Below, in pieces: positions 1 through 38,129 of a stretch of 38,129 bases of DNA. Within the stretch, counting starts at the first letter, position 1; each line of letters begins with the position of its first letter. Source of the DNA: Balneolaceae bacterium (GTDB taxonomy: Bacteria > Bacteroidota > Rhodothermia > Balneolales > Balneolaceae); contig JAFIES010000070.1 of NCBI GenBank assembly GCA_020832415.1, forward strand, positions 1-38,129. The letters run 5' to 3'. A program made the translations under genes and the position numbers. The notes under the pieces are model-generated. The model saw only the letters and a list, made by a program, of their open reading frames with translations, did not search any database and was not told the DNA's origin.

Positions 1-96
1 CCGGGCAGTAAACTTCCCGGAGCGAAATTCTTTGACAGCTTTGAGGCGAATCTGTTCGCTGAATTGACGGTGTTTATTGAGTTTTCGTTTGTTCAT
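1..96 (-). CDS. Transposase N-terminal fragment (IS3 OrfA-like), cut by window edge
   Basis: An ATG at 94-96 on the minus strand opens a 32-codon frame that runs off the left edge without a stop. The visible residues begin MNKRKLNKHRQFSEQIRLKA and continue with VKEFRSGKFTAR. The basic N-terminus followed by a helix of the type 'E-x-R-x-x-A-V-x-x-F-x-x-G' resembles the helix-turn-helix start of IS3-family OrfA and related Bacteroidota transposases. Only the HTH beginning is present, so the family is inferred and no catalytic domain can be seen. An insertion sequence next to the window is likely; no clear terminal inverted repeat was found on this side. Confidence 0.55.
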   Translation of the reverse strand, partial: MNKRKLNKHRQFSEQIRLKAVKEFRSGKFTAR

Positions 97-157
97 AACT
101 TGTGCGTTTAAATCAGTCAAGCTATGTTAGGGATGGACAAAAAATAAGTTCCTTAAA

Positions 158-190
158 AAGATGGCACAAACGTTTTGATTGTGCCATCTT
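158..190 (-). terminator. Strong intrinsic terminator after the 239-895 gene
   Basis: A perfect 12-bp inverted repeat (AAGATGGCACAA / TTGTGCCATCTT) flanks a 9-base loop. Read on the minus strand the stem is followed by TTTTTAAGG, giving a short U tract. It lies about 50 bases past the stop of the minus-strand gene at 239-895. It sits between that gene and the transposase start, so it would also insulate the two. Confidence 0.75.
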
Positions 191-238
191 TATTATCTTC
201 CTACTTTTTAGTGTGAAGTATCCTATGTTTACATCCTG

Positions 239-895
239 TTAATCCTTCACATCAAACACAAAAACAGCTACTCCCGGTGTTACCGGTACCTCAAAGCGGT
301 CGGCATCGGGTGTTACCATAAATACGAGCGAGACTTTTCCGGCACCCCCGCCCCTGGCACGGCTGCCAACATCTGATGCAACACGCAGCAGTTCTCTTGA
401 CGATTGTACAGGAGACCAATTCTCCGGATTTGGGTACCAATCCTCCGGATGTGGGTGCCAATCATCATGAGTTGGTATTGACTGAGCAGTGTTTTTTATA
501 AACCTGCCCATCTGATTTCCATCAACCAGCCGGCTTAATTCAGTCGGCCGATCAGATACTCTCACAGGTATTCCGTTTTGAGCTATTATTCCACGCTCTC
601 CAACCACAAAAATAGTTATCCTAACATCCATCGGAAATGCGGGACCGGGATCCGACCGTCTCCCATCAACTTCAGCGTGAACTTCCATATTTCCAACCAC
701 CCATTGCCCAAACTCCTCAAGTGATATGCTACGCTCACCTAATCTTGACTTGAGGGCTGAAAAGCCGGATGCATCACTCTTCAATACATATGTTTGTTTG
801 ATTTCCTCAAATGTTCCACCATCCTGGGCTTTTAATCCGTTAAAATCTAACAACAGAATGCTCCCTATAATTACGAATGATACTATTGTTTTCAT
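239..895 (-). CDS. Secreted protein of unknown function
   Basis: I do not recognise a family. From the ATG at 893-895 the protein (218 residues) begins MKTIVSFVIIGSILLLDFNG and then KAQ, a typical signal peptide with likely cleavage after KAQ, so the mature protein should be periplasmic or outer-membrane associated. A longer frame starts at a GTG at 976, but that would bury the signal peptide 27 residues in, so 895 is preferred. Towards the C-terminus there is a short degenerate repeat, D/E-D/N-W-x-P-x-P (DDWHPHPEDWYPNPENWSP), followed by a Gly/Arg-rich turn. No catalytic motif is visible. The gene ends at a strong terminator at 158-190. Confidence 0.6.
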   Translation of the reverse strand: MKTIVSFVIIGSILLLDFNGLKAQDGGTFEEIKQTYVLKSDASGFSALKSRLGERSISLEEFGQWVVGNMEVHAEVDGRRSDPGPAFPMDVRITIFVVGERGIIAQNGIPVRVSDRPTELSRLVDGNQMGRFIKNTAQSIPTHDDWHPHPEDWYPNPENWSPVQSSRELLRVASDVGSRARGGGAGKVSLVFMVTPDADRFEVPVTPGVAVFVFDVKD

Positions 896-1028
896 GTTTA
901 AAGATTTTATTCCTGGTTTAATTACTTCACTGGAAATTTTCAAAGTTTCTGATTTCCAACTTTCTATATTAATCACGAAGTTATTTAAACAATCAGATCA
1001 TTTGGTATAATTGAACGGAGCAGATTAT

Positions 1029-1685
1029 TTAAACGGCGCTCCAGAGTGGTACACCAATAAAGTTGGCAATCTGTTGGGCATCTTGCATAGAACTTTGCCG
1101 GGAGCCTCCCTGGCTTACAACATGTACCCGATTGGCATCTTTCAAAACAAGATTGGTTTCATACACATAGTACGATCGCTTATCCCCTCTTACATACTGC
1201 GATAGCATTTGCACTGCATGAATATCTGATAGCTTTACTGCATTTTTGTTGTTCATGCCAGTGCCGGGATCTTCTTTTCCGGTCCAAAAGTGGCCCGAGT
1301 TTTTGTCAAAAACGATTGGATTGGTTTTACTTTTGAGTAAAAAATAACCAACGCCAACGAATAGAGCGCCAAATAAAACAGGAAACAGTACCTCGGTAAA
1401 CCCTTCTGCCGAATCGAAATAGGAAATAAAAAACCATATGGGAATTATCAGGCCTACAACAATAAAAATAAGACTAAATCCCATCGCCCCTTTACTGCTT
1501 TTATACTCTAACCGGCCGGGTGATGCCTCATTCAGGTTTCTTACTTTGAAATTTGAATTAGATCTGCCAATGCGGTTCCATTGTACCTCCATGGCGAGTG
1601 GGTCGTCAAATCTGGAGGGATCAAACTGCATTGCATTTCCCATTTGCTGTGCTTTTTCAGCTAAGTCTTTTAATTTATTCAGCAT
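1029..1685 (-). CDS. Membrane protein of unknown function (two TM helices)
   Basis: A 218-residue protein. Residues 1-60 are soluble and start with an amphipathic stretch (MLNKLKDLAEKAQQMGNAMQ). Two hydrophobic segments follow at about 68-87 (GFSLIFIVVGLIIPIWFFIS) and 99-116 (LFPVLFGALFVGVGYFLL). The C-terminal 100 residues are cytoplasmic or periplasmic and beta-rich, ending with a region (NLVLKDANRVHVV) that looks like a small PH-like or DUF3592-like fold. That reading is only an impression. It lies 130 bases upstream of the secreted protein on the same strand, so co-transcription is possible. No function can be given. Confidence 0.6.
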   Translation of the reverse strand: MLNKLKDLAEKAQQMGNAMQFDPSRFDDPLAMEVQWNRIGRSNSNFKVRNLNEASPGRLEYKSSKGAMGFSLIFIVVGLIIPIWFFISYFDSAEGFTEVLFPVLFGALFVGVGYFLLKSKTNPIVFDKNSGHFWTGKEDPGTGMNNKNAVKLSDIHAVQMLSQYVRGDKRSYYVYETNLVLKDANRVHVVSQGGSRQSSMQDAQQIANFIGVPLWSAV

Positions 1686-1946
1686 AAAATTCTACTCAAT
1701 AGGTATTAGATTGATATGTTTCTGTTTGATTATTCTAATCAACTAATAAACACGAAATATTTTCTGAAATGGCTCAATTGTGATGCCACAGATTGCCCAA
1801 GAGATGACGTAAAATGGAGCACAATAGAACCCTTGCACTACTAAACGATCAAAGAAATTTCACATTTAACTTTGACTTTTCATCAATTTGGAGCATCATA
1901 ATGAGGTTGAGGTATCTATCCGTAACCGGTAATTAAATCAAAATTT

Positions 1947-2435
1947 ATGGAAAACAATCCGCATCCCAGTATAGCATCGAGCATCTCAGAAATGAAAGCG
2001 AAAAAGAGAATTGCATTGGTTGCCCACGATTATCGAAAGCCCGACCTGCTCGACTGGGCTGAGTACAACAAGGAGATTCTCACAGAACATGAGTTGTTCG
2101 GTACAGGAACCACCGGCGGACTCATTTCCGACAAACTCGGCCTCCCAGTACACCGATTCATGAGTGGTCCGCTTGGTGGCGACCAGCAGCTTGGCGCAGC
2201 CATTGCCGCGGGCGAACTTGATATCCTGATTTTTTTCTGGGATCCCCTCCAGGCACAGCCGCACGATGTGGATGTAAAAGCGTTGCTTCGTATTGCCATA
2301 GTCTATAATATTCCGCTTGCCTGCAGCCGGTCATCTGCCGATTTTCTGATAAGTTCTGAACTGCTCGATAAACCGTATGAGCGATACCTTGTTGACTATG
2401 GGGCAAGACTAAAGAGTTTAGGTAAAGGAAAATGA
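1947..2435 (+). CDS. mgsA: Methylglyoxal synthase
   Basis: MgsA converts dihydroxyacetone phosphate to methylglyoxal and phosphate, an overflow bypass of lower glycolysis in the cytosol. The family blocks are all present: KRIALVAHD (20-28), [10 protein letters not shown] (52-61), [11 protein letters not shown] (73-83), FFWDPL (96-101), [13 protein letters not shown] (105-117) and SADFL. By alignment with the E. coli enzyme the catalytic Asp is D79, with H106 and D109 matching the other active-site residues. The length (162 residues) is normal, with about 15 extra N-terminal residues. Its stop overlaps the start of the next gene (ATGA), so the two are translationally coupled. The glycerol pathway at 23700-26783 feeds the same substrate. 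Confidence 0.95.
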
Positions 2436-3052
2436 CTTTAAATGTAAGAAACATCGTTGGCTCTCTCTTTTTGCTGATTATGCTTGCCAGCCTGATCAGA
2501 TTTTGGCCGCTGGGCGGAGAAGTGAGTTATGGCCCCGGTGTGCTTGCGCCGGATGAGCCGGTTCAGGAGAACATCAGCAATGCCCCGATGTTTATGCATA
2601 ATGATTATTTTATCACCCCGCTGGCAACCTTCGAGGCCAGTGCCCGCGTTCTTTCCCGGAAAAACTATAGCTGGGGGCGCGAATCCGATCTCTCCCCTGT
2701 TGATTTTGCCCTCGGCTGGGGGCGCATGTCCGATGAAGCGGTCTATAACCAGATTCAAATCCGCCAAAACCATCGTTTTTACTACTGGCGTGCCCGGCAA
2801 TTTCCCATACCGCGCCGGGAGATTGAAATATCCAGCGCAAATATGCACATGATTCCCGCCAACCGAAGTGTTGAACGAGCTATGAAAAGAGTTCGCAAGG
2901 GAGATTTGGTAAATTTCAGTGGAAAGCTGGTACGCGCTGAATCGGCCGACGGCTGGCACTGGGTAAGCTCACTCACCCGGACCGATACCGGAAATGGTGC
3001 CTGTGAGCTGGTATTTGTGGAGAAGTTTGAGATTGTTGATGTCCGGATTTGA
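2432..3052 (+). CDS. Membrane-anchored protein coupled to mgsA
   Basis: A 206-residue protein overlapping mgsA by 4 bases. An N-terminal hydrophobic segment (about 9-26, [18 protein letters not shown]) is a signal anchor. The rest is probably periplasmic. It carries conserved-looking blocks: [31 protein letters not shown] (about 71-101), [29 protein letters not shown] (about 114-142), then [11 protein letters not shown] and [20 protein letters not shown] near the end. I have seen these blocks in unnamed proteins of many Gram-negative bacteria, but I know of no assigned role. Coupling to mgsA is the only functional hint and may be local. A small GGTCA/TGACC hairpin follows at 3055-3069 without a U tract. 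Confidence 0.7.
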
Positions 3053-3181
3053 TTGGTCACTTTTTGACCGAAAATCCTCTGTCTATTCCAAAATAATCGT
3101 ATTTGGTATTGAACAGCAGGATACTACCCGAAATAGTGTCTCTGTCTGAGTAGAATAAAAAATTCTTCTTGTGTAGTGCTA

Positions 3182-3976
3182 TTACAAAACTTTCTTGTTA
3201 AACAAGTATAGACTTAATCCAGTAAACACTATCGAAAGATATAAAAATGTATCCCATCCAATTCTAAAAACTGATTCTATTGCAAATGCATTTTTTAGTG
3301 CATCACTAAAATAGTGTGAGAAGAGCGGCACTAAAAATTGCCGTTGTTCAACTATCACTTCAGAAAATGATGATAAATTACCAGACATAGTTGTCAGAAT
3401 TTCCAGTCCAAGTGGAGCAATAATCAAATAACCGATAATAAGTGAAACCCTTGAGAAATTATTTTTTGTTAATACAGTAAAAAATATAATTGATGATGTA
3501 ATAAATAAAGTAAGTGGAACCATGTATAGAAAGTGTTTGAAAAAGCTATTAAATAGAAACAATGTTCCTGTACTAAAAGAAATATATGCGGCTAAAATGA
3601 TATAATGAATCAGAAAAAAAGTAAGTACTATCACTATCAGAGCAGCCTTAAATTGAAGCAAAACCCACTCTCTTTTCGGTTTTTTAACAAGAATTAAAGA
3701 TAGATTCTGATTAGAAAAATAAGCACTTATAACCTGAACCATTAGTAAAAAACCAAATATTGAAAAGATCAATCCTTGAAACAAGATCTGCGCAATGAAG
3801 TCTTCAGCACTATTTACATCAGAGAACCATAACCCATCAACAATAAGATTTTCATTGTAATCAAAATTAAGCCCTAGTGTTTGATGATAAAGCAGGTATA
3901 GTGCCAGCAGACATGTAAAATAGAACAAGCTACTTTTTTTTATATAAGAAAGAATAAAACTACTTATAAATTTCAT
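3182..3976 (-). CDS. ABC transporter permease
   Basis: A 264-residue integral membrane protein with about six hydrophobic segments (near 16-33, 62-85, 108-133, 148-170, 177-196 and 239-258). The topology and size fit an ABC-2 type permease as found in bacteriocin-immunity and peptide-export transporters. It overlaps the ATPase gene by 17 bases, so the pair is one transporter. Base composition is markedly AT-rich and lysine/asparagine-rich compared with mgsA to its left, which suggests an acquired locus. The substrate is unknown. Its position downstream of a Cys-rich exported peptide and a lipoprotein suggests export of, or protection against, a peptide (inference). Confidence 0.8.
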   Translation of the reverse strand: MKFISSFILSYIKKSSLFYFTCLLALYLLYHQTLGLNFDYNENLIVDGLWFSDVNSAEDFIAQILFQGLIFSIFGFLLMVQVISAYFSNQNLSLILVKKPKREWVLLQFKAALIVIVLTFFLIHYIILAAYISFSTGTLFLFNSFFKHFLYMVPLTLFITSSIIFFTVLTKNNFSRVSLIIGYLIIAPLGLEILTTMSGNLSSFSEVIVEQRQFLVPLFSHYFSDALKNAFAIESVFRIGWDTFLYLSIVFTGLSLYLFNKKVL

Positions 3977-4637
3977 TGTACGATGCCTGTAATACCAATT
4001 TCTCTTTTACTAATAAAAAATCATCACAAAATGTATTTAACTCCATTAACTCATGGGAGGAAATAAGGATGTATCTATCTTTCTTTATATCCATAAGGAG
4101 TGATTTCAAACGTTTTCTCTGTTCTTGATCCAAACCTTCAAAAGGCTCATCTAAAATCAATACTTCCGGTTTTCCAAGCAGAGCCATAGCAATGTTTACC
4201 CTTTTTTTTGTACCCTTTGATAGCTTATTGTAAGGTAACCCAGCGTAGCTGTCAAGTTGTAAGGCTTCGATCAAATATTTTTGACCGAAGAGTTTTGAAT
4301 CGTTTTTTTTAACAGTTTTATTCAGAGTTGCTTGTAGTTTCAAGATTTCTGAGCAGGTTTTATTTCCTGTTTCAGAATTCATCTCCGGTGCATATCCAAC
4401 AAAAAATAGATCCGGTAACAATTGTGTTTTCTGAGGCTCAGAATTAATCATTAATGTACCGGTACCGTTCGGATTTAATCCAAGAATTGTTTTTATCAGT
4501 GTTGTTTTTCCGGATCCATTTAGCCCGGTTAAAGCTGTAATTTTCCCATTCTCAATCACGAAATCTGATGACTCAATAATGAAATCTTTCTGCCAATGTG
4601 AAGGGTACCATGCAGTAAATCTGAGATATTCAATCAT
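3960..4637 (-). CDS. ABC transporter ATP-binding protein
   Basis: A 225-residue single-domain ATPase. Visible motifs are Walker A GLNGSGKTT (38-46), the signature LSKGTKKR (C-loop with K in place of the common G/S-Q), Walker B EVLILDEPFEGLD and the H-loop ISSHEL. It has no transmembrane or peptidase domain, so it must work with the adjacent permease. The FEGLD D-loop and short C-terminus resemble the bacteriocin/lantibiotic-immunity and ABC-2 drug exporter group, not nutrient importers; no solute-binding protein is nearby. The start lies 18 bases past the stop of the propeller gene, supporting one transcript 5904 to 3182. Confidence 0.9.
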   Translation of the reverse strand: MIEYLRFTAWYPSHWQKDFIIESSDFVIENGKITALTGLNGSGKTTLIKTILGLNPNGTGTLMINSEPQKTQLLPDLFFVGYAPEMNSETGNKTCSEILKLQATLNKTVKKNDSKLFGQKYLIEALQLDSYAGLPYNKLSKGTKKRVNIAMALLGKPEVLILDEPFEGLDQEQRKRLKSLLMDIKKDRYILISSHELMELNTFCDDFLLVKEKLVLQASYNEIYK

Positions 4638-4655
4638 GCAAGTAATTATGAATTT

Positions 4656-5636
4656 TTAAAAATATACAATATCTACTCTTTCATCTCTTCTTACCAGTCC
4701 ATATAGTATTCCATTTTGAACAGCAATAAAATCTACTTTTTCAGGCAATTTTCTTGTATATAAATAATCTCCGGATATTGTAAATGCATGAATCCTTTCT
4801 GATAAATATTCAGAGTAATCTCCTTCCAGTATCATAATTTCTCCATTTTTACTGTCATAAATTACCTGAGATATCAGGCTAAATTCCGGAGCTTCCATAC
4901 CGGGTGGCGGAGAAAATTCTGAATCCAGGAAATCAGAAATCTGATCAGGGTAACCGGGAATCTTAAAATTTTTAATCAGTTCTCCATTTATATTGTATAT
5001 AGAGTTTGAATTAACATAAGCATAAGATTTTAAATACATTCCATCAGTAAGAGGGGTAACAAACCTGATATTTCTGAAATAGAAGTTCCGATGATTTGAT
5101 CTGCTTATTTGAAAATGAATGTTGGTTGAATTCTCATAATTTCTACCCATTACTTCAAAATTTTTATCATTTTGACTCATTGCTATGTAACTGAATAGGA
5201 AAAATTCATCATCAATACTTCTCATATCCAACAATGGATACTCTAAAGAGATGGTTTCCTTAAAATCTAAGTCTTTTGAATAAACATGCACAAACATGTG
5301 GCCAATATTGTAAGCATATACCCTGTTTCTTGAAACACAGATCTTAATTGGCTGCAACTCTGCATATTCGCCCGGTCCTTGGCCAAAACGACCAGCGCTT
5401 GCAATCAAACTCCCTCTATTATCAAATTTCTTTATACTTCCATCCGCACTGTTAGCTAAATAATAAAAGCCTTCTGAGTCAACTTCAAAAGCAGACGGAC
5501 TAAATTCTACTGATAACACAACATCAAATGATGTTGTGTTTATCAATAATGGGTCGAACTTTTCTTGTTTTGTACAACTGACAAACAATAGCAGAGTTAG
5601 TAATGTTGGATTTATTTTTATTACGTTAATAAACAT
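4656..5636 (-). CDS. Six-bladed beta-propeller lipoprotein
   Basis: From the ATG at 5634-5636 the protein (326 residues) begins MFINVIKINPTLLTLLLFVS followed by Cys, a lipoprotein signal ending LFVSC. An upstream in-frame ATG at 5658-5660 overlaps the end of the peptide frame and would put eight residues before the signal, so the inner start is preferred. The body has NHL-like repeats with the hallmark block SADGSIKKFDNRGSLIASAG followed by RFGQGPGEY, as in the Bacteroidota 6-bladed beta-propeller family (BF3874-like). These are cell-surface or periplasmic proteins with no established biochemical activity. It sits between the Cys-rich peptide and the ABC transporter, so a role in binding or handling that peptide is a reasonable guess. 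Confidence 0.85.
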   Translation of the reverse strand: MFINVIKINPTLLTLLLFVSCTKQEKFDPLLINTTSFDVVLSVEFSPSAFEVDSEGFYYLANSADGSIKKFDNRGSLIASAGRFGQGPGEYAELQPIKICVSRNRVYAYNIGHMFVHVYSKDLDFKETISLEYPLLDMRSIDDEFFLFSYIAMSQNDKNFEVMGRNYENSTNIHFQISRSNHRNFYFRNIRFVTPLTDGMYLKSYAYVNSNSIYNINGELIKNFKIPGYPDQISDFLDSEFSPPPGMEAPEFSLISQVIYDSKNGEIMILEGDYSEYLSERIHAFTISGDYLYTRKLPEKVDFIAVQNGILYGLVRRDERVDIVYF

Positions 5637-5650
5637 TATTATATCGGATG

Positions 5651-5904
5651 TTAACTCCATGCATTATAGATAATTTCGGCCGCCATACACCCTCCTTTTA
5701 ATACGTAACATCCTGTAGTACATACACCGTTTGCCATTTCTGATGCCGCGGTAGTTCCACCCCAAGCATCATCACAGTATTCCTTACAATCATCAAATAA
5801 TCCATCACAAGTGGAAGTCGAATCAGATGCCTGTAATAAGTTTACATTTAATATTAAAAAAAAAATACTGTAAGAGTCGTATATATTTTGAATAATCTTG
5901 TCAT
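5651..5904 (-). CDS. Six-cysteine exported peptide, reading frame broken at a T10 tract
   Basis: An ATG at 5902-5904 has a good ribosome site (AAAAGGTG, six bases before). It encodes MTRLFKIYTTLTVFFF, then runs into TAA at 5856-5854 created by ten T residues (plus-strand A10 at 5856-5865). Reading back one base, or adding one T, continues with LILNVNLLQA and then an acidic mature part to a stop at 5651-5653. The joined product is 84 residues: a signal peptide of about 26 (ending LLQA), then 58 residues with cysteines at 33, 40, 44, 62, 66 and 73. The spacing is C-x6-C-x3-C-x17-C-x3-C-x6-C. I know of no family match. The break may be a sequencing error, slippage-based expression, a phase-variable tract or decay. 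The intact downstream frame argues against old decay. It is too short and broken for ordinary gene callers. Confidence 0.65.
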
Positions 5905-6014
5905 AATAATCACCTTTTAATCGTTGAATTATATCTAATAGTTTAACCCACTATACTTTTTGATGGATGTTCACCACCAATAAAATCACCCCAAAAATTC
6001 CCCACAAGAAAAAG

Positions 6015-6054
6015 TTGTTCCGAATTTGAGCAATCTGTTCCGGATTTGAGAACA
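6015..6054 (-). promoter_or_regulatory. Tandem operator-like repeats before the peptide operon
   Basis: Two 15-base near-identical repeats, TGTTCCGAATTTGAG (6016-6030) and TGTTCCGGATTTGAG (6036-6050), are spaced 20 bases start to start, about two helical turns. Each also has imperfect dyad ends (TTGTTC...GAGCAA and TGTTC...GAACA). They lie between the regulator stop (6061) and the peptide start (5904), where a promoter for the minus-strand operon would be. Direct repeats with two-turn spacing are characteristic of AraC-family binding sites, so the adjacent regulator is the likely ligand (inference). Confidence 0.5.
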
Positions 6055-6060
6055 AGGTAT

Positions 6061-6506
6061 TTATTTTGTTGCACCACTCAGCCACAATAAATTAATTTTG
6101 GTCTCCTCTTTAAGAACTCTCATTTTCAACTTCGTGAAGTTTGTACCATAGTATGCCGATAAAAACATGGATACATTTTTTGCCCGACTAAACCCCGCGT
6201 CAACAGATACGCAATAGCAGCTTGACTCCAAGCCTTCTTTTCGAATTAGCCAAACCACTTTTTCATATTTTATTTCCCTGAGAATAATCTTCGGCGGCTT
6301 ACCATAAACCAATTTCATCGATTTGCAGAGCCATCTTCGCGACACCCCAGCCTCAGATGCCCAGGTTTGTACATCCGGGATATTTGCAATCCGCTCCTCC
6401 AAAAGCCGGACTGCCTGTTTACACTTGTACTCAATTAGGGGGTTTACTTTGTTTGTTTGTTTGTTTGTTTGTTTGTTTGTTTATCGCCTTCTCTTTCTTC
6501 ATACAT
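6061..6506 (-). CDS. Small AraC-type HTH regulator with frame-breaking AAAC repeat
   Basis: The uninterrupted frame downstream of the repeat encodes an AraC-type DNA-binding domain: first HTH around DVQTWASEAGVSRRWLCKSM, linker KPPKIILREIKYEKVVWLI, second HTH around CVSVDAGFSRAKNVSMFLSA and YYGTNFTKLK. There is no effector domain; about 120-150 residues in all. No ATG begins this frame: going upstream it passes an (AAAC)8 tract and hits TAA at 6483-6481. Two ATGs sit just beyond, at 6506-6504 and 6502-6500, in the other two frames. Adding one repeat unit (9) would join the 6506 ATG to the HTH frame (149 residues); 7 or 10 units would join the 6502 ATG. With 8 units both give only 20-23 residues. 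A TTG at 6402 could allow weak internal initiation (113 residues). It probably controls the operon downstream. Confidence 0.7.
6448..6482. repeat. Tetranucleotide tract (TTTG)8TTT
   Basis: Eight perfect TTTG units plus a partial ninth (35 bases), read as AAAC repeats on the coding (minus) strand of the AraC-type gene. Each unit change shifts the frame by one base. The tract lies between two candidate ATG codons and the HTH-coding frame, the arrangement seen in contingency genes of Haemophilus and Neisseria. In frame it would encode repeated Lys-Gln-Thr-Asn. Confidence 0.95.
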
Positions 6507-7192
6507 AGTATTTTCTGATTGCTCGTTGTAGCTGATTTTCAGGTTATAGTTGTATGAACATCTTATATAGTATGAACCGGATTCTGGCAATTCCTTACAG
6601 AAATTGAATAAATTTTTTTCAATTGTAAGATGTTTCTAATCAGACTTTTGCGAGTATCATATGGGGAGGCTTGAGATGAACAGACAAACCTACGTCTGCG
6701 AGTTTCTATGTAACCATTGGTGGACCTCTGCAAAAACCAATCTTCTTGAACTACTCTTGAAAACAGTTTGTCAATACTCTAGAAATCCTGGATTGCCAGA
6801 TATTGAGATTTTCTTACTTTAGGGTTTATTTCCGGTAGACATGTTCAATATTTTGCATATTGTGGGTAACCATAATAAAAGCCACCTCTTTTCTCAGTTA
6901 TATAGAAAAAAGAAATTTATTCTCGGTTTCACGAACCATCACTGAGGTGGATTCCTCCAATAGAAGTAACAGTATTTAAGATTGAGGATTCTTGCATGCA
7001 CATTCATCTGTTCTTGTCCGTAAGGTATGTTTACACCTTCATCAAGATGAGCATGGTATATCTTTTGGAGGGGTAAACCCAACAGATTTCTCAACTTATT
7101 TCTTTTAAGGATTTCGGTATCAGAGTCCATCAGAAGGCACAATTAAAAACAAGAAAAGTGCCTGTTTTTAAGATTGTTTACAGGTATACGGC
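6507..7192. other. Gene-poor stretch with a hairpin and one doubtful small ORF
   Basis: No convincing gene. A bulged inverted repeat at 6594-6629 (CTTACA-gaa-ATTGAA / TTCAATTGTAAG) lies upstream of the AraC-type gene, and a plausible minus-strand promoter (TTGCCA, 17 bases, TATAAG) is just before it. A 48-codon plus-strand ORF at 6676-6822 has a good ribosome site (GGGGAGG) and a C-x3-C pair but overlaps sequence like the TCTGCG repeats, so it is not called. A 67-codon minus frame at 6939-7142 has no recognisable features. Confidence 0.5.
7145..7169 (-). terminator. Possible terminator after the oxidoreductase gene
   Basis: An AAAAACA/TGTTTTT inverted repeat with an 11-base loop lies just past the stop of the 7193-8287 gene. 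The stem is almost all A-T and thus weak, but its minus-strand exit is TTTTTAATT. Confidence 0.35.
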
Positions 7193-8287
7193 CTACAACT
7201 GTATCCAGTCACCGCCATTTGCGGCCGACTCAAAAATGGCATCCACAACCACCATATCAGCTAAACCTTCTTCTCCCGGTACAATAGGTGGCGTGTTGTT
7301 TTTGATGGCAAGCGCATCGTTATCCATCTGCCGCGCCTGCTGATGATTCGGATCTTCCGGCAACTGAGTTCCGCTGCTTGTTTCTCCCTGAACGCCATCA
7401 TAAGATAAAAATGGCTCCAGCCGGTACCATCCATCTGTACAATCAACCTCAAGATAATTCATAGATTTACCAAAACTGGTTTTACACAATGCTATAAGTC
7501 CGCCCGGAAATTCAAGATCAAAATCGGTGTGCTCATCCACATCGGGGAACATATCGGTTCTGTCTGTCCATTGCGTTGCCCTTACTGCCACAGGTTCCAA
7601 TCCGGACGAATAGCGGGCGGCATTCAGCGGATAGACGCCCATATCGTACATGGCACCGCCACCCATATTTGCAACTGTTCGCCAGACACCCTCCCCAAAA
7701 TTTCCATTGAATGCCCCTCCGGATCGAATTTCCGTTATCTCACCATACGTTTGCTCCTGCCCGTATTTAATGATGGTTTGAGTGTTGGGTTCGTGCTGCA
7801 TTCTGTACCCGATGGTCAGTTGCACGCGGTTGGATTTAGTAACGCGTATCATCTCCCGGCATTCTTCAGCATTCATCGCCATCGGTTTTTCGCACCAAAC
7901 ATGTTTGCCCGCTTCAGCCCCTATGATTGAGTACTCAGCATGCATGTGGTTGGGAAGTACGATGTAGACAACGTCGATATCATCGTTATTGGCAAGCTGA
8001 TACATGTTCCCGTAGTTATATACGTTGCTGTCTTTTATGCCATAACGCTCCTGCCAAACCGGAATTTTTTCGGGTGAACCGGTTACAATCCCGCGAAGTT
8101 CACAGTGCTTTGTCTGCAACAAGCCGGGGGCCAGCAGATTGGTACTGTAATTTCCAAGTCCGACCAGAGCAACACCCAGTTTCTCATTTTTTCGGGGTAG
8201 AATGATGGATGGAAAACCAAATGATGATACTGCCAGTGCCGATCCTGCCTTTACTAAAAAATCTTTCCGTGTAATAGAATGTGCCAT
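7193..8287 (-). CDS. Gfo/Idh/MocA-family oxidoreductase (GFOR-like), exported
   Basis: A 364-residue NAD(P)-dependent sugar or polyol oxidoreductase. The N-terminus (SITRKDFLVKAGSALAVSSF) resembles a Tat signal with an RK pair in place of RR, as in periplasmic glucose-fructose oxidoreductase-like enzymes of this phylum. The Rossmann loop GLGNYS follows at about 43-48. The family active-site motif CEKPMA is at about 132-137. The C-terminal block NMGGGAMYDMGVYPLNAAR (about 209-227) carries the conserved Asp of the catalytic region. Substrate cannot be read from sequence. No sugar operon partners adjoin it, and it stands alone between a gene-poor stretch and a repeat cluster. The ATG at 8285-8287 directly precedes the signal. 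Confidence 0.85.
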   Translation of the reverse strand: MAHSITRKDFLVKAGSALAVSSFGFPSIILPRKNEKLGVALVGLGNYSTNLLAPGLLQTKHCELRGIVTGSPEKIPVWQERYGIKDSNVYNYGNMYQLANNDDIDVVYIVLPNHMHAEYSIIGAEAGKHVWCEKPMAMNAEECREMIRVTKSNRVQLTIGYRMQHEPNTQTIIKYGQEQTYGEITEIRSGGAFNGNFGEGVWRTVANMGGGAMYDMGVYPLNAARYSSGLEPVAVRATQWTDRTDMFPDVDEHTDFDLEFPGGLIALCKTSFGKSMNYLEVDCTDGWYRLEPFLSYDGVQGETSSGTQLPEDPNHQQARQMDNDALAIKNNTPPIVPGEEGLADMVVVDAIFESAANGGDWIQL

Positions 8288-8400
8288 GGTTGTACAGTTT
8301 AATTGAGTGGTTACCTCTCAAGGTGCTAAAAAGAAATTAAATTCACATAAAAATTCGCCTATTTAGATTTTACTTAATACGGATAGCTCATGAGCAGCAC

Positions 8401-8594
8401 CATCTGCGAACCTCTGCGAGAACTAATCATAAGCCCCAACAGTTTTCTCGCTGTCGGACGCGAACGAACACGCTGACGAGCGCAGATGAGTAATTCTCAA
8501 CCATCATCTGCGAACTTCTGCGAAACCCGTCTGCGTACCTCTGCGAGAACCAACCATACAACCCCAACAGTTTTCTCGCAGATCAACGAATGCG
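8401..8594. repeat. Dispersed intergenic TCTGCG repeat cluster, copy A
   Basis: Multiple copies of a CATCTGCGAACYTCTGCGAGAAC-like unit (8401-8423, 8505-8526, 8527-8555) alternate with its approximate inverse, CAGTTTTCTCGCTGACGAGCGCAGATG-like (8440-8490, 8568-8594). Together they form imperfect palindromes able to fold as long hairpins. The cluster fills the space between two minus-strand genes. A second cluster at 10619-10764 uses the same units, so this is a REP-like or small non-autonomous mobile family. Confidence 0.75.
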
Positions 8595-8595
8595 C

Positions 8596-8976
8596 CTATT
8601 CCACAATCCGGGTGGCTGATGAGTTGAACATTCCCATCAAATGGCCCGTCATACTGTTTTCATCTACAATGTTTAATGTGATATTCACATTGTGCCCTTC
8701 TGCAAAAAAGTAAACCGTAATTGATTCTTCTGTTTCTGCGATACGGTCAAAAGGTATGGTTTCGGTTTCATCTTCTCCGCTAATGTATCCCGCCAGTTGA
8801 TCTTCATCCCGCTGCAGATTAAAAATCATGGCGGCATCCCCGTTCGGAGTGCCCTGAACCAATACATCCCACTTACCAATGAAGTAATCTTCTCCCGCAG
8901 CTTCTGATTGTGCAAATGCAGCTGATGTAATCAATAAAAAAAGAGTTGCCGTTAGTACTGTTCTTAATGTGTTCAT
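8596..8976 (-). CDS. Small secreted protein of unknown function
   Basis: A 126-residue protein with a clear signal peptide (MNTLRTVLTATLFLLITSAA then FAQ, cleavage likely after AFAQ). The mature 100 residues begin with an acidic stretch, then FIGKWDVLVQGTPNGDAAMIFNL, then alternating beta-type segments ending MTGHLMGMFNSSATRIV. The W-D-x-x-V start and 'G-x-I-S-G' middle suggest a small beta-barrel like lipocalin-type secreted domains, by impression only. It would be periplasmic. No operon partner; its 3' side abuts the repeat cluster. Confidence 0.7.
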   Translation of the reverse strand: MNTLRTVLTATLFLLITSAAFAQSEAAGEDYFIGKWDVLVQGTPNGDAAMIFNLQRDEDQLAGYISGEDETETIPFDRIAETEESITVYFFAEGHNVNITLNIVDENSMTGHLMGMFNSSATRIVE

Positions 8977-9243
8977 TATACGGTCTGTTTATTCGTTTTG
9001 ATTGGAATTTGACATGAAATATTGTGATGTGATCTTCTGTAGTAACATTTATTTTCGCTACTACTGAAGTCCTCCCGATTTTTCAATATACATACTCTGA
9101 ATGATTTTAGCTTTTTAGATTCGTACGGAGGTAAGCTTTTGATCATGACACTTTTATAGTGACATGGGTATGGCGAATCATCTGCAATCGAAATTTTAAA
9201 AAAGAGCGCAAACAAACTATTTACGCCTTTTAAGTGCCAATCA

Positions 9244-9615
9244 TCACGCTTTTATCACAGATTCGTTTCTTGCAATCAATGCATGCAGCCCAAAATAGAG
9301 CAAGAATCCAATCAAGCAGATGATGATTCCGTATATGGTGGTTATGGAGGAGATTTTTAAGCCACTAATCAATATTTCCGGGGAGACTGTCCCTGAAACC
9401 TCAATTACGGTGAATGCCTGATATAGGCCCAGAAACTGGCCGAATATCCCAACGATCAACCCGAAAAGTCCAATCTCCTTTACGAGTGCGATGTTTACAT
9501 TTTGGCTCAATTTAATTCGGTAGATGTAGATGGCTGCAGTTGCAATTACAGCAACCAGAACGATTGTTAGGATGCCCATGAAAAGTGGTCCGCCCATGTA
9601 AAATAGTTCAGTCAT
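9244..9615 (-). CDS. MotA/TolQ/ExbB-like proton channel family protein
   Basis: A 123-residue protein with three hydrophobic helices (about 10-31, 47-66 and 90-113). The segment GLFGLIVGIFGQFLGLYQAF followed by SGLKISSITTIYGIIICLIG matches the conserved TM2-TM3 region of the MotA/TolQ/ExbB family. It is shorter than ExbB (about 230 residues) and lacks the large cytoplasmic loop. No ExbD/TolR partner is next to it, so the energy-coupling role is uncertain. It is divergent from the LytTR regulator gene with 146 bases between them, suggesting that regulator may control it (inference). Confidence 0.75.
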   Translation of the reverse strand: MTELFYMGGPLFMGILTIVLVAVIATAAIYIYRIKLSQNVNIALVKEIGLFGLIVGIFGQFLGLYQAFTVIEVSGTVSPEILISGLKISSITTIYGIIICLIGFLLYFGLHALIARNESVIKA

Positions 9616-9761
9616 AATATTTAATTTAGTTTAAATGAAGGTTCATTAGAAATGTATCTTCAGTGACCGGTTGAGGCAATGCAGAATCCCCCGGCAGAGG
9701 TGCAGTTCATCGACAAAACCTGCAATTATTCACAATATTCGGGATACTTTCGCAAAAACAG

Positions 9762-10514
9762 ATGCAGACAAGTAAACATCTTCTTTTCTGGATTATCGTC
9801 ACAATCTTGCTGGTTGCAGGCTTTGGCAGCACGTTTAATGACTATGGCAAATCCTTCTTTTTTGTAACCTTTCTGCTACCGGTAGCTATGGCTACTTCTT
9901 ACGTATTTAATTACTACCTGGTGCCACAGTTCTTGCTGAAGCAGAAAACAGTGAGGTTTGCACTCTATACGGTCTATACCGTGATTGTCTCTCTCTTTCT
10001 TCAAATGGTTGTGATTACACTCTCTTTTGTAATTATTGCCAACTATCAATACAGCGAGATGGATCCGTTGATGTCAAATATTTTTGTTATCGCTTCGGTC
10101 ATCTATCTGGTGGTTCTTCTAAAGGCTTTTGTTCTCTTGTACAGGAGGGTCGTGAATGGAGAGTTCAGGGTAAAGGAGTTGAAACGCCAAAAAAATGCAT
10201 TGAAAGAAGATTTCATCACCGTAAGGGCCAACCGTGAAAATCAACAGATCAAACTGAATGATATCATCTACCTTGAAAGCCTTGCAGACTATGTAAATAT
10301 CCGGAGCACAAAGAGAACGGTTACTACCAGGGAGACCATCAGCTCTTTTGAAAAAACATTGCCGGATTACTTTATCCGTATTCATCGTTCATATATCGTG
10401 AACCGAAACTTTATACGCTCTTTTACTACTACATCTGTTCAGCTGAATGAATCTGAACTGCCTGTTAGCCGAACGTTCAAAAAAGAGGCTATGGAGAGGT
10501 TGTCGAAAACATAA
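9762..10514 (+). CDS. LytTR-family regulator with four-helix membrane domain
   Basis: A 250-residue protein. Residues 1-130 hold four hydrophobic segments (about 8-22, 30-52, 65-92 and 104-126), then a short basic coil. Residues 150-250 are a LytTR DNA-binding domain: IYLESLADYVNIRS, TTRETISSFEKTLP, FIRIHRSYIVNR and the closing ELPVSRTFKKE. There is no receiver domain, so it is a one-component membrane-bound regulator, common in Bacteroidota. It probably senses a membrane or envelope signal and acts nearby; the divergent ExbB-like gene is the closest candidate. The next + strand gene is 330 bases on, beyond a repeat cluster. Confidence 0.85.
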   Translation: MQTSKHLLFWIIVTILLVAGFGSTFNDYGKSFFFVTFLLPVAMATSYVFNYYLVPQFLLKQKTVRFALYTVYTVIVSLFLQMVVITLSFVIIANYQYSEMDPLMSNIFVIASVIYLVVLLKAFVLLYRRVVNGEFRVKELKRQKNALKEDFITVRANRENQQIKLNDIIYLESLADYVNIRSTKRTVTTRETISSFEKTLPDYFIRIHRSYIVNRNFIRSFTTTSVQLNESELPVSRTFKKEAMERLSKT

Positions 10515-10618
10515 CGGGAAGACAAATACCGGACCTCCTAATCAATTTTAACTCCGTTTTAATCAAAAACTCGATAACACGAATTGTGAATAATCTTTGA
10601 AACCCAATGTTTCTGCCC

Positions 10619-10764
10619 CTACAGTTTTCTCGCTGACGAGCGCGGACGAATTCGCTGACGGGCGCAGATGATTCACAACCAACACCCGTCTGCGTACTTC
10701 TGCGAGAACCCATCTGCGAATCTCTGCGAGAACCAACCATTCAGCCCATATGTCTCGCGGACGG
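10619..10764. repeat. Dispersed intergenic TCTGCG repeat cluster, copy B
   Basis: Same units as at 8401-8594: a left arm CAGTTTTCTCGCTGACGAGC (10622-10641) continuing through CGCAGATG, then CCGTCTGCGTACTTCTGCGAGAACC and CATCTGCGAATCTCTGCGAGAACC in tandem (about 10686-10734), then a worn TCTCGCGGACG. The left and right arms are near reverse complements. The cluster occupies most of the 333-base gap between the LytTR gene and the DUF255 gene, which otherwise holds nothing obvious. Confidence 0.75.
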
Positions 10765-10847
10765 AATTTCCTTTCTATCCAATCTGTTTTGTATCATAAA
10801 GATGCCAACGCATCAAACAGAACAGTAAACCCGATTGAATCCACACA

Positions 10848-12890
10848 ATGAACCGCCTTGCAAATGAAAAAAGCCCTTATCTCCTCCAGCACAAAAATAA
10901 TCCGGTGGATTGGTACCCCTGGGGGGATGAAGCCTTCGAAAAAGCAAAGGCTGATGACAAGCCGGTGTTTCTATCCATCGGGTATGCCACTTGCCATTGG
11001 TGCCATGTAATGGAGCATGAAAGTTTTGAAGACGAAGAGGTGGCACGGCGAATGAACGAAGTGTTCGTCAGCATCAAAGTAGACCGAGAGGAGAGGCCCG
11101 ATATCGACCATACGTATATGACCGTATGCCAGATGCTCACCGGTCATGGCGGCTGGCCGCTCACCATAGTGATGACACCCGAAAAAGAGCCTTTCTACGC
11201 CGCCACCTACCTGCCCAGGCACTCCCGCCCCAACCGAATCGGGATGATGGAATTTTTACCGGCCATTAATAAAGCATGGGAAACCGATCGTGCCAATGTT
11301 CTGCAATCCGTCGAGCGGATTAAAAAAGGTTTTTCTAAAACGCTGGACCTTGGCAAAAGCACCGGTTCACTTGCTGATGATATTACCAATCAAGCACGGC
11401 AATCACTGCTCGACAGATTTGATGCCTCAGAGGGTGGGTTTGGTTCTGCCCCGAAATTTCCATCCCCTCACAATCTTTTGTTTCTGTTGAACCGATATCA
11501 AACCGATAGTAATCAAAAAGATCTGGACATGGTAAATCTCACCCTCGAGAAGATGCGGCTTGGCGGGTTGTGGGATCATGTTGGGTCTGGGTTTCACCGT
11601 TATTCAACGGATCACCGATGGCTGCTCCCCCATTTCGAAAAAATGCTGTACGATCAGGCCATGCTTCTGCTTGCTTTTGCCGAGGGATGGAAAGCAACCA
11701 AAAATCCGCTCTTCAAACAAACAGCATTCGAAATTGTGGAGTATGTGGATGGTTGCCTCACATCTCCCGAAGGAGCTTTCTACTCCGCTGAGGATGCCGA
11801 CAGTGAAGGTGAAGAAGGCAAATTTTATGTTTGGGAATCGGCCGAAATCCAAAACATCCTCAATAAGGAGGATGCCGGTTTATTTCTGGATCTGTTCCGG
11901 TTTGAAGAGGGTGGAAACTTCCATGATGAAGCCACCCATCAGAAAACGGGTAAAAATATCCCACACCTGAGAAAACCAGTGCCCGATGATCTGCAAACGG
12001 ACGTTCAAAAGATTCTCTCAACACTTAAAACAGAACGGGAAAAGCGCGTGCGTCCCCTGCTGGATGATAAAATTTTGACTGATTGGAACGGCTTGATGAT
12101 CGCAGCTCTTTCAAGGGCTGGTGTGTTGTTTGATGAACCGAAATTGATTCAAAAAGCGGAACGGGCATGGAGCATCATTGAATTGTATTGCCACTCAGAT
12201 GGCAATCTTTTGCACCGGTTAAAAGATGGTTCAGCTGAGATCACCGGAATGGCCGATGATTATGCATTCTCAGTCTGGGGATTAATTGAGCTTTATAATG
12301 CCACATTGAAACCTGAATACCTTGAAACGGCCATTTTAATTCAGAAAACCTTTGATGAGAAATTTTTGGACCCAGATCATGGTGGATATTTCTTTACCGC
12401 CTATGATGCAGAAGCACTGCTTGGCCGCCAGAAAGAGATCTATGACGGCGCGATTCCCTCATCAAACTCCGTGGCTGCATTGAATGGAATTCGGTTATTG
12501 AGGCTAACTTCCAACCACTCGTTTGAGGAGAAATCACAAGCCCTATTTAATACATTTTCCGAGCAAATTGGCGATTCACCAGCAGGTTATACATTCTCTA
12601 TGCTTGCTTATGATCTGTTTATTGGGAACTCCACAGAGATTGTAATCACCGCTACAGAGCGGAACAAAAAAACGGAAGAACTTATTGCACTCTGCAGAGA
12701 ATTGTTAAAACCAGGCTCTGTTCTTCTATTGAAAACAACCGGAAATTCTGATCAATTATCCGCCATTGCACCCTTTTTAAAGCATTATCCCATCAGTGAA
12801 AAACCCGCTCTATATGTATGCAGAAATTTTGAGTGCAAAGCCCCGGTATTTTCTGAAGGGGAGCTCAGAGAACTGTTATTGAATTCTTAA
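10848..12890 (+). CDS. DUF255 / thioredoxin-fold N-terminal protein (YyaL, SPATA20-like)
   Basis: A 680-residue cytosolic protein, the usual length for the family. The N-terminal thioredoxin-like DUF255 domain (about 1-170) opens with [20 protein letters not shown] and contains the hallmark [13 protein letters not shown] at about 49-61, followed by [11 protein letters not shown] and [11 protein letters not shown]. The remaining 500 residues form an alpha/alpha toroid like N-acylglucosamine 2-epimerases and glycosidases (for example [37 protein letters not shown]). The biochemical function is not established; a redox or glycan-related role is often guessed. It begins with an ATG 83 bases after the repeat cluster and is followed at 105 bases by a crotonase gene. 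Confidence 0.9.
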
Positions 12891-12995
12891 TTTCTGTTGA
12901 ACTCTTTAAAATAAAGGGGTAATCTTTAGCGGCTGAATTATCGGAGCATTCAGTATTCATTTCATCAAAAAATCTACCATAACCTTTTTGCAGAT

Positions 12996-13766
12996 ATGAC
13001 AAAAAACGAAAACGGAACTGTAAGCTATTCAGTAGCGAATCACATTGGAACGATTGAATTTTTTCACCCTAAAGGAAATTCACTACCCGGAACAATACTT
13101 CGTGAACTGGCATCAACCATTGAAGCCGCTGGGATAGATGAAGAATCTCGGGTACTTGTTTTGAAAAGCAGTGGCGATGGAGCATTTTGTGCCGGTGCAT
13201 CATTCGAAGAATTGACAGCTATCGAAAATCTGGATGATGGAAAGTCATTTTTTATGGGATTTGCACGTGTTATCAACGCAATGCGAACCTGCCCAAAAAT
13301 TATTATTTCACGGGTTCATGGGAAAACCGTGGGCGGTGGAATAGGCCTGGTGGCTGCATCTGATTTCAGTGTTGCTCTCGGCACAGCCTCTATAAAACTG
13401 AGTGAACTTTCATTGGGAATCGGGCCATTTGTTGTTGGGCCTGCTGTGGGTCGCAAACTCGGTGTTTCTGCATTTTCAACACTTGCACTGGATGCCAAAA
13501 CATGGTACAGTGCCAATTGGGCTCTTACTCATGGGCTCTACAACAAGGTAACAGGTTCCATTGCCGAACTTGATACAGAAATAAGCCGACTTTCTGCAGA
13601 TTTAGCTGCCAGCAACCCAGAAGCGTTACGAAATATGAAGGAGATTTTCTGGCAGGCTACCGGCCATTGGAGTGCCACTCTTGAACAACGGGCAGAAATA
13701 AGCGGAAAGCTTGTATTATCAGATTATACAAAGGAAACCATCGACAAGTTCAAAGAGAGGAAGTAG
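12996..13766 (+). CDS. Enoyl-CoA hydratase/isomerase (crotonase) family protein
   Basis: A 256-residue crotonase-fold enzyme acting on an acyl-CoA thioester in the cytosol. The oxyanion-hole segments are GAFCAGASFEEL (about 62-73) and HGKTVGGGIGLVAASD (about 107-122). Compared with mitochondrial crotonase, the first catalytic Glu (GGGCE) is Gly here, while the second (KLSE, before LSLGIG) is kept. Single-Glu members include isomerases and methylglutaconyl-CoA hydratases, so a specific reaction should not be assumed. The gene ends two bases before the convergent LacI gene stop at 13768. Confidence 0.85.
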   Translation: MTKNENGTVSYSVANHIGTIEFFHPKGNSLPGTILRELASTIEAAGIDEESRVLVLKSSGDGAFCAGASFEELTAIENLDDGKSFFMGFARVINAMRTCPKIIISRVHGKTVGGGIGLVAASDFSVALGTASIKLSELSLGIGPFVVGPAVGRKLGVSAFSTLALDAKTWYSANWALTHGLYNKVTGSIAELDTEISRLSADLAASNPEALRNMKEIFWQATGHWSATLEQRAEISGKLVLSDYTKETIDKFKERK

Positions 13767-13767
13767 T

Positions 13768-14799
13768 TCAGGCTCCCTGATTTTTTACAGGTGCCGTACT
13801 TTTACGAATTACAAGTTTTGGTTCAAGGTTCAGGTGAACTGCATCTTTTTCCCTGTTATTAATAGAATCAATCAGCAGTTGCGCTGCTTTTTCCCCTTTG
13901 CCATAAGTAGGTTGCGCCACAGTTGTTAATGGTGGTATCAAATATCTTGAGATGGGCAGTCCATCGAATCCAACTACAGAGAATTTATCAGGAACCGTGA
14001 TTTTATTTTCATACAAGGCCAGAAGTGCACCCATGGCTATGGTATCACTTGCACAAAATAGTGCCGTCATTTCAGGATATTTCTTTATCCACCTGTTCAT
14101 GGTTCGGTAGCCATCTCGCTGCGAATAGCTACCTACAGAAATCGATTCTTCGTTTGTTGGGAGGCCGGCATCTTCAAAGGCAGCTTTGAACCCTTTTATT
14201 CTGTGCTCTGTCTCCTGAACGTTTTGATCTCCAAAAATTCCGCCGACCTGTTTGTGGCCAAGTTCGATCAGATGTTTTGCGGCTTTGTAGGCACCATCAT
14301 AATTGTTCACATCAACTGAACAGATTTCCGGATATGCGGGATTGTGCCCCACCAATACAATAGGAATCTCTTTTTCTGCCAGTTTTTTTACTGTAAAATC
14401 AGTTACCTCTTCATTCAGGCAGATTACACCATCCAGGTGATGTTCATTCAGCAGGTATTGATGCAGCTCATCGGCCATTGTTGAGGAGTAAAAAGAGAAA
14501 TGGACGTAATACCCACGGCGAATGCACTCCTCAAATATTCCAAGATAGAGAAGTGACCAGTACCCATTTCCAAGGCTCTCTTCCCCAATACGGCTGGTTA
14601 ACACCCCAATTTGATACGTACTTCGGGTTGCCAGGCTCCTTGCTACAGAATTTGGCCTGTAGTTGTACTTCTCAACAACTTCCATAACCCGCTGCCTTGC
14701 CTCTTCACTTACATTCGGGTGATTGTTTATTACCCTTGATACAACCGAACGCGATACATGCGCAAGTTTTGCAACTTTATCGATGTTTAATCTATCCAT
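13768..14799 (-). CDS. LacI-family transcriptional regulator of the amino-sugar locus
   Basis: A 343-residue LacI/GalR regulator. The N-terminal HTH and hinge are intact (IDKVAKLAHVSRSVVSRVIN, then RPNSVARSLATRST, about 5-62). The rest is a periplasmic-binding-protein-like sugar sensor (IGVLTSRIGEE, LDGVICLNEE, IPIVLVGHNP, SVVGFDGLPIS). It lies 80 bases downstream of the GH20 gene on the same strand as the ROK kinase and GH20, so it is probably in their operon. An AACCGATT-centred palindrome at 18770-18785, before the NagB fusion gene, is the best candidate operator. A GlcNAc or chitobiose-derived inducer is inferred from neighbours. Confidence 0.9.
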   Translation of the reverse strand: MDRLNIDKVAKLAHVSRSVVSRVINNHPNVSEEARQRVMEVVEKYNYRPNSVARSLATRSTYQIGVLTSRIGEESLGNGYWSLLYLGIFEECIRRGYYVHFSFYSSTMADELHQYLLNEHHLDGVICLNEEVTDFTVKKLAEKEIPIVLVGHNPAYPEICSVDVNNYDGAYKAAKHLIELGHKQVGGIFGDQNVQETEHRIKGFKAAFEDAGLPTNEESISVGSYSQRDGYRTMNRWIKKYPEMTALFCASDTIAMGALLALYENKITVPDKFSVVGFDGLPISRYLIPPLTTVAQPTYGKGEKAAQLLIDSINNREKDAVHLNLEPKLVIRKSTAPVKNQGA

Positions 14800-14878
14800 A
14801 TCAGTTCCGGCATATTTTTAGTACAAAAATACATTCAATATGATTAAACAACAGAGCTTTATGAATAAAATTGCAAGA

Positions 14879-17488
14879 TTAGTTGTTTGTGATGGGTACT
14901 GTAACGGTTCGACCCTTTCGGCCATTACTATTAAATATGGCTGCTTTCACTGTCTGAGAATCTCCGATATTTACAGGACCTTCGTAAAGTGGTGAATCCA
15001 GATCAGGTTCTTCTCCATCAAGTGTAAAGCGAATATCGAGGCCGGGAAACGGACTATTTGCCAGAACCTCACCATTGCGGACAACTACGCCCGGGGTTGG
15101 GATTCTGTAATTAATCGTACTGTAGAGAGCATCAAGCCGGCTCAGTTCAATCTGTCCGATTCGGTTGGCAAACTCATTCCAGGCTTCATCCCTTGCAGCC
15201 CACATATCATCACTATTTTCATGTACTGCCCATTCAGCATCACCTACCCAGGCTCTTTCGGCCAAACCAAGCAATCTGGGATAGATCATGTAATCCATTC
15301 TACCCGGTTGATTTACGGTTTCGGTCCATAGTTGCCCTTGTAAACCAAGTATATTTTCCCGCCCCTGATCGGTCAGGCGAATGGCATCATCAAAATAGTC
15401 GTGTGCAATTGGATTGCCGTAACTATCCGTTCTGGCATTTCGATAAAGATCTGTCGGTATGAATGAGTAAGGTTCTTTTGTATCGAACATAGCAGCCCAG
15501 TAGAACCCGGGTTCCTCCCAGTGCTTGTTGTACGCAAAATCGAAATAGAAATTTGATGCGTGCGACATGATGATTTCATACCCCATATTGGCAAGTGTGT
15601 AGGCATAATCTTCGGTTCCGCTTCCCCAGATATTCGACCAAATGTGAGGAATCATGGTACCGGCATAGTCGGGGTTGGGAGTTTTTGCTTCGCCATGCGG
15701 TTCACCCATAAAAGCGATCTCTTCCCAGCCGGCCATTTGCAAATCACGGTCAGCAAGCATGTCGCGCAGTTTTCCGAAAAAATGAACCTGAAGTCCTTGT
15801 GTATCATCAATGTCATGCTCGGCCATATATGCTTCGCACGCCGGCGAGCCTTGCCAAACTCCTGCAGGAACTTCATCCCCACCGATGTGAATGGTATTGA
15901 GCGGTGCCCCTGCTAGCTGATGCATTGCAATAACTTCATCAATCACCAAATCAAGGAATCGAAAGGTAGACTCCGTACAGACGTTGATTACGTTATCATT
16001 AAAATTTTGAATGGAAAGATATTCCGACTGGTCATCAACATCGTCCAACCTGTAGTAGTTTGCAGCCTCTTCATCACCGGCCCGGCTGAGTCTTTCCGCC
16101 CTGGCCTTCATCGCAACAATGGCAGCTCGTGCGTGGCCCGGCACATCAATTTCGGGGATTACTTCAATATGGCGATCTGTTGCAAAACGGAGAATTTCAA
16201 TGTATTGATCGCGCGTATACCAACCGCTGCCAAAAGAGTCACCCACTGTGGGATCGGGCCCTGAACCGTAGGATGGAATCAGATAATTCTCTTCCGTTTC
16301 TGTATGGCCTCGTCGGCCTCCAATTTCGGTGAGTTCGGGCAGCTGTTCAATCTCCAGTCTCCACCCCTCATCATCTGTAAGATGAAAATGGAATTTATTC
16401 ATCTTATACATCGCCATGATATCCAGTAGTTGCGTTACACTCGACATTGGCTGGAAATTACGCGATACATCGAGGTGCATCCCGCGATATCCGTAAGCAG
16501 GTTCGTCTTCAACTTTAGCAGCTTTAATTTTTATGTCATCGGGATTTTCGAACTCAATTAATGCCCTTGCTGTTTGAATGCCATAAAAAATTCCGGGTCT
16601 GTCGGCGGCAGTAATTTGAATTAAACCCGGTGAAATATCGAGCTGATACGCTTCACTATTGGCCGTCTCAGAGATTTCCATATCCAGAATAATTACGTTC
16701 CCTTCCGGATCTGTATCCATACCCAAAAACCGGGTTGACGCTGCTACTCCGCCAATTGCATTCAAATAATCGGCCAACATATCAGCCTCATGGCTTAAGC
16801 TTTCATGATGATAGATTACATGGCTGCCGTTAAGCTGATAATATCCCTCTCCTGCCTCAAAAGATACCGGTGTTGGTGTTACCCTGCTAACCTGGTTCGG
16901 TTGGAGAAGTGAGAGTGCCTCATTCTTTGTGAAATCACTTTCAGGTGCGGGAACTTCCACCAAATCACCTTCTGATCGATTCTTCTGTTCTGTTCTCACG
17001 AAAGGTTCAATATTCACACTATCCACATTTTTGATCAGGCCATCATCAAAAACAAAATAAAACCCTTGTGGTGCATCACTTGCTTTGATCGAAAAAAACC
17101 TCCCTGAATACTCAATTTTTCTGCTATCACCCGGTGCAATTGTACGGAAATCATCTGTAGGTGTAAGTTTGAAGAAATCGCCATTGATGTGTTCCAATTC
17201 AAGTTCAGGCAGAAAACTATCAGCTATCGGCGGACGAATAGAATTAAAGAAGAGAGACCAGCCGCTTTCAGAAAGAGTAACATCCGATTGATTGTGAATG
17301 GTTAAAGTCGCACTGAATGTATTTTCCGGCTCAAAATTGGAGATAAGCTCCCAATCCATAGTGATGCCGGATGATTCCGCTGCGATCCGATATGAGCCTA
17401 GGTCAGATTCTGATTCTTCACTGCTGCAGGAGATCATCAAAAAAGCCACTAATAAAAGCAGTGGTGTTAAAAAAAGTAGATTTTTCAT
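14879..17488 (-). CDS. GH20 beta-N-acetylhexosaminidase lipoprotein
   Basis: An 869-residue exported hexosaminidase that removes terminal GlcNAc/GalNAc from chitin oligomers or glycans. The start at 17486-17488 gives MKNLLFLTPLLLLVAFLMIS followed by Cys-Ser-Ser, a lipoprotein signal; a longer frame to 17563 would hide it. In order: an N-terminal carbohydrate-binding CHB_HEX-like beta domain (about 35-170, GITMDWELISNFEPENTFSA), a GH20b domain (about 205-330), the catalytic barrel from YGYRGMHLDVSRNF to about 760 with FHFHLTDDEGWRLE and the acid pair in HIGGDEVPAGVW, then a C-terminal beta domain (FTLDGEEPDLDSPLYEGP). It follows the ROK gene by 46 bases. Confidence 0.95.
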   Translation of the reverse strand: MKNLLFLTPLLLLVAFLMISCSSEESESDLGSYRIAAESSGITMDWELISNFEPENTFSATLTIHNQSDVTLSESGWSLFFNSIRPPIADSFLPELELEHINGDFFKLTPTDDFRTIAPGDSRKIEYSGRFFSIKASDAPQGFYFVFDDGLIKNVDSVNIEPFVRTEQKNRSEGDLVEVPAPESDFTKNEALSLLQPNQVSRVTPTPVSFEAGEGYYQLNGSHVIYHHESLSHEADMLADYLNAIGGVAASTRFLGMDTDPEGNVIILDMEISETANSEAYQLDISPGLIQITAADRPGIFYGIQTARALIEFENPDDIKIKAAKVEDEPAYGYRGMHLDVSRNFQPMSSVTQLLDIMAMYKMNKFHFHLTDDEGWRLEIEQLPELTEIGGRRGHTETEENYLIPSYGSGPDPTVGDSFGSGWYTRDQYIEILRFATDRHIEVIPEIDVPGHARAAIVAMKARAERLSRAGDEEAANYYRLDDVDDQSEYLSIQNFNDNVINVCTESTFRFLDLVIDEVIAMHQLAGAPLNTIHIGGDEVPAGVWQGSPACEAYMAEHDIDDTQGLQVHFFGKLRDMLADRDLQMAGWEEIAFMGEPHGEAKTPNPDYAGTMIPHIWSNIWGSGTEDYAYTLANMGYEIIMSHASNFYFDFAYNKHWEEPGFYWAAMFDTKEPYSFIPTDLYRNARTDSYGNPIAHDYFDDAIRLTDQGRENILGLQGQLWTETVNQPGRMDYMIYPRLLGLAERAWVGDAEWAVHENSDDMWAARDEAWNEFANRIGQIELSRLDALYSTINYRIPTPGVVVRNGEVLANSPFPGLDIRFTLDGEEPDLDSPLYEGPVNIGDSQTVKAAIFNSNGRKGRTVTVPITNN

Positions 17489-17534
17489 AGCTGGAAATTG
17501 AATTGAATGGCCTGATTTCTTTAAGATACGGCTG

Positions 17535-18509
17535 TTAGATGGTTTCTTCACGAACTTCATCAAGTTTAAACCACATAAAAGCTGCTGCGCCTAAAATTGC
17601 AGACTTTTTATTGCTGATTTCAGAAACCTTCACTCTTACTGAACCCTTATAAATATTGAGCAGGTTTTGTTCGAGGTGATTTTTTGTTGGATTCAGAATT
17701 AAATCACCGGCTCTGGAAAGGCCGCCGGTTAGTACAATTAATTCGGGGTTTAGAATAGCAACGGTATCAGCGAGGCTTTTGCCCAGAATTTCACCTGTTT
17801 TCTCAAAGGCCCTTATTGAAATTTCATCGCCTGCTAATGCCGCTTTGGTAATCATTTTTGCAGTAAGCCCTCCATTTTTACTCTTCTCGAGAAATGGATG
17901 ATTCGTGTCTTTTTCAAATGAGTCAAGTACTGTGCGTACTATACCTGTTGCTGAAGCATACGTTTCCAGGCAGCCTTTTTTCCCACATCCGCACTGCCTG
18001 CCATTTGGCACTGCATTTGTATGCCCAAGTTCGCCGGCATGTCCATTTGCGCCAAGAAGCAGACGACCATCTGTAACAATACCGCTGCCCAGGCCGGTAC
18101 CAAGTGTTATACAGATGAAGTTCTTTACACCCTTTGCAACTCCATAAAGCATTTCTCCTATGGCAGCAGCGTTAGCATCGTTCGAGATAACAGCAGGAAC
18201 CTGGAAATGGTTTTCTAATATTTCACGTACAGGCAGGTTTCCGGGCCATCCAAGGTTTGAGGCATCTTCAATTGTACCGTTCTTATAGCTTCCTGTTGGT
18301 GCTCCTATTCCCAAGCCAACCAGCGAGACTGTTGTTGGAGTGTTGTTGAGCATTTCTGAAATTTCACGTTTCAGATTAATAAAGAATGCGTCGAATCCTT
18401 CAGCGGCATTTGTAGGCATCGAATGAAAAGCTACAATATCCCCTTCCCTGCTCACAAGGCCAATCTTGGTTTCTGTGCCGCCAATATCTATCCCCGCTGT
18501 TACAATCAT
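17535..18509 (-). CDS. ROK-family sugar kinase (probable GlcNAc/glucokinase)
   Basis: A 324-residue ROK kinase that phosphorylates a hexose with ATP in the cytosol. Motifs are the phosphate loop DIGGTETKIG (8-17), the sugar-binding SNDANAAAIGE, LGTGLGSGIV, the GHAGELGH glutamate/histidine signature and the zinc-binding CGCGKKGCLE, which is complete. No HTH precedes the domain, so it is an enzyme and not a NagC-type repressor. It is first in the minus-strand operon ROK-GH20-LacI and divergent from NagB-PIG-L, which makes GlcNAc the most likely substrate (inference). Confidence 0.92.
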   Translation of the reverse strand: MIVTAGIDIGGTETKIGLVSREGDIVAFHSMPTNAAEGFDAFFINLKREISEMLNNTPTTVSLVGLGIGAPTGSYKNGTIEDASNLGWPGNLPVREILENHFQVPAVISNDANAAAIGEMLYGVAKGVKNFICITLGTGLGSGIVTDGRLLLGANGHAGELGHTNAVPNGRQCGCGKKGCLETYASATGIVRTVLDSFEKDTNHPFLEKSKNGGLTAKMITKAALAGDEISIRAFEKTGEILGKSLADTVAILNPELIVLTGGLSRAGDLILNPTKNHLEQNLLNIYKGSVRVKVSEISNKKSAILGAAAFMWFKLDEVREETI

Positions 18510-18565
18510 CTTCAGAAATTATCTCTTATGCATGTAAGAAATTCTAATTAATTTGCTATTAGTTT

Positions 18566-18690
18566 AAAGTGAGTTCGATCTAAGAATGAACAATTTGACT
18601 GAACCCGTCATATTGAGCGCATCCCGATGCAGTTCAATCGGGATGCGCTCTAACTGATGATTCTTATAAATGTTATATCGAACTCACGTT
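18566..18690. repeat. MITE-like element, copy 1
   Basis: A 125-base element bounded by inverted ends AAAGTGAGTTCGAT (18566-18579) and ATCGAACTCACGTT (18677-18690). Inside is a perfect 14-bp hairpin GAGCGCATCCCGAT/ATCGGGATGCGCTC (18615-18650). It has no coding capacity. A second copy in the opposite orientation is at 32448-32566. It lies in the regulatory gap between the ROK kinase and NagB fusion genes, and the rest of that gap contains only the LacI-type operator. Confidence 0.8.
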
Positions 18691-18769
18691 ATTTTAATGT
18701 TCAAAAGAGGTTTATTCAAAATTACGATTATAATTTTAATTACAAACCCGGTTCGGTTTAATTTGATTT

Positions 18770-18785
18770 TTGGAACCGATTCCAA
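18770..18785. promoter_or_regulatory. LacI-type operator palindrome before nagB-PIG-L
   Basis: TTGGAACCGATTCCAA is a 16-base palindrome with one mismatched pair and the central CG usual for LacI-family operators. It is 88 bases upstream of the NagB fusion start and 260 upstream of the ROK kinase start, between divergent genes of one pathway. A LacI regulator is encoded at 13768-14799. No second exact copy was found before the other genes of the locus. Confidence 0.6.
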
Positions 18786-18872
18786 TCCATAATTTTCTGC
18801 CTTTAATCGTTATATTTTAGAACCATCAGAAAAATCATAACTAACCACCTGCCAACAGCTCAACTCAATTCC

Positions 18873-20807
18873 ATGGATACATTAAAACAAAAAATCAAGG
18901 CCATCGACAAACGGCTAACCTACTACGAAAAAATTCCAACCGTTATATATCCGGAAAGTACAGATGCAGCAAAAGCTATAGCAGTTCAAATAGCCGATCT
19001 TATCAAAGAAAAAGCGAGCAGAGGAGAGAACGCTGTTTTGGGATTAGCAACAGGATCCACACCCGTTGGCATTTATGATGAACTTGTAAGAATGCATCGG
19101 GAAGATGGGCTCAGTTTCAAAAATGTTGTAACATTCAATCTGGATGAATATTTCCCCATGGAGCCGAATTCACTGCAAAGCTATGTTCGGTTTATGAATG
19201 AACATCTTTTTGATTTCATCGATATCCCAAAAGATCAGGTTCACATACCGGATGGCTCTGTTGCTGAGGTGGAAGTGAATGATTTTTGCACGGAATATGA
19301 GAAAAAAATAGAGGATGCCGGAGGCATTGACATTCAGCTGCTGGGTATTGGCCGCACAGGGCATATTGGCTTTAACGAACCGGGATCTCGTCCCGATTCT
19401 GAAACTCGCCTTATCACTCTTGATAAAATCACCCGGAAAGATGCCGCAAGTGACTTTTTTGGTGAAGAGTATGTGCCTCGCCGTGCCATAACAATGGGTG
19501 TTGGTACAATTCTTAAAGCGCGCCAGATTATTCTGATGGCCTGGGGTGAGGGTAAAGCCAAAATAATCCGCGAAACTGTTGAAGGCGAAATTAAAGAGAG
19601 CATACCGGCTACATACCTTCAGAACCATGATAATACAGCTATCGTACTGGATGAGGCCGCATCCGAAAAACTGATGCGTATCAATACTCCATGGTTGCTA
19701 ACCAATTGTGAGTGGGATGATAAACTGACCCGGAAAGCTGTGGTTTGGCTCTGCCAGAAACTCGACAAACCAATTTTAAAGCTGACCGACGAGAATTACA
19801 ATGAGAACGGTATGGCCGATCTGATTACAACCCGGGGACCGGCCTACAACATTAATATCAGAATTTTCAACGAACTTCAGCACACCATAACGGGATGGCC
19901 GGGTGGTAAACCAAACGCTGATGACAGCAATCGGCCGGAACGAAAATCCCCCTTTCCAAAACGCGCGCTCATTTTCAGTCCTCATCCAGATGATGATGTA
20001 ATCTCGATGGGAGGAACCCTGATTCGCCTGGCCGATCATGATCATGAAGTTCACATCGCGTATCAAACATCCGGTAATATCGCTGTGTTTGATGATGATG
20101 TGGTACGCTTCGCCGATTTTGTAATCGATTATTCTGAAGCATTTGGAATGAAAGAGCGTACAGCAGAAAACCTGTTCCGAAAAGTGAATGAATTCCTCGC
20201 AAACAAGCAACCCGGTCAGGTTGATTCCCCTGAAGTGAAAAAAATTAAAGGATTAATCCGACGCGGAGAAGCCAAAGCGGGCGGGCGATACTGTGGAGTG
20301 CCTGATGAAAACATGCACTTTATGGAGATGCCGTTTTATGAGACGGGCCGGGTAAAGAAAAATCCTATCTCTGATGAGGATGTGCAGATAACTGTAGACC
20401 TGCTTCGAAAAATCAAACCTCACCAGGTATATGCCGCCGGTGATCTTTCTGATCCGCACGGCACACACAGGGTTTGCCTCACTGCAATTTTCAAAGCACT
20501 TGAAGTGGTAAAAAATGATGAATGGGCAAAAGATTGCTGGGTGTGGCTCTATCGCGGTGCCTGGCAAGAGTGGGATGTTAATGAGATTGAAATGGCTGTT
20601 CCGTTAAGCCCCGAAGAGCTGAATCGCAAACGCCGTGCAATCTTCAAGCATCAATCCCAAAAAGACCGCCCGCTTTTCCCCGGTTCAGACGCTCGGGAAT
20701 TTTGGCAGCGATCAGAAGATCGAAACCGTGGTACAGCAGAAACCTACGATGCTCTTGGTCTTGCAGAATACGAGGCCATAGAGGGCTTTGTTCGATACCA
20801 CTTTTGA
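18873..20807 (+). CDS. nagB: Glucosamine-6-phosphate deaminase fused to PIG-L deacetylase
   Basis: A 644-residue two-domain enzyme. Residues about 20-290 are NagB: LGLATGSTPVGIYDEL, FNLDEYFPM (the D-E pair that includes the catalytic base Asp), GIGRTGHIGFNEP and the closing TAIVLDEAA. Residues about 365-640 are an LmbE/PIG-L zinc deacetylase: SPHPDDDVISMGGTLIRLAD (zinc His and Asp) and the second zinc histidines in DPHGTHRVC. NagB makes fructose-6-phosphate and ammonia from GlcN-6-P; the PIG-L half could supply the deacetylation normally done by NagA, which is absent here (inference). In the active-site loop the E. coli Asp141 (GND-GH) is Thr (GRT-GH). Fusions of this kind are known in Bacteroidota. 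A terminator follows. Confidence 0.93.
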   Translation: MDTLKQKIKAIDKRLTYYEKIPTVIYPESTDAAKAIAVQIADLIKEKASRGENAVLGLATGSTPVGIYDELVRMHREDGLSFKNVVTFNLDEYFPMEPNSLQSYVRFMNEHLFDFIDIPKDQVHIPDGSVAEVEVNDFCTEYEKKIEDAGGIDIQLLGIGRTGHIGFNEPGSRPDSETRLITLDKITRKDAASDFFGEEYVPRRAITMGVGTILKARQIILMAWGEGKAKIIRETVEGEIKESIPATYLQNHDNTAIVLDEAASEKLMRINTPWLLTNCEWDDKLTRKAVVWLCQKLDKPILKLTDENYNENGMADLITTRGPAYNINIRIFNELQHTITGWPGGKPNADDSNRPERKSPFPKRALIFSPHPDDDVISMGGTLIRLADHDHEVHIAYQTSGNIAVFDDDVVRFADFVIDYSEAFGMKERTAENLFRKVNEFLANKQPGQVDSPEVKKIKGLIRRGEAKAGGRYCGVPDENMHFMEMPFYETGRVKKNPISDEDVQITVDLLRKIKPHQVYAAGDLSDPHGTHRVCLTAIFKALEVVKNDEWAKDCWVWLYRGAWQEWDVNEIEMAVPLSPEELNRKRRAIFKHQSQKDRPLFPGSDAREFWQRSEDRNRGTAETYDALGLAEYEAIEGFVRYHF

Positions 20808-20829
20808 TACATCACGTGACATGAAAGAG

Positions 20830-20862
20830 AAATGGTACTTCCTCAGGGTTGTGCCATTTTTT
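20830..20862 (+). terminator. Intrinsic terminator after nagB-PIG-L
   Basis: AAATGGTAC pairs with GTGCCATTT (one G-T pair) around a 12-base loop and runs into six T residues. It begins 23 bases after the stop codon. Confidence 0.7.
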
Positions 20863-20967
20863 CTGCCGTTATCTAACGAATTCACGTTAATTAATGATTG
20901 GACGCAAACATCTTGTTCTTGCAATTTTTTGCAAAGCCACTCCTCTACTAATAAATAATGAGCTTTT

Positions 20968-22488
20968 TTAACTGGATTTATTCTCTATTTCTTCGTCCAG
21001 AAGCACAGGATTCTCTATCATCTCATCCTTCGGTTCGCGTACCATAAACCAGCTTATTGCTGATAATGCTACGGTTGCGGAACAGATAATCAGCAGTATG
21101 GACTTGTCGGGCACAGCTTCAACAACTTCACCTATTGCAAAACTGGAAACCAGCTGCGGCAATACTACCGAAAGGTTAAATAATCCCATATAAAGGCCCA
21201 TCTGATTCTGTGCAACCTTCTGGCTCATAATCGCAAATGGCAAACTGATGATGGATGCCCAGCCAATCCCTACAATCATCATTAAAATGTAGATCACATT
21301 GGGACTATTGCCCATAAAAACAATGGCTGCATAACCTGCCGCCATAATAACAAGCGACCATGCATGAGTTCGAACCCGCCCGAAACGATTGGCCAGAGGC
21401 TCAAGCAGCAGTACGGGAATAATCGCAGCTATCAAATTGAGTGAGAAAAAGCTCCAGTTTACAACAGTGCCAATTTCATCGCCGGATAAATCCGGAATCT
21501 GAAATTCAACAAAAGCAAAAAAGTAGATAAACATGCTCTGTACCCCAATCCAGGAAAAAGAGTGTGCAGCCAGCACTTTTTGAAAACCGATCTTACCGGC
21601 TTCTTCCCTCGATTTACCCTCCTCTTTTTGTATGAGTGCGTGGGCTACAAGAAGAATGGTGACAATGAGTGCAAAAATTTCAAAGTAGTAGCCCGGAAAC
21701 TCAAAATCGCTGAGGCGCTTGATAATGGCGTAAATGCCATACATCAGAAAACCCCAAAGCGGCCGAATATTCATCAAAACGTCTGAAAAAGATGCATACC
21801 TGTGTGGCAATGGATCCACACCTGAGTCAGTAATAGACTTAGTGATGTCATCTTCATCTTCGCCATATCGCCCCAGATATTTCGGCTCTTTTATAAAAAA
21901 CGGTGGCAGTACAGAAAAGAGCAAAACAATTACAGCGCCACTATAAATCAGGAAAATATTCCCCATTGTAGCGCCAACGAAATACGAGAGCACCCCAAAA
22001 CTTCCTGAAATGGTTTGCATCCACGTGTAACCTTTGGTCCGTGCCCGGCCTTCCGGAGTAACATCAGCAATGATAGATCGGGTAGGATTAAACGAGACGT
22101 TGATGGATAAATCCAGCACCATGGAGATTACAATGGCTATACCGAGAATAGCTTCAATACCCAGGCCCTCCTGGATGATGCCAATATTGGGTAGGGCCAG
22201 CAGCATCAGCGAGGCTAATGTGCCGCCAATCAAGATAAAAATCCTGCGGCGGCCATTCATCACCCATACATTATCACTGATAATCCCGATAATAACCTGC
22301 CCCAGGATCCCGGCAATAGGTCCGGTTGCCCATACTAAACCAATATCACTTATGGAGAGACCATATTGATAGGTGAGCAGCCAGCTAAGTGCGGCAATTT
22401 GAATAGAAAGCCCCAGCCCCATCGCAGTAGCGGGAAGCGCAAGAAGTGCGTAAAATGAGTTTGATAATCTTTTCTGGATGTTCAGCAT
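20968..22488 (-). CDS. MFS sugar transporter (SLC45/GPH-like)
   Basis: A 506-residue inner-membrane symporter with about 12 hydrophobic helices. The first helices and loop (LGLSIQIAALSWLLTYQYGL, then GPIAGILGQVIIGIISDNVW, then RRRIFILIGG) fit the SLC45/glycoside-pentoside-hexuronide branch of the major facilitator superfamily. The central cytoplasmic loop (about 205-245) is acidic. It converges on the NagB fusion gene and probably imports GlcNAc, chitobiose or related sugars across the inner membrane; the substrate is inferred from context. No SusC/SusD pair is present in this window. It is divergent from the GntR gene. Confidence 0.88.
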   Translation of the reverse strand: MLNIQKRLSNSFYALLALPATAMGLGLSIQIAALSWLLTYQYGLSISDIGLVWATGPIAGILGQVIIGIISDNVWVMNGRRRIFILIGGTLASLMLLALPNIGIIQEGLGIEAILGIAIVISMVLDLSINVSFNPTRSIIADVTPEGRARTKGYTWMQTISGSFGVLSYFVGATMGNIFLIYSGAVIVLLFSVLPPFFIKEPKYLGRYGEDEDDITKSITDSGVDPLPHRYASFSDVLMNIRPLWGFLMYGIYAIIKRLSDFEFPGYYFEIFALIVTILLVAHALIQKEEGKSREEAGKIGFQKVLAAHSFSWIGVQSMFIYFFAFVEFQIPDLSGDEIGTVVNWSFFSLNLIAAIIPVLLLEPLANRFGRVRTHAWSLVIMAAGYAAIVFMGNSPNVIYILMMIVGIGWASIISLPFAIMSQKVAQNQMGLYMGLFNLSVVLPQLVSSFAIGEVVEAVPDKSILLIICSATVALSAISWFMVREPKDEMIENPVLLDEEIENKSS

Positions 22489-22651
22489 AGAAAATTCCGC
22501 AGATGTTAATATTCAAAATCTTAATCGCCGCCCCGTAGAACCATTTTCAGGATTGCAGCCGTAAAACGTAATGTATTAAATAAGCTTCAATTTATTGATT
22601 TTTTTGAATTCTTCCCGCGATCGATTTGCATGGCAAAGAAATTTCTGTTCG

Positions 22652-23509
22652 ATGATAAATGAACCGGAATTGCTATTTTACAATTGGTTCTATAGATTGA
22701 AAGCGTTCCCAAGAATCAAGAAAGTTTTCAGGTTGGATCAGCCCGTTCCCAAATATTACAAGATTTACGAAAAGCTCCTCAAGCAGATCCGACAGGGTAA
22801 ATACAGTGAAAATAATTTATTTCCGAGTGATACCGAACTCGTTAAAAAATTTCGGGTTAGCCGTGGAACTGTCAGAGAGGCCATCAAATTACTTTTCCAG
22901 CAAGGATACCTTGTACGGGAACAGGGAAAAGGTACTTTTGTTACCTATAAAAAAATTCAGCAAGATCCCGACAGGCTTATTGGCTTCACGCAGCTCATGC
23001 GTCAGCATAATATCAGGCCAACTGCACGCATCATCGAAAAAAAGATTATCGCTGCACCGGCGCACATAGGGCATATCATGAACCTTCAAAGCGATGAAAA
23101 AGTGGTTCGTCTTGTTCGTTTACGATTTGGTGACGAACAGCCTTTAATTATTGAGCGATCGTTTTATTCGTACGATCTATTTGAACCTGTTTATAACATG
23201 GATCTCGACAACAACTCCATCTACGAACTTTTGTACGAGTTTACAGATACCCGCCTTGGAGATGCGAACCAACGAATTGAAGCAATAAGTGCTGGCCAGC
23301 AGGAACAGGAGCTACTCGAAATCGAACTGGGCACTCCACTACTTTTAATCAAACGGCTGATCAACACAGAAAACGGTGATGTTTTCCAATACTCGGAAGA
23401 TGTGTACAGAAGTGACCGGATCAATTTCTACACAAAAACGGTTCCATATAACAAGGAAATTGATCAGTATACGCTCCCGCTTGAACTGGAAGATCATAAT
23501 ATATTTTAG
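22652..23509 (+). CDS. GntR/HutC-family transcriptional regulator, probably of glpKD
   Basis: From the ATG at 22652 the protein has 285 residues. A winged HTH of GntR type (YYKIYEKLLKQIRQGKYSEN, FPSDTELVKKFRVSRGTVRE, LVREQGKGTFV) is followed by a UTRA effector domain (about 110-270: DRLIGFTQLMRQHNIRPTAR, VVRLVRLRFGDEQPL, IERSFYSYDLF, FQYSEDVYRSDR). About 35 residues precede the usual HTH start, so a TTG at 22733 is an alternative start. A terminator separates it from glpK, and the HutC-type site TTGTCTATACAA lies between them, making glpKD its likely target. It could instead serve the divergent MFS gene. Confidence 0.88.
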   Translation: MINEPELLFYNWFYRLKAFPRIKKVFRLDQPVPKYYKIYEKLLKQIRQGKYSENNLFPSDTELVKKFRVSRGTVREAIKLLFQQGYLVREQGKGTFVTYKKIQQDPDRLIGFTQLMRQHNIRPTARIIEKKIIAAPAHIGHIMNLQSDEKVVRLVRLRFGDEQPLIIERSFYSYDLFEPVYNMDLDNNSIYELLYEFTDTRLGDANQRIEAISAGQQEQELLEIELGTPLLLIKRLINTENGDVFQYSEDVYRSDRINFYTKTVPYNKEIDQYTLPLELEDHNIF

Positions 23510-23605
23510 AACTTCATTTTCAGACGAATAATTGGGTTTATTTTGTGACTATGTTGATATTCTCATTGAAGAAACAAATTATAATCTGAAAAGAAATTTA
23601 AAAAA

Positions 23606-23640
23606 CGCTTCACTTATTTGATTTTGTGGAAGCGGTTTTT
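23606..23640 (+). terminator. Intrinsic terminator between the GntR gene and glpK
   Basis: CGCTTC (23606-23611) pairs with GAAGCG (23629-23634), preceded by six A and followed by GTTTTT. The extended A/T flanks pair too, so it may act on both strands. Confidence 0.6.
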
Positions 23641-23648
23641 CAAATTAA

Positions 23649-23660
23649 TTGTCTATACAA
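23649..23660. promoter_or_regulatory. HutC/GntR-type operator upstream of glpK
   Basis: TTGTCTATACAA contains the HutC-subfamily consensus GTMTAKAC exactly, within TTGT/ACAA dyad ends. A partial second copy (ACTATACATTC) follows directly. It is 40 bases before the glpK ATG and 140 bases after the GntR-UTRA gene, so binding would block glpK transcription (inference). Confidence 0.6.
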
Positions 23661-23699
23661 CTATACATTCGCTAACCGGCAACAAAGGAGAACAGAAAA

Positions 23700-25196
23700 A
23701 TGGCCAATCAATATATTCTCGCGCTCGATCAGGGAACTACCAGTTCCCGTGCAATCGTATTTGATAAAAAAGGAGAAATAAAATCAACTGCTCAGAAAGA
23801 GTTTAAACAGATCTATCCAAAAGCCGGATGGGTTGAGCACGATGGCAATGAAATCTGGTCTACCCAGGCAGGTGTGGCTGCCGAAGCGATTACCAGTGCC
23901 GGTTTAAATGGCAGTAATATTGCTGCCATAGGTATCACCAATCAGCGTGAAACAACCCTTATATGGGATCGGAAAACAGGCAAACCCGTCTATAATGCCA
24001 TCGTTTGGCAAGACAGACGAACTTCTGATTACTGTGACCAGCTAAAAAGCGAAGGTCTTGCAGAGAAATTCAGAGAAAAAACCGGGCTTATTCTCGACTC
24101 CTACTTCTCAGGTACGAAGATTAAGTGGATACTTGATCATGTAGAGGGAGTTCGTGAACGGGCAGAGAATGGAGAGCTGGCGTTCGGCACGATGGATACA
24201 TGGCTTATCTGGAATTTTACCCGTGGTGAAACTCATGTAACAGATGTTACCAATGCATCCCGCACGATGATTTATAATATCCATGAAATGAAATGGGATG
24301 ACGAACTGCTCGAAATTCTCAATATCCCAAAAAGCTTGCTGCCGGAGGTAAAACAGTCCAGCGAGGTATATGGAAAAACAAAAACAACCCTTTTTGCAAC
24401 TGAAGTACCCATTGCGGGTATTGCAGGTGACCAGCAAGCTGCTCTTTTCGGGCAGCGCTGCATCGAATCTGGCATGGTGAAAAATACATATGGAACCGGC
24501 TGTTTTATGATGATGAATACCGGTGAGGAACCAATTAAATCTGACAATAATCTGCTTACAACAATTGCCTGGCAAGTGAATGGGAAAGTGGAATATGCAC
24601 TTGAAGGAAGTATTTTCATTGCCGGAGCTGTGGTACAATGGCTGCGGGACGAACTGGGCATCATTCGAAAATCATCGGATGTAGAAAAGCTTGCTGCCAC
24701 AGTTGAAGATAACGATGGTGTTTACCTCGTACCTGCTTTTGCAGGCCTTGGCGCACCACACTGGGATCAGCATGCAAGAGGCACAATGGTTGGCCTTACA
24801 CGTGGATCTAATGCGGGCCATATCGCCCGGGCTGCACTGGAAGGCATTGCTTACCAGGCACTTGATGTTCTAAAGTCGATGGAAGCAGATTCAGGAATCG
24901 ATATCAAAGAACTTCGTGTTGATGGTGGTGCAACGGCAAACAATCTTTTGATGCAGTTCCAGTCTGATATCTTACAGGCGCCTGTTATTCGTCCCAAAAC
25001 ATTGGAAACAACCGCGCTTGGTGCTGCATATCTTGCCGGACTTGCTGTAGGGTACTGGAAAGATCACGATGAAATTAATGATCAGTGGCAGGTAGACAGA
25101 AGATTCGAGCCAGAGATGGAAGTAAAAGAGTCTGACAAACTCATAAAAGGCTGGGCAAAAGCATTGAAGGCAGCCAAAGCGTGGTCAGAACGATAA
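23700..25196 (+). CDS. glpK: Glycerol kinase
   Basis: A 498-residue FGGY kinase that makes sn-glycerol-3-phosphate from glycerol and ATP. Full family motifs: [15 protein letters not shown] (8-22), [106 protein letters not shown] and [14 protein letters not shown]. Length is normal. A strong ribosome site (AAAGGAG, 23684-23690) lies 9 bases before the ATG. glpD follows at 21 bases, so the pair is one operon. No glycerol facilitator gene (glpF) is in this window. Confidence 0.97.
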
Positions 25197-25217
25197 TATT
25201 TTTAATTCACACTCATT

Positions 25218-26783
25218 ATGCTGAACAGAAATAAAATGATTGAGTCGGTTAAAAATAAATCCGGCTATTTTGATGTAGTAATTATTGGAGGAGGGGCAAC
25301 CGGATTGGGTGTTGCAGTAGATTCTGCAACCAGAGGATATAGTACATTATTACTTGAGCAGAGTGACTTTTCCAAGGGAACTTCGAGCCGCTCCACCAAA
25401 CTTGTTCATGGTGGTGTGCGTTATTTGCAGCAGGGAAATGTAGCCCTTGTGCTCGAAGCTCTTCGTGAACGGGGGCTCCTTATCCAAAATGCGCCGCATC
25501 TTGTCCACAATCAATCGTTCATAGTACCAAATTATGATTGGTGGGAAGGGCCTTTCTATGGTGTTGGTATGAAAGTTTATGATATGCTTGCAGGTAAACT
25601 CGGGCTGGGACCATCAAAAAACCTATCCCTTAAAAAGACGATTGAACGCCTCCCAACACTCGAGCAAAGAGGCCTCCGGGGAGGTGTGATTTATTACGAC
25701 GGACAGTTCGATGATTCCCGTCTGGCCATAAATCTTGTTCAAACTGCCGCTGAAAATGGCGCTTCACTGATTAATTATCTGAGGGTTACCGGACTAAAAA
25801 AATCGAATGAAATGGTGGACGGTGTTCATGTTGAGGATCAGCTTACAGGTACTAAATTCGATATCAATGCGCGTGTGGTAATAAACGCAACCGGTGTGTT
25901 TACTGATAATGTACTAAAGATGGACAATCCGGAATCCAAACCGATAATTGCACCAAGCCAGGGAATTCATCTTGTTCTTGATAAAGAATTTTCACCCGGT
26001 GAAAGTGCCATTATGGTTCCCCATACGGATGATGGACGCGTTCTTTTTGCTGTTCCATGGAATGGAAAAATAGTACTTGGAACTACAGATACCCCGGTTG
26101 ATGGAGCTTCTCTGGAGCCAAAACCGATGGAAGAAGAGATTGAATTTTTACTGAAGCATGCATCACAGTATCTCACCGGAAATCCTACCAGAAAAGACGT
26201 TCGCAGTGTATTTGCCGGATTACGCCCGCTGGTTAAAGCTGGTGATGGAAAGAACACCGCTTCACTTTCAAGGGATCATACACTCATGATTTCAGACTCA
26301 GGCCTTGTAACCATTACGGGTGGTAAATGGACAACCTACAGGAAAATGGCCCAGGATACGATTGATCAGGCGGCAACTGTTGCAGGACTAAACATTAAAG
26401 AGTGTGTAACAGAGAATCTGCGAATCCATGGCTGGTTGAAAAATGTGGATAAGAGTGATCCGCTGCATCATTATGGATCAGATAGAGTGGAAATCTACAA
26501 GATGATCAAAGAGAATCCTGAACTTGGAGAAAAGCTTCATGAACGCCTTCCTTATCTTAAAGCTGAAGTGATTTGGAGTGTTCGAAATGAGATGGCTATG
26601 ACGGCAGAAGATGTGCTCTCCCGAAGAACACGCGCGCTGCTACTCGATGCCAAAGCAAGTGTAGAGATGGCTCCCGAAGTAATTAAATTGATGGCCCGGG
26701 AATTGGGTGAAGGAAAGAGCTGGCGCGAAAAGCAGCTGAATGATTACAACGAGATTGCTAAATCGTATATATTAGCTGATTAA
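25218..26783 (+). CDS. glpD: Aerobic glycerol-3-phosphate dehydrogenase
   Basis: A 521-residue FAD enzyme that oxidises glycerol-3-phosphate to dihydroxyacetone phosphate, passing electrons to the quinone pool from the inner face of the membrane. The FAD-binding start DVVIIGGGATGLGVAVDSAT (about 19-38), then KGTSSRSTKLVHGGVRYLQQ, INATGVFTDNV, GKIVLGTTDTP, FAGLRPLV and TITGGKWTTYRKMAQ are all present, and a C-terminal helical domain follows (MAMTAEDVLSRRTRALLLDA). It follows glpK directly. The product can enter glycolysis or be the substrate of MgsA at 1947-2435. Confidence 0.96.
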   Translation: MLNRNKMIESVKNKSGYFDVVIIGGGATGLGVAVDSATRGYSTLLLEQSDFSKGTSSRSTKLVHGGVRYLQQGNVALVLEALRERGLLIQNAPHLVHNQSFIVPNYDWWEGPFYGVGMKVYDMLAGKLGLGPSKNLSLKKTIERLPTLEQRGLRGGVIYYDGQFDDSRLAINLVQTAAENGASLINYLRVTGLKKSNEMVDGVHVEDQLTGTKFDINARVVINATGVFTDNVLKMDNPESKPIIAPSQGIHLVLDKEFSPGESAIMVPHTDDGRVLFAVPWNGKIVLGTTDTPVDGASLEPKPMEEEIEFLLKHASQYLTGNPTRKDVRSVFAGLRPLVKAGDGKNTASLSRDHTLMISDSGLVTITGGKWTTYRKMAQDTIDQAATVAGLNIKECVTENLRIHGWLKNVDKSDPLHHYGSDRVEIYKMIKENPELGEKLHERLPYLKAEVIWSVRNEMAMTAEDVLSRRTRALLLDAKASVEMAPEVIKLMARELGEGKSWREKQLNDYNEIAKSYILAD

Positions 26784-26910
26784 AAGCTTATTAAGTTCTG
26801 GCAAATTTTCCCTCGGTTCAGCTGATACTATGTTTACAACACTTTTTGAGTAACTGAAATGAGAGTATCGGATGTATTTGCGTTATAAATTATGTCGGGA
26901 TTAACACATC

Positions 26911-27612
26911 ATGTACACAAATGAAGATGTTTTAAATGACTTGAAAGCAATAGCTGACCCTGAAATTGCCGAACACAGCAAGAGATATTTCAAAGCAGGA
27001 CCGGGCGAATATGGTGAGGGAGATCAGTTTCTTGGAATTCGGGTACCGGATCAACGCAAAATCGCAAAAAAATATCGCGAGCTGGACCTTCACTCTGTAG
27101 AAAAATTAATAACATCTGAATTTCACGAAGTTCGATTAACGGCACTTTTTATTCTTGTAAACAAATACAAAAAAGCTTCAGAAAAACATCGGGAAGAGAT
27201 CTTCGGTTTTTATTTGGATCATCTTGATTATGTAAATAACTGGGACCTTGTAGATTCGTCCGCTAAATATATTGCAGGGCATTTTCTTTTTGAAAAAGAC
27301 CGATCTATAATCTACAAGCTGGCTGATGACGAAAGCTTATGGAAACGGCGTATTGCTGTATTAACCACTTCGTACTTTATTGATCAGAATGATTATTCAA
27401 CAACACTTGAATTGTGTGAGAAATTAATTTCGGATGAGGAAGATCTGATTCATAAAGCAACAGGCTGGATGCTGCGGGAGATTGGGAATAACGACAAAGC
27501 TACACTTACCGATTTTTTGAACAAACATTACAAAACCATGCCGCGAACGATGCTGAGATATGCGATTGAGAAATTTCCTAAAGAGGAGAGGGAAATATAT
27601 TTGGTAAAATGA
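26911..27612 (+). CDS. DNA alkylation repair protein (AlkD-like)
   Basis: A 233-residue all-helical HEAT-like-repeat glycosylase that removes 3- and 7-alkylpurines. The catalytic features known from Bacillus AlkD are visible: VNNWDLVDSSA (Trp and catalytic Asp), WKRRIAVLTT (conserved Arg) and HKATGWMLREIG (second Trp). The N-terminus (YFKAGPGEYGEGDQFLGIRV) matches the family's substrate-side loop. It stands alone, 127 bases after glpD and convergent with the E1 gene, so it is probably its own transcription unit. Confidence 0.92.
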   Translation: MYTNEDVLNDLKAIADPEIAEHSKRYFKAGPGEYGEGDQFLGIRVPDQRKIAKKYRELDLHSVEKLITSEFHEVRLTALFILVNKYKKASEKHREEIFGFYLDHLDYVNNWDLVDSSAKYIAGHFLFEKDRSIIYKLADDESLWKRRIAVLTTSYFIDQNDYSTTLELCEKLISDEEDLIHKATGWMLREIGNNDKATLTDFLNKHYKTMPRTMLRYAIEKFPKEEREIYLVK

Positions 27613-27688
27613 TGTTGGGTTTTAGGCTGTAGTTCTTCATGATTAAGATATAATCGGTAACAAGAACCAAAAACCTCACACCACACCG

Positions 27689-29755
27689 CTAAAATACCAT
27701 TAACTCCTCAATCGAGTCCGCTATCTGTTTAGAACCAGGCAATACACTGTTCATCAACCCCACATTGTAGGGAACCGGTAAATCTGGCATTGTTAAGCAC
27801 TTCACCGGAGCATCGAGATATCGAAAGAGTTCATCTGAAACACGTGCACTAATTTCAGCGCCAAAACCGGCTGTAGAGGTATCTTCATGCACAATCAGGC
27901 AGCGGCTGGTCTTTTTCACAGATTCAAAAACCATCTCTTTATCCCAAGGCATAATACTACGAAGATCGATCACTTCAACTGATGCATCACTCTGTTCCGC
28001 TGCTTCTTCTGCCCTTTCGCACATTGCGCCCCAGGTTACAATGGTTACATCACTCCCTTCTTTCAGTAATTTCGCTTTGCCAAATGGTACAACAAATTGA
28101 TCACCGGGGTACGGCCTTCGTGCATATTTAGAATCCAGCAAGTTTCTGTGCTCAAAAAAAATGGTGGGATCATTGCTTCGAAGTGCAGACCGCAACAAGC
28201 CGGTTGCATCCTCAGCATTCGATGGATAGGCAACCTGCCAGCCAATCATCCGGGCAAAAAATACCTCGTTTGATTCACTATGCCATGGATCGCCGCATTT
28301 TGCAAAACCTCCTGGCATTCGAACCACCATTGGTGCCGCAAATTTATTCGCTGTCCGCCAGCGGATAGTTCCCGTATTTTTAAGCTGTTCAGTTGCAGGA
28401 TCGGCATATTTTCTGAACTGAATCTCTGCAACCGGCATAAACCCTCCATAGGCCAAGCCAACCGACCTGCCAATGATTCCCTCTTCCGAAAGGCTGGTAT
28501 CAAAAACACGATGTTGACCAAATTTGCTTTGAAGGCCCATTGTGGCAGCGTGAACACCTCCTTTCGCACCCACATCCTCTCCAAATACAAGTATTTTGTC
28601 GTTTATCTCAAGTTCACAATCCAGAGTTCTTCGAACGGCCTCAACAATATTGATCCGCTGTTTCTCGGGTTCAGGTTTGGATACAGATTCAGGTGGTTTG
28701 TAACCCTCGGCAAAGAGTCCGCCTACCAGCTGTATCTCATCATAACCATTGAAAAAGGTACTCTTTAATGTTGATTTATCCGGGTCTTCCCGATTCCAGG
28801 CATCTTCTGCAGCTTTTTTTGCTCGCTTCTCATTAGATTCCTGAAGTTCAGCCCACTCTTTTGCAGAGATGATTTTTGGAACCATATAGTTTTTCAGCTT
28901 GCTGAACGGATCATTTTTCAATTCCTCTTTGAGCTGTTTCTCGTTTTTATATGCCTGATTATCCTGATACGAATGGCCGGTTAACCTCGGAACTGTAAGT
29001 CGAATCAATGCGGGCCCTTTCCTGCTGCGAACATATTCTGTTGATTGGGAAATCAAATCAAGCGACTCTTCCGGTGATGTTCCATCACCACTATAAATCC
29101 GAAGGTTTTTGAATGATCGGAGGTTGTTGGCAATGTTACCGCCCGGTGTTTGTAAATCACTGGTTACAGAAATTCCATAACCGTTGTCTTCTATGAAGAA
29201 TAGTACCGGTAAATGCAGTGTAGTTGCCATGGTTAGTGCCGACCAAAAACCATTTGTTGCAACCGATCCGTCACCACCTAAAATTACGGATATCGCACCA
29301 TCATAATCGTTATCCCCCATGTGTTTCAATCTGTGTTCAATTGCCTGAGCATAACCCACTGCCGGTGTATACTGTGAGCCCACATCACCTGCCATAGGCA
29401 ACACTTTCGGGCTGTTTTTTCCCGGCAGATTACAAACTACCCCGATGTCGCGTCCATCGCTGTATCCACCCGATTTTGCCATATCTGAAGCAAATGCATC
29501 CTCAGGTGACAAGCCAAGTGTCAGCATCAACGGTCTGGATCTGTAGTAGGCACTGGCCGCATCTTTTGGATTGGTTAAATGCATACCCAGCAGAATCTGG
29601 GCCACCTCATGACCTTTTGCTGAAAACTGGTACAGTACTTTTTTATCCGGTACAAGTTCGTTCTCTTCGATGTTATCAATTGCCCGGGATAACATCATGA
29701 GGTCTGCTACTCTTTTCCAGTCAAAACTATTTTTTGCCGATTTTTTTTTGGCCAT
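27689..29755 (-). CDS. Fused 2-oxoacid dehydrogenase E1 (alpha+beta), branched-chain type
   Basis: A 688-residue thiamine-diphosphate enzyme with both E1 subunits in one chain. The alpha half (about 1-330) has the cofactor motif GGDGSVATNGFWSAL ending in FFIEDNGYGIS, and the substrate loop GHSYQDNQAYK. The beta half (about 370-688) starts INIVEAVRRTLDCELE and has VFGEDVGAKGG, DTSLSEEGIIGRSVGLAYGG, AEIQFRKY and VHEDTSTAGFG. The start at 29753-29755 (MAKKKSAKN) is preferred over a TTG at 29764. It decarboxylates a 2-oxo acid and passes the acyl group to an E2 lipoamide enzyme not in this window. It sits 16 bases behind an aminotransferase gene that could supply the 2-oxo acid. Confidence 0.9.
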   Translation of the reverse strand: MAKKKSAKNSFDWKRVADLMMLSRAIDNIEENELVPDKKVLYQFSAKGHEVAQILLGMHLTNPKDAASAYYRSRPLMLTLGLSPEDAFASDMAKSGGYSDGRDIGVVCNLPGKNSPKVLPMAGDVGSQYTPAVGYAQAIEHRLKHMGDNDYDGAISVILGGDGSVATNGFWSALTMATTLHLPVLFFIEDNGYGISVTSDLQTPGGNIANNLRSFKNLRIYSGDGTSPEESLDLISQSTEYVRSRKGPALIRLTVPRLTGHSYQDNQAYKNEKQLKEELKNDPFSKLKNYMVPKIISAKEWAELQESNEKRAKKAAEDAWNREDPDKSTLKSTFFNGYDEIQLVGGLFAEGYKPPESVSKPEPEKQRINIVEAVRRTLDCELEINDKILVFGEDVGAKGGVHAATMGLQSKFGQHRVFDTSLSEEGIIGRSVGLAYGGFMPVAEIQFRKYADPATEQLKNTGTIRWRTANKFAAPMVVRMPGGFAKCGDPWHSESNEVFFARMIGWQVAYPSNAEDATGLLRSALRSNDPTIFFEHRNLLDSKYARRPYPGDQFVVPFGKAKLLKEGSDVTIVTWGAMCERAEEAAEQSDASVEVIDLRSIMPWDKEMVFESVKKTSRCLIVHEDTSTAGFGAEISARVSDELFRYLDAPVKCLTMPDLPVPYNVGLMNSVLPGSKQIADSIEELMVF

Positions 29756-29771
29756 TCTTATCAATAAAACG

Positions 29772-30884
29772 TTAGCTGTAGATTTCTTCTGTGATAGTTA
29801 AAAAACTTCTTTCAAAATGCTCCATCTCTTCCTCTGTACCTATTGTGATTCTTATACAATGAGGCAGGCCAAAAGCCTGTGTTCTTCTTAGTATTACTCC
29901 TTGTTCCAGCATGGCTTGAGATATTTTCGCGGCAGATTCAGCATCATTGCAAACCATTAAAACCGAATTAGAAATAGATTTTACGTACTCAATATCATTC
30001 TCATCAAAAAACGTGTAGAGCCTTTCACGGCCTTCGGTTACTCTTTGCACGCTTTTCTTTATGAACTCAGTATCATCCAGGGCAACAAATGCAGCTGCCT
30101 GTGCCAGTGTTGTTGGCTCAAATGTGAGCCGGGTTTTCGACATTTGTGTGATTAACTCAGCATCTGCAATTCCATACCCCACTCTCAGCCCTGCCAAACC
30201 AAATGCCTTTGAAAATGTGCGCAATAGTATCACATTCTTTTTTCTGTAATCAAGTGCACTTGGATAATCATCGATATCTTTTGCATACTCAAAATAGGCT
30301 TCATCAGCAATCAGAAGAACATCATCGGGCAGATTATCAATAAGATACTTGTATTCCGATTTGGTTAAATAGGTACCTGTAGGGTTATTGGGATTGGCAA
30401 TGTAAACCAACTTTGCATCTGCTTTTATTGCTTTTAAAATTCCGTCAATATCAAATTTAAAGGTTTTTGTGACAGGAATTTTTTCAACATGAACCCCTCT
30501 TACACCAGCCTGAACAAAGAACCCTACAAATGTAGCATCTGCCGTTATTGCGTATTCGCCTTGTTTAAATAGTGTTCTGCAAATTACAGAAATCAAACTT
30601 TCTGATCCAGCTGTTATCAGTATTTCCTCTTCATTAACTCCATTGAGAAGTGCCAGTTTTTTTCTCAGTTTTTGAGAAACCGGATCAGGATAATCCTGAA
30701 TATATTCCATCGCATCTGTAATGGCGTTCTTTACCAGCGGACTGTAACCAAGCCTGTTTTCGTTTGATGCGAGCTTCGAAATTCTTGGAGGTTTATAAGC
30801 CTCCATTACTTCCGCAATGGTTTTTCCCGCGACATACGGTCTTAACTGACTGATATTTTCCGGTATAATTTCTTCGATTTTCAT
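29772..30884 (-). CDS. HisC-like class I/II aminotransferase
   Basis: A 370-residue PLP aminotransferase of the histidinol-phosphate aminotransferase group (fold type I). Motifs are KLASNENRLGYSP (about 37-49), AGSESLISVICRTL, NPNNPTGTYL, LIADEAYFEYA, the PLP lysine in RTFSKAFGLAGLRVGYG and the carboxylate-binding Arg in CIRITIGTEEE. No other his genes are nearby. The next gene on the strand is a branched-chain-type E1, so the substrate may be an aromatic or branched amino acid instead of histidinol phosphate; sequence alone does not decide, and hisC is therefore not assigned. Confidence 0.9.
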   Translation of the reverse strand: MKIEEIIPENISQLRPYVAGKTIAEVMEAYKPPRISKLASNENRLGYSPLVKNAITDAMEYIQDYPDPVSQKLRKKLALLNGVNEEEILITAGSESLISVICRTLFKQGEYAITADATFVGFFVQAGVRGVHVEKIPVTKTFKFDIDGILKAIKADAKLVYIANPNNPTGTYLTKSEYKYLIDNLPDDVLLIADEAYFEYAKDIDDYPSALDYRKKNVILLRTFSKAFGLAGLRVGYGIADAELITQMSKTRLTFEPTTLAQAAAFVALDDTEFIKKSVQRVTEGRERLYTFFDENDIEYVKSISNSVLMVCNDAESAAKISQAMLEQGVILRRTQAFGLPHCIRITIGTEEEMEHFERSFLTITEEIYS

Positions 30885-31066
30885 TTGATGAATTTTCTGT
30901 TTTTACAAACTGCACTTCAGATTTTCAGAAATGTCTCGATGTAAGGTAACAACTTAAAATCGGGCTTTAAAAAAGCGCTTTCAAATATAAAAAACGATCT
31001 GAATGATTTTAGGTGTGAAATGTTCTTTTTATACTATAACTCAATAAAAGTTTTAAAAATATCATC

Positions 31067-31762
31067 ATGCAAAAACATGTCATCATAACAGGAGCGAGCA
31101 GGGGAATTGGTTCTGAGACGGCAAAATTTCTCTCAGATAAAAATGTGTTTGTTACTGCAATCGCAAGATCAGAGGAAAAACTAGCTGATTTAAAATCTTA
31201 CAATTCATCAAATATATTTACTCTTCCGCTGGACCTGAGTGATCCGGGCGCCATTCCCGTTATAGAAAATCATTTAAAGGAACAAGACTTTAAAATAGAC
31301 GGTATGATTCACAATGCAGGATTACTTATTAATAAATCGTTCGAAGATTTAAGTGATTCTGATTGGGAAAATCAATTTCAAATAAATGTAATGGCACCTG
31401 TGAGATTAACACGAGATCTTTTGCATATGTTCAGTGATGAATCGCATATTTTGAATATAGGAAGTATGGGCGGTTTTCAGGGAAGCTCAAAATTTCCCGG
31501 TCTGAGCGCATACAGTGCTACAAAAGGAGCATTAAGTATTTTAACCGAATGCCTTGCTGCAGAACTCTCAGGAAGAAACATTTCAGCAAATTGTCTCTGC
31601 CTTGGTGCTGTACAGACCGAAATGCTCGCTCAGGCTTTCCCCGGATTTAAAGCCCCTGTAGAGGCAGAAAATATGGCCGAATATATTGGTACCTTTCTTC
31701 TTGATGGACATTCATTTTTTAATGGCCAAATTCTACCTGTAACAATTGGCAACCCCACTTAA
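31067..31762 (+). CDS. Short-chain dehydrogenase/reductase
   Basis: A 231-residue Rossmann-fold NAD(P)H oxidoreductase. TGASRGIGSETAKFLS (about 8-23) is the cofactor loop, HNAG (about 86-89) the core motif, NIGSMGG carries the catalytic Ser, and YSATKGALSILTECLA gives the Tyr-x-x-x-Lys pair. ARSEEKL after the second strand suggests NADPH preference. Length is typical. The next gene starts 9 bases after the stop, so they form a small operon divergent from the aminotransferase. Substrate unknown. Confidence 0.9.
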   Translation: MQKHVIITGASRGIGSETAKFLSDKNVFVTAIARSEEKLADLKSYNSSNIFTLPLDLSDPGAIPVIENHLKEQDFKIDGMIHNAGLLINKSFEDLSDSDWENQFQINVMAPVRLTRDLLHMFSDESHILNIGSMGGFQGSSKFPGLSAYSATKGALSILTECLAAELSGRNISANCLCLGAVQTEMLAQAFPGFKAPVEAENMAEYIGTFLLDGHSFFNGQILPVTIGNPT

Positions 31763-31771
31763 AAGACTATT

Positions 31772-32434
31772 ATGTACAAGAAAATCATCACAGTTTTACT
31801 TCTTTCATTCTCCCTTAGTTTATTTCAAACAAATAAATCCAATGCACAATCTGCCGAGTTAATTGGCGGTAATTTATTAAATGGAGCTGTTACCGGTACC
31901 GCACTCGGTGTGGCTACAATGGGCCTTCAAAACAGCAGCAATTTTACTCCACTACGAATTGGCCTGGGAAGCGGAATACTTGCAGGGGCCGGCTTAGCTA
32001 TATATGATGTAGCCACACTGCCACAGGGTCAGCAGTTTTTCATATCCGGGGTTTTTAATGACGGAACAAACTCTTCTGTAATTATCCTGCTCGATACATT
32101 TTATGGAGCTGTTTTGGGAGCCGCATTAGGATCTGCTGTAGTTTTGATTTCAAACAATGCGCTGCTTGATGGGCTACAGTATGGCACCAGTGCTGGAGCA
32201 TGGGTTGGATTTGGTTTTGGCCTGATCGACAGTTTCTCATTAGCAGAACGAAACCGTGATTATATTTCCGGTAATTTGGCCGGAAGATCCGCTCTTTTCG
32301 AAGTAGAAAGTAACAATACCCAAATTAATCTGATTGAACCGGGGCTATTTGGTTACAACGATTTTACCGGCAAATCAGTAGACTTCAAAATTCAGCCAAC
32401 CATCAATCTCCTAACGCTGAGATCTGTATTTTAA
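31772..32434 (+). CDS. Exported glycine/alanine-rich protein of unknown function
   Basis: A 220-residue protein with a signal peptide (MYKKIITVLLLSFSLSLFQT then NKSNAQ, cleavage likely after NAQ). The body has repeated Gly/Ala-rich hydrophobic stretches (GAVTGTALGVATMG, GSGILAGAGLAIYDVA, GAVLGAALGSAVVLIS, GTSAGAWVGFGFGLID) that suggest glycine-zipper packing or small beta strands of an outer-membrane protein. The C-terminus ends KIQPTINLLTLRSVF with a terminal Phe, as in many outer-membrane beta-barrels. Family not recognised. Its 3' end is followed within 14 bases by a MITE-like element. Confidence 0.65.
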   Translation: MYKKIITVLLLSFSLSLFQTNKSNAQSAELIGGNLLNGAVTGTALGVATMGLQNSSNFTPLRIGLGSGILAGAGLAIYDVATLPQGQQFFISGVFNDGTNSSVIILLDTFYGAVLGAALGSAVVLISNNALLDGLQYGTSAGAWVGFGFGLIDSFSLAERNRDYISGNLAGRSALFEVESNNTQINLIEPGLFGYNDFTGKSVDFKIQPTINLLTLRSVF

Positions 32435-32447
32435 TTAACAGCTATTT

Positions 32448-32566
32448 TAACGTGAGTTCGACTATAACATTTATAAGAATCGTCAGTTAGAGCGCAGTCC
32501 CGACGCTTTTCAGGAGGGACGAAGTCGAAAACTCATATTGTTCATTTTTATATCGAACTCACGTTA
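32448..32566. repeat. MITE-like element, copy 2 (inverted)
   Basis: A 119-base element bounded by TAACGTGAGTTCGA (32448-32461) and TCGAACTCACGTTA (32553-32566), exact inverted ends. The inside matches copy 1 at 18566-18690 in reverse orientation (TATAACATTTATAAGAATC, then GTCAGTTAGAGCGCA). The central hairpin is replaced by a GTCCCGACGCTTTTCAGGAG-type segment. The right end supplies the TAA stop of the SGNH gene. Confidence 0.8.
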
Positions 32567-33421
32567 TTTTACTTTTGCGGTAGCCAGTGATCGGATCAAC
32601 TCTTTAACCGTGTTCAGGTGGCCTGATATAGAAGGGTTCAGTCCATCACTTAAGTAGTACCACGCTTCTGGTGGATTGCCCATTCTTCTGCCTAATGGAT
32701 CAACGATATACCCTTTCTTTCCGGTAATTACTTCCCGGATCTGACTCAAATCTGTTGATTCAATATCAAATTCAAACAGTTCCATCTTTTCCAGTAGTCC
32801 CGGGATAACAGGAACCGGTGTAATCCAAACCGGAGGATTTTCAGTAACTGTGCCTATAGCATCTTCAATTGTAGATAAATTTTCCCATGTTTCTGAGAGA
32901 GGCACCAAAGTTCTGCCGGGAGCAAAATTCAGGCGTTGGGCATCGAATGTGCCAAGACTAACAATCACCCAATTGGGCTCGTGTGACAGAACATCACGGT
33001 TCATTCGTCTAAGTGCATCCGAAGATGTGTTGTTTGATATACCTGCGTTGATAAAGGTAAATTGTGCTTCAGGAACAGTTATATTAAGTACATACTGCAA
33101 TATTTCAAACCATCCCTGCTGGTCATCCGTTGCGGAATCACCAAAAGCAACAATCACATCATCATTTGAAAATGGCAGCTGGTCAAGCCAGTCTATAACT
33201 TCATCATCTTTCAATAGTTCAAGTGCTGCTTTTTTGGCATTCTCTTTGAACAGATCCCTCAGTTTTTCATATTCTTCTATTTCCAATCCAAAAAGCCCTG
33301 ATAATGATTCGGCATTTTTAATTCCGGGAAGTAAAGGATAATTCTTCTCAAGATTTAAAAACTGAAACAGGTACTTCTCTAAGGCTTCTTTCTCTTTTTC
33401 TGACGCTTTATGTTTACTCAT
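32564..33421 (-). CDS. SGNH/GDSL-family hydrolase
   Basis: A 285-residue hydrolase. Residues 1-85 are a charged helical region with no signal peptide, so it should be cytosolic. The SGNH domain follows: block I VAFGDSATDDQQGW (nucleophile Ser), block II INAGISNNTSSDAL, block III VSLGTFDAQR (GxND appears as GTFD, so the usual Asn is lost) and block V SDGLNPSISGH (catalytic Asp and His). It is an esterase or acyl hydrolase of unknown substrate. Its ATG overlaps the sirtuin stop (ATGA). The last codons run into MITE copy 2, which provides the stop. Confidence 0.8.
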   Translation of the reverse strand: MSKHKASEKEKEALEKYLFQFLNLEKNYPLLPGIKNAESLSGLFGLEIEEYEKLRDLFKENAKKAALELLKDDEVIDWLDQLPFSNDDVIVAFGDSATDDQQGWFEILQYVLNITVPEAQFTFINAGISNNTSSDALRRMNRDVLSHEPNWVIVSLGTFDAQRLNFAPGRTLVPLSETWENLSTIEDAIGTVTENPPVWITPVPVIPGLLEKMELFEFDIESTDLSQIREVITGKKGYIVDPLGRRMGNPPEAWYYLSDGLNPSISGHLNTVKELIRSLATAKVK

Positions 33422-34107
33422 GCGTTTTGCAATAATTTGTTTACAAGTTTTGGCAAGCCAATTGCTGCCGTTTCTTTGATATGGACCCAGGGTTCAGGTA
33501 AATGCATTTCTGTTGATGAAGGATCTATGATATATTTTTCTGCACGATCATTCACATAATGAACCAGGCTCGCTGCCGGATAAACTGCGAGTGATGTACC
33601 AATTACGATAAAAATATCGGCTGATTCAGTAATTTCTGCTGCTTTTTCAATCATAGGAACAGCTTCGCCAAACCATACAACATTCGGCCTTAATTGTGTT
33701 CCATCCTCAGCAAGATCCCCAACCGATATCGATTTTGTACCAATATCGATGATCATTCCCGGATCTGTTTCACTACGGGCTTCTCTCAGTAAACCGTGCA
33801 GATGGTATATATTTGATGATCCTGCTCTTTCATGAAGATCATCTACATTTTGTGTAATTATCGAAACGTTGTATGATCTTTCCAGCTCTTTCAGTGCAAT
33901 ATGTGCATTGTTGGGATTGGCGAGTGCAGCTTGTTTTCTTCTTAAATTGTAGAATTCAAGCACTCTCTCTTTATCTCTGTACCATCCTTCAATTGTGGCC
34001 ACATCATTTATATCATAGCCTTCCCACAAACCTCCAGAATCCCGGAATGTAGCAAGACCGGATTCTGCACTTATACCGGCTCCGCTTAGTACAACAATGT
34101 GTTTCAA
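33418..34107 (-). CDS. cobB: Sir2-family NAD-dependent protein deacylase lacking zinc cysteines
   Basis: A 229-residue sirtuin. NAD-binding and catalytic motifs are intact: GAGISAESGLATFRD (9-23), TQNVDDLHERAG, HLHG (catalytic His), PNVVWFGE and GTSLAVYPAA. Tyr53 and Arg56 (YNLR) form the Y-x-x-R pair that in SIRT5/CobB recognises succinyl- or malonyl-lysine. There is no Cys anywhere in the protein, so the four-Cys zinc site is missing; such zinc-less sirtuins occur in this phylum. It is sandwiched between an acyl-CoA dehydrogenase (9-base gap) and an SGNH hydrolase (4-base overlap), suggesting control of acyl-lysine marks arising from acyl-CoA metabolism (inference). Confidence 0.92.
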   Translation of the reverse strand: MKHIVVLSGAGISAESGLATFRDSGGLWEGYDINDVATIEGWYRDKERVLEFYNLRRKQAALANPNNAHIALKELERSYNVSIITQNVDDLHERAGSSNIYHLHGLLREARSETDPGMIIDIGTKSISVGDLAEDGTQLRPNVVWFGEAVPMIEKAAEITESADIFIVIGTSLAVYPAASLVHYVNDRAEKYIIDPSSTEMHLPEPWVHIKETAAIGLPKLVNKLLQNA

Positions 34108-34116
34108 ATCGAATAT

Positions 34117-35643
34117 TTAAACTTTAACGAATTGCAGCCAGGAGCTGGAGTCAGAATAATCATCAAGTACACTTGCCTCTTCATTTTCTGCATAGGAGGC
34201 GATAATGGACTTGATTTCTGCCCTGGCAATTTTCATACTATTTGAAATCATCTCAGAGTTGAATCCACTCTCTCCAAGTTTAATAGTCATATCAAGAGTT
34301 ACTATACGGCCAAGAGCTTTGCCCAACTCAACTAATTTTCTTTGGGCCATCTTTGTGTCTACATCAAAATTGAGTGAATCTTTGAAATAATCAGCTGAAT
34401 TTTCTGTGAGAGAATAGCTCTTCAAGAATTGATAAAGATTTGTCTCTTTTGATTTTCTCATCATTTTCAACACCGATTCAGAGATCTGCTGATAGAGAAT
34501 ATCATTCGATCCCTCAAATATTTGAAATGGCCTGCTGTCTACCATAGAGCGTCCGGCGATATGATCGAGCCTGTACCCTTTTGCACCAACCAATTGAAGT
34601 AATGATTGAGAAGCCTCATGCATATAATCTGTTACTACAGATTTAATTGAGTTCGCAGCAACATCCATTCTTGAAGTATCTTGCTGAAGCGGCACATTTG
34701 TACTTGTAAAATAACTCATTGCAGAGCTTGCCGTAAAATAGGATTGTAATGCAGCTAAGCGTTCTTTTACCTGGTCGTAATTAAACAGACTAGTACCACC
34801 TACAAATCTCTCTTTACAGTGTGTTAAAGCTTCATCTAACATCCGTTTTAAATGCCCTGTGCTCATGCCGGGAAATTGTAATCGGCTTCTGTGTAAGATG
34901 TCGAGCATCATGGTAATTCCTGTACCCCGTGGTTGAAGTCTGTACTCTTCAGGAACTTGAATATTTAGTTCATTTCGGCCATAAGGTAACATGTAAAGTC
35001 CTAGATTTTTGTAGTATTCCAGTACTTCAATTCCACCATTAGAGCTGTCATGGACAAAAAATCCTATATCTCTTCCCAAGTCACCATTATCATCATATCC
35101 GCGAGCTGTAATTAACCAAAAATCAGCCCATCCTGTTAAACCTGCCCAATGCTTTAGTCCCTCGATAGAGTAGGATTTTTTTTCTGAATCATATTGAAAA
35201 CCGGTTTGCATTTTCAATGCATCTGAACCAAAATCCGGCTCAGTAATCATCAAGCCACCCATATTTTTCTTTTCGATGAATTTTCCAAAAACATCCGTTT
35301 TTGCTTCATCACTGCCATAGTTTGCAAGTGGCTGTAAAAATAGTGCCCCATTAATGCCCATCATTAAAGAGAGGGGAAGGGATTGGTATGATGATGCCTC
35401 AAGCATAGATAATGCCTCGCTTGTAACAGCACCTCTGCCATTATACTCTTTAGGAATAAAAGTAGATAGGGGATTACACTCTAATACCTCTCGCATTATA
35501 TAGGGGGGAATACCGCGATTGGTCAATAATTCATCTTCATCATTTCGCTCTGTAAAAAGTTCATTGAGCTTGTTTGTGTAAGTATCGATAAAAGACTTGA
35601 TATCTTTTTTGATGTTGAGTGATTTGGTAATGTCTAAATTCAA
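34117..35643 (-). CDS. Acyl-CoA dehydrogenase
   Basis: A 508-residue FAD enzyme of acyl-CoA oxidation. Visible parts: the N-terminal helical domain, MITEPDFGSDALKMQTGFQY and KHWAGLTGWADFWLITARGY (flavin-binding middle domain), and LVGAKGYRLDHIAGRSMVDSRP with FQIFEGSNDILYQQISE (C-terminal helical domain; the Glu in FEGSND is in the position of the catalytic base). It is longer than the usual 380 because of an extra 100-residue C-terminal tail. The start is a TTG at 35641-35643 preceded by AGCAGG at good spacing; no ATG lies near. First gene of the operon with the sirtuin and SGNH hydrolase. Confidence 0.85.
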   Translation of the reverse strand: MNLDITKSLNIKKDIKSFIDTYTNKLNELFTERNDEDELLTNRGIPPYIMREVLECNPLSTFIPKEYNGRGAVTSEALSMLEASSYQSLPLSLMMGINGALFLQPLANYGSDEAKTDVFGKFIEKKNMGGLMITEPDFGSDALKMQTGFQYDSEKKSYSIEGLKHWAGLTGWADFWLITARGYDDNGDLGRDIGFFVHDSSNGGIEVLEYYKNLGLYMLPYGRNELNIQVPEEYRLQPRGTGITMMLDILHRSRLQFPGMSTGHLKRMLDEALTHCKERFVGGTSLFNYDQVKERLAALQSYFTASSAMSYFTSTNVPLQQDTSRMDVAANSIKSVVTDYMHEASQSLLQLVGAKGYRLDHIAGRSMVDSRPFQIFEGSNDILYQQISESVLKMMRKSKETNLYQFLKSYSLTENSADYFKDSLNFDVDTKMAQRKLVELGKALGRIVTLDMTIKLGESGFNSEMISNSMKIARAEIKSIIASYAENEEASVLDDYSDSSSWLQFVKV

Positions 35644-35911
35644 AATTGCCTGCTGTTATTTTAAAGGAATTGATGTTTTAATATAACGAATACCGAGAAT
35701 TTATTCATTCCTTCTATTTTCAATTTTTTCTGAAAGATCTGACGCACTATTCTTTCCCAAATAGCAACACTGATTATAGTATGATTACCCGCCCGGGATA
35801 TTTACTGCCATTTTTTTACCACATATCCCTTCACAATCTACAGTGCCTTAAAATCAAAATAAAAAACAACTTAAACCTTGATTATTTATTTTTTGTTAAT
35901 TACAGTACTAT

Positions 35912-36157
35912 ATGGATAATACCAAATTATACATACCAATAACGATTGTGAGTTTTATTCTGATTGTCTACTCACTCCTTATATTTGTAGCAGATAAAAA
36001 ATATACACCATCAATTAATTATTCTCTCAAGTTTGATACCATTATTCATCACAATTACAGTCGTCCCTTATCTCTTACTTTAGCCGAAGAATTAAGCTAT
36101 ATCTGGATTCAAGTAAACAAGGCATACATAACAATAATTAGTGTTGAGTTCGATTAA
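35912..36157 (+). CDS. Possible small single-TM protein
   Basis: An 81-residue frame with an ATG start and one hydrophobic helix (about 7-27, YIPITIVSFILIVYSLLIFV) followed by a short soluble tail. Nothing is recognised in it. It lies just before, and slightly overlaps an upstream frame extension of, the second propeller gene. The ribosome site is poor, so it may not be expressed. The region 35644-35911 before it holds only AT-rich sequence and no clear gene. Confidence 0.35.
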   Translation: MDNTKLYIPITIVSFILIVYSLLIFVADKKYTPSINYSLKFDTIIHHNYSRPLSLTLAEELSYIWIQVNKAYITIISVEFD

Positions 36158-36188
36158 TTTGGGACTCACAAATATAAAACCAATCATT

Positions 36189-37340
36189 GTGAAACAGTCC
36201 ATTTATACATTTCTAACTCTTTTTCTCATCTGCAGTTTTCAAACTTACGCCCAACAGTTTACCCTCTCTATGTACGAAACACTAACAATCGGGGAGGAAA
36301 TGAGCGATACCCCCGAATACATGTTCGGGAACAACATTCGTCATGTGCAGCCTTTGAAAGGTGGCAATATTATGATTGCAGACGCCAGCGACAACACCAT
36401 TCGCATATTTAACGGGGATGGTCAATTTCTCCATAAATTTGGCAGGCGAGGACGAGGACCCGGCGAGTTTAGTGAAATCTCTTCAGTTGAAATCACACAG
36501 GATAACCGAATCATTGTCATTGACCGCTACCAAAACAGGGTTACCATATTCAGCCAGGAAGGAGAGCTGTTAAATACCGCAATACTGAACACAACGAACC
36601 TGACTACCACACAATTTATTTTTGAACGGCGGGGGCATAATTCTTTCTTTATCGGTTACAGAGATTTTCTCCGTGAAAATGATGAAGGCCATTACCTGCA
36701 TTTATTTGAAGCCGGGTTTGAAAACGAAATCAGCCGGCACCTGAGCGTGTTCGACCATTTTTTTGACTCCTCCTTGTCTCATGAAGTTCGTCTCTCTCAA
36801 CCACCAAACTACTTTGCTTCAAGATTCGGTTCTCATCAAATTGGAGTTGCACCATCAATTTACACGGGCACAATTGCCGTACTCAACGAAGAGACGAAAA
36901 ATGAAAAACATCTTGGCAGCCCCCTGCCCCAATTTTATGAACTGTATGATTTCGACAGGAGTCAGGAATATTTTGACAGTGATGAGGTTGGATTCAGTAC
37001 CACATCATGGATGAATGAACGCTATTTTTTCAAAAGAAAGGGAGCAAATTTTGGTCTAATAGGAAATCAATTCCTGCTTTTAAATTTTTACGTTCGGTTT
37101 GAAGGATCGGAAATAATTCCTTTTATGCATGTTTATTCTGCCTCAGGAGAGCTGCTCCAAACTGTATCTCTTGAGGAGGCTCCATATCCTTTTATAAAAA
37201 ATGAAAAAGTACTATCTATTAAGCCAATGTACTTTGACCAAGAAAACAAGCTATACATTGTAGATAATTATTACGAAGATACTTACCCCGCTGTGCGTGT
37301 TTTTAAAACCAACCTTCACGAATTGTTGGATCACGAATAA
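36189..37340 (+). CDS. Six-bladed beta-propeller protein, exported (second copy)
   Basis: From a GTG at 36189 the protein (383 residues) begins VKQSIYTFLTLFLICSFQTY then AQQ, a signal peptide cleaved after TYAQ, so it is periplasmic. A GTG at 36141 would add 16 residues before the signal. The propeller motif is strong: IMIADASDNTIRIFNGDGQF followed by LHKFGRRGRGPGEF, then IIVIDRYQNRVTIFSQEGEL. It belongs to the same family as 4656-5636 but, unlike it, is not a lipoprotein and has no Cys-rich peptide or transporter nearby. Function unknown. Confidence 0.85.
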   Translation: MKQSIYTFLTLFLICSFQTYAQQFTLSMYETLTIGEEMSDTPEYMFGNNIRHVQPLKGGNIMIADASDNTIRIFNGDGQFLHKFGRRGRGPGEFSEISSVEITQDNRIIVIDRYQNRVTIFSQEGELLNTAILNTTNLTTTQFIFERRGHNSFFIGYRDFLRENDEGHYLHLFEAGFENEISRHLSVFDHFFDSSLSHEVRLSQPPNYFASRFGSHQIGVAPSIYTGTIAVLNEETKNEKHLGSPLPQFYELYDFDRSQEYFDSDEVGFSTTSWMNERYFFKRKGANFGLIGNQFLLLNFYVRFEGSEIIPFMHVYSASGELLQTVSLEEAPYPFIKNEKVLSIKPMYFDQENKLYIVDNYYEDTYPAVRVFKTNLHELLDHE

Positions 37341-37347
37341 ATTCAAC

Positions 37348-37386
37348 AAAAAAAGCCTCCGATCGCTGATGCGGAAGGGAAGCTTA
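37348..37386 (-). terminator. Worn second copy of the rRNA operon terminator
   Basis: AAAAAAAGCCTCCGATCGC resembles the 37561 terminator, but the right arm is GGGAAGCTT in place of GGGAGGCTTT, so the stem has a mismatch. It follows the degenerate 5S on the minus strand. Confidence 0.55.
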
Positions 37387-37399
37387 GTGTGTAAAGAGA

Positions 37400-37490
37400 G
37401 ATGAGGCAACGACCTACTCTACCGCAATTGCAGTACCATTGGCGCTGCGGAGCTTATCCGCCTTAGGCAGATCGCAATGGGAACGGGTGG
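37400..37490 (-). pseudogene. 5S rRNA pseudogene
   Basis: 57 bases (37400-37456) match the 3' half of the true 5S (37615-37671) with two mismatches. The next 19 bases (37457-37475) replace 14 bases of true 5S and include CCGCCTTAGGC, akin to the terminator loop. Another 15 bases (37476-37490) match exactly. The 5' 26 bases, needed for helix I, are gone. It is a decayed tandem duplicate. Confidence 0.85.
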
Positions 37491-37560
37491 CATTCTATAG
37501 AATAGACCATATAATACCGGTAGTCTGACCGCAACAAGGTAATTCCCGCCCATAGTTCAT

Positions 37561-37601
37561 AAAAAAAGCCTCCGATCCGCCTAAGGCGGAAGGGAGGCTT
37601 T
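37561..37601 (-). terminator. rRNA operon terminator
   Basis: AAAGCCTCC pairs with GGAGGCTTT around a second inner palindrome CCGCCTAAGGCGG (37577-37589). On the minus strand the stem is followed by seven T residues. It lies 13 bases past the 5S 3' end. Confidence 0.85.
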
Positions 37602-37614
37602 ATGTGTAAAGAGA

Positions 37615-37726
37615 GATGAGGCAACGACCTACTCTACCGCGATTGCAGTACCATCGGCGCTGCGGAGCTTAACGGCCGTGTTCGGAATGGGAACGGGTGG
37701 GACCTCCGCGCTAGAATCACCTCATC
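37615..37726 (-). rRNA. rrf: 5S ribosomal RNA
   Basis: About 112 bases. The 5' GATGAGG pairs with the 3' CCTCATC (helix I). The inner part contains the conserved CCCGTTCCCATTCCGAACAC loop and GGTAGAGTAGGTC. It lies 111 bases after the 23S 3' end with no tRNA between. Ends are set by helix I and may be off by a few bases. Confidence 0.95.
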
Positions 37727-37837
37727 AGTAATTTCGTGTATTGAGCATTTCAAAGTGTAGTCAATCCTATTGGACAGATCGGGCGTATAAATCAAGCCTT
37801 GATTGCGCCTGGTCAGCACTTGTGCAAACCATGCAAA

Positions 37838-38129
37838 CAAAGTCTTAAGAGCGATTAGTACGGCTCGGCTAAACATATTACTATGCGTACACCTGCCGCC
37901 TATCAACCCCGTCGTCTTCGGGGGCTCTTTGGGGAATTCTTATCTTGGAGTGTGCTTCGCGCTTAGATGCATTCAGCGGCTTATCACCTGCGCACATAGC
38001 TACCCTGCGATGCAACTGGCGTCACAACAGGTACACTAGCGGTGCGTCCACTCCGGTCCTCTCGTACTAGGAGCAGCTCTCCTCAAAATTCCTACGCCCA
38101 CAGCAGATAGGGACCGAACTGTCTCACGA
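37838..38129 (-). rRNA. rrl: 23S ribosomal RNA, 3' end (partial)
   Basis: About 290 bases of the 3' end run off the right edge. The sarcin-ricin loop AGTACGAGAGGACCGGAGTG is at 38049-38068 on the minus strand. The peptidyl-transferase-side end (TCGTGAGACAGTTCGGTCCC) lies at the edge. The 3' end is near CCGTACTAATCGCTCTTAAG; the exact terminus is approximate. Confidence 0.95.

Follow-up and report, generated by a model that had tools for sequence, protein, structure and literature searches.

A gene for a small, putatively secreted cysteine-rich peptide in a Balneolaceae genome is broken by a one-base offset at a run of ten T (T10). It stands between a small regulator gene with a tetranucleotide array and the genes of a beta-propeller lipoprotein and an ABC transporter. 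The gene order, the peptide family, the frame break, the regulator array and the closed register of the regulator are directly observed in the DNA. The explanation that we favour, at slightly better than even probability, is a phase-variable, bacteriocin-like secreted-peptide operon that is off at two levels in this assembly. For phase variation, the (TTTG)8.75 array of the regulator is stronger evidence than T10. The window, i.e., the whole stretch of DNA analysed, is 38,129 nucleotides long and contains the following features of the operon:

3182..3976, minus strand: membrane protein, presumed ABC permease (from its position and, by eye, its hydrophobic sequence)
3960..4637, minus strand: ABC transporter ATPase (PF00005, E 2.2e-21)
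4656..5636, minus strand: DUF5128 6-bladed beta-propeller with a lipoprotein-type signal (PF17170, E 7.3e-8, 32.4 bits vs a cut-off of 22.9)
5651..5863, minus strand: continuation, with the end of the signal peptide and a six-Cys domain, C-x6-C-x3-C-x17-C-x3-C-x6-C (from the sequence and AlphaFold2 helices)
5854..5904, minus strand: signal-peptide half, 16 aa and then TAA at the end of T10 (start context like that of the intact G040 relative)
5856..5865, minus strand: T10 tract, where the frame is lost by a one-base offset (from the sequence)
6061..6480, minus strand: AraC-type HTH regulator standing alone; its frame stays open across the array but has no in-frame ATG (PF12833, E 4.1e-6)
6448..6482, minus strand: (TTTG)8.75 tandem array, (AAAC)n in the regulator sense (from the sequence)
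6500..6506, minus strand: two start codons, ATG 6506-6504 and ATG 6502-6500, both out of the HTH frame at 8.75 copies

The broken peptide gene and its operon

The minus-strand ATG at 5904-5902, with an SD-like AAGGTG six bases 5′ of it, opens MTRLFKIYTTLTVFFF, and this frame ends at the TAA at 5856-5854. The SD and start context resembles that of the G040 relative, AGAGAGGATTATTATG. T10 occupies exactly 5865-5856 (A10 on the plus strand) and is the sole homopolymer of at least ten in the window. The continuation, FFLILNVNLLQASDSTSTC...NAWS, covers 5863-5654 with its stop at 5653-5651, and its 70 codons lie one base off the ATG frame. Given the local base composition, a continuation this long would stay open by chance in about 0.2% of cases, and in the ORF list of the window it has no ATG, GTG or TTG start of its own that would give at least 60 aa. 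A preliminary description of this DNA had placed a frame break at T10 within the signal peptide, and the sequence confirms it with the coordinates exact. The propeller, ABC ATPase and membrane protein genes follow the peptide on its own strand. For the propeller, the start at ATG 5636 was preferred by eye over the mechanically assigned 5660; the membrane protein at 3182..3976 gave no significant family match.

Relatives of the peptide were sought in several genome sets. The first search used the continuation alone as query against 195 related genomes, of which 42 matched at E<=1. The best 30 of those matches were taken to loci, 17 were translated (the window’s own included), and all were scanned for the six-Cys pattern, which kept seven loci (eight peptides) besides the window. 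Further searches with an alignment covered 395 genomes of the phylum and 92 of the family, and the genome sets overlap; in the phylum search, at least 9 of the 395 genomes matched, the own genome included, with 14 candidates per genome scored. Three matches were dropped: a 169-aa protein of G423, which has a CX3C pair and no adjoining propeller, a match in G356 from the phylum search, and a further paralogue in the own genome (E 0.48) with no recognisable peptide locus.

Eleven relatives in nine genomes were obtained (G022, G009, G040, G028, G135, G136, G045 with two, G071 with two, and G197). All of them are unbroken from ATG to stop and encode the signal peptide and the Cys domain in a single ORF, which bears out the earlier view that the two halves in the window are one gene. 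In ten of the 11, six cysteines are spaced 6-3-12-3-6 or 6-3-17-3-6, the latter being the spacing of the window peptide; the eleventh lacks both C1 and C6, as paired cysteines would go. The CX3C-Xn-CX3C motif is present in 12 of 12 peptides, the window’s included. The longest T run in the coding sequence of any relative is eight. The relatives had earlier been named as the comparison to make, in case they carried a tract fixed at ten T and lost the downstream cysteines; a ten-T tract occurs in none of them, and the cysteines are kept. Among the genomes examined, the frame break is private to the window’s genome (1 of 12 peptides). Because no relative has T10, the tract is no conserved recoding device, and slippage at T10 is not supported as a mechanism of the family. 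In G045, the peptide gene is duplicated in tandem (L083 3865-4341), and one copy has T8 in the signal sequence.

The mirror-symmetric spacing of the cysteines points to a helical hairpin in which C1-C6, C2-C5 and C3-C4 would form three rungs. The AlphaFold2 model, computed with the window peptide and three relatives, predicts helices at residues 16-34 and 39-69, with a pLDDT of 86-88 over residues 21-50, a mean of 72 overall and a pTM of 0.51. A Foldseek comparison of the model with the PDB gave no match at E<=0.001; a helical hairpin is too generic a fold. Nine members of the family were scanned against Pfam and NCBIfam with no significant match (best chance match E 0.04).

The operon also recurs. 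A lipoprotein-type gene is located directly downstream of the peptide in 10 of 10 relative loci, and PF17170 was found at E<0.01 in all eight of these genes that were tested, in two of them above the cut-off (G009 was left out, as was G028, where the gene is partial at a contig edge). The ABC ATPase is present in 9 of 9 relative loci where the contig extends far enough. The peptide family and its operon are well supported and are held with high confidence. In G197, a DoxX/MauE-like membrane protein, assigned by eye, lies between the propeller and the ABC ATPase (L088 5788-6774). At 35912-37340, the window contains another DUF5128 gene (36141-37340, PF17170, E 2.6e-13) together with an 81-aa plus-strand ORF that precedes and overlaps it, and no simple repeat was found at that locus.

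The regulator and its tetranucleotide array

The array-bearing regulator is located about 540 bases upstream of the peptide gene. Its PF12833 match, at 27.4 bits, is below the cut-off of 33.6; its five closest relatives are 58-69% identical, and the one in G013 passes the cut-off. Just before the array there are two ATGs, four bases apart, with offsets of 2 and 1 to the HTH frame and products of 20 and 23 aa. The HTH frame itself runs through the array, at whose edge a TAA closes it. Two features of a lic-type contingency layout are found, a tetranucleotide array within the 5′ end of the regulator ORF and upstream starts that are out of frame.

Several comparisons concern the translation of this region. 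Between the window and G022, the 15 codons from the array to the first internal TTG have a pS of about 1.1 and a pN of 0.27, over a short stretch. In G004, an array-free relative with 60% identity begins with MHEERGSVKQINRVKPLTAFKCEQA at the corresponding start, and its frame continues uninterrupted into the HTH; its MHEE is the same as in the first-ATG products of the array-bearing G002 and G022 copies. The regulator relatives in G013, G040 and G045 also have coding sequence before the TTG position. It follows from these data that the array lies in translated sequence. The internal TTG as the start of the regulator is disfavoured, as the codons upstream of it look protein-conserved. Since a change by a TTTG unit would bring the HTH into frame with an ATG, the regulator is likely to be phase-variable, as judged from one assembly. 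Between the window and G002 regulators, the pS in the 15 codons after the array is 0.00, vs 0.63 in the remainder of the gene (window 6447-6403, L146 67-111). This patch without synonymous change looks as if the switch had spread by recombination, which is possible.

A small stand-alone HTH gene is found upstream in the window and in four of the ten relative loci of the peptide (G022, G009, G040 and G045), the other six having been judged from ORF lists alone. In the search for the regulator itself, 36 of 92 family genomes had a relative at E<=1e-4, and 30 loci were scanned. In seven of them, the 200 nt before the HTH match contained a simple repeat (A/T of at least 9, G/C of at least 8, or tandem). 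The repeats near regulator relatives include G8 in G038, A9 in G051 and a homopolymer C8 in G041. As to the neighbours, the relative in G013 precedes a gene of a HlyD-type exporter (PF13437, E 2.4e-16), and the one in G015 precedes a weak match to double-glycine class II bacteriocins, below the cut-off (PF10439, E 7.8e-4). The G046 relative has a degenerate array and a stop inside the HTH and is a decayed copy (L155 1391-1640, reverse strand of the locus), showing that loss of the regulator also happens.

Arrays and registers at other loci

In the 3.94-Mb genome there are only two (TTTG) arrays of at least five copies, the one in the window and one on contig C8. The C8 array precedes a LuxR-type HTH (PF00196, E 4.9e-16); a peptide with cysteines and a DUF5128 gene (E 2e-10) come next. 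Taken together, the 1.5 kb before each of the 13 DUF5128 genes amount to 0.5% of the genome, and both arrays fall there, with a chance near 2e-5 if arrays are spread evenly. No tetranucleotide array of at least four copies other than the window’s occurs in a 438-kb sample, made up of the window and another 400 kb. At the C8 locus, (AAAC)8.5 stands before the HTH in a closed register (L148 298-331 and 684-976, G000:C8), and the peptide has a signal-like start, MMKLISIFLLLLLEIT (then a stop), one base off the frame of its continuation, with no long homopolymer.

Across the 92 family genomes, (AAAC) arrays of at least five copies occur at six sites in four genomes, and the order array, HTH, small peptide and propeller-like gene was found in 5 of 5 sites with readable downstream DNA. 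PF17170 is over the cut-off at the window and C8 loci and just below it in G063 (22.0 vs 22.9 bits, E 1e-4). The G022 gene reaches E 0.037 only and that of G002 has no match at E<=0.05, so that these two are called propeller-like by their place and look. The sixth site is on contig C3 of G002, where the contig ends at the array; its first ATG reads into LKPLTA, like the VNPLTE of its neighbour, and its register may be open. Contigs C3 (9589-9673) and C157 (1-66) of G002 share the leader and the array and then diverge, so that either two or more loci use a common switch or the assembly was joined at the repeat. Copy numbers across loci and species are 5.25, 7, 8.5, 8.75, 8.75 and 9. In G019, a G12 tract takes the place of the array, with ATGs in both other frames, and a small peptide and a propeller follow (PF17170, E 1.2e-12). 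The leader with an array (or poly-G) and a double ATG precedes different HTH types, AraC and LuxR, as well as different peptide modules.

Six registers, behind AAAC or G12, can be read. Five of them are closed (window, C8, G022, G002 C157 and G019) and that of G063 is open, with 105 aa. As all six loci have ATGs in two frames, two of three registers are expected to be open, and at least five closed registers of six have a probability of about 1.8% under equal registers. The excess of closed registers means that either the off state is favoured or the array acts otherwise. The ten loci with relatives of the hairpin peptide, including the four with an upstream HTH, all lack a tetranucleotide array of at least four copies, and the arrays outside the window accompany other peptides. 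The array is therefore not a fixed part of the hairpin-peptide operon.

Proposed switching and alternatives for the T10 break

It is proposed that the peptide of this operon is secreted and probably forms a helical hairpin laddered by disulfides, that the operon supplies a dedicated propeller lipoprotein and ABC transporter for it, and that the small AraC-type regulator would control the operon. Replication slippage would gain or lose a TTTG unit and so put the HTH in frame with one or the other ATG; in this assembly, the register of the regulator would be off. The peptide gene would have lost its frame by a one-base slip at T10 in the DNA and would be off too. As T10 can slip again, this change is potentially reversible, an account of T10 that we place a little short of even probability. 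The ABC transporter and the propeller may provide export or self-protection. The peptide is probably bacteriocin-like, or otherwise acting on neighbouring cells, or signalling, a guess from gene order that draws on the neighbours of the regulator relatives and on the presence of a small secreted Cys-rich peptide beside an ABC transporter. More tentative is a two-level contingency operon, in which (AAAC)n switches the regulator and T10 switches the peptide. In that case, a population would be a mosaic of silent, regulator-only and peptide-secreting cells.

A first alternative, which we regard as unlikely but the strongest of those considered, is recent loss. With the regulator off and selection relaxed, the peptide gene would have lost a base at its most fragile point and would go on to decay. 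The broken copy is unique in the family, with 0 of 11 relatives broken, and a T10 found only in the window copy may be plain loss. The second peptide of the genome behind an AAAC array, at C8, also appears frame-broken, and its offset outside any homopolymer fits the decay of silent loci as well as switching. The decayed G046 regulator points in the same direction. However, all else in the window operon looks intact, i.e., the six cysteines, their exact spacing, the stop codon and the three downstream genes, and in G022 (C14) and G002 (C157) the regulators are closed, yet the peptides, of another kind, are intact.

An assembly or sequencing error, with the real gene intact, is less probable than recent loss. 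Homopolymers are classic error sites, the rest of the peptide gene looks functional, and a second one-base offset in the same direction is seen at C8. Against this stand the 11 A/T runs of at least ten in the whole genome. Four of the other runs lie within ORFs that stay open, which shows no systematic failure of the assembly at runs of this length. Ten is not an obvious length ceiling either, as runs of 11, 12 and 14 were assembled. Six lie outside listed ORFs of at least 60 aa, and T10 is the sole run where a broken gene was recognised, these six having been judged by the ORF list only. The C8 break, moreover, is away from any long run.

Slightly less probable again is transcriptional slippage on U10, by which some mRNA would be in frame and the gene would be a pseudo-pseudogene (Baranov et al., 2005). 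According to the accessible text of PMC1088944, runs of at least nine A/T are slippery in many bacteria, and a run of this kind joins or splits frames in Shigella mxiE, where it is a U run, and in Thermus dnaX. The dnaX gene of the genome studied has A10 at codon 368, like the Thermus arrangement described there; at L065 1501-1510 (G000:C28:25258-25267), insertion of one A would terminate the product 2 aa after the run, at 373 aa. This is the arrangement of programmed tau/gamma slippage, and by analogy the organism may use slippage elsewhere. In contrast to mxiE and Thermus dnaX, the window tract is not conserved among its homologues. The same text takes a conserved run as a sign of purposeful use of slippage, and a run of at least nine is conserved in 0 of 11 relatives, the longest T run in them being eight. 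Minus-one ribosomal frameshifting on U UUU UUU, a heptamer in the right phase with the UAA stop directly after it, is very improbable, as no stimulatory structure was found in the 93 nt that follow the tract (z -0.24; 80 of 200 shuffles fold at least as well) and a long U run is in no relative.

Relation to known systems and significance

The best-known contingency loci are those that affect surface structures of host-adapted pathogens. In lic1A of Haemophilus influenzae, starts are present in more than one frame, as at the window regulator. H. influenzae is one such pathogen, and in its tetranucleotide contingency genes, as far as the accessible part of PMC2651432 describes them, the array lies inside the ORF at or just after the start and a unit change shifts the frame, which is the arrangement proposed here. 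The window locus differs in its phylum and its AAAC unit, and it is known from one assembly. It also differs in the gene that would be switched, here a small HTH regulator ahead of an operon for a secreted peptide, in H. influenzae the genes of surface-sugar enzymes. Among the literature matches listed, from which subscription papers were mostly absent, there was no example of a two-level contingency operon in this group. The same literature gave no paper on NVEALA, on propeller plus NVEALA or on phase variation in Balneolaceae; the matches listed for SSR phase variation in Bacteroidetes, for phase-variable bacteriocin regulators, and for tetranucleotide starts, lic1A and propellers included nothing on this system.

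In Bacteroidota, pairs of a peptide and a 6-bladed beta-propeller (DUF5128, PF17170) exist, including those with NVEALA-type peptides, for which a curated model exists. Like them, the window operon places the gene of a small secreted peptide immediately before that of a DUF5128 lipoprotein; unlike them, it includes an ABC transporter and an array-bearing regulator. None of the nine peptides scanned matched an NVEALA-type curated model in Pfam or NCBIfam at E<=1. In its CX3C-Xn-CX3C motif, and in the helix-loop-helix predicted for it, the peptide resembles plant alpha-hairpinins, according to the accessible parts of PMC11591084 and PMC7191063, and the C34 relative in G071 has just the four alpha-hairpinin cysteines. 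In contrast to alpha-hairpinins, the window family has an additional, outer pair of cysteines, each spaced six residues from the inner ones, and it is bacterial and comes with an operon. No family model shared by the two was found in Pfam or NCBIfam, plant sequences not having been compared directly.

The peptide family, with its mirror-symmetric cysteine ladder and recurrent operon, is outside all Pfam and NCBIfam models. If the favoured explanation is correct, then contingency logic would act here on small regulators of secreted Cys-rich peptides in little-studied bacteria, and bet-hedged production of a bacteriocin-like peptide would be predicted. It would also explain why such peptides look broken or go missed in assemblies, and an AAAC array behind ATGs in several frames would serve as a handle for finding more such loci. 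Poly-G was considered as a general marker of peptide loci and rejected, with only two of 12 G>=8 sites of the genome at peptide or propeller loci. Two more peptide-propeller loci of the genome have G8 (L037 305-312 and 361-702; L040 402-1290), in one case just before the peptide and in the other near the end of the HTH gene.
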